A stretch of 49,306 bases of DNA, from the IMG/VR virus record IMGVR_UViG_3300042922_000785, positions 1 through 49,306 of that record. The stretch is one strand, 5' to 3'. The number at the start of each line of letters is the position of its first letter. The first letter of the stretch is position 1. The stretch is from a virus. The notes below the pieces were generated by a model. It was given only the letters and a program-made list of their open reading frames with translations, did not search any database and was not told where the DNA came from. Positions 1 through 49,306 of the stretch are shown one piece after another. A program made the position numbers and the translations under genes.

Positions 1-1
1 C

Positions 2-577
2 ATAGAGTTCGTCTACTTCCCGGTCGGTGGGCTCTTCTCAAAAATGGCCATCAACAAAGATGGCTCTCGCAGCGAGGTCGGGTGCGTGGGACGCGAGGGC
101 CTCTGTGGTATCCCCGTCCTTCTCGGCGCTGAATCCAGCCCGCACTACGCGTTCGTACAGGTCGGCGGTTCAGCACTCCGCATCAGGTCATCGGCGCTGC
201 AGTCGGCAATGGAGGCTCACCCATCCTTGCGGCGCCGACTGCTACGCTATGTCCACGTGTTCATGCTCCAGGTTGCCGCGACTGACCTCGCTGATAGCCG
301 GTATGGGCTGGAGCAGCGCCTCGCCCGCTGGCTCTTGATGTGCCAGGATCGTGTTGAACATGACGAGATGCCGCTCACTCACGAGATGCTCTCGTCCATG
401 ATCGGGTCACGCCGTTCGGGAGTAACGGTTACACTCCACAAGTTTGAAGGTGAGCGGATCATCAAAGCCGAGCGTGGCTGGATCACGGTCCTTAACCGCC
501 AAAGGCTCTTGGAAGTGGCCGGTGATAGTTACGGCGTTCCAGAACTCGAGTACCAGCGTTTGCTGAGCGAATGCTGA
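2..577 (+). CDS. Crp/Fnr-family transcriptional regulator (5' end cut by window)
   Basis: The frame is open from base 2, so the start lies outside the window and 191 C-terminal residues are seen. The first part reads like the end of a cyclic-nucleotide-binding-type beta barrel (FPVGGLFS, then GREGLCGIPVLLG). A long connecting helix follows, then a winged helix with a recognition helix at SRRSGVTVTLHKFE and a wing at IKAERGWITV, ending in LLSEC. This is the usual plan of the many Crp/Fnr proteins of Hyphomicrobiales. No cysteine cluster of the Fnr type is visible in the part seen; the sensing residues may lie upstream. Ligand and targets are unknown. It could be the host gene flanking the prophage or cargo at its left end; the window does not decide this. 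Confidence 0.85.
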   Translation: MEFVYFPVGGLFSKMAINKDGSRSEVGCVGREGLCGIPVLLGAESSPHYAFVQVGGSALRIRSSALQSAMEAHPSLRRRLLRYVHVFMLQVAATDLADSRYGLEQRLARWLLMCQDRVEHDEMPLTHEMLSSMIGSRRSGVTVTLHKFEGERIIKAERGWITVLNRQRLLEVAGDSYGVPELEYQRLLSEC

Positions 578-689
578 GGACTGAAGTGATTGCCTCCGCA
601 GCGATAAGTGCGTGAGCGGCAATGTCGTAGGTTGCAGCGTGAAACTTCCGGCGCTCGCCACCGCTTAGGCTATTGAAGTGGATGGTATG

Positions 690-929
690 ATGGCCAGATA
701 TTTTTTTGATACGGACGACGGCGACAAGGCTTTTCGGGATGAGATTGGCTCAGAGCTCCCAGATGACCAGGCAGCCCGCAACGAGGCGTCCCACGCACTG
801 GCTGAACTTGCCAGGGATTACATTCCAAGCGGTGTCCCGCAGAAAAACGTTACCATGTGGGTGCGTAACGAGCAGGGAGAACCTGTTCTCCAACTGGCCC
901 TCAGCTTTGCCATTCAGGCACTTAAGTAA
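690..929 (+). CDS. DUF6894-type small protein
   Basis: A 79-residue soluble protein starting MARYFFDTDDG. The opening RYFFD..DG, an aspartate-rich turn and a following acidic helix match the small DUF6894 proteins that are common and multi-copy in Hyphomicrobiales genomes; no biochemical function is known for them. In-frame starts exist at 678 (GTG), 687 and 690 (ATG). Base 690 is preferred because a GTGGA stretch lies 7 bases upstream and because family members begin at this point. It follows the Crp/Fnr gene by about 110 bp on the same strand. Because such genes are typical of host chromosomes, it weakly suggests the host border, but phages of these bacteria also carry them. Confidence 0.65.
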   Translation: MARYFFDTDDGDKAFRDEIGSELPDDQAARNEASHALAELARDYIPSGVPQKNVTMWVRNEQGEPVLQLALSFAIQALK

Positions 930-958
930 GCAGGCAGATCGAACCGTGTAACCGGGGG

Positions 959-1174
959 TCAGCGTCTCCGGGAGCGAAACGATCTGCTCGCAGCCAGTAG
1001 ATCGCCATCAGACCGTGCTGAATGCATAGTCCAGGCTGGCCCCTCTTCCCTCCACTCCTTGTCGCTCACTGGCCGCCCCATCATGTACTCATATGCGGCG
1101 CGGGGTGTTTGGAGCCCCGAGATGCGGGCCCGCAGAATTGCGTCGGCTATGGCTGGATCAATGCGTTCGTTCAT
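959..1174 (-). CDS. hypothetical protein, 71 aa
   Basis: A small basic-tailed protein (ends SRSFRSRRR) with a middle segment RAAYEYMMGRPVSDKEWREEG that looks like a short amphipathic helix. It shows no transmembrane segment and no recognised family. It lies downstream of the lysis genes on the same strand but is separated from them by 144 bp that contain a perfect inverted repeat, so it may have its own promoter. Whether it belongs to the phage or to the host is open. Confidence 0.45.
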   Translation of the reverse strand: MNERIDPAIADAILRARISGLQTPRAAYEYMMGRPVSDKEWREEGPAWTMHSARSDGDLLAASRSFRSRRR

Positions 1175-1182
1175 CTGCGCTC

Positions 1183-1204
1183 TCGATATCGGGAGAGATA
1201 TCGA
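1183..1204. promoter_or_regulatory. perfect 8-bp inverted repeat, possible operator
   Basis: TCGATATC, six bases GGGAGA, then GATATCGA. The centre lies about 20 bp upstream of the start codon of the minus-strand gene at 1174, the usual place for a repressor site. No binding protein can be named. Confidence 0.35.
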
Positions 1205-1318
1205 CCGGCATGGGGGCCGTGTGCAAGCGGCAGATGAACCGCCTGCCTGATCAAATCGCGTGGCGGCGAGGTTGACAGGGCGAGCCTGACGCCTGCTTGG
1301 CTTAGCCAGCTGGAGAGC

Positions 1319-1678
1319 TCATTTCTGCCGACTACCCTCGATGGCGCGATCCAACTGAGCCTCGAGGCGCTTCTCCATCCGCTGGATCTCCTCGATGACC
1401 TTGCGCTCGATATTGATCAGCGCCTCATGCGTGACATAACTTCGCGCCGCTTCAAGCCGGATGTCGTTGAGCCGTTCACCGAGGATCGAGACCTGGGCCT
1501 TTACGGCGGCGATCTCGAGCCGGATGTCTCGGTGTTCGTTCTCCTTGTGCTGCTGAAGTTCCTCAATATGGACGGCGTTGGTGGCAACTCGCTCCCCGAC
1601 TCTGGCCAGCCAGATGACCACTCCGATGCCGGGCGCTATAACGCCCATGAGCGTCGGGATGTTGATGGTCCAGTCCAT
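1319..1678 (-). CDS. membrane-anchored coiled-coil protein of the lysis region
   Basis: 119 residues. Residues 8-25 (PTLMGVIAPGIGVVIWLA) form one hydrophobic helix; residues about 30-115 are a long charged helix with heptad spacing (EELQQHKENEHRDIRLEIAAV and NIERKVIEEIQRMEKRL). The design, one N-terminal anchor followed by a long coiled coil, resembles inner-membrane spanins or holin-associated proteins, but no lipoprotein partner overlaps it, so a spanin role is only a possibility. It is the last gene of the set endolysin, holin-like, this gene, all on the minus strand with 13-19 bp gaps. No family name is recognised. Confidence 0.7.
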   Translation of the reverse strand: MDWTINIPTLMGVIAPGIGVVIWLARVGERVATNAVHIEELQQHKENEHRDIRLEIAAVKAQVSILGERLNDIRLEAARSYVTHEALINIERKVIEEIQRMEKRLEAQLDRAIEGSRQK

Positions 1679-1697
1679 TGGCCAGGGTCCTTAGCTG

Positions 1698-2060
1698 CTA
1701 CTTCCGGCGAAGCATGTCGATGATGGTGCGTGGGCGCGGGACCGGAGCGCTCTTGGCGATTGCCTCAACCTTCGCCGTAGCGACACTCTCCTTGGGCAGA
1801 ATGATCTGCTGCGCGTCGGCGGTGACAACCTGCGGGCGCACGGTGGAGCGCCATGACTTCCACTGGCTCCATAGATAAAGGGCAATGGTGGCTATCGCGC
1901 CGAGCGACACGTTCTGCCAGCCGCCGGCGAAGATCTGATTTACGGCATCCTTGCCCTCAAGCGGAAGGGACATGTAGAGGAACGCCAGCGTGCCTCCTAA
2001 GCCGCCTAGCTCCTGAGCTCGGCGCCAGAGCCAGCCCAGTACGATGTTGTTGCCGATCAT
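1698..2060 (-). CDS. holin-like membrane protein
   Basis: 120 residues from the ATG at 2060 (starting MIGNNIVLGWLW); the frame is open further upstream, but that part overlaps the endolysin end and is not protein-like. There are two hydrophobic stretches, about residues 20-32 (LGGTLAFLYMSLP) and 52-66 (LGAIATIALYLWSQW), then a basic hydrophilic tail ending RTIIDMLRRK. Size, two membrane segments, charged C terminus and position next to the endolysin fit a holin, the protein that opens the inner membrane at lysis. The assignment rests on context and topology, not on a family motif. Confidence 0.65.
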   Translation of the reverse strand: MIGNNIVLGWLWRRAQELGGLGGTLAFLYMSLPLEGKDAVNQIFAGGWQNVSLGAIATIALYLWSQWKSWRSTVRPQVVTADAQQIILPKESVATAKVEAIAKSAPVPRPRTIIDMLRRK

Positions 2061-2073
2061 ATTGCTGCGCCTC

Positions 2074-2748
2074 CTAGCGCCAGAAAAAAGCCCCGGCGAC
2101 TGCCAGGGCGATGAGGATGATGATTGCAGGGCCCAGCCAGCCGGCATCGTCCTTGGGCTTGGCTGCTTTCTTGCCGCTGACTGGGGCGGTGCGGGACGGC
2201 TCGGGAAAGTGCTCGTAATCGGGCGCAGGCGGCGCGGATATAGGCCCGTTCCCAGCCGCCTTCACCTTCGCCAGCAGCGCATCGAGGGTGTCCGGCGTCG
2301 TCAGCGCCTTGTTGAGCCCGTCGCCATCATAATAGCTCTCCCCACGGGTGTTGCCGTTGGCGGGCGCCAGGAGCGGGAGCGAAGCCCATTCTTGAGCAAG
2401 GCGCTTGCCGAACTCCGCCACGCCGATCTTGCCGGCCATAAACTGCTCGTAGCCCCGCCTCTTCAGTAGGTGGTAGCCGAGCCGGTCCTGCAGGTTTGCG
2501 TCGAACACCTGGCCATCGAGCAGGCCAAGCTCCTTGCGCAAATCCTTCAGCGTTGCCCGCATGAACTGGTAGGCGCCGGCCGCTGTGGAATTGGCCGGCC
2601 ATCCGTTGGTCTGGTGGTGCTGCAGTTCCGCCACGGTCATGCTGGTGATCGGCTTGGGGAGCCGCGCCTGCGCATGGGCATAGATCACGTCATAGGCTGA
2701 AGCGTCGGCTTTGCCAGTCTCGATTTTTCGAATGAAATCAAGCAGCAT
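2074..2748 (-). CDS. phage endolysin (lysozyme-like muramidase) with C-terminal membrane anchor
   Basis: 224 residues. The start at 2748 follows AAAGGAG by 6 bases; an in-frame ATG at 2778 has a poorer site. The N-terminal two thirds is a lysozyme-like domain: IRKIETG with the likely catalytic Glu10, then the conserved TAAGAYQFMRATL and later GESYYDGDGLNKA. Such enzymes cleave peptidoglycan between MurNAc and GlcNAc. After a Pro/Ala linker (residues about 165-200) a single membrane helix follows (WLGPAIIILIALAVAGAFFW), ending in Arg. The C-terminal anchor is unusual next to soluble endolysins and suggests an enzyme held at the membrane until release. The 3' end of the reading frame also carries an intrinsic terminator. 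Confidence 0.85.
   Translation of the reverse strand: MLLDFIRKIETGKADASAYDVIYAHAQARLPKPITSMTVAELQHHQTNGWPANSTAAGAYQFMRATLKDLRKELGLLDGQVFDANLQDRLGYHLLKRRGYEQFMAGKIGVAEFGKRLAQEWASLPLLAPANGNTRGESYYDGDGLNKALTTPDTLDALLAKVKAAGNGPISAPPAPDYEHFPEPSRTAPVSGKKAAKPKDDAGWLGPAIIILIALAVAGAFFWR
2084..2109 (-). terminator. intrinsic terminator inside the endolysin 3' end
   Basis: On the minus strand GCCCTGGC, loop AGTC, GCCGGGGC (8-bp stem with one T-G pair) is followed at once by six T. It encodes the last residues of the endolysin (ALAVAGAFF). It would shut off part of the transcription before the holin-like gene. Confidence 0.6.
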
Positions 2749-2865
2749 CGCCGCTCCTTTCGGTACGGTCGGGTCCATAGGTCACCTGTTATGTTGGAGT
2801 ATTGCGAAGTCGATGGCTGCGGCGCTACTAAGCGGGCGGCATTCCAAGCTGGAGGAATTTGGAAA

Positions 2866-3093
2866 GTGAGCACGACAAAAGCTGAGGACCGGATCGCGCT
2901 TTCACGGCACACGCTGAAGATGTGCCAGCGGCTCGGTGCGCCAGCCGGCCCGTTTACCAGCAAAGCAAAAATCGTTGACGAGGAGCTGGCTATGCTCGAT
3001 CGGATCGCCAGAGATCACCCTAAAGCAGCCAATGCCGTTGAGGAGCTTGCAGCCCAATGGCGTGAGTTGAGGGTTCCGGCTGGGCACCGCTAA
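2866..3093 (+). CDS. small helical protein, paralogue of the gene at 47522-47755
   Basis: 75 residues from a GTG at 2866, preceded by GGAGG 10 bases and GGAAA just upstream; an ATG at 2791 gives a longer version that does not match the paralogue. The text AEDRIALSRHTLKMCQRLGA lines up with ANERIVLSRYTFTRFQRMMG of the minus-strand gene next to xis, and both go on with an EEL..LD.+A..P helix. The alignment starts at the same residue in both, which supports both starts. Function unknown; no catalytic or DNA-binding motif is visible. It diverges from the endolysin gene and so probably has its own promoter in the 118-bp gap. Confidence 0.65.
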   Translation: MSTTKAEDRIALSRHTLKMCQRLGAPAGPFTSKAKIVDEELAMLDRIARDHPKAANAVEELAAQWRELRVPAGHR

Positions 3094-3231
3094 GCCATGT
3101 GAGGCGGAACCCAGTTCTCAGCCATCCATTAGGCAGAGCAGGTCTCTTTCCCTCCTGCACTCCTCCCCATGCCTTGGCGCGCCTCCCAGACGCCGATTTC
3201 TCTCACCAGCACTTGCTGGCCTGCTACAACC

Positions 3232-3429
3232 ATGAGGATAAACGTGACCTACTGCCGACGGCTGCTTATTCTACCCTGCATTATGACCGTCGCAGGCTGC
3301 TCAACGTTGACACCTCCACAGCCAAAAACGAACAACGACCGAGCCTGCGCCGAGTACGGATATCAGGTGAGCACGAAGCCTTACGCGGATTGCATGACGC
3401 TGCTGAGCCGGGCCCAAGCCGCGCGCTAG
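3232..3429 (+). CDS. small lipoprotein
   Basis: 65 residues from the ATG at 3232: MRINVTYCRRLLILPCIMTV, then a lipobox AGC and a short mature part with ACAEYGYQVSTKPYADCM. Signal peptidase II cleavage before the Cys of AGC is expected, leaving a lipid-anchored peptide of about 45 residues. The YGY...PYADCM pattern is common in small rhizobial lipoproteins of unknown role. Located on the plus strand, outside the lytic operons, so a candidate lysogenic-conversion gene. Confidence 0.55.
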   Translation: MRINVTYCRRLLILPCIMTVAGCSTLTPPQPKTNNDRACAEYGYQVSTKPYADCMTLLSRAQAAR

Positions 3430-3520
3430 CCATTAGGGTTAACGAGACGTTAGCATTGGCGCAGCGTGAGGCCTGTACAAAGGTATGCTTGCACTGCGCT
3501 GTTGGTGCCGGAGTTAAGCC

Positions 3521-3733
3521 ATGGGCCAGAACCTTGCTAGCAGTGATAGTCAGTACACGGCAGAGGCCCGCGTCTACCTAAGAGCCGACGTCTATCGCTT
3601 TGTGCCTGATATTCAGCCGGACGGCTCCTGGTGCGTCATCGATACCACTGACGAGAGCATCGTTGAACAATCCCTAGGCGAGGAGGATGCGCTCGCCACA
3701 GCAGTCGAACTGAGCGGCAGGCAAATTACCTAG
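3521..3733 (+). CDS. hypothetical protein, 70 aa
   Basis: A soluble acidic protein: YTAEARVYLRADVYRFVPD, then DGSWCVIDTTDESIVEQS and an Ala-rich helix. The alternation suggests a small alpha/beta fold. No family recognised. The ATG at 3521 has a weak ribosome site (GGAG about 12 bases upstream). Third of three plus-strand genes between the lysis and tail operons. Confidence 0.5.
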   Translation: MGQNLASSDSQYTAEARVYLRADVYRFVPDIQPDGSWCVIDTTDESIVEQSLGEEDALATAVELSGRQIT

Positions 3734-4069
3734 CGCAACGATGGCGTAAGCAGCTTTAGTTTGAAGGATTGCTCTACGTTCATGGTTCACCTCTGATGTT
3801 GAGTTGGGTTAAGCCGAACGGCGGATTGGATTTGCTACGGCAGGGACAGAAGCTCGTTGCGGGAAGCAGCTGTGAGCCGACGGGTGCTTCCCAACCGCCG
3901 CCTCTAGGCCTCGGCACCCCCCTTGAGGCCTAGAGGTACCGCGACTTCCCTCCCGAGGTGATCCGTCAGGGCTGAGGTTCATTGGTCACCTGTGTGATGT
4001 TGGGGAGTAGTCGTAAAGAAGTATGCTGCTATGCTGTCCGGGCCTCAAACACATGATCTCCGTGGAGGC
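3734..4069. other. intergenic stretch without a convincing gene
   Basis: About 335 bp between the plus-strand cargo genes and the end of the minus-strand tail operon. It holds the 12-bp inverted repeat at 3901-3936 and two of three copies of a GGTCACCT-(N3-7)-ATGTTG motif (near 3784 and 3981; the third is at 2778). A minus-strand reading frame of about 59 codons starting near 3980 runs through the hairpin; its composition is not protein-like. Confidence 0.6.
3901..3936. repeat. 12-bp perfect inverted repeat (hairpin)
   Basis: CCTCTAGGCCTC, twelve bases GGCACCCCCCTT, GAGGCCTAGAGG. All 12 pairs match. No T tract follows on either strand, so it is not a classic terminator; it may block transcription between the convergent units or be a protein site. 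Confidence 0.7.
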
Positions 4070-4108
4070 GGGCGCCTGCTTTTGAGCACCAGTCGATGGC
4101 AGGCGCCC
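4070..4108 (-). terminator. hairpin at the end of the tail operon
   Basis: GGGCGCCTGC at 4070-4079 pairs with GCAGGCGCCC at 4099-4108 (10-bp stem, 19-nt loop), starting right at the stop codon of the last tail-operon gene. No T tract follows, so it may act as a Rho-independent stop only weakly, or protect the 3' end of the message. Confidence 0.5.
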
Positions 4109-4341
4109 TACTCCCGCCGCTTCCGACCGAAAAAGAATAACAGCGCGCCGCCGGTCATGCAGCCGGCGAACATGAGGGCAGCGGCGATCGGGTCGAAGGG
4201 GGCCACGCATTTGAGCAGCGCCACATTGGCATCCCAGAACTGCTGGACCGTGGTTCCGGTGGCAAAAGCCGCGTCGTGGATATTGCAGCAGGCCCGCCAG
4301 GTTCGGTCAGGCCAAAAGGTGCAGCCATCATTCTCAAACAT
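4108..4341 (-). CDS. small membrane-anchored protein with phospholipase A2-like CCxxHD motif
   Basis: 77 residues from the ATG at 4341, which overlaps the previous stop (TGATG). The start of the mature chain reads FENDGCTFWPD then WRACCNIHDAAF: the order Cys, CC-x2-HD recalls the active-site helix of secreted phospholipase A2 enzymes, where His and Asp form the catalytic pair. A cysteine-bearing helix (ALLKCVAPF) and a hydrophobic stretch (ALMFAGCMTGGALLFFF) follow, ending in the basic GRKRRE. The calcium loop of true enzymes (YGCYCG-like) is not clearly present; GCTFWPD may play that part. Last gene of the tail operon. A role in membrane attack at lysis or entry is inference. Confidence 0.6.
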   Translation of the reverse strand: MFENDGCTFWPDRTWRACCNIHDAAFATGTTVQQFWDANVALLKCVAPFDPIAAALMFAGCMTGGALLFFFGRKRRE

Positions 4342-4997
4342 CAGGTGGGCCACCCCTGCTCGATCTGCGCCTCGAGTGCGTCAAGCTGCAGGTGCGTGCC
4401 GGCGCCATCGATATGGTCGCACTTCTCCCAGACGGTTTGCACCAGCGACGCTACCCAGTTGAACAGGCCGGTCAGGATCGCCATGCCTTGCGCATAGCTG
4501 ACCATGATCGTGGCGTTGCTCTCGGGTCGGAACTTGGCGCCCTGGGCGTCCCCTGCCCCGCCAATCACCGCCGCGGTGTAGGCCGATAACGACGCCATCC
4601 AGTTCTTCTCGTCATCGTTCTCAGGCGTGGCGTCGCGCAGCTGCAGCACCTCGATGCGGGGCTGCTCGTCGGTACCGAAGTTCACCTCAAAGCCCCCGCG
4701 CCGGATCGCCATGCCATGGGCGCGGACGCGGGCCTTGAGAGCCTCCTTGCGCTCGGCCTTGGTGAGCTGGGGCGCGTTCTTGAGAGGCTGGACCCAACGG
4801 ACGGTGTCGCCGACCTTCTCGAGATGCGGGTCGCCATCGGCCGCCTTGCCTTCCGGCAGCGGCTCGGGGTCGGCCACCACGAACCAGCCATGGGCCTGCA
4901 GTTCGGCATCGGTGAGAGGGCCATCGTCCCCAAACCAGTTCGGGCGAGCGCCAGTGCGCTCCACGGCGTTGCCGGGCGCGTATGCATAAAGGGTCAT
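4341..4997 (-). CDS. DUF4376-containing tail fibre accessory protein
   Basis: 218 residues. The N-terminal part (GPLTDAELQAHGWFVVADPEPL) and middle (DTVRWVQPLKN) are typical of proteins found just after phage fibres. The C-terminal half, from about residue 85, is a helical DUF4376-like domain: RRGGFEVNFGTDEQPR and, near the end, FNWVASLVQTVWEKCDHID. Members of this family sit next to fibre genes and are thought to be fibre parts or assembly factors; the exact job is unknown. Starts inside the stop of the upstream gene (TGATG), so translation is coupled. Confidence 0.7.
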   Translation of the reverse strand: MTLYAYAPGNAVERTGARPNWFGDDGPLTDAELQAHGWFVVADPEPLPEGKAADGDPHLEKVGDTVRWVQPLKNAPQLTKAERKEALKARVRAHGMAIRRGGFEVNFGTDEQPRIEVLQLRDATPENDDEKNWMASLSAYTAAVIGGAGDAQGAKFRPESNATIMVSYAQGMAILTGLFNWVASLVQTVWEKCDHIDGAGTHLQLDALEAQIEQGWPT

Positions 4998-5698
4998 CAG
5001 GAGGCTCCTAGAAGCTCGAAGGCCATGGATGCGTCAGTGACATTGCCGCCGGTGCTCCATGTCCGCTGGGAGAATTGCGGAACGGGCTGGCTCGTAACCT
5101 GCATGGTGTCGCCGGCGACGCGGATCATGCCGGCCTCATCTTTCGGCGAGCTAGTGACAAAGAACCCGGCACACACCAGAGCGGGAACTTGGGTGAGCGC
5201 GACGGCAGGTATGGTGATTTGGCTTTCGGCAATGGTGTTGTCGGTCTTGCGGGTAGCGACGTTCCCGATGCCAGCACTGTTGCGGAACACCAGGGCGATC
5301 AGGCGGGCAGCATTGGTCCAAGTTCCCGAGGCGGTGCCCGCTGCTGTGGCCGTTCTCGAGGCCAGCAAGAAGTTGCGCTTGGTGGAGGTGGTAGAGTGGT
5401 CGAACGTGAAGGAGGTCTTAGTCGCCCAGCCCGTCGGCACGCTGACCGGCGACAGGCTGCCCGAGCGGACGCCGATCATGACCAGCAAGTCGCCCGCCTG
5501 ATGGGCTGGCAAGGCGAGTGTCGTGGATGTGCCAGTGGCGCCACCGACGAACACCGCCGGTGAGACCGCATTATAGAACGGCACCCAGACGCCGTTCTGC
5601 TTGACGTATCCCTCCTTGACGGCCTTCCAGACCCCCGCATCGCGGATATGCGGCTTGGCGTTCCTCCAGGCCCCGGCGTCCCTGACATGCATGGCCAT
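4997..5698 (-). CDS. distal tail fibre / receptor-binding-type protein
   Basis: 233 residues. The first 40 residues hold three short imperfect repeats built on RDAGAWR / RDAGVWK / QNGVWV, a hydrophobic W-rich hook often used to attach fibre tips. The rest is beta-rich and Ser/Thr-rich (GTSTTLALPAHQAGDLLVM, PTGWATKTSF), like a small jelly-roll or adhesin domain. It is placed between the long fibre gene and the DUF4376 gene, where the host-contact part is expected. No enzyme motif is visible. Receptor unknown. Confidence 0.6.
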   Translation of the reverse strand: MAMHVRDAGAWRNAKPHIRDAGVWKAVKEGYVKQNGVWVPFYNAVSPAVFVGGATGTSTTLALPAHQAGDLLVMIGVRSGSLSPVSVPTGWATKTSFTFDHSTTSTKRNFLLASRTATAAGTASGTWTNAARLIALVFRNSAGIGNVATRKTDNTIAESQITIPAVALTQVPALVCAGFFVTSSPKDEAGMIRVAGDTMQVTSQPVPQFSQRTWSTGGNVTDASMAFELLGAS

Positions 5699-5701
5699 GG
5701 T

Positions 5702-7444
5702 TTAGACCTTCAGCCAGATATCGCCATCGGCGCCGCCCGAAGGATCGGCTGTGCTGATGGTCACATTGCGCGTCGCCATGGAGCCAAGCCCAAGCGTGAG
5801 CCGCTGCGCCGGCGCATCGGCATCGTCGATCAGCGCGCGGCCCGCAGCCGAGATGTCCGCCAGGGCTGCCGTTGTTGCACCCGTGTAATAGGCAAGCTTG
5901 TTGGCGGCCGGCGTGAGCGACCCGATCGACGACACCGCATCGGGCTTGCCATTGATGTCGCCCCAGGCGTGATTGTGCACGGCCGCGGCGTAAATCGGAT
6001 CGAAGAATGTCTTGAGCGTCGCCTTGAGGTTGGCCCAGGTGAGCTTCTTGAGCGCTCCGCTGGCGGCGCTGTCCGACAAGGCCAGGCCATCCGCATCCAC
6101 CGGAGTGGTCTTGCTGGTCGCCGAGTTCACTGCCGCGCCAACCGTAGTGCCGCTGGTCACATCGGCACCGGCGGCGATCCCAGCCAGCTTGTTGCGCTCG
6201 GCAGTGGTCAGGAGCTTGCTGTTGGCACCATCGACCAGCTGGTCGGCGCTTGCGCCTGGCTGCAGCGCCGACGACACCAGAGTGGCGGGAATGCCACTGT
6301 CAGCGCCCTGTTTGCCGGTGCCATTGCCGAAGCTCACCAGATTGCCGGCCGTCGAGCTGGCGGCACCGATGAAGTCACCCGTGCCGGCGGCGGGTGCGCC
6401 TTGCGGTCCCGAGATCGCGAGCTGCCAATCCGTGCGCGTGCCAGAGCCACCCGTCGCAATGACATTGAGGGTCAGGCTGGTGCCGCTATAGGCGGTGACC
6501 TGGCCATGCATCCAGTTAACCGTGGGCGCGGCAGCGGAGGTGACGAGGATCCATGATCCCACGGCAAACTTCTTGCTGGCCTGCGTGGCAAAGGTCTTGG
6601 CACCGGTGCCGATCGCCAGCGAGGTCGTGCTGGTGCCGCTCAGCGCCGCCGCCTGGTTCGCAGCATCGGTTGCGGCCTGAGGGGCGGCCTGGATGCTGGC
6701 GATGTTGGCCGCCGCGAGGCTGACTGCACCGATCGACCCTGCCACCGTGCCCACCGCCGGGATGGCGCCGGCGACGGTCGAGACATTGGCGGCGATGCCT
6801 GCTACCGACTGCACGGCCGACAGGTTGTCGGCGATCAGCTGAACATCGGCAATGTTGGTGCTGACATTGGTGATTGGCACCACGGCCGCAGCCACCCTGG
6901 TGATCGCCGATGTGGCGATCGTGCCGTCCTGAATGTCGGCAAGCAGCGCCATGTCGGCCGCCCGGGCCGCCAGCGTGTTGATGTTGGTGAGGTTGGCGAT
7001 CAGGGTCGCCACATTGTTCAGCGCGCCGGCAACGGCGTTGATGTTGCTGGCGGCGCCCGCCACGGTGTTGATGTTGGCGCTGTTGGCCCCCACCGCATTG
7101 ATGTTGGCTGAATTGCCCGCAGCGGCCGTGATCTGGTTGCTGATCTGCGCCAGCGACGTGATCTGGGTGCGCAAGCCCGCCAGCGTCGACACATTGGTCC
7201 CCTGACCGGCGACAGTGGCGATCTCGTCGCGGATGGCGTTGAGCTGGCTGACCTGGTCGGCCATCTCGGCGAGCGGCGCCAGATCTGTTGCGAGATAGTT
7301 GGCGACCGCCGCGGCATCGCTGGCGAGTAACGGCAGGTTGGTGGCATAGCCATAGCCGTCCATGCCATAGGGGTTGCTGCCCGCGTTGTAGACCCCGGCA
7401 TTGTACTGCGCCAGGCGGAGGAGTTCGGCGACTGGGACGGCCAT
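5702..7444 (-). CDS. long tail fibre protein with repeat stalk
   Basis: 580 residues. Residues about 55-250 form a low-complexity stalk in which the pattern N-x-x-x-I-N-x-V-A-G-A recurs (SANINAV, SANINTVAG, SNINAVAGAL, NNVATL, TNINTL), as in trimeric phage fibre shafts. A more ordinary beta region follows (KFAVGSWILVTS, TLNVIATGGSGTRTDW), then a collar with TTAERNKLAGIAAGA and HNHAWGDINGKP, a motif common in fibre proteins, and a C-terminal GGADGDIWLKV. It would build the elongated fibre joining the tail tip to the receptor-binding tip. Start overlaps the stop of the upstream gene (TGATG). Confidence 0.8.
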   Translation of the reverse strand: MAVPVAELLRLAQYNAGVYNAGSNPYGMDGYGYATNLPLLASDAAAVANYLATDLAPLAEMADQVSQLNAIRDEIATVAGQGTNVSTLAGLRTQITSLAQISNQITAAAGNSANINAVGANSANINTVAGAASNINAVAGALNNVATLIANLTNINTLAARAADMALLADIQDGTIATSAITRVAAAVVPITNVSTNIADVQLIADNLSAVQSVAGIAANVSTVAGAIPAVGTVAGSIGAVSLAAANIASIQAAPQAATDAANQAAALSGTSTTSLAIGTGAKTFATQASKKFAVGSWILVTSAAAPTVNWMHGQVTAYSGTSLTLNVIATGGSGTRTDWQLAISGPQGAPAAGTGDFIGAASSTAGNLVSFGNGTGKQGADSGIPATLVSSALQPGASADQLVDGANSKLLTTAERNKLAGIAAGADVTSGTTVGAAVNSATSKTTPVDADGLALSDSAASGALKKLTWANLKATLKTFFDPIYAAAVHNHAWGDINGKPDAVSSIGSLTPAANKLAYYTGATTAALADISAAGRALIDDADAPAQRLTLGLGSMATRNVTISTADPSGGADGDIWLKV

Positions 7445-9219
7445 CAGATGCGTTCCTTGATGGTAAAGCCTGCCGCCGCATAGCCATAGGCCACTTGGGA
7501 CAGCGGGTTCATTTGCGAAAAGGTGCCGAGGAAGGACCGGCGCTGCAGCTCAAGGCCGTCGGCATTGGGATCGGGGATGACGAACACCTCCCGGTCGAAC
7601 CCGGCGTGGCGCATGAGGTCGTAGAAGTCGTTGGCGCCACTGCCGGACTGGAAGGCTTCGGGTTCGGGCAGGTAGTCAAAGCCGAACTGGAACACGCGTG
7701 GATTGACGCGGCGCCAGATCTGTTCGCCACCTGCCAATGTCCTCGCGCGCAGCGCGTTATCCTCGAAGCTGAGGCCGTTCTGCCCCAGCTGGTAATTGAT
7801 CGAGGGCTGAACCGACCGGCACATCAGCAGCCGGCTGGCCTCGATAAAGCCATCCGGGTTGCCCCGATCGTCGATCTCGACGGTCCAAAAGATCTGCGCG
7901 ACCGGTGCCGGCAGCACATGGACGATGAAGGATCCGCGATCCGGATCGTCGGGCGGCTGAAAGCCGGACCACAGGAAGGGCGAGCCCCAGGGCAGACTGC
8001 CAAAGGCGGCGCGAGCAGAACTCTGCACCCAGCCGCTGTCATAGCTGATGGTGCTGTATTCCGCCGCCACGACCAGCTGCCGGTTCAGGTTTTCCGACGT
8101 CAGCACCAGATTGCCGTTGATGCCCAGGAACTGCTGCGTGCTGCCATCGTCAAAGGTGATGGTCCAGTCGTTTGAGCCGCTGGCAGGCAGGGTGAGCACG
8201 TCGGCTTGGCGTGTGGCTGCGGCACCGGTGGTCACAATAGGTGACGAGGCTAAAGCAGCGGCCTCCAGCCAGAAGAGCCCGATGCGGATCACAAACTGAC
8301 AGTTGACCTGGACGACGCCATTGTTGGCGATGTGAAGACCAGCAGAGAGCCTGATGCTGTCCGGCTTCATGGTCCGCGTCACCGACATCGGCGCGGCCGA
8401 AGGAGTTAGGGGAAGATTGGTTTCATCGTTGTTCCATCCACCCGCTGTGTTGCCGGCCAGGCGAAGCCTTGGCAAGGTGCTCGGCATTGTCCCCGTCTGG
8501 CTCAGGATCCGCGCGAATGCTGACAGGGTGAATGTCCCGCCGCCCACCACAGCATCAACAGGCCAGTACATCGAGATCTGACCCGATGAAGTTGTCTGAC
8601 CTGAAAATCTCACATCGAGAAAAGGCAGGCCATTCTCTATACCCGTCCCAACAACCTCGACACTCAACCCGAGAGTGTTTCCAAACTGCATCCCGTTCGG
8701 CAGCCTGCCCGGCGACGGGACCAGGCCAACAATAGTGCCCACGAGGTCATTCTGCTTGATCAGGTTGGTCCGCGCTTCCTCGATCAACGCCCCAGCATTG
8801 GTCCGCGCCAAAGCCCCCGGCCCAAATTGCGCGTAAGCCCCGCTCAGATCGGGAGCCCACTTGCTGCTGACGCGCGCGAAACTGTAGCCGCCGGCCAGCG
8901 GCAGCACATCGTCATTGATCTCGCGACGGTTCTGCTTGAAGTCCAGCTTGACCCGGCCGACACGCGCGCTCGAGCGGTGTGCCCGGATCCGGTAGCGGTG
9001 CGCCGTTGTCAAATTGGTTGGGCCGATCACCACTGCGCGCAGGTCGAAAATGTCGGGCAGCGCCACATCGAACCGGGTATCGACCGGATCGTCGGACTGC
9101 GAGCGCCATACCCGCTCGATCCGGTCAGACTGCAGATTGCTCAGCGGCAACAGGGCGGCCGGTCCGGTGACAGAGCCAGCATCGGCCTGGTTGTCATAGA
9201 GCAGCATGATATTGCCCAT
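7444..9219 (-). CDS. tail tip structural protein with inserted lectin-like domain
   Basis: 591 residues; ATG at 9219 preceded by GAGGTG. The ends look like a conserved tail-tip protein (start MGNIMLLYDNQADAG; end MNPLSQVAYGYAAAGFTIKE). In the middle, from about residue 100 to 370, a different segment begins FGPGALARTNAGALIEEART, the phrase that opens the concanavalin-like or carbohydrate-binding modules seen in many phage virion proteins. It is followed by beta-strand-rich text (GTFTLSAFARILSQTG). This looks like a sugar-binding module spliced into the tip protein, possibly to grip the host surface. An intrinsic terminator precedes the gene, so it may be made at a lower level or from its own promoter. 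Confidence 0.7.
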   Translation of the reverse strand: MGNIMLLYDNQADAGSVTGPAALLPLSNLQSDRIERVWRSQSDDPVDTRFDVALPDIFDLRAVVIGPTNLTTAHRYRIRAHRSSARVGRVKLDFKQNRREINDDVLPLAGGYSFARVSSKWAPDLSGAYAQFGPGALARTNAGALIEEARTNLIKQNDLVGTIVGLVPSPGRLPNGMQFGNTLGLSVEVVGTGIENGLPFLDVRFSGQTTSSGQISMYWPVDAVVGGGTFTLSAFARILSQTGTMPSTLPRLRLAGNTAGGWNNDETNLPLTPSAAPMSVTRTMKPDSIRLSAGLHIANNGVVQVNCQFVIRIGLFWLEAAALASSPIVTTGAAATRQADVLTLPASGSNDWTITFDDGSTQQFLGINGNLVLTSENLNRQLVVAAEYSTISYDSGWVQSSARAAFGSLPWGSPFLWSGFQPPDDPDRGSFIVHVLPAPVAQIFWTVEIDDRGNPDGFIEASRLLMCRSVQPSINYQLGQNGLSFEDNALRARTLAGGEQIWRRVNPRVFQFGFDYLPEPEAFQSGSGANDFYDLMRHAGFDREVFVIPDPNADGLELQRRSFLGTFSQMNPLSQVAYGYAAAGFTIKERI

Positions 9220-9234
9220 CGGGCACCTCGCAAC

Positions 9235-9256
9235 AAAAAGCCCGCTCGAAGCGGGC
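9235..9256 (-). terminator. intrinsic terminator between tail genes
   Basis: On the minus strand GCCCGCT, loop TCG, AGCGGGC, then five T. It lies in the 41-bp gap between the 74-aa gene and the lectin-module tip gene and would reduce expression of the fibre genes downstream. Confidence 0.65.
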
Positions 9257-9260
9257 CAGA

Positions 9261-9485
9261 TCAGTTCCAGTGATGATCGGCGGCGAAGTCGGGCGGGATC
9301 GGCTCTCTCGCCTCGAGCCGGTTTGATGCAGCCCGGATCGCGTCGATCGCCCGGCTCATGCGGGCCAGATCCTCGCCACCCTCCCGGGTGATGTTGAGCT
9401 GGCGCCAGAGCGGATAGGCCGCCTCAATCCGGCGCTGCGCCTCGGCCTTGACCATGGTAGTCGTGATCTGGAGGTCGTGGATCAT
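9261..9485 (-). CDS. small tail-region protein
   Basis: 74 residues, mostly helical (MVKAEAQRRIEAAYPLWRQL, then GEDLARMSRAIDAIRAASN), with an acidic Asp/His tail. Similar short proteins stand beside fibre and tip genes in many phages and may be assembly helpers; no family is named with confidence. Start overlaps the preceding stop (ATGA). Confidence 0.6.
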   Translation of the reverse strand: MIHDLQITTTMVKAEAQRRIEAAYPLWRQLNITREGGEDLARMSRAIDAIRAASNRLEAREPIPPDFAADHHWN

Positions 9486-9916
9486 TGCGCCATTACCTTG
9501 ACTGTCTGGCGCCGGAACGGGAACGGCGGCTCGATCTGCAGCTCGTAACTCCCCGGCACCGCCGTTCTGAGGCCAAAGATGCCATCGTCGACTTCATCCC
9601 AATCGCGCACTGTCTCCGCGCGGTTATCGTCGCTGCGGCGCAAGATCCGCGCGAGCGTGCCCGCCGGCAGTCCGTCCAGCTGCGCCGTGGCCAGCCCATC
9701 CGCGGCAATGCTGATGGCCTCGGGGGCAAGCGCGAGCCGGGGCACCGGCTGGTAGTCGAGAAAGTAGAACAGCTCGCCATCGAGTGCCTCGCCGATCAGC
9801 ACCTGGCGCTGCCCGGGAGCGCCGTGCCCCATGGCGGTCTGCAGCGTGCTGCATTCGCCATTGGTCAAGATGCGGGCCGCGCCAAAGCGGTCCTCAAACA
9901 CCGTGAAGCGATACAT
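9482..9916 (-). CDS. phage tail protein, 144 aa
   Basis: A beta-rich protein (YRFTVFEDRFGAARILTNGE; GELFYFLDYQPVPRL; GSYELQIEPPFPFRRQ). It sits between the tip protein with decapeptide repeats and the small helical gene, all on the minus strand with overlaps of a few bases. Position suggests a tail tip or baseplate component. No known motif. Confidence 0.6.
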   Translation of the reverse strand: MYRFTVFEDRFGAARILTNGECSTLQTAMGHGAPGQRQVLIGEALDGELFYFLDYQPVPRLALAPEAISIAADGLATAQLDGLPAGTLARILRRSDDNRAETVRDWDEVDDGIFGLRTAVPGSYELQIEPPFPFRRQTVKVMAQ

Positions 9917-9919
9917 GAG

Positions 9920-10852
9920 TCAGCCTCGAAAATTGATGCAGCGGATCACGGTGTCGATGGCCCGGAAGTTGCCCGGGCCCGACAGTGTCTCGAGATAGGC
10001 TTCGTAATAAGGCGTCGAGTTTTCCCCCACGCCATAGTCGGCATGCGTGAAGGCGAAGGCGATAGCAAAGTTGTCGTCGTAAAAGATGCGGCGGCTGGTG
10101 ATCTGCTGCCCGTTGCGCCGCAGCTGCACGCGCAGATAGCCATTGTTGCTGCTCGCATCCGAAGGCTTGTCGATAAAGGTCGAGACATCGATGCTGACCG
10201 CGCCGCGGCGAACATAGATGCCCTGCCCCTGCATGATGTTGCCCGGTGACACCGAGCCGCCCTGCCCGCTCACGCTCATCTCATAGGTGGCGTTGTACTG
10301 CACCTTGCCGGTGCCGATGGTCAGGTTGTCGATCTGGGCGTTCTTGACCGCGAGGTTGCCGATATGCGCGGTCTCGACGGCAGCGATCCCGATCTTGGCG
10401 CTGGTGACCGCCAGATTGTCGATCTGGGCGCTGCCGATCGCCGCGTCGCGGATCTTGGCCCGGCTGATCGCCGCGTTCTCGATCTTGGCTTCGGTGACGG
10501 CGCCGGCCGCCAGCTCGTCGGTGTCGATCGAGCCCGTGCCCGTCGTGGTGGTTGTGGCCGACTTCCACTCCGAAAACTCGCTGGGCTCGCCCTGCGCATC
10601 GATGGCGCGAGCCCGGTACCAGCGGGTCGTCCGCACCAGTAGGCCGGTATGGGTGAAGACACCAATCGGCGCCTCCCCGATCTTGGCGGCATTGGCGCCC
10701 GAGCTGCTGGTGGCCGACCAGAACTCGTACTTGGCCGGCTGCATATAGGGCAGACAGGCTTTGCCGTCCGGCGGTTCGGCCAAGGCGGTAAGCGTGACCT
10801 GGCGCACCCCGCCGAGCGCGGCGAAGCTGGAAACAACAAGATCGCTGGCCAT
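9920..10852 (-). CDS. tail tip protein with fibronectin-like domain and decapeptide repeat stalk
   Basis: 310 residues. Residues about 15-100 resemble a fibronectin type III domain (WSATSSSGANAAKIGEAP, then WYRARAIDAQGEPSEFSEW). Residues about 110-185 are seven imperfect ten-residue repeats with the pattern [AL]-[AV]-x-x-x-x-[AK]-[KQ]-I-x (AAISRAKIRD, AAIGSAQIDN, LAVTSAKIGI, LAVKNAQIDN). This is the repeat that forms the trimeric stalk at the C terminus of many host-specificity (gpJ-like) proteins. A C-terminal beta domain follows. Here this region is a separate gene downstream of the hub protein. Confidence 0.7.
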   Translation of the reverse strand: MASDLVVSSFAALGGVRQVTLTALAEPPDGKACLPYMQPAKYEFWSATSSSGANAAKIGEAPIGVFTHTGLLVRTTRWYRARAIDAQGEPSEFSEWKSATTTTTGTGSIDTDELAAGAVTEAKIENAAISRAKIRDAAIGSAQIDNLAVTSAKIGIAAVETAHIGNLAVKNAQIDNLTIGTGKVQYNATYEMSVSGQGGSVSPGNIMQGQGIYVRRGAVSIDVSTFIDKPSDASSNNGYLRVQLRRNGQQITSRRIFYDDNFAIAFAFTHADYGVGENSTPYYEAYLETLSGPGNFRAIDTVIRCINFRG

Positions 10853-10854
10853 GC

Positions 10855-12414
10855 CTAACCCCAGAGTGTGAGCGTCACACGCTCATTGGCTGGATCTTCC
10901 TCGCGCCCGATCACCAGCATCGGCCGCCCGGCGCCATAGCCAAACCGTGGCAGGGTCAGCGTGCCCGTCGAGCCCAGCACCGCCACTGCCGCATCATCGC
11001 GCCGCACGGGGAAGCTGATCACGTCGCGCCGCACGCTATAGAGCGCCAGGCGCCGTGCCGCCTCTGCCGCCGCATCGGCCGCATTGGTCAGCAGCGTGTC
11101 GATCACCAGCTCGGGCGCCAGCAAATGCTTGCCCAGCACCGCGGCGTTCTCGGCCTTGGCCTCACGATAGTCGACGGCCAGAAAGGCGCCCCGGCTCGCA
11201 GCGCACGGGGCGATCTCGCTCTCGGCGTGGGTGCGCCAGACCCGGCTATGGCGCACGACCGTCCGGAAGGCCGGCAAGCCACCGTCAGTGTCGGGATTGA
11301 CCTGCAGGCCGATCCCGCTCTCGCTCATCACGTCCCGCATGCTGAACGACCAGGCAGGCGTGCCACCCGGGGCCGTGATGCGCCCAACTTCAAACTGCCC
11401 GAGGGCGTTGGGCACGATCCAGCCGCCGATCGAGCCCAGGATCTCGCTCAGCACCGACAGGGCCGTGCTCTCGTCGCCGACATAGATCCCGACTTCCTGA
11501 GGCGCCAGGGCCTGCAGCGCAGCAAAGCTCGGCACCACCAGATTGGCAACGCCAGTGATCCCCATCCGCGCGAGGATCCGCTGCGCAATGGCTGCAGCCG
11601 AACGGCTCGCCGCCGTCGCCCCCTCGACCACATCGGCCGTGAAGGCGTAAGCAGGCTTGCCATTGAAGGCGCCGCCGAACCGCACCAGCCCCAATGAGAG
11701 GCAGGTGCCAACGGTGCCGCCTCTGATGGACGCGTTGATCAGAGCCTCAATCGTTGGATAGTCACCCGCATTGGTCAGCAAGACGCCGCCATCATAGCAG
11801 GTGATCGCGGCGCAGGGCCCATCGCTGGCCTGATAGAGCAGGTTGAACGGATTGACCGGCACCAGCTCGATATTGAACACCCGGCCGAACACCAGCGGCT
11901 TGATCCGGTCCTTGAGATCGGGCGAGCCGTCGGCCGTGGAGCCAGCCGCCGTGGTGGTGCCGGCATAGCGGTTCGCCTGCAGCGGCTTGTCGAGCTCGCG
12001 CAGGCGATCGTAAAGGCGCAAGCGCAGCTCGGTCCATGCACTGCCATTGTCGCCGCCGGTCAATGTCGCGCGCATGATCGTCTCGGCCGAGGCATAGGCC
12101 GAGCGACGGCCATCGAGGCGCTTGAGCACGGCCGCGCGCCCATCGAGGCCGGCGCCCACCAGCCAGTCCAGCGCCCCATCGGCATTGGCCAGCACGATCT
12201 CGCCATAGCCCGCTTCCGACTGCCCCAGCGTCGAGCTGCCCGCAAACAGCGAGCGCCGGAAGGTGCCGGGATCGACGATACCCTCCTGGTAGATGGCATT
12301 GGCCGGGTTGTCGGTCGGATTGGTGGTAAAGCCCGAGCTCGACAGGCGTGCCGTTCTGACGCCGGCGCCGTCATGCGCGTCGATCTCGAGCAGGAACTCG
12401 GAGGCGAACGGCAT
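10855..12414 (-). CDS. tail hub / baseplate-like structural protein
   Basis: 519 residues. Beta-rich N terminus (FLLEIDAHDGAGVRTARLSS), a central portion with RIKPLVFGRVFNIELVPVNP and C-terminal oligosaccharide-binding-like strands (GSTGTLTLPRFGYGAGRPML). Proteins of this layout follow the tape measure in several alphaproteobacterial phages and form the hub at the tail tip. The gene starts inside the stop of the tape measure gene (TAATG), so the two are translated together. Confidence 0.65.
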   Translation of the reverse strand: MPFASEFLLEIDAHDGAGVRTARLSSSGFTTNPTDNPANAIYQEGIVDPGTFRRSLFAGSSTLGQSEAGYGEIVLANADGALDWLVGAGLDGRAAVLKRLDGRRSAYASAETIMRATLTGGDNGSAWTELRLRLYDRLRELDKPLQANRYAGTTTAAGSTADGSPDLKDRIKPLVFGRVFNIELVPVNPFNLLYQASDGPCAAITCYDGGVLLTNAGDYPTIEALINASIRGGTVGTCLSLGLVRFGGAFNGKPAYAFTADVVEGATAASRSAAAIAQRILARMGITGVANLVVPSFAALQALAPQEVGIYVGDESTALSVLSEILGSIGGWIVPNALGQFEVGRITAPGGTPAWSFSMRDVMSESGIGLQVNPDTDGGLPAFRTVVRHSRVWRTHAESEIAPCAASRGAFLAVDYREAKAENAAVLGKHLLAPELVIDTLLTNAADAAAEAARRLALYSVRRDVISFPVRRDDAAVAVLGSTGTLTLPRFGYGAGRPMLVIGREEDPANERVTLTLWG

Positions 12415-15400
12415 TAGCGGCGCGCCCCCGCCATGCGCATGGCCTTGTTGGTGTCCTGCACCGCTTCCGTGTTCTCCCGGGTTGCCTCAACATTGGCGAG
12501 GCCAGCATTCGCCGCCGTGCGCTCCAAGGAGGCAAGGCGTCCTTCGATACGGCCGAGAGCCGCAACCATCTCGCGATTGTCATTGCCCGGTGCCCTCCCC
12601 GTCCGGTTGATGTGATGGAGCACCGGCAGCGTGTTCTGGTTCACCGACGGCGCCCGGTTGACGAACTCCCCGCCCGCCAGCGCTATGGCGCCCCCACCCG
12701 CATAGCGGGCCAGGACGCTGTCGCGATCCCAGATGCCATTGCCGACCATGCCGCCATTGGCAAAGGCGCCGACGACACCGCCGAGCCGGTACCCCATGCC
12801 CATGTAGCGCCCGACAATATCGGCGACGATCTGCTGCTGGGCGAGCGACAGCGTGCTGCGGAACGCCTCAAAGCCACCACCCCCATAGTTGCCCTGGTAG
12901 TTGATGCCCTGCTGGCGCAGCGCCTGGTCAATGGCGCGGTTGCGCTCAGGATTGGCGCCGAAGTTGCGCGCGGCGTCGAGGGCGCTTTGCGCCTGCGCCA
13001 AAGCCCGCACGGCCTGGGCGACCGACAGCACCGAGTTGTTGATGTCGATGAGGTGCCCCACTTGCCGGTCGAGCGCGGCGAGCTGCCGATCGGCTGCACT
13101 CACCTGCTGGGCCGCCTTGGCCAGCGCCTGATCGAGCGTCGTGTTCACCGCCTCAAAGATCGCGAAGTACTGCTCGCTTGAGGCATAGTAGGTGCGGGCC
13201 TCCTCGAGATACTGTCGCGACACGTCCTCGAGCTTGCTGATCGCCTCCGGGTCACCCCCAAGCGCGGCCTTGGCCACCTTCTCGTAATCGGCCTGGGCGG
13301 CGAGCAACCGCTGCTGCGGATCCAGCGGCGACAGCGCGCCGTCGAACTTGAGCCCGTTCTTGAACTTCTGCAGCGAGCGGATCGAGGCCTTGAGGCTGTC
13401 ACTCACCTGCCGGATCGCCGCCGCTTCCTTCTCATAGGCCGAACGAAGGTCGGAGCGTGCCCGCTCCACATTGTCCTGCAGCGGCCCCAGATCGATGCTG
13501 ACCACGCTGCTGATGGCGCCGGCCAGATCGGGGAACATGCGCAGCAGGTTGGCCAGCTGGTCGGCGGTGAGGTCGCCATCGGTCGCGATCTTGCGCAGAG
13601 TCAGGTTGAACTCAACAAGGGCATTGTCGGCCGAGACGCCGAGCTTTTCCGCATCCTTGAGCCGGGCATTGTACAGCTCCTGGGCGGCGGCCACGTCGTT
13701 GAGATAGCCATTGCCCTGCAGCGCGTTGATCGACGCCTGCACGTCCTTTTCATACTGGCGGGCCAACGTTGCCGGCAGGTTCTCGAGCGCGGCCTCGATC
13801 TCCTTGACCAGGCTCTTGTCCTTGGCCTTGCGCGCCAGGGCGATGTATTCCTCCGCCTGGCGCTGCGCGTCGACCATGGCCTTGGCATATTGGCTCACCA
13901 CCTCGCCGTTCATGCTGCCGATGAACTGCTCGATGGAGGGGCGCAGCTGGTCCAGCTTTTCCTTGGCTTCCTTGGTCGCCTTGCTTGCGCCCATCATGCC
14001 GCCGATGAACCCCATCACACCGCCGACAAGGGCACCGACCGGGCCACCTGCAGCAAAGCCTGACATGGCGCCACCCAATGCACCCATCACGGGGCTCTGG
14101 GTCTGCATGCCCAAGCCCAAGCCACCCACGCCAGCACCAGCCATGCCGCTGAGGCCCTGCAGCCCCTTGAGGCCGGCAAACAGGCCCTTGCCCGCGCCTT
14201 CCTCGGTGCCCGCCTTGGAGCCCTGGAAGATTGCCTCGAAGATGTTGGTCGCGCCGCCGGCATTGTCGTTGGCTGCGGTCGGGCTGCCAAAGCCGTCGAA
14301 GAACTTGCCCAGGTTCTGCTCGCCCAGCTGGGCGAACGCACCCACGGCCTTGTCAAAGAAGGCGTCGACATCGTCCATCGGGCCGTCAAACAGCGAGCCC
14401 AGCACCTTGCCGAGGGTCTCGGTAACAGCATCGCCGGTCTTTTTGGCACGGTCCTCAAGCCGGCGCAGACCTTGATCGGCCGCACTGTTGAGATCGGCGA
14501 TCTCACGCTCAACGCCCTGCACTTGGAAGCTGTCGAGACTACCACGGTACTTCTCCAGCAACGTGGTGAGTTCCGCAGCTTCCCGCCGCGCATACTCGCC
14601 GGGGAACAGCTTTTCGGCTAGTTTGTCAGCCGTCGAGGTGAAGCTGTCGAAGTCTTTTTCAGCTTCTTTGACGGCCTTCGCAGCAGCCTTGGCAGCCGTC
14701 CCGGATGCCTGAAAGGAGTGCACCACAGCAGCGGCCGGCGGCGCGCTCGACATCTTCGTGTCAAACTCTTCGAGCTGGCCTTCAAGGTCATTCACTCGGC
14801 TAAGGGTGGCGTTGATGTTCTCAAGAGCGTCACCCATGATTTGATCGCCGTAGTTGCGATCTTCACCGGGCATGCCGAGCAGGTTGGCGCCGAGATTCAT
14901 CACCTTGTTGAACATCTCGGCACGCGCTGCGTATGCCTTCGCCGCCTGATACTGCGCGCCAGCTTCATCTAGGGCAGCCTTGGCAGCGGCAATCTGCATC
15001 TCAATCTGACTGCGCAGGCCATCCCGGAAGCCCTGCGATGATGTCTTGGCTACCTCAATAGCGTTTGCATTGGCGGTCATGGCCTGCCCGTGCGTCTCTG
15101 CAGCGGATGCTGCGAGGCGTTGCTGCTGATCAAGGTAGACCAAGGCTGCTGCCAGGGCCCCGGCTACAAGAGCCAGCTGAACGAACGGGTTCGACAGCAT
15201 TGCGATCGTGAGTGCGCCAAAAGAGGCGGTAGCCGCGATGATGTTCGGGATGAGGGTGACAGCGATAACCGTTCCCAGCCCAGAGGCAATAGGGATCACC
15301 ATGTCTATATTGTCGCCGAGCATGATGATCGCTTCGGCCACTCGGCCTGATGCGCCTGACGCTTGGTCGAACGTCCCCACGGTCTCCAGAATGGAGTTGC

Positions 15401-16139
15401 CAAGCAGAGTGAATGCATCACCGATAGTGGCGGGCATTGCATCGGCTTCTGCTCGCAACCTCTCCAGCTGAGATGTCAGCCCGCTTTGCAACACGTCGCC
15501 GGTCAGCTTGCCGTCAGCACCGAGCTTCCGCAGCTCAAGAGTGGTGACGCCCAGGCTATCCGCTAGCGCCTCGGCGACCCTCCCGCCGGATGCCAGCACG
15601 GTTTCCAACTGATCGCCGAACAGCTTGCCGAGCGCCATTGCCTTGCCCAAGGCGTCTAGCACAGAGGCAGCCCGCTCGCCCTTGGCGCCACTCACCACCA
15701 AAGCATTGTTGATTGCCTCGACATAATCGAGCGTCTGGGTGGTTGAATAGCCGAGCTGCCGCATGGCCGTGGCGTTGCGCCGGTAGCTTTCGGCCGTCAA
15801 CTCCAAGCTGGAGTAGGTTCGGCGCGCCATTTCAGATAGCCGGCCCATGACGGCCATGCCCTGCCCCATCGACCCGGACGCAATCTCAACCCGGCTTTGC
15901 AGATCGGTCCATGCGTTCGTGTAGTCGATCAGCTTCTGTACGCTGAATGCCGCAGCGAGCACGCCCACGACGCGGGTCATCACTGCCATGGCCCGCTCAG
16001 CCTTCTGGACCTCGCGCGTCATGCGCTCTGTGGCGCGCTCTGTTTTGCGGACGGTATCACCCAGCCGTCCGAGCCGTTCGGTGGCGACAACCACCCCATC
16101 AGAGCGAATTTCCAAGCCGAGACTGGCGATGTCCGTCAT
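12414..16139 (-). CDS. tail tape measure protein
   Basis: 1241 residues, the largest gene. N-terminal tape-measure domain at about residues 75-260, with AYTNAW-like DLQSRVEIASG, SSLELTAESYRRNATAMRQL, LDYVEAINNALVVSGAKGE and GKLFGDQLETVLASGGRVAEAL. Hydrophobic helices follow at about 285-345 (GLGTVIAVTLIPNIIAATAS; NPFVQLALVAGALAAALVYL) and a Gly/Ala-rich membrane-active region near 700-770 (GGPVGALVGGVMGFIGGMMG). The rest is coiled coil. It sets tail length; with about 1.5 angstrom per residue a long flexible or siphovirus-type tail is expected. It follows the frameshifted chaperone pair, the standard order. Confidence 0.9.
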   Translation of the reverse strand: MTDIASLGLEIRSDGVVVATERLGRLGDTVRKTERATERMTREVQKAERAMAVMTRVVGVLAAAFSVQKLIDYTNAWTDLQSRVEIASGSMGQGMAVMGRLSEMARRTYSSLELTAESYRRNATAMRQLGYSTTQTLDYVEAINNALVVSGAKGERAASVLDALGKAMALGKLFGDQLETVLASGGRVAEALADSLGVTTLELRKLGADGKLTGDVLQSGLTSQLERLRAEADAMPATIGDAFTLLGNSILETVGTFDQASGASGRVAEAIIMLGDNIDMVIPIASGLGTVIAVTLIPNIIAATASFGALTIAMLSNPFVQLALVAGALAAALVYLDQQQRLAASAAETHGQAMTANANAIEVAKTSSQGFRDGLRSQIEMQIAAAKAALDEAGAQYQAAKAYAARAEMFNKVMNLGANLLGMPGEDRNYGDQIMGDALENINATLSRVNDLEGQLEEFDTKMSSAPPAAAVVHSFQASGTAAKAAAKAVKEAEKDFDSFTSTADKLAEKLFPGEYARREAAELTTLLEKYRGSLDSFQVQGVEREIADLNSAADQGLRRLEDRAKKTGDAVTETLGKVLGSLFDGPMDDVDAFFDKAVGAFAQLGEQNLGKFFDGFGSPTAANDNAGGATNIFEAIFQGSKAGTEEGAGKGLFAGLKGLQGLSGMAGAGVGGLGLGMQTQSPVMGALGGAMSGFAAGGPVGALVGGVMGFIGGMMGASKATKEAKEKLDQLRPSIEQFIGSMNGEVVSQYAKAMVDAQRQAEEYIALARKAKDKSLVKEIEAALENLPATLARQYEKDVQASINALQGNGYLNDVAAAQELYNARLKDAEKLGVSADNALVEFNLTLRKIATDGDLTADQLANLLRMFPDLAGAISSVVSIDLGPLQDNVERARSDLRSAYEKEAAAIRQVSDSLKASIRSLQKFKNGLKFDGALSPLDPQQRLLAAQADYEKVAKAALGGDPEAISKLEDVSRQYLEEARTYYASSEQYFAIFEAVNTTLDQALAKAAQQVSAADRQLAALDRQVGHLIDINNSVLSVAQAVRALAQAQSALDAARNFGANPERNRAIDQALRQQGINYQGNYGGGGFEAFRSTLSLAQQQIVADIVGRYMGMGYRLGGVVGAFANGGMVGNGIWDRDSVLARYAGGGAIALAGGEFVNRAPSVNQNTLPVLHHINRTGRAPGNDNREMVAALGRIEGRLASLERTAANAGLANVEATRENTEAVQDTNKAMRMAGARR

Positions 16140-16192
16140 TTGCCAACCTTTCAGGCCTGCTGTAGCTTCCTCAACCTTTGGCGGAGGTGCTG

Positions 16193-16534
16193 ATGCGTTG
16201 GATTGTGGTTGCTGGCTTGGCGATGCTCGCCGCGCCTGTATCGGCTCAGGAGAGCCGGGTTGTTCAGGGGTGCATGGCTGCTATCGACGCCTACGCCGGC
16301 GGTCCGCCCGACCAGGTGCATCGGGTTGAGGACTTCCAAGCACTGACCCCGCCCCGGGCGCGCATAGCATTCAATATCGGGAGCCGCCGATCTTACGCGA
16401 CGTGCGAGTTCGTGAACAAAGAAAGCCCGCTTGAGCTAACGGAGGTCTGCTTCGAAGCGGCCTGCTACAGCGCTACCGACAGCGCGAAGCGGTTTGAGGA
16501 ACTGAAGTACCTGCTGGAGCAGGCCGGCTTCTAG
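16193..16534 (+). CDS. secreted small protein (cargo)
   Basis: 113 residues from an ATG at 16193 with GGAGG 5 bases upstream. A clear signal peptide, MRWIVVAGLAMLAAPVSA, is followed by QESR; the mature chain has four cysteines (GCMAAID, ATCEF, EVCFEAAC) that could form two disulphides in the periplasm. No family recognised. It stands on the plus strand between the tape measure gene and the chaperone pair, both on minus, so it must have its own promoter and is a lysogenic-conversion candidate. Confidence 0.65.
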   Translation: MRWIVVAGLAMLAAPVSAQESRVVQGCMAAIDAYAGGPPDQVHRVEDFQALTPPRARIAFNIGSRRSYATCEFVNKESPLELTEVCFEAACYSATDSAKRFEELKYLLEQAGF

Positions 16535-16600
16535 CCCGCCTTCTTCGCCCTCATTCCCCGCAACAGAGCCCCTACCCCGGCGCCATCACTGGCATCAGGG

Positions 16601-16957
16601 TTATGCTTGGAACAGCGCATCAAACAGCTCGCTCGATAACGGCCGGTCAGACATAGGATGGCGATCGCTGTCGCGGCTTGCTCTCGCTTCGCAATGGAGC
16701 AGTTCAAGCCGCTTCATATCCATGCACCGAAGCGCACGAACCTCCCACGGCTTGGGGTCGGCTCCTACCATGGAGGCCCAAGCTTGGATCTCCATGAAGG
16801 TCACAGGGTTAGCTGCATGACCATTGCTCGTGCGAGCTGCGTCGAGCTCCAAGAACCATTCCCAGACGTGGGTGCCGGCAGCAGGAAGATCAACAGAAGG
16901 ATTGTCACCGGCCACCCAGTTGCATAGGGCCACGAGGAGGCAGTCAGTTACTTCTGC
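16601..16957 (-). CDS. tail assembly chaperone, frameshift extension (gpT-like part)
   Basis: Read in the -1 frame from the slippery site, this adds 118 residues to the upstream chaperone, giving a fusion of about 250 residues. The added part begins AEVTDCLLVALCNWVAGDNP and has no good start codon of its own near the junction. It is helical and has conserved-looking WEWFLEL and TFMEIQAWASMVG segments. In lambda the matching gpGT fusion binds the tape measure protein while gpG coats it; the same division of labour is inferred here. It is followed by the tape measure gene after one plus-strand cargo gene. Confidence 0.8.
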   Translation of the reverse strand, partial: AEVTDCLLVALCNWVAGDNPSVDLPAAGTHVWEWFLELDAARTSNGHAANPVTFMEIQAWASMVGADPKPWEVRALRCMDMKRLELLHCEARASRDSDRHPMSDRPLSSELFDALFQA

Positions 16958-17352
16958 AAAAAACCGGCGCGGTTCCCTGCAGCAGAGTCCACCTGCTCCC
17001 GAATGAATGGGAACCGCTGGAACAGGGCAATCGCGTTTTCGTAGGTGCATGGAACATCCGCACCATCGATGACCACGCTGTTCCAGGAGATGACGCTATG
17101 CGCCAGTGTTCTAAGGCTGGACTCGGTAATCTCCTCCGCCGTCATCGGCTGAGTGCTGCGCCGACGCAGGCGGGCATCGATTTGCTTCTGAACGGCCTTC
17201 CGCTGACGGGAACTATCCGGCCCGGCCACTCGGATGACAATACCAAGTTCATCACCCGTTGAAGGGTGAGTGATTGGCACATCGATGCCATCCTCCTGGG
17301 CCTGGGCCAGTCCGTCAAAGGCCGAGAGGTCGGTTGCGGTTTCTTTGGTCAT
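16948..17352 (-). CDS. tail assembly chaperone (gpG-like)
   Basis: 134 residues; ATG at 17352 with AAAGGAG upstream. The sequence starts MTKETATDLSAFDGLAQAQE and has a beta strand ITHPSTGDELGIVIRVAGPD with a charged helix RQRKAVQKQIDARLRRR, then a helical domain ending NRAGFLQK. This is the usual size and plan of the short chaperone between the tail tube and the tape measure in long-tailed phages. Its stop codon lies 6 bases past a T-TTT-TTG slippery run. Confidence 0.85.
   Translation of the reverse strand: MTKETATDLSAFDGLAQAQEDGIDVPITHPSTGDELGIVIRVAGPDSSRQRKAVQKQIDARLRRRSTQPMTAEEITESSLRTLAHSVISWNSVVIDGADVPCTYENAIALFQRFPFIREQVDSAAGNRAGFLQK
16957..16963 (-). other. -1 ribosomal frameshift site T TTT TTG
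   Basis: On the minus strand the zero frame reads GGT TTT TTG CAG AAG TAA. Slipping back one base gives TTT TTT then GCA GAA GTA, which opens the 118-codon extension. The heptamer fits the X-XXY-YYZ rule and lies just before the zero-frame stop, as in lambda G-T. Confidence 0.8.
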
Positions 17353-17362
17353 GGTAGCTCCT

Positions 17363-17851
17363 TTAGGTGGCAGACGCCGCTACGCGCACAAAGTTGGAAT
17401 TGGGCTGCAGGCTGACAGCGAGGGTGCGGAGTGTGTTTGCGCCCCCTCCCGTCTCGCGCGCAGAATTCACCAAGGCGATGAAGTAGCGGAGCGAGTTCTT
17501 CGGTGCCGCGCCGACGGCAGGCTTGTCATTGAGCTCGATCTTGAAGGCGAAGTTGTTGCTCGATCTCTCGGCGGCGATCAGAGCTATCTGGCCAGGGTCG
17601 AGCGCGTCGAAGTTGAACACGTTCTCCATGGTGGCGGCATTGCGGGTTCCTTTCGCGTGCTTGTCGCGCTGCTCACCAACCACCTGGGAGGTAATATCCG
17701 CGGCTGCATCGCCCATGTCGCCCATGGTCACCCATTCGCCGACCTCAATCCAAGTTTGGGAAGTAAAGTCCGCAGCAACGAAATCGGTGCCTTTGTCAGC
17801 GACGGCCCCGCCAATAAAGAACTTGCAACCTGCTACAGCATAGCGGGCCAT
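17363..17851 (-). CDS. major tail tube protein
   Basis: 162 residues; ATG at 17851 with GGAGAAT upstream. The chain reads FIGGAVADKGTDFVAADF, then WIEVGEWVTMGDMGDAAADI, and later GQIALIAAERSSNNFAFKIE and SLRYFIALVNSARETGG. This is the beta-sandwich tail tube family of siphophages (gpV-like), with the flexible VVGEQRDKHAKGTRN loop that stacks rings. It is placed between the tail terminator and the chaperones, in canonical order. Confidence 0.8.
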   Translation of the reverse strand: MARYAVAGCKFFIGGAVADKGTDFVAADFTSQTWIEVGEWVTMGDMGDAAADITSQVVGEQRDKHAKGTRNAATMENVFNFDALDPGQIALIAAERSSNNFAFKIELNDKPAVGAAPKNSLRYFIALVNSARETGGGANTLRTLAVSLQPNSNFVRVAASAT

Positions 17852-17909
17852 GATTATTCTCCGTGATGTGGAATGGCCCTTGCCGAAGGGGCGATAAGGC
17901 GCGAGGGGG

Positions 17910-18326
17910 CTAGGCCCAGCACTCGTATGCGATGCTCACCGGGATCTGGAGCTCAGTGTCCGCGATCATTGCAGCGGCCACATTGGGTCGTTTAGGTATG
18001 CGTACCTGCAGACCATCCCCGCCTAGCTGATGATCCACCGGGAAATGATCAGCCATCAAGCCGGCAATTTCCATCGCCGCTGCCTCGCCGCTGTTAAGCG
18101 GCGCGCACACCATCACCTGCAGGATGCCTTGGTGGCGATGCTTGCCGCCACTGTTGATGAACAGGCGCTCTGTGGCGTTTGGCAGGTGCGAGACGCGTAG
18201 GTAGCGTTTGCTGGCCGGCGGCGTGAAGCTCACGTTTGGCCAACTGATCGGATGCGCAGGGCTGATCACCAGCGATGCCATGCGCGCGAACAGCGCGGCT
18301 TGAATACTGGCCTCAATGGTTGCCAC
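17910..18326 (-). CDS. tail terminator protein (DUF4128-like)
   Basis: 138 residues from a GTG at 18326 with GGGAGA 7 bases upstream. Start MATIEASIQAALFARMASLV, then YLRVSHLPNATERLFINSGG and HQGILQVMVCAPLNSGE: the pattern of the DUF4128 / gpU-like proteins that cap the tail tube and join it to the head. It stands immediately before the tube gene. Confidence is good from order plus the RLFI..G..H.GILQV motif. Confidence 0.75.
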   Translation of the reverse strand: MATIEASIQAALFARMASLVISPAHPISWPNVSFTPPASKRYLRVSHLPNATERLFINSGGKHRHQGILQVMVCAPLNSGEAAAMEIAGLMADHFPVDHQLGGDGLQVRIPKRPNVAAAMIADTELQIPVSIAYECWA

Positions 18327-18409
18327 GTAGAATCTCCCAGTGTCGCACTTCTAGACAGGGACTCGACTCTTTTGCTTGGAAGCGCCAATCTTCTCAGCGG
18401 AGGGTGGAA

Positions 18410-19018
18410 TTGGCGACAAAGAAGAAGAAGTCTTCGTTCGGTGGATGGCTGATCGTCGGGCTTGTTGTCTTGATCTTTGGCCAAATCTTCAAGTCGGACG
18501 ACGTGCCGTCCTCGTCAACGAACTCCGCGATTACCGCGCCGGTCACGAGTTCAACTCAGGCCAGCACGGCAACCGAGCCGTCTCTTAGAGCTCCAGCAGC
18601 CCAGGTCTCGACCTCGCCCGCGAAGCAGACCGAAACTCGATACGTCACAGCGACATCGCTGAACGTTCGATCCGATCCAAGTTCCGTGGGCAAAGTGGTC
18701 GGCAAGATTCCCAGTGGCGATCAGATTGCGGTATTCGAAGCCCGAGATGGCTGGTTGTTGGTGCAATCCGCTTCAGCGGGCCGCGGATGGGTAAGCGAAC
18801 AATTCACGTCGAGGACTCGGCCGCAACCCGTATACCGCCCCCCTGCCCCTTTGGCGCAATCTGTTCCTGCTGCCGCCTCTGGGCAGTCGTGTTCGCCGCG
18901 CAGAACATGCGGACAGATCTCGAGCTGCTCCGCTGCCCAATGGTATCGGCGGAACTGTTCTTGGGGCGGCAGGCTAGATCGTGACAATGACGGAATAGCG
19001 TGCGAGTCGCTCTGCTAA
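18410..19018 (+). CDS. membrane-anchored SH3 and Excalibur-domain protein (cargo)
   Basis: 202 residues from a TTG at 18410 that follows GGAGG by 6 bases. A Lys-rich N terminus and one membrane helix (residues about 11-27, GGWLIVGLVVLIFGQIF) are followed by a Ser/Thr/Pro linker. Next comes a bacterial SH3 domain at 77-133 (TATSLNVRSDPSSVGKVVGK, GDQIAVFEARDGWLLV, GRGWVSEQF). Last is a C-terminal Excalibur-type domain (CSPRRTCGQISSC, then LDRDNDGIACESLC) with a DxDxDG calcium loop and paired cysteines. SH3 domains of this kind bind peptidoglycan; the Excalibur domain is known from surface nucleases and other exported proteins. It likely faces the periplasm. Plus strand within the minus-strand tail module, so separately promoted cargo. 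Confidence 0.8.
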   Translation: MATKKKKSSFGGWLIVGLVVLIFGQIFKSDDVPSSSTNSAITAPVTSSTQASTATEPSLRAPAAQVSTSPAKQTETRYVTATSLNVRSDPSSVGKVVGKIPSGDQIAVFEARDGWLLVQSASAGRGWVSEQFTSRTRPQPVYRPPAPLAQSVPAAASGQSCSPRRTCGQISSCSAAQWYRRNCSWGGRLDRDNDGIACESLC

Positions 19019-19100
19019 GCCCGTGATCGCTCAACTCCAGTGGCCTGGAAATGGTCTGACGAGCGGGTCAACTGTCCGAAAACAGATAGGAATCATAAAC

Positions 19101-19424
19101 ATGATATCTCGTTCGCTTACCTATGCTGCTGGCATCGCTGCAGCCATCATTCTTGTCGGGTGCACGGGCTCCGCAGTACCGCCATCAGCAACCGCATCAC
19201 CTCCGCTCGAAGATTGCGGCGCATCAGTTCTTAAGAGCAAGGTCGGGCAGCCTGTTACCGGTCAAACTGCGTCGGACGTTCGGGTTGGCGACGCACCGGT
19301 TCAGTCACATGGCGACGTGAGAGTGCTTGGTCCGAACGATGCTATGATCCAGAATTACAGCGAGGCGCGTCTGAACCTCGATGTTGACGCGGCCCGCAAT
19401 CTGGTCAGGCCGTGGTGTGGGTAG
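19101..19424 (+). CDS. I78-family peptidase inhibitor lipoprotein (cargo)
   Basis: 107 residues from the ATG at 19101 (AGGA 11 bases upstream). Signal ending with the lipobox ILVGC. The mature part has the I78 pattern: DCGASVLKSKVGQPV, then DVRVLGPNDAMIQNYSEARL, NLDVDAARNLVRPWCG. The paired first and last cysteines and the closing N-[IL]-x-[IV]-D-x-x-x-x-[IV]-x-R-x-x-CG are typical. Family members inhibit serine peptidases such as subtilisin-like enzymes (the founder is the fungal AIM inhibitor). Anchored in the envelope, it may protect the lysogen from proteases. Follows the SH3-Excalibur gene by 82 bp and may be co-transcribed with it. Confidence 0.8.
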   Translation: MISRSLTYAAGIAAAIILVGCTGSAVPPSATASPPLEDCGASVLKSKVGQPVTGQTASDVRVGDAPVQSHGDVRVLGPNDAMIQNYSEARLNLDVDAARNLVRPWCG

Positions 19425-19430
19425 GTCATC

Positions 19431-19832
19431 CTACTCCTTGCTTAGTTCCCGGCCGACGGCCTCAACGATGGGCTTCCACCTTTGCGCGGCAAGTCGAACC
19501 ATGCCGCCGGGCGCTTGCTTGGAAGACCCATATTCAAGCGGAATGGCATAGGGCAGATTGTTGATCAGATAGATAGTCTGCCCCGCGGCGAGGCCAAGTG
19601 TCTCAGCCTGCACCTTGCCGATAGTGGCGGTGCCTGCCTTGTCGTCAATCTCGACAGTGCCGGCCGGTATCGAGCCAATGGACACCTGCCAGTTGCCCCG
19701 GAACCTGCCCGTATCAACCGGGCTCATGAGGATCACCTCGGAGAACACGTCGAGCGCGATCTTGCGGAACGCCTTGTCGATCTTCGCTCGGGCCTCAGTG
19801 CTGAACTTGGCCACATCATCAGCAAAAGCCAT
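19431..19832 (-). CDS. HK97 gp10-like neck/tail completion protein
   Basis: 133 residues. ATGs at 19838 and 19832 both follow GGGAGG; 19832 has the better spacing. Text: FADDVAKFSTEARAKIDKAF, VFSEVILMSPVDTGRFRGNW, INNLPYAIPLEYGSSKQAPG. The phrase SPVDTGRFRGNW and the YGSSKQAP loop are the signature of the HK97 gp10 family of neck proteins. Canonical place between connector and tail terminator genes, though three plus-strand cargo genes now separate it from its partners. Confidence 0.8.
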   Translation of the reverse strand: MAFADDVAKFSTEARAKIDKAFRKIALDVFSEVILMSPVDTGRFRGNWQVSIGSIPAGTVEIDDKAGTATIGKVQAETLGLAAGQTIYLINNLPYAIPLEYGSSKQAPGGMVRLAAQRWKPIVEAVGRELSKE

Positions 19833-19940
19833 GTCCATCAGCCTCCCTGCTCTACCTACTGTGAACAGCATTGTGTTGAGTTGCCGGGCTCGCAGGCGCA
19901 TCATCATTCCGCTCGACCGAGCATGATTGAGGAGGTTGCG

Positions 19941-20078
19941 ATGCAAGACACTGTGCGCGCTCCATCAGCGAGCAAGGATCCCGCTACGCCCATGAAAAAG
20001 CGGCAAAGCAACGGGTTGGTGGCCGGCCTCGCCGTAATCGTCTGGGCACTGGTGTCAGCCGTCTCAGCGGAGATCTAA
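19941..20078 (+). CDS. 45-aa single-pass membrane protein (cargo)
   Basis: ATG at 19941 preceded by GAGGAGG, a near-ideal ribosome site 5 bases upstream. The N-terminal half is polar and Lys-rich (PATPMKKRQSNG) and the C-terminal half is one membrane helix (GLVAGLAVIVWALVSAV). Function unknown. It lies just upstream of the PilZ gene on the same strand, with 117 bp between. Confidence 0.6.
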   Translation: MQDTVRAPSASKDPATPMKKRQSNGLVAGLAVIVWALVSAVSAEI

Positions 20079-20195
20079 GGCGAGCGCGAACCGCCAGGAT
20101 GCTCCCCCGCGCGGCGGCCAGTCCGTCTGCTCAGAAAGCTTGGATTTATCAATTCTGGCAAGAAATCGTTTGCCGACTCCGTCCACACAGACGGG

Positions 20196-20441
20196 ATGCA
20201 AGACTCTAGGAAGCACCCCCGCAAAACCGCGCGCATTCCAGTGACGGTCGTGTGGAATGGTGGGGCGGCACGCGCGGCGGGCTTGATCTTGGATAAATCT
20301 GAAACTGGGGTGCGCGTGCGCCTGAACGAAGCAGAAGTCATCGCCAACGACTGCTACATCCTTTTTCAGCGCCGGCTCGAGCCTTGTCGTGTCGTGTGGC
20401 AAGCCTCCCGTTCAGCAGGCTTGTTGTTCTTGGACGGATAA
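20196..20441 (+). CDS. single-domain PilZ protein (c-di-GMP receptor type, cargo)
   Basis: 81 residues, just one PilZ domain. Both c-di-GMP-binding motifs are present: RxxxR as R5-KHP-R9 in the N-terminal switch, and [D/N]xSxxG as DKSETG at 33-38, followed by the strand VRVRL. The remaining strands (VTVVWNGGAARAAGLIL; CRVVWQASRSAGLLFL) complete the barrel. Small PilZ proteins bind c-di-GMP and pass the signal to motility, exopolysaccharide or other partners. A second c-di-GMP gene, a diguanylate cyclase, lies at 28264 in the same prophage. Weak ribosome site (GACGGG). Confidence 0.8.
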   Translation: MQDSRKHPRKTARIPVTVVWNGGAARAAGLILDKSETGVRVRLNEAEVIANDCYILFQRRLEPCRVVWQASRSAGLLFLDG

Positions 20442-20488
20442 CCAGCTCGCTCAGTGGACCGGTACACGGGCAGCATATGTTGCCTGTC

Positions 20489-20899
20489 CTAGGCGGAAGC
20501 AATGATATCGTGCATGACTGGCGTTCCCGCCGGCGCAAGCGTGTTGCACCGTATGACTGTGAGTGCCCTGCCCCCTTCGTAAACGTCGCCGTTGAAGGCG
20601 CCATCAACCAGGATCGTGTCAGTGGTGGTCGGCGTGATGGTCAGGCCCAGCACCGACCCCAGGATCTGGGCATCACTCGACTTGATCAGCGTGCCGCCAA
20701 TGTCCCGCCCGGCGTCTTGCAGTTCAATAGGAAGCACCGCCACCTTGATGGCGTGATAGACTGTCACCTCACCGCCTGGCGTCCATGGATTTGGCCCGGG
20801 CTCGAATGTGGTGCGGGGAATAGCACCGATCTGCCCGAACTCGGCAATGAGTTCCTCAGCGTCGGCTTGGCTTTCGATGTAGTTGAACCTCTCAGCCAT
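20489..20899 (-). CDS. head-tail junction protein, putative
   Basis: 136 residues. Beta-rich with EVTVYHAIKVAVLPIELQDA and ILGSVLGLTITPTTTDTILV, GGRALTVIRC. Its start overlaps the stop of the connector gene (TGATG) and it is followed by the gp10-like gene, the place of the head-closure/stopper protein (gp16/gpFII-like). The assignment is from position; no sure family motif. Confidence 0.6.
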   Translation of the reverse strand: MAERFNYIESQADAEELIAEFGQIGAIPRTTFEPGPNPWTPGGEVTVYHAIKVAVLPIELQDAGRDIGGTLIKSSDAQILGSVLGLTITPTTTDTILVDGAFNGDVYEGGRALTVIRCNTLAPAGTPVMHDIIASA

Positions 20900-21402
20900 C
20901 AGAACCTCACCAGCGTTGTCACGGAAGTGACGCTTGGCGCCGCAACCAGCAGCTCGGCAATGATGCCGTCGATGATGGCGAACACTGGCCGCGCCGAAGC
21001 AGCATTGGCCGGAGTGGCGTATTCAAGCTCTTTCTCCAGCGGCCCGAGTTTCTTGCGCTCGCGCTTGATCGTGCCGTTTGGATCAAAGTCCGGGATAATC
21101 GAATTTGGTGCCGCGAGCTCGCGCGACGCCATTTCATATGTCGCGCGGATGATCGGCAACGGCACTTTGTCATCCGGGAATGCCTCGCCCCTATAAACCA
21201 CCCCGGCACGAGGCCAGAGAAGGTCTTGAGCAACAGTGGGCACGGTCCCGGAATACCGAGCGGCATAGAGTGCGTCCAGAGCTTGGGAGGCGCGCACAAG
21301 GGCAGCCAAGCGCAAATCGTCAGTCGATGCAGCCCATGCCGCATTCCCGCGCGCCTGGTGGTAGGCCAATGCGTCGTCTGGGGTTCCGTAGTGGTCGGGC
21401 AT
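20899..21402 (-). CDS. head-tail connector (adaptor) protein, DnaT-like family name
   Basis: 167 residues; ATG at 21402 after GAGAGGTG. Begins YGTPDDALAYHQARGNAAW and goes on DLRLAALVRASQALDALYAA, PRAGVVYRG, IIRATYEMASRELA. This is the family labelled DnaT-like ssDNA-binding in domain databases, which in phages stands in the adaptor position next to the capsid gene. A structural connector role is more likely than replication here because of the neighbours. Confidence 0.75.
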   Translation of the reverse strand: MPDHYGTPDDALAYHQARGNAAWAASTDDLRLAALVRASQALDALYAARYSGTVPTVAQDLLWPRAGVVYRGEAFPDDKVPLPIIRATYEMASRELAAPNSIIPDFDPNGTIKRERKKLGPLEKELEYATPANAASARPVFAIIDGIIAELLVAAPSVTSVTTLVRF

Positions 21403-21481
21403 GGATCACCTCTCCGGTACAGATGTTAACGGCGAGCACCTTCACACACGGAGGCTCGTTGAACGATTTTAGGAGGTGGGA

Positions 21482-21655
21482 ATGCCCAAGAACGATCAGG
21501 CTCAGGCCGATAAGCAGAAACAGGCCACCACGGCCCCCGTCGTCCAACAATTTGCGGCCGGCGGATCAGCCGTAGCGACCCCAGAAGTGCCGTACGACGT
21601 GGAGAAGGTACGAAACGGAAGCGTCAATCCCGCACCGAAGCCGGAGCAAGAATAG
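21482..21655 (+). CDS. 57-aa hydrophilic protein (cargo)
   Basis: ATG at 21482 with AGGAGGTGGGA just upstream, one of the best ribosome sites in the window. The product is Gln/Lys/Ala/Pro-rich (MPKNDQAQADKQKQATTAP, FAAGGSAVATPEV) and probably disordered. No family recognised. Plus strand, between two minus-strand head genes. Confidence 0.55.
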   Translation: MPKNDQAQADKQKQATTAPVVQQFAAGGSAVATPEVPYDVEKVRNGSVNPAPKPEQE

Positions 21656-21684
21656 CCGGTAGCCTAAGCTCCCGGCTGTTGGGA

Positions 21685-22260
21685 TTAAGCGCGACGCTTC
21701 AACTCGGCTTCGATAGCAGTGTTGGCTTCCTCGCCGTTGCTGATCGGCTGGTCAGAGAGCTTGGCCGCGAGCGAGCGGCGTTCCTGCCAGGTCAGGTCTT
21801 TCCAGTTGTCGGGAATGACGACCTGAGCTCCGTTGGCACCGTCACCACCCACCACCTGGTCGCCGATGATCGTCTGGGCACCAGGGATGATCGCCGTGCC
21901 CGCCTGTTCAGGCGTGGTTGCCGGTTGGCCCGTAGTCGGATCAGTGTTGCTGGCCTCGATGCCGATGCCGCCGGTGGCAGACACTTCGGCGTTGGGAGCG
22001 AAGTTCCCCTCGCTGTCCGCAAGCGGCCGAGCCGTGCCTTCTGGGTCGACCTTGGCGGGCTCAATGTTGTCCAGCGCTGCAGCTGAATGCTGCGACGCCT
22101 TCTCGGCTTGATCGGCAAGCTTTTCGAAAGCAGCAGCAAGCCGATCAGATGAGTTGCCGCCGGCTGCATTGGCCTTGGAGCGCAGGATCTGGGCACGGCT
22201 TTCGTCCCGGCGAGCGATGGCTTCGGCCAGCGCGGGATCGTCGTCATGGCGAGTGTCCAT
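21685..22260 (-). CDS. hypothetical protein next to capsid, 191 aa
   Basis: ATG at 22260 after GAGGTAAC. Acidic and Ala-rich with an N-terminal helix (ALAEAIARRDESRAQILRSK), a coiled coil (LAAAFEKLADQAEKASQHSA), a Gly-rich disordered middle (TTPEQAGTAIIPGAQTIIG) and a helical end (WQERRSLAAKLSDQPISNGE). Position directly after the capsid gene suggests a virion or head-completion role. The C-terminal ending resembles small domains found in phage virion proteins, but no family is claimed. Confidence 0.6.
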   Translation of the reverse strand: MDTRHDDDPALAEAIARRDESRAQILRSKANAAGGNSSDRLAAAFEKLADQAEKASQHSAAALDNIEPAKVDPEGTARPLADSEGNFAPNAEVSATGGIGIEASNTDPTTGQPATTPEQAGTAIIPGAQTIIGDQVVGGDGANGAQVVIPDNWKDLTWQERRSLAAKLSDQPISNGEEANTAIEAELKRRA

Positions 22261-22315
22261 GTTGTTACCTCGAGTTCAATGAATGGGATGATGGGCGGGG
22301 CCGTGGCCCCTGCCC

Positions 22316-23320
22316 TTAGCCATTGGTAGTGACAGCAACCATGCGGATCAGCTTGGGGTCGTACTTGCGCGTCCAGTTCGCGCCATTTGCAAGTTCCGCA
22401 TCGGTTACGCCCGAGGCGTTCGCGGGATCGCCGGTGAAAGCGACGCCACGCGGGTGCATGACCCAGTGCCGGCGGTACCAGACGGTCTCGACGCCTTCAC
22501 CGTTGCCGGCCGCCGCTACGCTGTCGATCTCGACCGGCTTCTTCGGGCCACCGTCGCCAGTCGCTTCGGCGTAGCCAATGGCGCCATTGCCGAACAGGTA
22601 CGAGGTGTACTCGAAGCCGGAAGTGGCACCGGCGACGCGCGGGCACTGGTCGGACACGAACACGTCCTTGTCGTCCCAACGGACGAAGTCGAGGCCCGTG
22701 ACCGGGTCCTTGCCAAACACGATCGCCCGCTGCGCCCGCAGGTTGTAGAACACGCGCGAATGCATCAGCACGGCAGAGAGCGTCTGGCCGTACTCCCCCA
22801 GCAGAGCATAGGCGTTGGCCGCCACCTCGGCATCGAGATTGACGGGCGTGACCGCGCCATCTGCCGATGCGACATCGAGCACGTTGCCGGCCATGCCAGG
22901 CGAAGCAAACACGCCGGCCATCTGCTGACCCATGATGCGCTGCTCTTCACGAACCCAGTACTCGGCAATGAGCTTGGCAACGGCGTCGAGCGGGTCTTCG
23001 GCCAACATGGACGCTACCAGGTTGGCGCTCTGCCAACCATTGTTGCGCCGGATCTTGCGCGCCATGTCCTGGCCCTGCGTCAGCTTGTTGGGCGTGGCGC
23101 TCTGGGCCGGGTCGTCGGTCGAAACGTTGGAATTGCCGGTTAGATCGTTCCAGAAGGGCATCTGGACGAGGTCGCCTGGGCCGTTGGCAAACTGCTGGAG
23201 CTGGGCATCAGTGGAGACGATCGGCGAATTGCGAATGCGCGAAAGCTGCGCAATCCGCTGAATGGTCGTGGGGAGAAAGAGCGGGCCATAGATGACGTCG
23301 CTCAGGCGAGTGGTAGCCAT
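22316..23320 (-). CDS. major capsid protein
   Basis: 334 residues. Order and content fit a HK97-fold capsid: N arm with DVIYGPLFLPTTIQRIAQLS, E-loop-like QMPFWNDLTGNSNVSTDDPA, spine helix DAVAKLIAEYWVREEQRIMG, then AVLMHSRVFYNLRAQRAIVF and the closing HPRGVAFTGDPANASG with NWTRKYDPKLIRMVAV. Similar capsids (often annotated major capsid protein E-like or plain coat protein) follow a scaffold gene, as here. Ribosome site AAGGAT 9 bases upstream of ATG. Confidence 0.85.
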   Translation of the reverse strand: MATTRLSDVIYGPLFLPTTIQRIAQLSRIRNSPIVSTDAQLQQFANGPGDLVQMPFWNDLTGNSNVSTDDPAQSATPNKLTQGQDMARKIRRNNGWQSANLVASMLAEDPLDAVAKLIAEYWVREEQRIMGQQMAGVFASPGMAGNVLDVASADGAVTPVNLDAEVAANAYALLGEYGQTLSAVLMHSRVFYNLRAQRAIVFGKDPVTGLDFVRWDDKDVFVSDQCPRVAGATSGFEYTSYLFGNGAIGYAEATGDGGPKKPVEIDSVAAAGNGEGVETVWYRRHWVMHPRGVAFTGDPANASGVTDAELANGANWTRKYDPKLIRMVAVTTNG

Positions 23321-23427
23321 GAGGGAAATCCTTCAGTGAGGGATGGAGTTGGGGAGGATTGTTCAGCCATCCCATCGGGCCCGGCTGGCGTGCGCCATCG
23401 GCGCGGTAGATCAGGGAGGCTGCGCGC

Positions 23428-24216
23428 CTACCAGTTTGGAGTGACGCCGGCGGCCTGCGCCATCTGGCGGGCCTTGGCGTCGTTTGAAGCAATGAGTTCT
23501 TGCTGCTTTGTCAGGTTGGGGCGCTTGCCGTTGCTGGTGTCCCACGGGTTGTCAGTGAAGCGATTGCCCTGCCCGCCCGAGGCATCGCCGCCAGTTGGCT
23601 TCTTGACGTAGATCTTGCCCTCGTCAGAGCCCGACCAGTCTTTCACGTAGCTAGCCAGCGGCATTGGACCCATGTCCGTTTCTACGGTGGCTTTGAACGT
23701 GCCATCTTCCTCGACCAGCTTCACGGCGCCCTTGCTCTTGAGCAGCGCCATAGCGCCGGGCTTGAATGCGGGGTCAACGCCGGCTTCATCAAGGGCCTTG
23801 GACAGGCCGTCATCGATCGTGGCCTTGGTCACGGCGCCTTCCAGAGTGGCAATGCGCTCGTCCTTCTTGGCGAGTTCGCCCTGGTGCTTGCGCTCGAGCT
23901 GCTGGCGCACCTGGGCAACCTGCTCGTCGGTCTTGGCGGGAGCCTTGCCTTCTGCCTGCGCCTGCAGGGCCTCATAGGCGTCGGCGTCAAAATCGTCGGG
24001 CAAGCCTTCGAGCCGGGCCTTGGCCGCAGCCAGATCCGTCTGCAGCGTCTTGTTCGCGGTCTTTTGCCGCTCGTGCGCGGTCTTGAGGTTCACGACGGCG
24101 GGGTGCGCGTCGATCCCTTCGATGTCGAGGACGAACTTGCCGTCGACCTCCTTGTATTCGCTCTTCAGCGCGTCTGGCACATCGTCCAGATTGTCGAGAA
24201 TAGTCTTGAGGGCCAT
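23428..24216 (-). CDS. capsid scaffold protein
   Basis: 262 residues from the ATG at 24216 (AGGAAA upstream); the frame is open further but the extra part is not protein-like. After MALKTILDNLDDVPDALKSE the chain is a long coiled coil (residues about 45-130: LKTAHERQKTANKTLQTDLA, VRQQLERKHQGELAKKDERI), then a C-terminal domain with VKLVEEDGTFKATVETDMG and a basic end. This is the layout of phage scaffolding proteins (GPO/minor structural gp20-type), which fill the procapsid and leave during packaging. Directly upstream of the capsid gene. Confidence 0.8.
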   Translation of the reverse strand: MALKTILDNLDDVPDALKSEYKEVDGKFVLDIEGIDAHPAVVNLKTAHERQKTANKTLQTDLAAAKARLEGLPDDFDADAYEALQAQAEGKAPAKTDEQVAQVRQQLERKHQGELAKKDERIATLEGAVTKATIDDGLSKALDEAGVDPAFKPGAMALLKSKGAVKLVEEDGTFKATVETDMGPMPLASYVKDWSGSDEGKIYVKKPTGGDASGGQGNRFTDNPWDTSNGKRPNLTKQQELIASNDAKARQMAQAAGVTPNW

Positions 24217-24262
24217 CGGCCATTTCCTGTGGTTGCGCCTGCGTCGCAGACGTGACAAAGAA

Positions 24263-24279
24263 CCCGCCGCTTTGGCGGG
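24263..24279 (-). terminator. hairpin upstream of the scaffold gene
   Basis: CCCGCC, loop GCTTT, GGCGGG (6-bp GC stem). On the minus strand it is followed by TTCTTT. It could end minus-strand transcription arriving from the portal side before the scaffold operon begins. Confidence 0.4.
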
Positions 24280-24291
24280 GGTGGAAGAGCT

Positions 24292-24489
24292 ATGAAACTG
24301 CGGATTTATCCGCCCGAGGGGTTCAGCGAGCAGAGCTCGTATCCCCACCTGAGGCACTTGGTGCGGACCCGGACAACTAGCATCCACCTGCATCGGCCTC
24401 GATACGGCTTCATTGAAGCTGGAGGGCCTGTACCGGAGTTGGTGAGGTTCAAGTTTGTTCTACGCCGCTACGGCTACCGGCTGGGCTGA
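24292..24489 (+). CDS. hypothetical protein, 65 aa (cargo)
   Basis: ATG at 24292 with GGAAGAG 2-3 bases closer than usual but well matched. The product is basic with many aromatic residues (MKLRIYPPEGFSEQSSYPH; RPRYGFIEAGGPVPELVRFK). It ends before the hairpin at 24510-24538 and sits on the plus strand like the other cargo genes. No family recognised; coding status is moderately supported. Confidence 0.4.
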   Translation: MKLRIYPPEGFSEQSSYPHLRHLVRTRTTSIHLHRPRYGFIEAGGPVPELVRFKFVLRRYGYRLG

Positions 24490-24509
24490 ATTCCGCAGGC
24501 TTGGCATGG

Positions 24510-24538
24510 AAAAGCCCGCCTCGGAATGCCGGGCGGGC
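24510..24538 (-). terminator. intrinsic terminator (minus strand), strong stem
   Basis: On plus: AAAA, GCCCGCC, T bulge, CGG, loop AATG, CCG, GGCGGGC. On the minus strand the stem is followed by TTTT. It would stop minus-strand transcripts that have run antisense through the DUF4238-type gene, and the stem could also end the 65-aa gene on plus. Confidence 0.6.
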
Positions 24539-24579
24539 GGAATCGCCTATAGTGTCCCCACCACCTGGGAGCGGCATAG

Positions 24580-25430
24580 ATGGCACCATTGCCGAAGCGG
24601 CATCATTACGTCCCGGAGTTTCTACTCAACAACTTCCGAGCACAGGACAACTTGGTGCGCCTATTTGATAAAAAAGACGCTGCAAGCGGAGTTGTCGCAA
24701 GGAACCCTACTAAGGTTCTTTTCGAACCGCACTTGTACACGCGAACGCACAACGACGGACACCGAGACGCCCAGTTAGAGGCCGCTTATGGGCGCCTAGA
24801 AGATGCCTCGGCACCCATAGTGAAGCGCATTGTCGATTCTGCCCGAGCTAAACGCCTCCCGCAACTAAGCGCTTGGGAGAAGGCCGTTTGGGACCAATTC
24901 CTGTATAACCAGTGGCGACGTGTTCCGGAGCTACACGCTACTTTGTTCACAAGAGAGTTCTTCGACAAACTAAGGGAGGATGCAGTCGCAAGCTTCGAAA
25001 GAAATTATCGCTCCATCAATGATCAAGAGCGGGCATGGCTGCGGATGACGCGGAACTGGAGCGCATGAATCGCAACGCAATGATCGGCTCGTTAGCCAGT
25101 TCCGGTGAGAACGTCCTGAAGGTGCTTGGGGGACGAGGCTTGGCGATCATCCGCACCACAAAGCTCACCAAGAGCTTTGTTCTTGGAAGTCGCCCTGTTG
25201 TGAAGCTAACCCCGCCAGGGACAACCGAGTTGTCGGATCATTCAGTAGAAATGTGGCTGCCGGTTGCTCCAGACGTTGCTGTCGGAGTTGGCAGAGAGCC
25301 AGGTGAAGAGCTGCTCTTCGATGCCCCAGATCGTTTCGTACGAGGTCTTAACGAAGCCGTTTTGGAGCAAAGTTCCATGTTGGTAGCGCGCTCAGAAGAC
25401 CTACTAAAATCCCTTTGCAGACTCCGATGA
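24580..25430 (+). pseudogene. DUF4238-family gene interrupted by a frameshift (cargo)
   Basis: The first part (24580-25068) begins MAPLPKRHHYVPEFLLNNF, the hallmark RHHYVP..LL..F of DUF4238, and runs through WEKAVWDQFLYNQWRRVPEL. The second part, in another frame (from about 25032 to 25430), continues with ELERMNRNAMIGSLASSGEN and VLKVLGGRGLAIIRTTK, then a strand-rich end with HSVEMWLPVAPDVAVGVG, as the C-terminal half of this family does. Joining the frames near 25030 gives a smooth family-length product of about 280 residues; a one-base loss in the GCGGG run there would explain it. Alternatively two overlapping proteins are made. DUF4238 proteins have no proven function; some occur in defence-like settings. 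Plus strand between minus-strand head genes. Confidence 0.65.
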
Positions 25431-25709
25431 TTACCCTATCAGCTTCGTGACCTTACCCCTGCTCATGCAGTAAGTGCACACCCAAGCTTTAGTCCCGCCG
25501 ACCTTCTTGCCGGCTGGGCTCCTGCGTGGCGCCAGCGTCACCTCAGTGACCATGCTGGTGGCCACGCCGGTATCTTTCTCACACTGGTAGCAAACAACCT
25601 GTTCGGCTTGGTCAAGCGCTGTCCGCCGATGGCTCCTCTTCGGAGCATTGTCTGGCAAGGCGCCGTCAACAACGGCTAGATGGGAGCGGTCGCGGAAGTC
25701 GTCTTTCAT
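25431..25709 (-). CDS. small zinc-ribbon protein
   Basis: 92 residues. Two CxxC pairs 40 residues apart, CYQCEKDTG and CTYCMSRGKV, with a hydrophobic strand between, form a likely zinc ribbon. The N-terminal 40 residues are basic and polar. It ends one base after the DUF4238-type gene on the opposite strand (tail to tail) and follows the minor head gene by 7 bp. May act in head assembly or bind DNA; unknown. Confidence 0.6.
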   Translation of the reverse strand: MKDDFRDRSHLAVVDGALPDNAPKRSHRRTALDQAEQVVCYQCEKDTGVATSMVTEVTLAPRRSPAGKKVGGTKAWVCTYCMSRGKVTKLIG

Positions 25710-25716
25710 GCCCCAA

Positions 25717-26790
25717 CTATGCTGCTAGACCAGCTTTTGCGAAAGCCTGATCTTCTAGACGCCGCAACTTGTCTAGCGTCAGTTCATCGCCAGCCCGGTT
25801 GGTGAAACGATCGACCGGCAAGCCACCCTTGCGGAACAATGCTGAGCGGGTAGGCCCCAGAGCTTCATCCTGCACACCAGCCGGCTGCCTCTTGAGCCAT
25901 GCCCCATACGTTTCGGTCGCGCTCACCTGGCCGTTCATGCTGGCCCGTGTCTTTGGGGGCAAATCAGCGATGTCAAACCCCAGCTCGCGCCATGACTTGG
26001 TCACCGGCACCCGCACGCACCGACAGCCAATGTGCGCCGGCGTCTGCGTTCCCCTACCGAGCTCGAACTTCTGCCCGTCCACGCCCATGCACTGAGGGCA
26101 TGTGCGCGTGTCCAAGGTCGACACCCACTGCTCTGAAGCAATGAGGTCTGAGTTGGCCTTATAGAGCTCGTCCCGCGCCGCGGTGGTGGTGTGTGCCACA
26201 GCAGTGCGCACCATAGCTTCTGCGCCTCGCCGACCGATGTTCATGATGCCATCTGTGTAGCGCAGGGCCTTGCTGCCGCGCACACGGCGAACAATCTGAT
26301 CCACCGTTTCGCCTTGCACTACGCCGAGGCGAATTGCATCGCGCAGGCGCCGGGCTTTGGCTTCGTCCAGTTCAGCAACCCACTCCTTGAGCAACCGACC
26401 CTGAAACGGCCTGGCCGTAACCGCGGCCTTCAGCATCTCCACTGTTGGCGAAACGAAGTCCCACGCGATCGGCAGCACCGAGCCGATAAGCCGACGCTGG
26501 AACTCAGCCTCGTAAGCCGCCACCGCAACGAGCTCTTTTCTCAGCTCCTTACCGACCGAGACATGGGCGTCATGGTTGATCTTGCGGATGGCGTCGAGCA
26601 GCTTCTCTAGCCGCACCGAGGTGAATGAGCCCTCCAGCGTTGCGCTCCGAACTAGGAGCTTTGAAACGATCTCCTCATCGGCACGGTCCAGCAACGGGAG
26701 CAGCTTGGCGAGAACGCCGGAAGCCAGCCGCTGCACCTGCACCTGGTGCCGAAGCTCCAGGTCGCGGATTACGTCATTCGTCGTCTGCAT
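25717..26790 (-). CDS. phage minor head protein (SPP1 gp7 / Mu gpF-like)
   Basis: 357 residues. The family core lies at about 160-275: RDAIRLGVVQGETVDQIVRR, MVRTAVAHTTTAARDELYKA, then WVSTLDTRTCPQCMGVDGQ and PAHIGCRCVRVP. The T-x-D-x-R-T-C-x-x-C and the HxxCRC signature are diagnostic of the gp7/gpF head morphogenesis family, which is packaged in few copies and helps DNA exit. Its start overlaps the portal gene end by 17 bp. Long basic helices make up the N-terminal half. Confidence 0.85.
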   Translation of the reverse strand: MQTTNDVIRDLELRHQVQVQRLASGVLAKLLPLLDRADEEIVSKLLVRSATLEGSFTSVRLEKLLDAIRKINHDAHVSVGKELRKELVAVAAYEAEFQRRLIGSVLPIAWDFVSPTVEMLKAAVTARPFQGRLLKEWVAELDEAKARRLRDAIRLGVVQGETVDQIVRRVRGSKALRYTDGIMNIGRRGAEAMVRTAVAHTTTAARDELYKANSDLIASEQWVSTLDTRTCPQCMGVDGQKFELGRGTQTPAHIGCRCVRVPVTKSWRELGFDIADLPPKTRASMNGQVSATETYGAWLKRQPAGVQDEALGPTRSALFRKGGLPVDRFTNRAGDELTLDKLRRLEDQAFAKAGLAA

Positions 26791-28159
26791 TGTCGTTGCC
26801 AGTGAGGGACGGATTGGCGAGCCCTGCGCCTTCAGCTTCGATCAGCGCTTGTTCTTCCTCAAATGACCGCTCGGCACTGGCGATCTCTCCACGCTGCAGG
26901 TTCTCGTAGACCGTCTGCTTCGATAGCGCGCCGCTCTGCCAAACCGACACGAGCTGAGCTGCCTCCTGCGGCGTGAGCGAGCTATCGACAAAGGACAGGT
27001 TCGGCTTGACCGTCACCTCTTCTGGATTGTGCCCGATCATCACCGCTATGTGCCGCAGCGCCTTTTCTAGGCCCTGAGCGCTGGACTGAGCGATGCTGGT
27101 CAACGTCGCCGTCTCGGCAGCGAACCGGATGCGCAGCGCGTCTCCGCTCTCCGCTGTCTTATTCTCGCTGCTGTTGAACATCCTGGCGCCTGATTGCGCC
27201 GCGTTCTGGCGTTCGTCCTGCATAGCGACCCGGTGAGCCGCAATGCCGGTGCCCGCCGGGCCGACATACTTCACATCAGGCGTACCCTGCTGGTCGCCTT
27301 GCTTGATCGCGATGACGGCTCCTGCGCCGACGGCTGTTGGTGCATCGCCATTGATGACAACCAATGTCTCTTGGCCGGTCATGAACAGCTGCCAGCGGTA
27401 GTCCGCCGAAAGTTGGTACAGCGCGATCGCCGCGCGGGCGACACCCATCAGAGGAGGCAATTCAGGAGGCAACGACAGGTCGCGAGCCCCAATCACTACC
27501 AGAGGGATGCCAGTCAGCGCGGCGCCACCGCGACCGGTCGGACCGATCGCCTCACCAGGTGCTCGCTGCGTCCCCGTATAGGTCTGGACCGTGTACCGGC
27601 CATCCTTGAGTTCGAGCACGCGATAACGCTGCTGTTGCTCCCAACGGAAGCCCTCCCGACGCAAGCCGCTCTCGTCCAGAACGAACATGGACCGGTCATC
27701 GGACCAATTGATCAGTGCCTCGGCGCTATAGCCAGCCAGCCATGGAAGGTCCGAACCCTCCGAGGCAGCGTCGGCCAACAATGAATACCGACCCGTGGTC
27801 AGCAATTCCGCAGTGATGCGGCGATGCAGCGCCTCGAGCGGCAGCCCATCCTTCGTCGCTTTCTCCCACAGCGGCTCCATCGCCGCTGGCATTTCGATCT
27901 GGGCCTCGGTCCGGTGGATCACACCCACCATACCGTGGATCGTGGGGTGCACAATCTCCGGGAACTGCGCCCGCTTCTGATAGGCCGCATAGAGCACCCT
28001 GCCCCCATCCGGCTGCGCCTTGAAACCGCTTGGCTGGGGAAGATATTCCTCGCCAGCGGCCTTTACATCTGCTTCACCGCCGCTGGTGTCCCGCATCAGC
28101 TGCCACAGATCGGCGCGGGCAATGTACTCGGGGTGCTTGGTGTCGACAGCATCGGTCAT
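26774..28159 (-). CDS. portal protein (DUF4055 family)
   Basis: 461 residues; ATG at 28159 after GGAGAGCG. N-terminal ADLWQLMRDTSGGEADVKAA and YLPQPSGFKAQPDGGRVLYA, then GMVGVIHRTEAQIEMPA and LLTTGRYSLLADAASEGSDL. The later part includes PLMGVARAAIALYQLSADYR, the crown helices AQSSAQGLEKALRHIAVMIG and the end DSSLTPQEAAQLVSVWQSGA. This matches the DUF4055 portal family of Podo/Siphoviruses. The dodecameric ring is the DNA entry gate. Neighbours (terminase, minor head) agree. Confidence 0.85.
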   Translation of the reverse strand: MTDAVDTKHPEYIARADLWQLMRDTSGGEADVKAAGEEYLPQPSGFKAQPDGGRVLYAAYQKRAQFPEIVHPTIHGMVGVIHRTEAQIEMPAAMEPLWEKATKDGLPLEALHRRITAELLTTGRYSLLADAASEGSDLPWLAGYSAEALINWSDDRSMFVLDESGLRREGFRWEQQQRYRVLELKDGRYTVQTYTGTQRAPGEAIGPTGRGGAALTGIPLVVIGARDLSLPPELPPLMGVARAAIALYQLSADYRWQLFMTGQETLVVINGDAPTAVGAGAVIAIKQGDQQGTPDVKYVGPAGTGIAAHRVAMQDERQNAAQSGARMFNSSENKTAESGDALRIRFAAETATLTSIAQSSAQGLEKALRHIAVMIGHNPEEVTVKPNLSFVDSSLTPQEAAQLVSVWQSGALSKQTVYENLQRGEIASAERSFEEEQALIEAEGAGLANPSLTGNDNADDE

Positions 28160-28263
28160 TGGGGCACGCTCTCCGGGGCCATTGTCGATCGCTTTTTAAC
28201 AATGCCATTGAGCCGGGCTTAGAGCCCCGCATGGCACAGCCTCGCCCTCGCAGGGAGTTGAGA

Positions 28264-29007
28264 GTGCACAGCGTTGTTTTAAAATCCGCCTTGGTGACCA
28301 TAGGAGTGATCGCTGTTGGTCAGGTATTGTCGTTCTCCGGTCGAATGGCGACAGGTCAGGAGTTCACGCTCTACGTGTTCATTATGAACAGCGTCCTCCC
28401 GCTGGTTACAGCAATGCCGGCCTCACTACTGATCTTCTGGCAGCAGCATCGACTTTCACTTGCCCACAGCGCGCTCTTGAAGGCTCATCAGGAGCTTGCG
28501 ATCAAAGCTGCTCGCGATCACCTGACCGGACTTCTGAATCGCGGAACCTTCCTTGATCGTGTCGGCCTCCACGACGGCGAGCCTGGCGTTCTGCTGATTG
28601 TGGACGCGGACAACTTCAAGAAGATCAACGACAGTTTCGGTCATGCTGAAGGCGACGCAGCCCTCCGGCTAATCGCTGCCGCTATTCGGTCGCCTTTGAC
28701 GGACCGCAGTCTAGCGGGTAGACTTGGCGGCGAAGAGTTTGCAGTGTTCGTGCCCGGCGCTTCGTCAAGCGAGGGTCTTCCCCTCGCCGAGGCGATACGT
28801 TCTGCGGTTGCCGCAGTCTCGTTCTATCCAGCTCCTGGAACAAAGTATCCCCTGAGTGTCAGCATTGGGGTCGCGGTGAAAGCAAGTGGCGGCGATTTAC
28901 TGCAGACCTTCAGGCAAGCGGACGCAAACCTCTACCAAGCCAAGATCAATGGGCGTAATGCGGTGGTCGGCTCGGGACCGAAACCCCAGTTGACTGTTGT
29001 TCAATAG
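28264..29007 (+). CDS. membrane-bound GGDEF diguanylate cyclase (cargo)
   Basis: 247 residues from a GTG at 28264 with AGGGAG 6-7 bases upstream; an ATG at 28231 lacks a ribosome site. Two membrane helices (residues about 5-25 and 37-59) lead through a short helix to a full GGDEF domain. It has DHLTGLLNR at 85-93, the metal-binding LIVDADNFKKINDSFGH (Asp114), the active loop GRLGGEEF (GGEEF at 155-159), then SVSIGVA and ADANLYQAKINGRN. All catalytic motifs are intact, so it should make c-di-GMP from two GTP. The inhibitory RxxD site expected at 146-149 reads TDRS, so product inhibition is probably missing. Plus strand between the portal and terminase genes, ending 7 bp inside the terminase gene. 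Confidence 0.9.
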   Translation: MHSVVLKSALVTIGVIAVGQVLSFSGRMATGQEFTLYVFIMNSVLPLVTAMPASLLIFWQQHRLSLAHSALLKAHQELAIKAARDHLTGLLNRGTFLDRVGLHDGEPGVLLIVDADNFKKINDSFGHAEGDAALRLIAAAIRSPLTDRSLAGRLGGEEFAVFVPGASSSEGLPLAEAIRSAVAAVSFYPAPGTKYPLSVSIGVAVKASGGDLLQTFRQADANLYQAKINGRNAVVGSGPKPQLTVVQ

Positions 29008-30569
29008 AGCCCGGCTACCGTCGTTGACGTGGTCTGCGACTCTCGATTGCCCACCAGTCGCCCAAACGCCCCAGATGTGGCGTCTACCTGATCTTTGAAC
29101 GAACCGCCTGGAAACAGGCACAGCTCATCGAGGTAGGCGTCATTCCATGATCCCTGCACGAGATAGACGTTGCCGGCTTCACACTGAGACGAGAACGGCT
29201 CCGCTCTGGTCACCTTGTCGCCAGTCTCCGGATCGGCCTTTACAGTCCATCCTGCGAGCATCGAGACATAGTCCTTCGCCTGCACCTTGCCGGCTTGGCC
29301 CGGATCCTGCGGCAGACTGATTAGCACGCCGGTACCATCGGTTTCGGCTGTACCTTTGATCAGCTTCCTGATCGCATTCCCTTCATCCTGGGTCGTCACC
29401 ACATGGCCGACCACATAGGAGCCGTCTGGGGCCTTCCCCAGCTTTACGCCGGCCGTTCTGGCGGCTGTTGCTGACTTCGTTGCAGCCAAGTCCCAATGGC
29501 GCACCCAGCGGGTACCGGGCGGTGCTTGGCGGATGATCTTGCCTTCAAACCAATGCCGCTTGAACAACCCACCTTCGCGAGCCGTCGGCCGCTGCTGATA
29601 CTGCCCTGCATAGCCGTAAGAGCCCTTCACCACCTTGAGCCCCTCAACAGCCTCTCGGCTGAATCGCTCCGGCAGCAATAGCTCCCCGTCTGTTGTCCGG
29701 GGATCGACGAATCCGATGCGGGTCGGCTCGGCAGGATCGATCATCCGACCGCTGGTCTTGTACGGCTTCGGGTCATACTCCATGGGCAACGTGAGGTGCA
29801 CATAGGGCAGCCCGAGCCGGAGGATCGTTCCTGCCACATCGTTCTCGTGCAAGCGCTGCATGATTACGACGATGGCCGATCGGTCCAGGTCATTGAGCCG
29901 GTCAGATATGGACTCGCGGAAGATGCGCACCGCGTTGGCGCGCTCCACGTCGCTCTCCGCGGTCTCCGTTGAGTGCGGGTCATCGATAATCACCCGATCA
30001 CCGCGACCGCCTGTCATCGAGGCGAATGGCCTGCCCTCACGTCCACCCGAGCGGGTGTTGTCGAACTTGCCCTTGGCATTTTGGTCCGGCGACATCTTCA
30101 CGGTGGGCCAGAGCGCCTGGTACCACTCGCTTTCAACTAGGCGGCGCATCTTGGTGTTGTCGCGCATAACGTTGTCCTGCGAGTAGGACGACGTCAGGTA
30201 TCGCAGGTGCGGCATCTCTGCCGGTCCCCACTCCCATGCGGGCCAGAACACGCTGTGCAGCAGGGACTTCATCAAGCCTGGCGGGCAGTTAGTCAGCAAT
30301 CGGGTGATCTGCCCGCGTGTAACAGCCTCCAGGTGATCTGCCATGGCCTGCAGAGGCCATCCCCAGACCAGATGAGCTTTTGGCTCTAGGATCGGCCAGG
30401 CACACTCCACGAAGCCTGCGAGGGTCTTGCACTTCTCTCGGATGAGTTCGGCGTTCAGCTCGACGTCCCGGCGCTGCCTTTCGACTTCACGCCTCTGCCG
30501 CTCCGCTCTGATCTCCGCCAGCGAGGGCAAGCGGACCGAGGATCGACTCAAGATGATCGAGCTGTTCAT
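29001..30569 (-). CDS. terL: terminase large subunit
   Basis: 522 residues. ATPase: a variant Walker A, TNCPPGLMKSLL at about 93-104, with SSYSQDNVMRD, and a Walker B DRVIIDDPHS near 195. Nuclease: VRHWDLAATKS with the first metal Asp near 355, GVLISLPQDPGQAGK near 420, and a late Asp in FKDQVDATSGAFG near 500. These fit the phage packaging motor that cuts and pumps DNA. The reading frame overlaps the small subunit by 83 bp, so the true start could be a little further in, though no better start codon is seen. Adjacent portal and small subunit genes agree. Confidence 0.9.
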   Translation of the reverse strand: MNSSIILSRSSVRLPSLAEIRAERQRREVERQRRDVELNAELIREKCKTLAGFVECAWPILEPKAHLVWGWPLQAMADHLEAVTRGQITRLLTNCPPGLMKSLLHSVFWPAWEWGPAEMPHLRYLTSSYSQDNVMRDNTKMRRLVESEWYQALWPTVKMSPDQNAKGKFDNTRSGGREGRPFASMTGGRGDRVIIDDPHSTETAESDVERANAVRIFRESISDRLNDLDRSAIVVIMQRLHENDVAGTILRLGLPYVHLTLPMEYDPKPYKTSGRMIDPAEPTRIGFVDPRTTDGELLLPERFSREAVEGLKVVKGSYGYAGQYQQRPTAREGGLFKRHWFEGKIIRQAPPGTRWVRHWDLAATKSATAARTAGVKLGKAPDGSYVVGHVVTTQDEGNAIRKLIKGTAETDGTGVLISLPQDPGQAGKVQAKDYVSMLAGWTVKADPETGDKVTRAEPFSSQCEAGNVYLVQGSWNDAYLDELCLFPGGSFKDQVDATSGAFGRLVGNRESQTTSTTVAGLY

Positions 30570-30936
30570 CGGTCACCTTGGTGAGGTCGTATGTACCTAC
30601 TGAGCCTGAATGCTGCAGCCGAGCCGGGGCGTGACTGCCTTGCATCTTGTTGGCCTCGGCAATGGCGGAGACTGCGACGCGCGGGTCTTTCTCGGCTGCG
30701 GCCGCTGCTATGTCGGCCAGCATCTTCAGCCGGTCGGCTGCGGTCCACTCGGCTTTTTCGGCCACCCTGCCCACGATTTCGCGCACCCGCCTCTTGATGC
30801 TCTCATTTGTACTCAGGCGATGAGCATTGCCCCGGTGAGGACGGAAGCCTGCCTGTGCATAGGCGTCGTCGGCGCTATTGCCGGCGGCCCGTGCCTGGGC
30901 GAATGCTTCATGCTTGGGATTGGGTAGGACGGCCAT
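30487..30936 (-). CDS. terS: terminase small subunit
   Basis: 149 residues; ATG at 30936 after GGGATAAG. N-terminal helix-turn-helix region (KHEAFAQARAAGNSADDAYA, then GFRPHRGNAHRLSTNESIKR) followed by an oligomerisation helix and an acidic/Gly tail. The A..AG.S...AY..AG......A.RL pattern is the usual start of terminase small subunits, which recognise the packaging site. The site itself is not identified; these genes often lie close to it. Confidence 0.8.
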   Translation of the reverse strand: MAVLPNPKHEAFAQARAAGNSADDAYAQAGFRPHRGNAHRLSTNESIKRRVREIVGRVAEKAEWTAADRLKMLADIAAAAAEKDPRVAVSAIAEANKMQGSHAPARLQHSGSVGTYDLTKVTDEQLDHLESILGPLALAGGDQSGAAEA

Positions 30937-30979
30937 GGCTTATCCCAGCTCCGAAAAGGTTCGGCGCACCGGCCATCGT

Positions 30980-30992
30980 CTGAAATTTTCAG
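30980..30992. promoter_or_regulatory. 13-bp palindrome upstream of the terminase operon
   Basis: CTGAAATTTTCAG is symmetric around its central T and is AT-rich in a GC-rich setting. It lies 44-56 bp before the small terminase start codon (minus) and 122-134 bp before the plus-strand gene at 31114. Could be an operator or part of a promoter for the late operon. Confidence 0.35.
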
Positions 30993-31113
30993 GTGGAAAA
31001 ATCAATATGCAGATGTGGGGGACGCGCGAGCCGAGCTGGGCATTTGGTCGCTCTAGTGCTGCGCGCAGGCATTTGTTAGCCTCGACTGGTTCGCAGCCTG
31101 ACAGGATAGACCA

Positions 31114-31335
31114 ATGACCGACGACTCCAACCTCACACCCGGCGGCGGAATGAACGATGCGCGCACAGTCAGGGCCGAGATTAGGTCCGGCGCAGATGGC
31201 CATTGGGTAGAGTGGACCAAAGACGGCGTGTCCGGACAGCTTGGCCCTTACCAAGACGCCGACATGGCGGAGAAGGTGCGTGCCGCCAAGGACCTAGAGC
31301 TGACTCAAAACGACAAACCCATCGACCAGGCCTGA
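31114..31335 (+). CDS. hypothetical protein, 73 aa (cargo)
   Basis: ATG at 31114 after AGGA. Soluble, acidic; a central strand pair RAEIRSGADGHWVEWTKDG with a helix DADMAEKVRAAKDLEL. Looks like a compact alpha/beta domain. First of five plus-strand small genes between the terminase and early operons. Confidence 0.55.
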   Translation: MTDDSNLTPGGGMNDARTVRAEIRSGADGHWVEWTKDGVSGQLGPYQDADMAEKVRAAKDLELTQNDKPIDQA

Positions 31336-31338
31336 GCT

Positions 31339-31476
31339 GTGGGCACCGGCATAGCAATTGGCCTTGCGCTGGGCACCGCCATCGGACTGACAGTGCTCGA
31401 CAACCTGGCCGTTGGCATTGCCATCGGTTTAGCGGCCGGCGCGGCTCTCGGAGCGTTTCTCAAGAACAAGCCCTGA
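31339..31476 (+). CDS. 45-aa glycine-zipper membrane protein (cargo)
   Basis: GTG at 31339, 3 bases after the preceding stop. Two membrane helices with GxxxG-type spacing, GTGIAIGLALGTAIGLTVL and VGIAIGLAAGAALGAF, end in KNKP. Glycine-zipper hairpins of this kind assemble in the inner membrane; small toxins and structural proteins both use them. Spacing suggests translation coupled to the 73-aa gene. Confidence 0.6.
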   Translation: MGTGIAIGLALGTAIGLTVLDNLAVGIAIGLAAGAALGAFLKNKP

Positions 31477-31495
31477 GGGCCGAGGGATAAGCACT

Positions 31496-31768
31496 GTGGT
31501 AGAGCATCGCTCCCTGAACTGCCCTCATCATAGCGTTCCGCTTCTGAAGAGCGAGAACCATGGCATTGAGATCGACTATTGCCCTGAATGCCATGGTGCT
31601 TGGCTCGACCGCGGCGAGCTCGACAAGATCATCGAGGTGTACCGCGAGATGGCGCTTCAAGCGCAGGCATCGCTGCCACAGCAGCATGGCTACAGCCGAC
31701 GCTCCGAGAACCCGCGCTCGCGCAGTCTGAAAAAGATCGCTGACTTGCTAGAAGAGATCTTCGATTAA
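31496..31768 (+). CDS. zf-TFIIB-domain protein (cargo)
   Basis: 90 residues from a GTG at 31496. Zinc motif: CPHHSVPLLKSE, then GIEIDYCPECHGAWLDRGEL, the classic CPxC..WLDRGEL signature of the zf-TFIIB family. The first pair is CPHH rather than CPxC. A helix follows and the end is KKIADLLEEIFD. Family members are small, widespread in Proteobacteria and of unknown role. In the cluster of five cargo genes. Confidence 0.75.
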   Translation: MVEHRSLNCPHHSVPLLKSENHGIEIDYCPECHGAWLDRGELDKIIEVYREMALQAQASLPQQHGYSRRSENPRSRSLKKIADLLEEIFD

Positions 31769-31873
31769 GATGATGGGCCGGGTGGTTCGACGCCATCGTT
31801 GGCTGTCTGATCAATTCACTTGCGTTAATCTAACAGCGTCTGTGGTATAGGTGAGTGCAGAAGGATTCTGCCC

Positions 31874-32122
31874 ATGCCTGACGACGTCCTATTTGCTGGC
31901 GACTGGCGAGACATCCCTGTGGATGCGACGGAGATGTCCGTCTTATCGGCATCACTACTGCAAGGCGGTGGCTTGGCGACAATCGGCAAAGTTGCCGACG
32001 CTTCGGACGAAGCCCTCCTGTCGATCTCGCCACTTGGCCAGATACGCGTAGCTGAGATTCGCGAAGTGATCCGTGAGTGTCAGAGCGGCGGCTATATCCC
32101 GCCGCAGTGGATGGTCGATTAG
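31874..32122 (+). CDS. hypothetical protein, 82 aa (cargo)
   Basis: Acidic protein beginning MPDDVLFAGDWRDIPVDATE, then a helical middle (EMSVLSASLLQGGGLATIG) and RVAEIREVIRECQSGGYIPP. No cysteine motif, no membrane segment, no family recognised. Stands alone with 105-bp and 123-bp gaps on each side. Confidence 0.5.
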   Translation: MPDDVLFAGDWRDIPVDATEMSVLSASLLQGGGLATIGKVADASDEALLSISPLGQIRVAEIREVIRECQSGGYIPPQWMVD

Positions 32123-32245
32123 ATCAAGCCGACGCCTGCCTGCGCCTTGCTTCCCGACCCGGTCGCCACCGGAGTGCCCTCTTCACGAAGTTCTTCGCCC
32201 GACGAGATTTGCTCGTTGACCTCTACCCACCAGGATTACCCACGC

Positions 32246-32383
32246 ATGACCAATCGAAACCTTATCATTGCGCTTATCGCGATCGTCTTAATCGGCGGCG
32301 GCTTCTTCGCTTACCAGGCCTATCAGCAGGATCAGAACACTGTAGACATCAGCGTCGGTCCCAATGGGATAAGAGTGGATTAG
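32246..32383 (+). CDS. 45-aa single-pass membrane protein (cargo)
   Basis: ATG at 32246 (AGGAT upstream). One N-terminal helix, NLIIALIAIVLIGGGFFAY, then a polar tail QQDQNTVDISVGPNGIRVD. Small proteins with this helix and the ending DISVGPNG are frequent in Hyphomicrobiales chromosomes. Function unknown. Confidence 0.6.
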   Translation: MTNRNLIIALIAIVLIGGGFFAYQAYQQDQNTVDISVGPNGIRVD

Positions 32384-32513
32384 TATACCAGGGCTGCGCC
32401 ACGGATAGGAGGTGTGGCGGGTTCTGGGCCCCCAATCTTCCGAGGCAGGTTTTTCAATCTACCGTTGTTGACCCCTTTATCGGGTGATTTTGCCTCACGC
32501 GTCCAGAAGGTCA

Positions 32514-32547
32514 GGCGAATCCGTCTGTCTCTGGCGAATCCGTGTGT
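32514..32547. repeat. two tandem copies of GGCGAATCCGT, period 19
   Basis: GGCGAATCCGTCTGT at 32514 and GGCGAATCCGTGTGT at 32533, two turns of helix apart. They lie in the 176-bp gap where the plus-strand cargo genes and the minus-strand early operon converge. No gene is visible in this gap. Confidence 0.6.
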
Positions 32548-32559
32548 TTGTGGGGCTAT

Positions 32560-33045
32560 TCACCAGGCTCCAATGCCAGCGCGGTTGAGCTTTTCAGCGA
32601 TCAGATATGCGCCACGGCTCACCCGTCGGTCGAATGTCGCCTTGCTCCACCCTTCACCCAGCAGCATGCAAAGTACCTCCACGCTCTTTCGGGGCTTGCC
32701 ATAAGACTTCCCCACCTCGCGCCATATCCATAGCTCGAGTGCCATGCGCTCGGGGCTGTGGCCTAGCATCTGCAGCCATGCCGGCGCATCCCTGCTGCCG
32801 AACAGTGCAGCATCGCTGCGCGCGATCTGCACAGAGGTAACCTGGGGCCGGGCGCCGCGGCCCTGCTCGTTGGTCCCTGCCCTGCGCTGCTCCCATATGT
32901 CCAGATCGTCGTATATCGGCAGGAATGCCGCCTTGGGCGACTTCGGGCCCCAATGGCCCGCCGTCCGCTCGCAGACCAGATAGGCGTCCACCAGTGCTTC
33001 CTTGACGCTCTTATGGGTCCAGAGCTCGACTTCCGTATCGATCAC
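32560..33045 (-). CDS. DUF6362-like phage protein
   Basis: 161 residues from a GTG at 33045 that overlaps the preceding stop (GTGA). The open frame continues upstream but there it only shadows the GcrA-like gene. N-terminal half with DAYLVCERTAGHWGPKSPKA; C-terminal half is a helix-turn-helix-like region RMALELWIWREVGKSYGKPR, EVLCMLLGEGWSKATFDRRV. The W-RE-GK-YGKP+KSVEVL..LLGEGWS+AT pattern is that of DUF6362 proteins in phages of Alphaproteobacteria. Likely DNA-binding, possibly a late regulator since it is the last gene of the early operon. Confidence 0.6.
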   Translation of the reverse strand: MIDTEVELWTHKSVKEALVDAYLVCERTAGHWGPKSPKAAFLPIYDDLDIWEQRRAGTNEQGRGARPQVTSVQIARSDAALFGSRDAPAWLQMLGHSPERMALELWIWREVGKSYGKPRKSVEVLCMLLGEGWSKATFDRRVSRGAYLIAEKLNRAGIGAW

Positions 33046-33428
33046 AGGTCGAGTCCTTCCTTGACCACAGAGCGGAAGGTGCCGCGCTCCCTTGCCCCAG
33101 CCACAAGGAACTGCCGGCAGTATTCTTCCTGGCCGAGCCCTTCCTGCGCCGCGCGCGCCGCGATCGTGGCGCGGTCCCGCATCTTCATGGGCACGACGAG
33201 GAAGCAGTCGGACTTGCGGCCCCACTTGGGGAGGCCCCATTTGCCCGCCATCTCCCGCACCAAGGCATCGCTGGTGCCATCGCCCAGCGCTTCGGCCACG
33301 GCCACTGATGAGTAGCCGCGGCCGATCAGGAAGCCGATGAAGGCCGCCCAGGCATTGGTGCGCTGCTCGACATAAGCGCTGCCGCCGCGCGCTCGCTCTG
33401 TTCTGGGGCGTCGGAAGGGGGTCAGCAT
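33042..33428 (-). CDS. GcrA-like HTH protein
   Basis: 128 residues. Segment FLIGRGYSSVAVAEALGDGT followed by DALVREMAGKWGLP has the spacing of a GcrA-type helix-turn-helix (G-x-S-x-x-x-I-A-x-x-L-G...R.....GL). The rest includes RATIAARAAQEGLGQEEYCR. Host GcrA is a sigma70 cofactor sensitive to GANTC methylation; phage relatives are common in this class of bacteria. Overlaps both neighbours by a few bases. Confidence 0.6.
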   Translation of the reverse strand: MLTPFRRPRTERARGGSAYVEQRTNAWAAFIGFLIGRGYSSVAVAEALGDGTSDALVREMAGKWGLPKWGRKSDCFLVVPMKMRDRATIAARAAQEGLGQEEYCRQFLVAGARERGTFRSVVKEGLDL

Positions 33429-33646
33429 GACGGTTTATCCCCCATCCAAGCCTCAATCGCGCGATCCAGCGAGTCCACGCACTTGTTCCAACCGTCGATT
33501 TGCTCTTGGGACATTCCACTGTCGTCTCCCGCATCCCGGTTGCGATCGAGGCGCCAGTTACGCTCCGCCCACTGTCCGAAGTTCAGGGCGTACTCTCGGA
33601 ACAGCTCGCCTACCTCTCGCTCAACGTCCGCTCGTGCTGTTTCCAT
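33422..33646 (-). CDS. hypothetical protein, 74 aa
   Basis: Helical, charged: REVGELFREYALNFGQWAER and SQEQIDGWNKCVDSLDRAIE. Begins in the stop of the primase gene (TGATG) and ends inside the next gene. A small early protein of unknown role. Confidence 0.65.
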   Translation of the reverse strand: METARADVEREVGELFREYALNFGQWAERNWRLDRNRDAGDDSGMSQEQIDGWNKCVDSLDRAIEAWMGDKPSC

Positions 33647-36015
33647 CAGAATGGGGCCTCATCCATGTCTTGCAGTTCACGCTTCACGTCCGGCGGTATG
33701 CCGCTGCCGGGTGGTTCTACCGGTGGTGGCGGTTCCCGCTGTGGTCGCGGCCGGTCGCTCTTGCCCGTCCACCAGACGATCCGCTTGTCATTGTCCCGGC
33801 CCATATAGCCCGCGTTGATCAGCGCCATGGTGGTGCGGCTCAGGAAGTCGGCCAGCTCCTTTTGCCGGGCCTCCTGCTCCTCTTCCGGCGCCTTGAATGA
33901 CATGCGCTTACGCACCTGCGCCACGAAGGCGCTCTGCGCCACGCACTTACTCACCGAGCCCGCTTCAACCCCTGCGGGCAAGTCCTGTCCATGGTCGGCC
34001 AGCGCTGCCGTCAGCGCGTCAAATACGAGCTTGTTGCCGCCCTGCAATCGGGTGACATCTTCCGGCGCATCGTTCTGGCTGTGGCGGGATGGCCGGGCGC
34101 ACACCATCGTCTGGAAGGGCTCGCCGTCTTCATCCCGCTCCTCAAGCCTCACTTCCTCCAACACGAAGGACCAGCCCTTGTTCGCCACGCCGTTCTTGTT
34201 CTTGGCTAGGCGAGCGCGGCGGATCGGTCGCCCGCTGCCATCGAGCACCGGCTTGGGATCTTCGCGCCGGTTCTGAGGAATGGTCATCAACTGCCGCAGC
34301 TCAATGACGTTTGGCACATTCGCTACGATGGCCGTCGAGCCGCGCACCTTCGTGCCGCCAGCGTTCATGTGGTGAACGACCGCCACGGTCGCGCCGGTGC
34401 GCTCACGAATCCGGTTCACCCGGCCCAGGACCTTGCTGGCCTCGCCCGAGCTGTTCTCGTCCATGCCCTCGGTCGCCATGGCCAAGGTGTCGATGATGAT
34501 GAGCTCGAGGCTGCCGTAGTATTCCTTCCACTCCAGGCACTCGGCAATGAACTTGTCGACCTGGGTGTCATCCATGAGCGAGAAACCCAACCCGCCATTG
34601 GCGAATGGGTCCATGATCACATAGGGCACGTCTGTGTCGGGGCTGATGCCGTTGGCCTTGCGATAGCCCTTGTGGCGCAGCTCTGTCCCTTTGCCGTCTT
34701 CCACCGCCATGTGGATCACCGCGCCCTGGCGGGTCTTGTGGCCGGCATAGTCGAGCCCGCGGGCGATTTTCATGCCCATATCCATGACCAAGAACGATTT
34801 GCCGGCCATGCTCTCGCCGGCAATGATCAGGATCCCACTCCGCTCGATCAGGTGCTTGATCAGCCAGTCATAGACGACAGGCTTTTTAGCGATAGCGCCG
34901 CTGGTTTGCGCCCCGAATGTGGAAACTGGGGGTTTCGCGCGGAAGTCCGTAAGCTGGTCGAGGATCTGCACGAGCTGCTCGGCACTTCCGCCGAACTTCT
35001 CAACCCAGTCCGTTAAGTCGCCCTTGTGGGTAAACCCGGGGATAACCTGTGCAAAATCCAGCACTCGGACGCGCCGCGCGATCCCTTTGAGGCTCTTTGC
35101 CAGCCTGTCTGCTCGGGCCCCTGCTTCGTCATTATCGAGGCAGATTACGACATCAGCATCACGGAAGCAGGTCGCATGGGTATCGGTCCAGTGCTTGGAC
35201 CCGCTGCTGTTTGTAGTGCCGCAGAAGCCGAGGGCAACTGCGGTGTCGGCGTCCTTCTCGCCCTCGACAATCAGGACCGGCTCGCCGGCATCGATTGCCA
35301 TCTCAACGGCAGGGTGCCGGTAGATGGTGTGATCGGCTCCGGACTCAAAGAACCGCGTCTCCATGCCTTCGGAGAACTTCTTCGAGTCATAGATGCGCCA
35401 ATCGCCACCGGGCCGGCGCATGAACTCGCCCGCAGACAGGCTCCATATCCACTTGCCCGCACCGTCAGGTCGGCGCTGCAAGAACGTCTTCCACGTCCCG
35501 TTCGCGTCCTTGTTCTTGGCCCAGGTGCCGTCCGGCAGCTTCCGCTGCAGCCGGCACACCTGGTAGAGCAGCGCCCCATCGCGGTCCGTGTAGTCATAGG
35601 TCTTGACGATCTCGGGCTTGATCTCGGCTGCCGAGGGCTGCGGCGCAGTTCGCGCGACGCGGGGCTGCTCAGGGGCCCGGGCCGGCTTGCCGTCTGCTGC
35701 ACCCTCAGGCAGGGCAATTCCGGCCATGCCTGCCACAAGCGCGACTGCCTCGGGGAACGTGGCACCGGTCACGGCAATGAGGAACTCGAAGTGGTCGCCC
35801 GAGGCGCCGCATCCAAAGCAGTGATAAGCGCCCTTCTGGTTCTCGGCATGGAAGCTTGGGCTGTTCTCCGCATGGAAAGGGCAGCAGGCCCACATATCGC
35901 CCCTGCCCGGGTTCGACTTGCCGTTGTCCCAGGTGACGTGCTGGCCAACCACATCCGCGATCGGCACGGCAGCCTTGATGTCCTCCAGCAGGGCTTCGGG
36001 GATACGGTCGATCAT
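33646..36015 (-). CDS. phage primase-helicase (CHC2 zinc finger, Toprim, RecA-like ATPase)
   Basis: 789 residues; start at 36015 chosen because ATG overlaps the preceding stop (ATGA); a longer start at 36036 is possible. CHC2 zinc finger: C45-PFH48 with YHCFGCGASGDHFEF (Cys66, Cys69). Toprim: PVLIVEGEKDADTAVALGF and DADVVICLDNDEAGARADRL at about 240-310. RecA-like ATPase: IIAGESMAGKSFLVMDMG near 400, Walker B LELIIIDTLAMATEG, then VAVVHHMNAGGTKVRGSTAI. It would lay primers and unwind DNA at the phage fork, or at least load replication. The largest gene of the early operon. Confidence 0.85.
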   Translation of the reverse strand: MIDRIPEALLEDIKAAVPIADVVGQHVTWDNGKSNPGRGDMWACCPFHAENSPSFHAENQKGAYHCFGCGASGDHFEFLIAVTGATFPEAVALVAGMAGIALPEGAADGKPARAPEQPRVARTAPQPSAAEIKPEIVKTYDYTDRDGALLYQVCRLQRKLPDGTWAKNKDANGTWKTFLQRRPDGAGKWIWSLSAGEFMRRPGGDWRIYDSKKFSEGMETRFFESGADHTIYRHPAVEMAIDAGEPVLIVEGEKDADTAVALGFCGTTNSSGSKHWTDTHATCFRDADVVICLDNDEAGARADRLAKSLKGIARRVRVLDFAQVIPGFTHKGDLTDWVEKFGGSAEQLVQILDQLTDFRAKPPVSTFGAQTSGAIAKKPVVYDWLIKHLIERSGILIIAGESMAGKSFLVMDMGMKIARGLDYAGHKTRQGAVIHMAVEDGKGTELRHKGYRKANGISPDTDVPYVIMDPFANGGLGFSLMDDTQVDKFIAECLEWKEYYGSLELIIIDTLAMATEGMDENSSGEASKVLGRVNRIRERTGATVAVVHHMNAGGTKVRGSTAIVANVPNVIELRQLMTIPQNRREDPKPVLDGSGRPIRRARLAKNKNGVANKGWSFVLEEVRLEERDEDGEPFQTMVCARPSRHSQNDAPEDVTRLQGGNKLVFDALTAALADHGQDLPAGVEAGSVSKCVAQSAFVAQVRKRMSFKAPEEEQEARQKELADFLSRTTMALINAGYMGRDNDKRIVWWTGKSDRPRPQREPPPPVEPPGSGIPPDVKRELQDMDEAPF

Positions 36016-36746
36016 GCGGCTGCCTTCACTTCCCACGCCGGCGGGAAATGGCCGGTGATGGCGTCCGCAATGCCGTCGTAGGTGCGGCTACGGTCCTTCC
36101 AGCGATCTTCCCCAGGTGAGACGCGGTTCTGTCCCGTGTCGGTCTGATTGGCCCAATAGCACTTGCCGGTACTGGGCCGGTATGTGGCCGGCACCCACTT
36201 GCTTTCGGGCGGGATCTCAATTGGTTCGACGTCCCAGAGCCAGAGGCCGGTTTCCTTGCTAGCGTCATCACCGAACATGTAAGGGTGCAGACACATATCC
36301 GGCCGCCGGAAAGCTTTCGACAGGGCACCCTTGGCCGGGTTTTCAGCGACCTTCTGCTTGATGGGCAGCGCGTCGATCCGCTTCCAATCCGCAATGGCTG
36401 CCTGCCGGGCAGCGCGTCGATCCGCGCCGAACAGTGTGCCAGTCTGCAGCCGCTGATGATAACCAACGCCTGGGTAGCGATCGAAGTCTGGATTTTTGTA
36501 AGCCCACTCGGCTGCTACGGTCAGGTAGGTGCAGTCGGGATGAAAGATGGCCAAGTCAGGCCACCAGTTGGTCGCGCGCAGTCGGTCAAGCATTACGAAC
36601 ACGTCGCCTACCAGATGGCGGTTGAGGCCATAGATCGGCACATCATCCGCCGGCAGTAGGTCGCAAGAAATGACATCATGGCCACGGGCAGCAAAGCGAT
36701 TGCGGATCTGGCCACTCGTTTCCATGCCAACGAAAACACGCATCAT
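36012..36746 (-). CDS. DNA cytosine methyltransferase-like protein
   Basis: 244 residues. The start VFVGMETSGQIRNRFAARGH and ISCDLLPADD correspond to the SAM-binding motifs of C5 methylases (F.G.G...AF...G; D). FHPDCTYLTVAAEWAY takes the place of the catalytic PCQ loop as PDCT, and KVAENP matches ENV. The target-recognition domain is small, with GKCYWANQTDTGQNR near the end. Phage proteins of this type methylate or otherwise modify phage DNA, which shields it from host restriction; the substrate base is unproven. Lies next to an adenine methylase in the same operon. Confidence 0.65.
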   Translation of the reverse strand: MMRVFVGMETSGQIRNRFAARGHDVISCDLLPADDVPIYGLNRHLVGDVFVMLDRLRATNWWPDLAIFHPDCTYLTVAAEWAYKNPDFDRYPGVGYHQRLQTGTLFGADRRAARQAAIADWKRIDALPIKQKVAENPAKGALSKAFRRPDMCLHPYMFGDDASKETGLWLWDVEPIEIPPESKWVPATYRPSTGKCYWANQTDTGQNRVSPGEDRWKDRSRTYDGIADAITGHFPPAWEVKAAA

Positions 36747-37069
36747 GCCGCTACCGCCTGCTCTGACGTGTCTGCGCCTGCAAGCTCATTTTCGGCAATG
36801 ACAATGAGAGCGTCGAACACGGCGGGCTTGCGGCTCGCCAACAGGAACAGCGTACGGAACGCATCAGCCTTTTCGATCATGGCGTCGATCGTTTTGGCAC
36901 CGAGCTTCAGGCTCTCGATGTCATAGAGCCGGGTGCGATAGATGATCCGCTGGTACTCTGTCAGCATGGGGTCTTCGAGCTTGGATGCTGGCCAATCCAT
37001 TTCCATTTCACGGACGGCGCCGAGGACGGCTTCCCTGGCGGCGATCAGTCGCTTGCCGCGCTCGCTCAT
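36743..37069 (-). CDS. hypothetical protein, 108 aa
   Basis: All-helical: KRLIAAREAVLGAVREMEMD, YDIESLKLGAKTIDAMIEKA, FRTLFLLASRKPAVFDALIV. No known motif. Overlaps both methylase genes by 4 bases (ATGA), so it is made with them and may be a partner. Confidence 0.65.
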   Translation of the reverse strand: MSERGKRLIAAREAVLGAVREMEMDWPASKLEDPMLTEYQRIIYRTRLYDIESLKLGAKTIDAMIEKADAFRTLFLLASRKPAVFDALIVIAENELAGADTSEQAVAA

Positions 37070-37683
37070 GATGCCGCTCCCACGAGGCGCGTCACGTCCA
37101 CGGCATTCACATCGGCGAAGTCCGCTTCATCGAACTTCGTCGCTTCGTTGCCCCACGCCATCCAACCGGGCCGAGTCTGCCGGGCAAATAGATCTGCGCG
37201 TCGGGCCGCGGGCATCATGCGCTCGGCTTCGCCATATGCTTCATCAGGCTTGCGGGAATGCTCCCGCACCCTGCCTTCGATCACGGACCGGATATTGCGG
37301 GCCGTCTCTGGGTTGCCGTTCGTGGCTAAGATGAATGGCTCCGAAGCGCTTCGCAGCCGGTAGCCAGTCCCAAAAGCGAGCTTCCCCGTTGTGGTTCGTT
37401 TCACCCAGACACCGGAGGTGACGAAGCGGAAACCCCACGCCCTCGCCACTTCAATCTGCTGATCGATCATGGGATGGGTGCCCCAAAGCCAAAGTGTGCA
37501 GTCACCAGCGGCGAGATGTCCGACCGGAAGTGCAGCGATCGTCTCAGTGGCCATTGTGTCGTAGTGGCCTTCGGGGCTCTTGTGCTTCTTCCCTTCGACG
37601 CTCCAAGTATCGAACCGCCAAGGAGGATCGGCCATGATGAAGTCGAAACCGAACATCGGCAGGTTGCTAAAGGGCCAGTTCAT
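37066..37683 (-). CDS. MT-A70 family adenine-N6 DNA methyltransferase
   Basis: 205 residues. Catalytic DPPW at 19-22 in FDFIMADPPWRFDTW, then GHYDTMATETIAALPVGHLA, CTLWLWGTHPMIDQQ, FRFVTSGVWVKRT, GYRLRSASEPFILATNG and a closing HSRKPDEAYGEAERMMPAAR with FARQTRPGWMAWGNE. This is the full MT-A70 set, transferring methyl from SAM to adenine N6. Phages of Alphaproteobacteria use such enzymes to copy or counter host methylation. In operon with the cytosine-methylase-like gene. Confidence 0.85.
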   Translation of the reverse strand: MNWPFSNLPMFGFDFIMADPPWRFDTWSVEGKKHKSPEGHYDTMATETIAALPVGHLAAGDCTLWLWGTHPMIDQQIEVARAWGFRFVTSGVWVKRTTTGKLAFGTGYRLRSASEPFILATNGNPETARNIRSVIEGRVREHSRKPDEAYGEAERMMPAARRADLFARQTRPGWMAWGNEATKFDEADFADVNAVDVTRLVGAAS

Positions 37684-38561
37684 TTTGACCTCCCCAGGCG
37701 CTTGGCGACTTCGCCGTAGTGATCGAGCATTTCCTTGCGGCTCGAGAACTCGGGCTTCCCAATTGGGGCCGGCACGGTCTTGCGGATCTGCGCGAGGAGC
37801 GTGGCAACGCTGTTGAGATTGGCGCCAAGCTCTTTGGCGATCATGCGAGCAGTAAAGTTGGGGCGCTGCGCGTGCATGGCGCGCACCCGGCTCTCAAGGG
37901 TGCCGCTGACCGCAGATTCGAGCCCGGGCATGGCCTTTGCAGCGGCCGCCTTCAACGCCTCTGTTGTCCTTGCCGCCTGTACGGCCTCGTAGCTCGCCAC
38001 AGAAGGCAAGCTTAACCCCAGCTTGGAGGCATAGCCGCTAACAGTGCCGGATGGGCAGCCCAGATGCGCGGCGATTATCTTCGCCGGCCAATCGGGATGC
38101 TCAAGGTGGCATATGCGAACTTGCTCACGCAACGAGAGCGGAGCGGCAGAGCCCGAAGGCTCCGCCGACTTACCCGTGGCCTCATGAACTGGTGCCGTCT
38201 CTCCGGCTGTCTCGCCCATTATCTCAGGCGTTGCAGACGCAGACCGCCCTGCGTCGGGCCTACTCGCATCTCCTGTCACGCTGTCAGCCGGCCCTTCAAT
38301 GCCGGGCACAGTCGCGCCGCCGTCTGTGGATGCTTTCGCTTGGGATAGGTCGGCGGAAGAGGCAGGGGTGCCCTCCTCCGCCTGTGCAGCCGGCACTGGG
38401 GAGGAGGACAGTGACGGCTGCGGTTCGATCTCGCCGACAAGCTCTTGTGCCTGGACGAGGAATTCTTGCCAGCGAGCATTGTCGGCGATGCGCCGCTCGA
38501 TCTCGCTGTTGTTCTCGGCAATGCGGGACTGGGCGCGCTCGATAACGTCCGTGGTCATCAT
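37680..38561 (-). CDS. DNA-binding protein with two HTH motifs
   Basis: 293 residues. N-terminal helix (EIERRIADNARWQEFLVQAQ), then about 100 residues of Ser/Ala/Pro/Glu-rich linker. A first HTH near 150-180 reads HPDWPAKIIAAHLGCPSGTV followed by SGYASKLGL; a second near 225-255 reads RPNFTARMIAKELGANLNSV followed by ATLLAQIRK. Both have the same Pro-x-[WF]-x-A-[KR]-x-I-A-x-x-L-G core, so the protein probably arose by duplication and could bind two sites. Early operon; replication initiator or regulator are both possible. Confidence 0.65.
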   Translation of the reverse strand: MMTTDVIERAQSRIAENNSEIERRIADNARWQEFLVQAQELVGEIEPQPSLSSSPVPAAQAEEGTPASSADLSQAKASTDGGATVPGIEGPADSVTGDASRPDAGRSASATPEIMGETAGETAPVHEATGKSAEPSGSAAPLSLREQVRICHLEHPDWPAKIIAAHLGCPSGTVSGYASKLGLSLPSVASYEAVQAARTTEALKAAAAKAMPGLESAVSGTLESRVRAMHAQRPNFTARMIAKELGANLNSVATLLAQIRKTVPAPIGKPEFSSRKEMLDHYGEVAKRLGRSK

Positions 38562-39109
38562 GCCTCCTCGGTCAATGTTGGCTGGGATTTGAGCGAGCGC
38601 CGGTATTCGAGCTCAGGCATCTGCAGCGCGGCCGTGTGGCCCCAGAGGCAGAGAGCGTCGGCCCGGTCGTTCTGCATGGTTTCAAGATCAAGCCAGCCGC
38701 GGCGCAGCACTTCTGCCTGCACGGCGTCCTTGGCCTCGCCCTTGGAATAGCTGCCCTTGCCGGTGAAGGTCTTGCGAGCGGTCGATGCAGCAATCAGCTG
38801 CGCCGCGCCTGGCATCTTGGCCTTCACGGCAAACCGCAGCACATGGATGATGCCCTGCAGCAGATCGGCGGTATGCGGATTCGTGAAGCCGCCGCCGCTG
38901 GTGAGGATTGGCGCCTCGATGGCGACAATAGCAGGGCCGTGCACGTAGAGGATGCGGTTCAGCCAAACCACGGCGCGGACATAGGCCTCGTCTGCGGTCC
39001 CGCCATCGCGCGAGAACCGCTCTACGCCGCTGATAGGCTTGTCGCCCGGCAGGCCCATGGCCCAGCCAGTCGCAGTCGCGGACACATCAAGAGCGAGGAT
39101 CGACTTCAT
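38558..39109 (-). CDS. RuvC-like Holliday junction resolvase
   Basis: 183 residues from MKSILALDVSATATGWAMG at 39109; the open frame upstream is not protein-like. RNase H fold: Asp8 in LALDVSATATGWA, a glutamate in AIVAIEAPILTSGGG, and the closing QNDRADALCLWGHTAAL with its Asp. These are the acidic residues that hold the two metals in RuvC. It would resolve branched DNA before packaging. Overlaps the neighbours by 4 bases on both sides. Confidence 0.8.
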   Translation of the reverse strand: MKSILALDVSATATGWAMGLPGDKPISGVERFSRDGGTADEAYVRAVVWLNRILYVHGPAIVAIEAPILTSGGGFTNPHTADLLQGIIHVLRFAVKAKMPGAAQLIAASTARKTFTGKGSYSKGEAKDAVQAEVLRRGWLDLETMQNDRADALCLWGHTAALQMPELEYRRSLKSQPTLTEEA

Positions 39110-39411
39110 GCCGCCACCTGGAGCGGATGCTGGGGCAGATCGAGCACGCGCTTGGTTGTGCCATCCGGCTGAGGGACCATGGTCTGCCCGGCGTACTCGG
39201 TCCACGCGACCGGCTGCTCGCCGTTCGCAAACATGTTCCAGCGCTTGTGCTCGGGGATGTAATAGCTAACCGTCACAACGCCGCACTTGCCGGCGGCGAT
39301 GATCAGCTGCGGCTCAAAGACACGCCGATCGGCCTTGCCGCCCTGCCCGGCCGACTTGACCACGTAGTGACCGCGCGGCGCCTTGGACATGTCTGTGTGC
39401 CAGTTGGCCAT
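39106..39411 (-). CDS. hypothetical protein, 101 aa
   Basis: Starts ANWHTDMSKAPRGHYVVKSA and contains IAAGKCGVVTVSYYIPEHKR and WNMFANGEQPVAWTEYAGQT. The W.TDMS.AP+G pattern and the later AW.E.... resemble the small DUF551-like phage proteins (W..M..APKDG...L), but length and details differ. Overlaps neighbours. Confidence 0.6.
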   Translation of the reverse strand: MANWHTDMSKAPRGHYVVKSAGQGGKADRRVFEPQLIIAAGKCGVVTVSYYIPEHKRWNMFANGEQPVAWTEYAGQTMVPQPDGTTKRVLDLPQHPLQVAA

Positions 39412-39863
39412 CAGTGCACCGCACCGGTAAGCTCTTCGAGCGCCGCGGCGCCCTCTTCCTGCTCGCGATCGGTGACGGCCTGAACCTCTTCCCGGCGCTG
39501 CCGGGCCGCTGCTTGGGCCGATGTTTCGGCCGGCGCATCATCGCCGGATGGAGCGAACATCGAGAACTGGCCGGACGCATCCTCGAACACCTCGATCAGA
39601 TCATCGGGCACGGTCGAGGCGAGGTCCTTCAGCTTCTGCTCGAGCTTGCGCTGCTTCAGAACGGCCCGCAGCACATCGCTTGGAATGCGAAGCTCCTGCT
39701 TGGCGATCTTGATGCGGTTCTTCTGCCGCGTGCGAATGGCAGAAACCTTGCCGCGGGCCGTGGCCATGATGGACTCGGCCTCTTCATCCGCATCCTCGAT
39801 CTCGGCGATCACCTGCCGGAAGTCGTCGTCTTCGTAGCCATTCTTGAGCTGCTCAGTGGTCAT
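39411..39863 (-). CDS. coiled-coil early protein, 150 aa
   Basis: ATG at 39863 preceded by GGGGAA; a GTG at 39869 overlaps the prior stop. Residues 15-100 form a charged helical pair: VIAEIEDADEEAESIMATAR and KIAKQELRIPSDVLRAVLKQ, with KLEQKLKDLA. The D.L+..LK.R+LE.K pattern is vaguely like the GapR-type DNA-binding helices but is not a clear match. Acidic, Ala/Glu-rich C terminus. Confidence 0.6.
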   Translation of the reverse strand: MTTEQLKNGYEDDDFRQVIAEIEDADEEAESIMATARGKVSAIRTRQKNRIKIAKQELRIPSDVLRAVLKQRKLEQKLKDLASTVPDDLIEVFEDASGQFSMFAPSGDDAPAETSAQAAARQRREEVQAVTDREQEEGAAALEELTGAVH

Positions 39864-39865
39864 GG

Positions 39866-40306
39866 TCACATTCCCCAGTGGGTTTGATCTTCGTCTTCGG
39901 CGGCAAAGGTCCCGCCATTTCCGGGCAGATCCAGTCCGCCAGTTCCCCGCCCTTCCTGCTCACCGTCAGGGCCAATCTCGCCCTCCTGGTGAGCGGCAAG
40001 AAACGCCTCCAGCCGGAGCTCGCGGGCTTTGAGCCTTTGTCTTTCAATCCGGGCCTCCTCTACGGCGACGGCCGTCAGATCTTGAATTTCGTAATGGTCG
40101 ATGCGGCGGGCTTCGCAGAACCAGATCGCTTTGACCCGGCGCTCGGTCCATGATCGCTGACGGTTCCGCAGCACCTCAGCCGGTAGCGCGCGCTCAAGGC
40201 GCTTGAGCGCCTCGAAGGCCTCTCCGATCGCTGCCTGCGCCTTGCGGCCAGCACCGGTGGGGAAAGAGTCCTGGATAAGTTCGGAAGCGTAATGGGCGTC
40301 ACTCAT
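39866..40306 (-). CDS. early protein, first large gene of the minus operon
   Basis: 146 residues from MSDAHYASELIQDSFPTG at 40306 (GAGG 5 bases upstream); an ATG at 40381 would add 25 residues. Helical with KAQAAIGEAFEALKRLERAL and LRNRQRSWTERRVKAIWFCE, then a basic coiled coil. The text RRVKAIWFCEARRIDHYEI recalls small HTH-like modules placed at the head of phage early operons. Function unknown. Confidence 0.6.
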   Translation of the reverse strand: MSDAHYASELIQDSFPTGAGRKAQAAIGEAFEALKRLERALPAEVLRNRQRSWTERRVKAIWFCEARRIDHYEIQDLTAVAVEEARIERQRLKARELRLEAFLAAHQEGEIGPDGEQEGRGTGGLDLPGNGGTFAAEDEDQTHWGM

Positions 40307-40424
40307 GGCGCCTCGATCCTTGGAAGAAAAATCCACGTTCTTGGAGTGAGTTTCCAAGTCCTTGTCCTCGTTCGCTGGCATTGATTGCACCAGCGGCGAA
40401 CGACGACGAGGAAAGGGCACACAG

Positions 40425-40643
40425 ATGGATATGCGACCGATCAGCGAGATTTTGGATGAACTGCTGGACGGTCTGGGTGTGGGCATGGAGACGGCGGGAA
40501 CCGTCGAAATGCCGAGAGGTGATGCGGGATCGGCTAAAAGCCCGACCCCGCTCAAGCTCGTGTGGAACAACACGGCCTTGAGCAAAACGGCGGCGCGAGG
40601 AAACTCCAGCGCCGGTTTGCTGAAGATCGTTGTGATGAACTGA
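40425..40643 (+). CDS. hypothetical protein, 72 aa, antisense to the cro leader
   Basis: ATG at 40425 (second ATG at 40431) with GGAAAGG about 9 bases upstream. Starts MDMRPISEILDELLDGLGVG and has strong GC bias at third positions, a mark of real coding here, while the opposite frames read as shadows. Faces the minus-strand early operon between cro and the gene at 40306, so its transcript would be antisense to that operon. Confidence 0.45.
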   Translation: MDMRPISEILDELLDGLGVGMETAGTVEMPRGDAGSAKSPTPLKLVWNNTALSKTAARGNSSAGLLKIVVMN

Positions 40644-40660
40644 AAGATGCGCCCGGGCCA

Positions 40661-40780
40661 TCAGGGACCGGCCGCGACATGGATGATGGAAGGACCGACG
40701 CTGTACGCGACGAAGACGAGTCCCAGTGACGCAAGGCCCGACAAAAGCACCATAGCCGAACGGTTGCGGAGGCCAGCCAT
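40661..40780 (-). CDS. 39-aa membrane protein downstream of cro
   Basis: ATG at 40780 overlaps the cro stop (TGATG). After MAGLRNRS it is one membrane helix, AMVLLSGLASLGLVFVAYSV, ending HVAAGP. Translation coupling to cro and the clear helix support it as a real gene. Function unknown. Confidence 0.6.
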   Translation of the reverse strand: MAGLRNRSAMVLLSGLASLGLVFVAYSVGPSIIHVAAGP

Positions 40781-41010
40781 CACGCCACCTCCGCTTCCAC
40801 TGGCAGAAAATCATCTGCCGACAGTTCTTGGCCGAGAGTTCGGGCAGCGGCTAGGAGAGCCGGAACATGTTTGAACGGAATGGTGCCACCGGTTCCGCCC
40901 GCGGCGCGGGGTCGCTTCCAGTTGGCTACGCGGGTGCGATGCACACCCACGATCTCCGCCACTTTCGTGTCGCCGCCGAGCTTAGAAATGATGCTTGCCG
41001 CAGGTTCCAT
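40780..41010 (-). CDS. cro: Cro-like HTH protein
   Basis: 76 residues. Residues 5-35 form a helix-turn-helix: ISKLGGDTKVAEIVGVHRTR, VANWKRP, of the Cro/YdaS type. The rest (IPFKHVPALLAAARTLGQEL, SADDFLP) is the usual short end in which F..++P.LL.AA and L.A.D.LP are typical. It stands head to head with the CI repressor across a 94-bp gap with two operator copies, the standard genetic switch layout. Its start lies so near the predicted promoter that the mRNA may have almost no leader. Confidence 0.75.
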   Translation of the reverse strand: MEPAASIISKLGGDTKVAEIVGVHRTRVANWKRPRAAGGTGGTIPFKHVPALLAAARTLGQELSADDFLPVEAEVA

Positions 41011-41018
41011 ATGCTCAA

Positions 41019-41036
41019 TGTAGCGATATTCACTAC
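41019..41036. promoter_or_regulatory. repressor operator site 1 (cro side)
   Basis: TGTAGCGATATTCACTAC. The 17-mer from 41020 is symmetric at its ends (GTAG...CTAC). On the minus strand TTGCGC (41045-41040) and CTACAT (41023-41018), 16 bases apart, could form the cro promoter, with the operator between and over the -10 box. Confidence 0.6.
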
Positions 41037-41052
41037 CACGCGCAAGCCTCCT

Positions 41053-41065
41053 TGTAGCGATTACA
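41053..41065. promoter_or_regulatory. repressor operator site 2 (CI side)
   Basis: TGTAGCGATTACA. Shares the nine bases TGTAGCGAT with the other three sites; TGTA...TACA is symmetric. Lies 34 bp before site 3-free space and 40 bp upstream of the CI start codon. Confidence 0.55.
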
Positions 41066-41104
41066 GAAAAAGACGGCAGGCCGCTCCCACGCTATCAAAG
41101 GTGC

Positions 41105-41677
41105 ATGTTGTCCGAATGGCTACGATCCGCCCTCGAGGCGTCTGGAAAATCACAGACCGAGTTGGCGCGCCATCTAACTGAGGTGCTTGGCAAGTCTATC
41201 GACCGAGCTGCCGTGAACAAGATGACCAAGGGCACACGCGGCATCACCGCGGAAGAGGCAATGGCCATTGAGAGTTTCACCGGCTGGGAGGCCCCATCGG
41301 AGATCCAGGTCCCGCTCAAAGGGGACATTGGTGCCGGCGCCGAGGTCATCGCTTTGGAAGATGATGGTGACGCGATGGTGCCTGCGCCGCGAGATGCCAG
41401 GCCGGGATCCGTAGCAGTCCGCGTAAAAGGCGATTCCATGCACCCGGCTTACGAAGCCGGGACGCTGATCTACTACTCGCAGACCATGGCCCCTGAGCAC
41501 CTGCTAAACCGTCGCGCAGTGGTACAGCTCGGCGACGGGCGCATCTTTGTGAAAGTCATCAGGGCAGGATCTAGCCCAAACACCTGGAATCTCCAGAGCT
41601 TGAATCCGCTCTACCCAGAGATGGAAGACGAAGTTGTCGCGTGGGCAGCCCCCATCGACTGGATCAAGCCGAGATGA
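41105..41677 (+). CDS. cI: CI-type phage repressor with S24 (LexA-like) peptidase domain
   Basis: 190 residues; ATG at 41105 after AAAGGTG. N-terminal HTH at about 5-45 (LEASGKSQTELARHLTEVLG, then DRAAVNKMTKGTRG), a linker with a likely self-cleavage Ala-Gly at 77-78, then the S24 peptidase: VKGDSMHPAYEAGTLIYY with Ser111, and RIFVKVIRAG with Lys150, the catalytic pair. It should keep the prophage silent and lose activity by RecA-assisted self-cleavage after DNA damage. The sites TGTAGCGAT upstream and at 42692-42733 are its probable operators. First gene of a three-gene operon. Confidence 0.9.
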   Translation: MLSEWLRSALEASGKSQTELARHLTEVLGKSIDRAAVNKMTKGTRGITAEEAMAIESFTGWEAPSEIQVPLKGDIGAGAEVIALEDDGDAMVPAPRDARPGSVAVRVKGDSMHPAYEAGTLIYYSQTMAPEHLLNRRAVVQLGDGRIFVKVIRAGSSPNTWNLQSLNPLYPEMEDEVVAWAAPIDWIKPR

Positions 41678-41925
41678 ACACCGTTCCGACCAAGCTCATC
41701 GTCTACCTCGCCTTCGTGCGTGACGAGGAAGGCGAACTGCAGCCAGCTTTCGAGGCTCGCGAGGCGCAGTCCGAAGGCGCTGCGAAGCAGCAGGCACGGC
41801 TGCTCTGGGCCTCCGGCAAATACGCCGGCGCTCTCGCCTGGTGGCGATCGGCGGACCTCACAAATGGCGAGTTCGGGGATCCGGTTGTTCTGTTCCAAGA
41901 GGGTGAAGTCCCGGAGATGGAGTGA
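41674..41925 (+). CDS. hypothetical protein in the CI operon, 83 aa
   Basis: ATG overlaps the CI stop (ATGA). Begins NTVPTKLIVYLAFVRDEEGE, then EAREAQSEGAAKQQARLLWA and GALAWWRSADLTNGEFGDPV. A small alpha/beta protein; no family recognised. Because it is translated with the repressor, it should be present in the lysogen. Confidence 0.65.
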   Translation: MNTVPTKLIVYLAFVRDEEGELQPAFEAREAQSEGAAKQQARLLWASGKYAGALAWWRSADLTNGEFGDPVVLFQEGEVPEME

Positions 41926-42389
41926 TGGGCGCGGATATGCTCTTCGGGCTTCACGCCGAGGAAATCACCGCCTTCGCCACCTTGGGCACCCTACTGGCTA
42001 TGGTCATCGGTGGAATATTCCAGGCCAGGTTCCGGCATACGGACAAGAACCCTAAGCCGCACGTCGTTGTGGACCTAGTAGACCGGCCAAACGCGCAAAA
42101 GGGCGTCTATCAGCTCTCTGTGCACAACGACGGCAAAGTTCCTTTCCAGGTGACCTCCGTCAACGTCGCTCCCAATCTGCCGTACTGGTTCCAACAGGAC
42201 GGAGAGAACGTCAAATCTCTGATCGTGAAAGCGCCATCCAACCGCATCCTGCCGGGCCAAGCCCTACAAATGACCTTCACGGTTTGGCGTGGAGATGGAG
42301 TTCTTCGCGGCTTCGAACTGGGCATTTATTACACAAGGCGCGGCACAGCATCGGACCGAGAAGTCGTATCGACTTACGTCTCTCGCTGA
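41925..42389 (+). CDS. membrane protein in the CI operon, 154 aa
   Basis: ATG at 41925 overlaps the previous stop (TGATG). One N-terminal membrane helix (residues about 13-33, ITAFATLGTLLAMVIGGIFQ) is followed by a basic patch and a beta-sandwich-like domain: YQLSVHNDGKVPFQVTSVNV, PGQALQMTFTVWRGDGVLRG, FELGIYYTRRGTASDREV. Such a layout, a helix plus an Ig-like domain facing the cytoplasm or periplasm, is seen in small phage membrane proteins. Expression with CI makes a superinfection-exclusion role possible, but nothing in the sequence proves it. Confidence 0.65.
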   Translation: MGADMLFGLHAEEITAFATLGTLLAMVIGGIFQARFRHTDKNPKPHVVVDLVDRPNAQKGVYQLSVHNDGKVPFQVTSVNVAPNLPYWFQQDGENVKSLIVKAPSNRILPGQALQMTFTVWRGDGVLRGFELGIYYTRRGTASDREVVSTYVSR

Positions 42390-42512
42390 CCATCTCCAAA
42401 CTGCGCAGTAGGCCGCCAGGACTGACAGGTTGATGCCTGTGAGAACACCAAGAACATAAGTGTTCGTCACCCAGTTCACTCGCGCACTGCCCTGTCCCTA
42501 TATCTAACCAAG

Positions 42513-42549
42513 CACTGAGTTCAGGGTGATCTACCACTGAGTTCAGTGG
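42513..42549. repeat. direct repeat CACTGAGTTCAG x2 with palindrome
   Basis: CACTGAGTTCAG at 42513-42524 and 42535-42546, period 22 (two helix turns). The second copy is part of the palindrome CCACTGAGTTCAGTGG (42534-42549). A possible regulator or replication-initiator site. Confidence 0.6.
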
Positions 42550-42691
42550 AGCGCCGCTTAGGCGCGGCTCCACACATCTTCAGCAGTGTTCCCGACAATC
42601 CCCTCACTTCGTTCGGGTCTTGTCTCAGTACCTTCGGATTATAACTGCTGTGTACGCGAGCGCAGGAAAGGCTGCCAAGCTTTGTTTCTAT

Positions 42692-42700
42692 TATCGCTAC
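42692..42700 (-). promoter_or_regulatory. repressor operator site 3
   Basis: ATCGCTACA on plus, i.e. TGTAGCGAT on minus. Lies 16 bp from site 4 in opposite orientation, at the right early promoter. Confidence 0.55.
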
Positions 42701-42706
42701 AACCCT

Positions 42707-42735
42707 GTTGACGTGCTGTAGCGATCTAAGCTACG
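42707..42735 (+). promoter_or_regulatory. right early promoter with operator site 4
   Basis: -35 TTGACG, 17 bp, -10 CTACGT. The spacer contains TGTAGCGAT and the 17-mer GTAGCGATCTAAGCTAC (42717-42733), symmetric at its ends as in site 1 and covering the -10 box. Repressor bound here would block RNA polymerase. The first gene starts about 40 bp downstream. Confidence 0.65.
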
Positions 42736-42777
42736 TTTGCTCCATCGAAGCGATCACCGCATCCGATGGAGAGCGAA

Positions 42778-43125
42778 GTGAACAAGCACCTCAGGCCTTC
42801 CGAAATTACCCGGTCCGATTACTGGACCATCATCGATGCCGATGATCACGAGACATTCACCAGCCTAGCTGCAGCCAAAGACGTTCTTGAGCGCAGCTAT
42901 GCAGGCACCACCATCTGGCACTGCGTTCCGAGCGAAGGCTCAATGCGCGACATCACCAGTGATCTAGCTCGCGACTGGTTCGAAGCTGCCGACATCTACG
43001 ACAACGCACCGGACGCATACGCGCCCTACGTCGGCAACGACGTCATGGAGCGCCGCGACGAGCTCGAGACCACCGCCAGCTTCACGAGCCAGCACTCCAC
43101 TCAGTACCGCGGGGCGGGCCTGTGA
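42778..43125 (+). CDS. early protein, 115 aa
   Basis: GTG at 42778 preceded by GGAGAGCGAA; the in-frame ATG at 42766 has no ribosome site. Text: SEITRSDYWTIIDADDHETF, TSLAAAKDVLERSY, TIWHCVPSEGSMRDITSDLA. A small soluble alpha/beta protein, first gene under the operator-covered promoter, so likely the first phage product after induction on this side. No family recognised; host-takeover or anti-repressor roles are possible but not shown. Confidence 0.65.
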   Translation: MNKHLRPSEITRSDYWTIIDADDHETFTSLAAAKDVLERSYAGTTIWHCVPSEGSMRDITSDLARDWFEAADIYDNAPDAYAPYVGNDVMERRDELETTASFTSQHSTQYRGAGL

Positions 43126-43370
43126 GTGCGCGTCCAGCCAGCCGTGCCCACAAAGAGCGCTTTATCCTGAGCTTCGGCCAGATCACCGGCCAAACGGGCA
43201 ATGACGCAGTCTCGTCCGTGCTGCGCCAGTACGGCCTCGAGCTCTTCGAGGAGTGGGTACTGGACGCCATGGTCACGGACCTAATCAGCGCCGCTCGCCA
43301 AGCCATCAAGCGCAACAATGAGAACCGTCGCATTTGGGCTGAGCGCCCAATGATGCAGGCAGCGGAGTAG
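43122..43370 (+). CDS. hypothetical early protein, 82 aa
   Basis: GTG at 43122 overlaps the previous stop (GTGA). Basic start then a helical bundle: FILSFGQITGQTGNDAVSSV, LRQYGLELFEEWVLDAMVTD, LISAARQAIKRNN. No motif recognised. Confidence 0.6.
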   Translation: MSARPASRAHKERFILSFGQITGQTGNDAVSSVLRQYGLELFEEWVLDAMVTDLISAARQAIKRNNENRRIWAERPMMQAAE

Positions 43371-43374
43371 TCCC

Positions 43375-43593
43375 ATGTTCGACCTTCAGCAGGCCATCGA
43401 CCATTCGCGCAAACTCCATGAGACTCTGTGCAGCGCCAAGGGCGCCGGAATCTCAGGCGGCGACCCCGAGCCGATCCTGGCCGACGCAAACGCTCGGCTG
43501 GTGCAGCTGGCGAACGTCATGGGCCACTTTGCAGACCCGATGGATGATGCCGCGCGCATGATCGTGGAAGGCGCCAGGATGGCGGCAGAATGA
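43375..43593 (+). CDS. hypothetical early protein, 72 aa
   Basis: Helical, acidic: DLQQAIDHSRKLHETLCSAK, DANARLVQLANVMGHFADPM, DDAARMIVEGARMAAE. Overlaps the following tiny gene by 4 bases. Unknown function. Confidence 0.6.
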   Translation: MFDLQQAIDHSRKLHETLCSAKGAGISGGDPEPILADANARLVQLANVMGHFADPMDDAARMIVEGARMAAE

Positions 43594-43706
43594 TCCGGGC
43601 CACCCTGCTCTTCCCCATTCAATTCATCGGCTTCTTGGCCTTCCTCTACACCGTTGCCGGCGGCCACATGGTCGTGCCGCCGAGCGCCATCATGGGATTG
43701 TTCTGA
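43590..43706 (+). CDS. 38-aa membrane protein
   Basis: ATG overlaps the upstream stop (ATGA) and its own stop overlaps the next start (TGATG), which strongly supports it. One helix, ATLLFPIQFIGFLAFLYTVA, then GGHMVVPPSAIMGLF. Tiny early membrane protein of unknown role. Confidence 0.6.
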   Translation: MIRATLLFPIQFIGFLAFLYTVAGGHMVVPPSAIMGLF

Positions 43707-44029
43707 TGGTTCTGTCTTTCCTCGGAGCCCTGCGCCTCGCTCAATCCGGAATGCTTCAGTGCAGCCCGTTTTCCCCGCCCTGTGGGGGGATCGGGGTCAC
43801 GGACTGGGATTACCCACTGGCCTCCATCTTTGCCCGCCTCCGGGCCGCCTCTAACGATGGTCAGCGGCTCTCGATCCTCGATGAAGCCAAGCAGGTTTTC
43901 GCCCGCCGCGCGGTGATGGTGGAAACCATCGACCTGGCTATGCGCGACGAGCTGATGACCGTCGTGGCCAAGCTCGGCGAATGGGCCGACGCCCTCCAGG
44001 CGGACATGCAGATCTGCAAAGCAGCATGA
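43706..44029 (+). CDS. hypothetical early protein, 107 aa
   Basis: Starts MVLSFLGALRLAQSGM and holds CSPFSPPCGGIG and a helical half: RAASNDGQRLSILDEAKQVF, AMRDELMTVVAKLGEWADAL. Overlaps both neighbours by 1-4 bases. No family recognised. Confidence 0.6.
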   Translation: MVLSFLGALRLAQSGMLQCSPFSPPCGGIGVTDWDYPLASIFARLRAASNDGQRLSILDEAKQVFARRAVMVETIDLAMRDELMTVVAKLGEWADALQADMQICKAA

Positions 44030-44244
44030 ATGCTATGCTCCCGACCACGCCTGCGGCCGACGAGCGCGACAAGTTCACCCGCCTGTCCGTCACCCTTCGC
44101 CAACTCAGCCGCAAATACCGGACGTGGGCGCAGGAGGATTACGAGCGGGGCCTGACCGAGCGAGCCCGCAAGAACACCGCCGAAGCCGATCGCTGCCTCA
44201 CCGACGCCCGCTGGTATCAGCGTCGCGCCTCCCAAAACACCTGA
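44026..44244 (+). CDS. hypothetical early protein, 72 aa
   Basis: ATG at 44026 overlaps the preceding stop (ATGA). Two charged helices: TRLSVTLRQLSRKYRTWAQE and RARKNTAEADRCLTDARWYQ. Probably a helical hairpin; sits just before the recombination genes. Confidence 0.6.
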   Translation: MNAMLPTTPAADERDKFTRLSVTLRQLSRKYRTWAQEDYERGLTERARKNTAEADRCLTDARWYQRRASQNT

Positions 44245-44258
44245 ACCGGAGAACTCCA

Positions 44259-45191
44259 TTGGCATTGAAAATCACCAAGTCTACCGACCCCATCCACGTC
44301 GAGCGCCTCAACGTGGTGGTCTACGGCCCTCCCGGCTTGGGCAAGAGCAGTCTCGCATTCACCGCCGAAGCCCCGCTTCTGCTCGACTTTGACAACGGCT
44401 CCCACCGCGCAGCTAACCGCAGGGACGTGGTGCGCGTGGCGGCTTGGGCGGACGTGACCGCTATCACTGCCGAAGACCTCGCGCCTTACAAGACCATCAT
44501 CATCGACACGGCTGGTCGAGCGCTCGATGCCATCACGGCCGACATCATCAAGACCGATCCCAAGGGGCACAAAAACGGCGCCCTCACCCTGCCTGGATAC
44601 GGCACCCTCAAGACCCGGTTCATCGGCTTCCTCAAGCTAATGAACAGCTTCGGCAAGGACGTCGTGCTGATCGCCCACATGGACGAGCAGCGAAACGGTG
44701 ATGACGTGATCGAGCGCCTGGACGTTCAGGGCGGATCCAAAGGTGAAATCTACAAGGCAGCCGATGCAATGGGCCGGCTGGTGATGGAGAACGGCAAGCG
44801 CATGCTGAAGTTCTCACCGGCCGACGCCGCCTTCGGGAAGAACCCCGGGCAGCTGGAGCCCCTCCTGGTGCCACACCATGAGAGCGCTGAGTTCGACGCC
44901 TTCCTCACTTGGGTGATCCAGGCGACCAAGGACAAGCTCAACAGCCTGTCTGAGGAGCAGAAGACCGCCGCTGCCGAGCAGGACTGGTTCCGCGCCAACC
45001 TACCCAACGTGGCCGAAGCCACCGGGATCAATGTCCTGATCGAGCGGGCTTCTGCTGCGGGCCGGGTTTGCAAGACGCTTCTGCACGGCCGGGCAACCGA
45101 GTTGGGCCTGGCCTATGACAAGGCCACCGGCCAGTACGCGGCCAATTCCGAACAGCAGCCTTCAAGCGAGACGCAGGACGAGGCGGCCTGA
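44259..45191 (+). CDS. Sak4-type phage recombination ATPase (AAA_24)
   Basis: 310 residues from a TTG at 44259 with GGAGA 7 bases upstream. RecA-like core: Walker A GPPGLGKSS at 23-31, a DFDNGSHRA sensor after it, Walker B TIIIDTAG (Asp83) and DVVLIAHMDEQRNGDDVIER. The C-terminal third is helical. This family (phage nucleotide-binding protein, Sak4 group) works as a small RecA-like single-strand annealing protein. The adjacent nuclease and NinB genes complete a lambda-Red-like set. Confidence 0.8.
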   Translation: MALKITKSTDPIHVERLNVVVYGPPGLGKSSLAFTAEAPLLLDFDNGSHRAANRRDVVRVAAWADVTAITAEDLAPYKTIIIDTAGRALDAITADIIKTDPKGHKNGALTLPGYGTLKTRFIGFLKLMNSFGKDVVLIAHMDEQRNGDDVIERLDVQGGSKGEIYKAADAMGRLVMENGKRMLKFSPADAAFGKNPGQLEPLLVPHHESAEFDAFLTWVIQATKDKLNSLSEEQKTAAAEQDWFRANLPNVAEATGINVLIERASAAGRVCKTLLHGRATELGLAYDKATGQYAANSEQQPSSETQDEAA

Positions 45192-45811
45192 TGGAAGCTC
45201 TCCGAGTCTCGGCCACCGACATCGATGCGCTGCGCTATTACCTCAGCGACGAGGACGGTGATCTCGACACCTTCCTCGCCCAGATGCGCCGGCAGACGCC
45301 TCCGTCGCCAGCAATGCTTGCGGGCACGGCTTTCCACAAGGCGCTGGAGAATTGCGGCGAAGGCTCTGCGGCCAAGCTGCAGGCTGAGGACCACGTCTTC
45401 AACATCGAACTGGAAGACGAGCTCGACCTCCCAGTCTTGCGGGAGACGAAAGCCACCCGCGAGTATCGCGTTGGCAATGTGCTCGTGACGCTTGTTGGCA
45501 AGGTGGACGGAATTTACGGCCGCCGTATCGATGACCACAAGCTCACCAGCTCCTATGATCCAGAGCGATTTCTCGGCAGCTATCAGTGGCGGATCTATCT
45601 CGAGGTGTTCGAGGCCGACATGTTCCGATGGAACATCTTCGAGGGCTCTGAGATCGCCAACCAAGAGCGCGTCTGGAAGGTACGCTCTTTGCACAAGCTC
45701 AAGATGCACCGCTACCCCGGCATGGCCGCCGATGTGGAACGGGCGCTAGCAGCCTTCGTGGAGTTCGCTGACATCCATTTGCCTGAACGATTTAGCCAGG
45801 TGGCCTGCTGA
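45191..45811 (+). CDS. PD-(D/E)XK nuclease of the recombination module
   Basis: 206 residues. GTAFHKALE at 45-53 (His49) and the active site VGKVDGIYG (Asp106) with DDHKLT (Asp115, Lys117), followed by FLGSYQWRIYLEVFEADMF with the conserved Gln. The spacing is that of Cas4/RecB-type exonucleases of the PDDEXK_1 group. It would chew DNA ends to make single strands for the Sak4 protein. Starts one base inside the Sak4 stop. Confidence 0.8.
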   Translation: MEALRVSATDIDALRYYLSDEDGDLDTFLAQMRRQTPPSPAMLAGTAFHKALENCGEGSAAKLQAEDHVFNIELEDELDLPVLRETKATREYRVGNVLVTLVGKVDGIYGRRIDDHKLTSSYDPERFLGSYQWRIYLEVFEADMFRWNIFEGSEIANQERVWKVRSLHKLKMHRYPGMAADVERALAAFVEFADIHLPERFSQVAC

Positions 45812-46263
45812 TGCCGCGCCAGATCATCACCCTTGCCAACGAACGCCTCTATCAGCGCGCCTGTGAATTGGTCATGTCCGCTAAGGCCAACAGCCGGATC
45901 GAGATCAAAGGGCCAAAGCGCTCCAACGACCAAAATGGCGCCATGTGGGCCATGCTGGGCGACCTTGCGCGTGGGCTGGTCTGGAACGGGCTGCAGCTAG
46001 ACGCCGAGGAATGGAAACTGGTGATGCTCGATGCACTCCGCCGCGAGCACCGCGACCAGATGAAGCTGGTGCCGAACACGGATCACACCGGCTTCGTCAA
46101 CGTCAGCGGCACTTCCTCATCCGAGCTTACTCACGAGGAGATGCGCGACCTGCTGACGATCATCCGCGCCTTTGGCGACCAGCAAGGCGTGGAATGGAGC
46201 GAACCCAAGCCGAAGGACACGCGTCCTGCTCCGCCCATCGAGGCTTATGAGGAGCGCGCCTGA
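45811..46263 (+). CDS. ninB: NinB-like recombination mediator
   Basis: 150 residues. The NinB/Orf family pattern is clear: IEIKGPKRSNDQNGAMWAML, WNGLQLDAEEWKLVMLDALR, LVPNTDHTGFVNVSGTSSSE and EMRDLLTIIRAFGDQQGVEW. Lambda Orf binds single-stranded DNA and can replace RecFOR in recombination. Coupled to both neighbours by overlapping stops and starts. Confidence 0.85.
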   Translation: MPRQIITLANERLYQRACELVMSAKANSRIEIKGPKRSNDQNGAMWAMLGDLARGLVWNGLQLDAEEWKLVMLDALRREHRDQMKLVPNTDHTGFVNVSGTSSSELTHEEMRDLLTIIRAFGDQQGVEWSEPKPKDTRPAPPIEAYEERA

Positions 46264-46706
46264 TGGAGAACTTTCGGCTGGAGCCCATTCGCTCGCCCAA
46301 GTACCTCAATGGTGCCCAGGGTGAAACCTGCAAGCTGCGGTTTGTCGGCGTGTGCCACGGCGGCATCGAGACAACCGTGGCCTGCCATGTGCACGATGTC
46401 GGCTTCGGCATGGCTCGAAAGGCCGACGACATATCCATCATTGATGGCTGCGCCTGGTGCCACGCCTTCTTGGACCATGGCTGGGTTGGCAAGATCAGCC
46501 GAACGGTGCTGCTCGAGCACATCATCCGCGGCCTGCAGGAGACGCTCAGGAATCGTGTGGAGCGCGGCCTGGTGCCCAAGCCCACAGAGCTATTCAAGCC
46601 CCGCCGGAAGCGAACAACCGGGCCGCGCAAGACACCGAAGGACCGCACCGCTATCCACAGTCATCGCGAGTGGCCGACCGGCCGCAGCTTCAATCCCGAC
46701 CCATGA
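46263..46706 (+). CDS. DUF1364 HNH-like phage protein
   Basis: 147 residues. IRSPKYLNGAQGETCKLRFV, GVCHGGIETTVACHVHDVGF, GMARKADDISIIDGCAWCHA: the order RS.KYL..A.G..C.., H....G...KADD....C..CH is that of DUF1364, a zinc-binding, HNH-related group related to phage recombination nucleases. C-terminal part is basic and disordered. In operon with NinB. Confidence 0.75.
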   Translation: MENFRLEPIRSPKYLNGAQGETCKLRFVGVCHGGIETTVACHVHDVGFGMARKADDISIIDGCAWCHAFLDHGWVGKISRTVLLEHIIRGLQETLRNRVERGLVPKPTELFKPRRKRTTGPRKTPKDRTAIHSHREWPTGRSFNPDP

Positions 46707-46728
46707 ACCGCAAGAGCGAGCCCGCCAC

Positions 46729-47193
46729 ATGACTGCCACCGCCCTAGAACTCACCACCCAGATCGTCGCCAGCTATGTCGCCAACAACCAGGTGCAGGCC
46801 GAGCAAGTGCCAGCCATCATCCACAGCGTTTACGTAGCGCTGAACACGGTCGAAACCGCAGCTGCCGCGCCTGCGCCCCGGGAGCCGCTGAAGCCCGCTG
46901 TTCCGCTCGCCAAGTCCGTCACCGCCGACTTCATCATCTGCCTGGAAGACGGCAAGAAGTTCAAGTCGCTCAAGCGCCACCTGCGGACGGCCTACAACAT
47001 GACCCCGGAGGAATACCGCGCCAAGTGGGCCAGATCGTTACCCGATGGTAGCCCCGAACTATTCGGCAAAGCGCTCACAGCTAGCGAAGGACAACGGCCT
47101 TGGCCTCAGTCCGATGAAGAAGGCAGCATAGACATGAGCCAGATCCGAAAAGCTAATGTGGAGCCGGCATGCTGCTCGGAGATGACGCCATGA
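46729..47193 (+). CDS. MucR/Ros-family regulator with frameshifted C-terminal tail
   Basis: 154 residues as sequenced. Residues 1-100 are a normal MucR protein: QIVASYVANNQVQAEQVPAI, then KSVTADFIICLEDGKKFKSL, KRHLRTAYNMTPEEYRAKW. Cys71, Asp74 and His84 are in the Ros zinc-ligand positions, while the fourth position is Tyr, as in zinc-free Ml-type relatives. After Trp100 the frame breaks: the expected tail is in the +1 frame (PDRYPMVAPNYSAKRSQLAK, ending MKKAA, stop 47129-47131). A loss of 2 or 5 bases near 47029 explains it. The actual reading adds about 54 unrelated residues. The DNA-binding arm that follows the zinc site in MucR is thus lost. Location in the early operon suggests a phage regulator of host genes. 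Confidence 0.8.
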   Translation: MTATALELTTQIVASYVANNQVQAEQVPAIIHSVYVALNTVETAAAAPAPREPLKPAVPLAKSVTADFIICLEDGKKFKSLKRHLRTAYNMTPEEYRAKWARSLPDGSPELFGKALTASEGQRPWPQSDEEGSIDMSQIRKANVEPACCSEMTP

Positions 47194-47516
47194 TGAAGCC
47201 AGTTCGTGTGCAGCTTTCGCGCAAGAAGGGCTGGAGGATGCCGGCCGACACAGTGAGTGTCGCCAGGCCCGGCAAGTGGGGCAATCCCTTCCCGGTTGGT
47301 GCTGCAGGACCATTCGGGCGCAAGGCAGATGACCGGGAAGGCGCCGTGGGGTTCTTCCGGCAGATGATGGACGATGCGGAGCTGCTCGCTGCAGCGGGTT
47401 ATCCATCCGACCTGGCTCCGCTTCGCGGCAAGAACCTTGCGTGCTGGTGCCCACTTGATGGCCCGTGCCATGCAGATGTGCTGCTGAAGCTTGCGAACCG
47501 GGCGTCTGAGCCATGA
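47190..47516 (+). CDS. DUF4326 protein
   Basis: 108 residues from the ATG at 47190 (a second at 47193), overlapping the previous stop. RVQLSRKKGWRMPADTVSVA, RPGKWGNPFPVGAAG and the end LRGKNLACWCPLDGPCHADV carry the RVQL.R..GW+.P..T..V.R...WGNPF and LACWC...PCHAD signature of DUF4326, frequent in phages of many hosts. The Cys/His set may bind metal. No biochemical function is proven. Confidence 0.8.
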   Translation: MMKPVRVQLSRKKGWRMPADTVSVARPGKWGNPFPVGAAGPFGRKADDREGAVGFFRQMMDDAELLAAAGYPSDLAPLRGKNLACWCPLDGPCHADVLLKLANRASEP

Positions 47517-47521
47517 GCCCG

Positions 47522-47755
47522 CTAGTTCAGCTGTATCTCGAGCCTGGACAGAAGACCGCTCCGTCCTTGGACGAGCAACACCAGCTTGTCCTCCATGTCG
47601 GGGAAAGTGGCAGCGAGCTCGTCCAGAATGCGAAGCTCCTCCCTGATAAGTGCCTCGGCGCCCAGCGGTCGATCTCCGGCTCCCATCATGCGCTGGAAGC
47701 GCGTAAACGTGTAACGGGAGAGGACGATACGCTCGTTTGCCTTAGCTCTTTCCAT
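47522..47755 (-). CDS. small helical protein, paralogue of the gene at 2866-3093
   Basis: 77 residues from an ATG at 47755; a TTG at 47773 is also in frame, but the paralogue begins at the same place as the ATG. Text ANERIVLSRYTFTRFQRMMG, then ALIREELRILDELAATFPDM. It faces the plus-strand early operon and ends 5 bases after the DUF4326 stop. Two copies at opposite ends of one prophage suggest a role tied to the integrated state, but none is shown. Confidence 0.6.
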   Translation of the reverse strand: MERAKANERIVLSRYTFTRFQRMMGAGDRPLGAEALIREELRILDELAATFPDMEDKLVLLVQGRSGLLSRLEIQLN

Positions 47756-47828
47756 GTACTCGATCGTGCGCAAAGGAACTTACGCGGTCAAGTAGGTGGA
47801 GAACACGGGCCGAAAGGAGTTCATCACC

Positions 47829-48083
47829 ATGAGCGCCGCTAAGGCAGCAGTAGCAACGCGCCTGTCAATGCGGCGCGGGTTAGGTGAAGCGGAAGCCGCG
47901 CTCTACGTCGGCCTGGGTGCCACCAAGTTCTCGGCTTTGGTGAAGGACGGCCGCATGCCCCGGCCGAGGCTCATCGACGGGCGCCGGATCTGGGACGTGG
48001 ACGACATCGACGCTGCATTTCGGGAGTTGCCAGTCGAGGGCGAGATCGCGCACGGTAAGAACCCGTGGCACGACGATGAGTAA
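47829..48083 (+). CDS. excisionase-like HTH protein
   Basis: 84 residues; ATG at 47829 with GAAAGGAG 9 bases upstream. AlpA/MerR-type winged helix: EAEAALYVGLGATKFSALVK, DGRMPRPRLIDGRRIWDVDD and IDAAFRELP. The E.A.Y.G.G.T.F..LV.+G..P.P...G+R.W+...+D pattern is the usual one for xis/AlpA proteins placed next to an integrase. Ends 9 bp before the integrase gene. Confidence 0.75.
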   Translation: MSAAKAAVATRLSMRRGLGEAEAALYVGLGATKFSALVKDGRMPRPRLIDGRRIWDVDDIDAAFRELPVEGEIAHGKNPWHDDE

Positions 48084-48092
48084 GAGCTTCCC

Positions 48093-49130
48093 GTGAGCAC
48101 GATCAAGCTTCGCTACATCAAGAGCTACACGGACAGGCTGGGGACAAAGCGCCACTACTTCAACAAGCGAGGCGCTGCTCGGACCGCCCTGCCCGGCCTG
48201 CCTGGGTCTGCCGAGTTCATGGCGGTCTACCAGGACTGCCTCAACAGCGTGCCCGCGGAACCTGCTCGGCCGAAGGTGAGCAAGCCGGCGAAAGGCAGCA
48301 TGTCCGACCTGATCGCGCGCTATTACGCTTCGGCGGCCTTCAAGAACCTCAGCCCGCTAACGCAGTCGAGCTACCGGAACGAGATCAACAAGATCGACAC
48401 TGCCCACGGCAACAAGCCGGTGGAGCTTCTCGACCGCAAGGCCGTGAAGCTGTTGCTGGCTAAGAAGGCCGAGACACCAGGCGCCGCCAACAAACTGCTT
48501 CGCACTCTCCGCATGCTGATGAAGTTCGCTGTGGATGAGGAGATGCGCCGCGACGATCCCACGGCTGGCGTGAAGTCGCTCAAAGTAGCCGGTGATGGCT
48601 TTGTGGCATGGTCAGAGGCAGACATCGAGAAATTCGAGGCGAAGCACCCGATCGGCTCAAAAGCGCGACTAGCGTTCGCCTTATGCCTCTACACCGCGCA
48701 GCGACGCGGCGATGTGATTCGCATGGGCCGGCAGCACATTCGCGGCTCTATGATCTCGGTTCGGCAGCAGAAGACCGGCACCTATCTCGAGGTGCCCATC
48801 CATCCCGATCTGGCAGCGATCTTGGAGACGGTGCCCAAGGACAACATGACCCTGCTTTTGTCCGAAGCAGGCGGACCATTCAAGCCGGCGAGCTTCGGGA
48901 ACTGGTTCGGCGATCGGTGCCGCGAGGCCGGGCTTGGGAAGGGCTATAATGCCCATGGATTGCGCAAGGCGGGCGCTCGACGCCTGGCCGAGGCCGGCTG
49001 TACCGCGCACGAGATAATGTCCATCACGGGACACCAGACCATTGCCGAAGTGGAGCGCTATACGCGCTCTGCAAATCAGAAGATTATGGCTGTGGATGGC
49101 ATGGCCAAATTGACCCGACGTTCTAACTAG
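48093..49130 (+). CDS. int: tyrosine-recombinase integrase
   Basis: 345 residues from a GTG at 48093. N-terminal arm-binding and SAM-like core-binding parts (residues about 65-155), then the catalytic domain: AQRRGDVIRM with Arg204 or 205, QQKTGTYLEV with Lys227, AHGLRKAGARRLAEAG with His288 and Arg291, ITGHQTI with His314 and the nucleophile Tyr323 in ERYTRSAN. It inserts the phage DNA into the 3' end of the neighbouring tRNA-Val gene. The stop codon is followed by a short AT-rich stretch with the repeat GTTCTAAC. Confidence 0.9.
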   Translation: MSTIKLRYIKSYTDRLGTKRHYFNKRGAARTALPGLPGSAEFMAVYQDCLNSVPAEPARPKVSKPAKGSMSDLIARYYASAAFKNLSPLTQSSYRNEINKIDTAHGNKPVELLDRKAVKLLLAKKAETPGAANKLLRTLRMLMKFAVDEEMRRDDPTAGVKSLKVAGDGFVAWSEADIEKFEAKHPIGSKARLAFALCLYTAQRRGDVIRMGRQHIRGSMISVRQQKTGTYLEVPIHPDLAAILETVPKDNMTLLLSEAGGPFKPASFGNWFGDRCREAGLGKGYNAHGLRKAGARRLAEAGCTAHEIMSITGHQTIAEVERYTRSANQKIMAVDGMAKLTRRSN

Positions 49131-49151
49131 AACAAAACGAAATGTTCTAAC
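49120..49151. repeat. repeated GTTCTAAC near the attachment site
   Basis: GTTCTAAC at 49120-49127 and 49144-49151. The first copy continues to form GTTCTA-AC-TAGAAC (6-bp inverted arms). It overlaps the integrase stop codon and lies 30-60 bp from the tRNA 3' end, where integrase arm or core sites are expected. Confidence 0.4.
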
Positions 49152-49182
49152 CCTTTGTTTTCAATGACGAAAAGAAGGGGAA

Positions 49183-49258
49183 TGGTGGGCGATGACGGAC
49201 TCGAACCGCCGACATCCTCGGTGTAAACGAGGCGCTCTACCAACTGAGCTAATCGCCC
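49183..49258 (-). tRNA. tRNA-Val (anticodon TAC)
   Basis: A complete cloverleaf of 76 bases with encoded CCA. Acceptor GGGCGAT pairs with ATCGCCC, the D arm contains AGCTCAGTTGGTAGAGC, the anticodon arm is CCTCG-TTTACAC-CGAGG with TAC at the centre of the loop, and the T arm is CGGCGGTTCGAGTCCGTC. The 3' end faces the integrase gene, so the prophage most likely entered here and rebuilt the 3' end. To the right, 49259-49306, only flanking DNA with no gene is seen. Confidence 0.95.
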
Positions 49259-49306
49259 ACGGGCCATGATGGCCGGTGCAGGGCACTGATTAGGGTGCGC
49301 GACCGG

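Follow-up and report, generated by a model that had tools for sequence, protein, structure and literature searches.

Several diguanylate cyclases are known as passengers of mobile elements. DgcK and DgcL (from SXT/R391 ICEs) and Dgc137 (from island VPII) alter biofilm and motility, and loss of VPII lowered phage resistance (PMC10672970). DgcX of E. coli O104:H4 and its relatives is located next to lambdoid prophages and, it is believed, hitchhikes by specialized transduction (PMC4287979). The PilZ/PilB surface pathway is also a target of temperate-phage genes: Pseudomonas phages carry Tip, Aqs1, and Zip, some of them with superinfection exclusion (PMC11656802).

The window analyzed here (the whole stretch of DNA, 49,306 nt) is a prophage that carries genes for both a GGDEF protein, predicted to be a cyclase, and a PilZ protein, predicted to be a c-di-GMP receptor. 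Like DgcK, DgcL, and Dgc137, the phage cyclase is cargo of a mobile element; those genes lie on conjugative elements or islands and not on phages, and the accessible part of the paper reports no receptor gene (PMC10672970). As with DgcX, a cyclase gene has spread with prophages (PMC4287979), but whereas DgcX lies beside them, the Devosia phage cyclase is encoded within the structural module, and the phage has a PilZ gene as well. Tip, Aqs1, and Zip are inhibitors that bind PilB or PilZ and, unlike the genes here, are neither PilZ-domain proteins nor cyclases (PMC11656802). Similar in position are two Methylobacterium phage or prophage loci with a related terminase (L054:11701-12843 and L144:11806-12948), in which a GGDEF gene likewise lies on the opposite strand between the terminase and portal genes. 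Their proteins look unrelated, with a distant sequence and a longer, differently built N-terminal part, and the L054 record has no PilZ. The terminase-portal junction has taken up GGDEF genes on at least two occasions.

Cyclases on mobile elements are known, and a PilZ moron beside one was not found elsewhere in the collections searched. In the open-access literature searched, no paper was found that describes a cyclase and a PilZ-domain gene in one phage. The first-pass annotation had considered a separate maker and receptor in one prophage to be undescribed; within these collections and this literature that holds for the pair, while phage- and prophage-associated cyclases were known already. 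Cyclases on ICEs, on islands, and beside prophages are known to alter biofilm, motility, and phage resistance. Here a predicted effector is carried as well, and a lysogen could therefore gain a new response to c-di-GMP, beyond more c-di-GMP itself. Both genes are small and intact, which makes it feasible to test directly whether lysogens use c-di-GMP for surface change and for exclusion of other phages.

Two cargo genes in a prophage structural module

The virus record that forms the window contains integrase, repressor, terminase, portal, capsid, and tape measure genes. It is a prophage of a Devosia-type host, adjoining tRNA-Val and lon. An identical copy (100%) is present in a Devosia MAG (G001), divided between contigs C86 and C179; lon lies beyond the right end of the window in the same contig, and tRNA-Val lies between the integrase and lon (Table 1). 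This position supports a Devosia-type host, provided that the binning of the MAG is correct. No repeat of the tRNA end (attachment repeat) was found in the first 8 kb of the window, so the left end of the prophage is either outside the window or unrecognized. PADLOC returned nothing relevant in the prophage.

Also inside the prophage is a gene for a ROS/MUCR-type regulator (46309-47193; Pfam E 2e-34). Because MucR governs exopolysaccharide and motility in rhizobia, this gene is a possible second regulator of the host surface.

Table 1. Prophage features discussed in the text, with positions in the window
Feature	Position	Strand	Evidence
Stand-alone PilZ protein, 81 aa, predicted c-di-GMP receptor; moron adjoining head-closure gene	20196..20441	+	RxxxR, DxSxxG, Pfam PilZ 21.4 bits, 13/13 family members PilZ, codon-position pattern
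Head-closure protein, right border of PilZ slot	20489..20899	-	phrog_161 E 4e-14
Portal protein, left border of GGDEF slot	26774..28159	-	phrog_145 E 5e-109
GGDEF protein with two membrane helices, predicted diguanylate cyclase; moron flanked by portal and large terminase genes	28264..29007	+	Pfam GGDEF, TIGR00254, PleD alignment, hydropathy, codon-position pattern
Large terminase, right border of GGDEF slot; 3′ end overlaps GGDEF gene end by 7 bases	29001..30569	-	phrog_38 E 9e-70
Prophage integrase	48093..49130	+	phrog_1 E 2e-42
tRNA-Val(tac), presumed integration site, beside integrase	49183..49258	-	ARAGORN, Rfam tRNA; lon farther out

The gene map bears out the earlier observation that the GGDEF and PilZ genes both run against the structural module of the prophage: They lie on the + strand inside a minus-strand head-tail module, 7.8 kb apart and in separate cargo slots. 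In related phages the terminase-portal gap holds other cargo, a small Excalibur protein in one (L008) and a GNAT-like protein in another (L083). Both are extra genes on the other strand that are absent or replaced in relatives, as is typical of morons, and both are intact; we interpret them as moron-type cargo of a temperate phage.

Further cargo on the + strand encodes SH3-Excalibur, I78 inhibitor, DUF4238, and zinc-ribbon proteins. Beside the PilZ slot (18458-19424, + strand) are the genes of an SH3-Excalibur protein that is secreted and of a lipoprotein of the I78 peptidase-inhibitor type, and a DUF4238 moron that matches just part of the DUF4238 profile lies among the structural genes (24580-25068, + strand).

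Properties of the predicted cyclase and receptor

The GGDEF protein (247 aa) has a GTG start at 28264 with GGGAG directly upstream. It matches the Pfam GGDEF family with an E-value of 2e-33 (115.9 bits; cut-off 23.8) and NCBIfam TIGR00254 with an E-value of 3.8e-36. Aligned with PleD (1w25), it retains the substrate and metal (GTP) residues: DADNFKKINDSFGH (DADNFKKIND), GGEEF, and AKxxGRN. By its GG[DE]EF signature and these residues the protein appears to be of the catalytically competent type, and cyclase activity is predicted. Hydropathy places membrane segments at ~4-22 and ~38-58 with a short loop between them and without a sensor domain; the predicted structure is poor (pLDDT 47).

The RxxD primary inhibitory site is common in diguanylate cyclases but not required. 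At its position in the PleD alignment the phage protein has TDRS (TxxS), and the I-site is therefore absent. The initial description of a two-helix membrane enzyme with catalytic motifs and without RxxD is thus correct, but the word "uninhibited" overread it: RxxD is also missing from the closest chromosomal homologs, and its absence does not prove high activity of the phage cyclase.

Both binding motifs claimed for the stand-alone PilZ protein are present, RKHPR (RxxxR) at residue 5 and DKSETG (DxSxxG; pattern [DN]xSxxG) at residue 33, although its own match to Pfam PilZ (E 3.2e-4) scores slightly under the cut-off of 22.5 bits and stops at profile position 83 of 102. In its Devosia family, all 13 tested members match PilZ exclusively (best 4e-8), and RxxxR does not vary in the family alignment. 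The single-sequence structure model has six strands (pLDDT 62). With this model, Foldseek placed the PilZ structures of BcsA, PlzA, and Alg44 near the top, none of them significant (no E-value <0.07), a result that is compatible with a PilZ fold without proving it. The protein is a predicted c-di-GMP receptor.

Relative to chromosomal homologs, the differences by codon position are 69/56/151 in the GGDEF gene and 33/23/58 in the PilZ gene; synonymous sites are nearly saturated with changes, and amino acids have changed far less. Such a pattern speaks against ORFs that arose by chance or genes that died long ago. Compared with the chromosomal Devosia genes closest to them (65% identity for GGDEF, 57% for PilZ), both genes show purifying selection, in a comparison that cannot separate selection in the phage from selection in the donor. 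Three promoter-like sites were found, no more than the 2.7 expected by chance.

Possible roles in the lysogen

On balance, we favor the reading that two host-derived morons were acquired separately by a Devosia prophage and would be used in lysogenic conversion, with no dedicated wiring required. Both genes would be expressed from the prophage. The cyclase would be seated in the membrane, dimerize via its helical linker, and make c-di-GMP without product inhibition at the primary I-site. It would raise c-di-GMP in the lysogen, leading to less motility and favoring polysaccharide or adhesion, and the altered surface would in turn alter phage adsorption. The PilZ protein would be one more effector that reads the c-di-GMP pool, whatever enzyme fills it. 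In most Devosia genomes the GGDEF matches number 13 to 34, small partial assemblies having fewer, and the PilZ matches one to seven; the MAG with the prophage (partial, 2.5 Mb) has 13 GGDEF matches, the phage gene counted. With many GGDEF proteins already in the host, the PilZ protein would not have to rely on the cyclase of the phage. Weighing against the favored reading are the chance-level count of promoter-like sites, the PilZ score under the Pfam cut-off, and the absence of both genes from related phages, which gives no sign of a long-term benefit to the phage.

It is unlikely, but a case can be made, that the genes are transient hitchhikers, picked up recently from a host and carried unused. 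The case rests on their distribution. We compared 159 loci with a related terminase, one of them the phage under study (L093), and phmmer found neither this cyclase nor this PilZ in the 158 others (PilZ matches elsewhere were at chance level), though L054 and L144 gave the different GGDEF noted above; since many of these loci are fragments, such absences are weak evidence. A Devosia prophage with a 90% identical capsid protein (in G007) has neither gene in the stretch read, and 50 terminase-related virus records searched whole have no GGDEF above the cut-off and no PilZ. Carriage by a single phage lineage would fit recent and unused cargo. Against this, both frames are intact and keep all functional residues, although even the nearest relatives known are only ~65% and ~57% identical. 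Selection may nevertheless have acted in the donor, and sampling may have missed the true one.

Separately acquired conversion genes also have to be weighed against a dedicated phage circuit, in which a local c-di-GMP pool made by the cyclase is read by the phage's own PilZ and a surface structure used by other phages is blocked (superinfection exclusion). We regard this as rather unlikely. It is suggested by the presence of both genes in one prophage: with ~24 GGDEF and four PilZ genes per genome, an assumed 4000 genes, and approximately nine cargo genes, random capture of both has a chance of ~1 in 2000, which is notable for a single phage but a rough figure for a window chosen post hoc, when many other pathway pairs would have been noticed too. 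The host chromosomes offer a further argument. In three Devosia genomes (G046, G047, and G062; loci L248:9433-10625, L249:9554-10787, and L335:9041-10274) an 82-aa PilZ gene is divergent to the gene of a two-helix cyclase of ~246 aa, a combination much like that of the phage, and these cyclases group with the phage cyclase (tree support 88/98, long branches). Hosts therefore do put such genes together, and the three loci are possible host cyclase-receptor pairs. However, these genes are adjacent and chromosomal, and their PilZ proteins are only ~28-37% identical to the phage protein, whereas the phage genes are far apart in different slots.

The nearest relatives of the two phage genes are likewise unlinked. 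The nearest cyclases (65%) are in Devosia genomes G067 and G068, in a chromosomal setting that includes a Ku-like gene and a chemoreceptor; for PilZ, the nearest genes (57% and 53%) are chromosomal in G065 and G044. With the closest relatives in different genomes, capture as a pair is not indicated. No other phage in the loci and records searched has both as separate genes, and with only one distinct lineage the test of joint retention has low power. The first-pass annotation had proposed a maker and receptor that together set the lysogen surface. A joint effect on that surface is plausible, both genes being intact moron-type cargo and cyclases of mobile elements being known to alter biofilm, motility, and phage resistance (PMC10672970). 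The idea of a unit does less well, given the distance between the genes, their unlinked relatives, and the lack of either gene in related phages; coupling of cyclase and PilZ in a dedicated circuit is possible but unproven. It is distinctly unlikely that the temperate phage has its own small c-di-GMP circuit, in which a cyclase lacking the primary inhibitory site works with a dedicated PilZ receptor to alter the lysogen surface and keep out competing phages.

Some PilZ proteins are known not to bind c-di-GMP, and the phage protein might instead attach to a partner in the host and serve a surface machine as adaptor or decoy. Its shortness and its score under the Pfam cut-off would agree with such a role. 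Phages do act on PilZ pathways, and Zip of phage JBD26 binds PilZ (PMC11656802). The presence of both ligand motifs, with RxxxR invariant in the family, speaks against an adaptor or decoy, and we consider it very unlikely. Capture of a ready-made host pair is countered by the closest cyclases and closest PilZ genes lying unlinked in different genomes.

GGDEF and PilZ genes in other viral and Devosia records

It is not unusual for viral contigs to carry GGDEF genes: a pattern search with a tblastn check gave 315 stretches, some of them likely host flanks. Among 50 GGDEF-bearing virus records, one (L270) has PilZ, as a single fused PilZ-PAS-GGDEF protein, which rules it out as a second phage with separate cyclase and PilZ genes. 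Pattern scans of IMG/VR (P0001, alignment A1, and another Devosia PilZ), which are insensitive to distant PilZ proteins, found no other phage PilZ. The PilZ hits in INPHARED were RecA/UvsX fragments, with no phage PilZ there, and no PHROG was found for PilZ. Some of the GGDEF hits in INPHARED stem from host DNA, H9 being E. coli chromosome; the records of phiAX1 and Microcystis MaAM05 are annotated as phage.

Two Devosia loci resemble parts of the arrangement. In G007 a PilZ gene lies ~0.7 kb from a GGDEF gene, but we rejected it as a host pair: An rpe-like gene lies between them, and the cyclase is only 43% identical. In G023 (C24:521841-525132; L346/L347) a decayed relative of the phage, with a fragmented capsid gene, lies on the strand opposite to a PilZ gene ~2.2 kb away that has 34% identity and an internal stop and may or may not have been phage cargo. 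Many Devosia genomes (L202, L207, L208, L210, L213, L216, and others) have two small membrane GGDEF genes in tandem, often with RxxD in one and often with none in the other.
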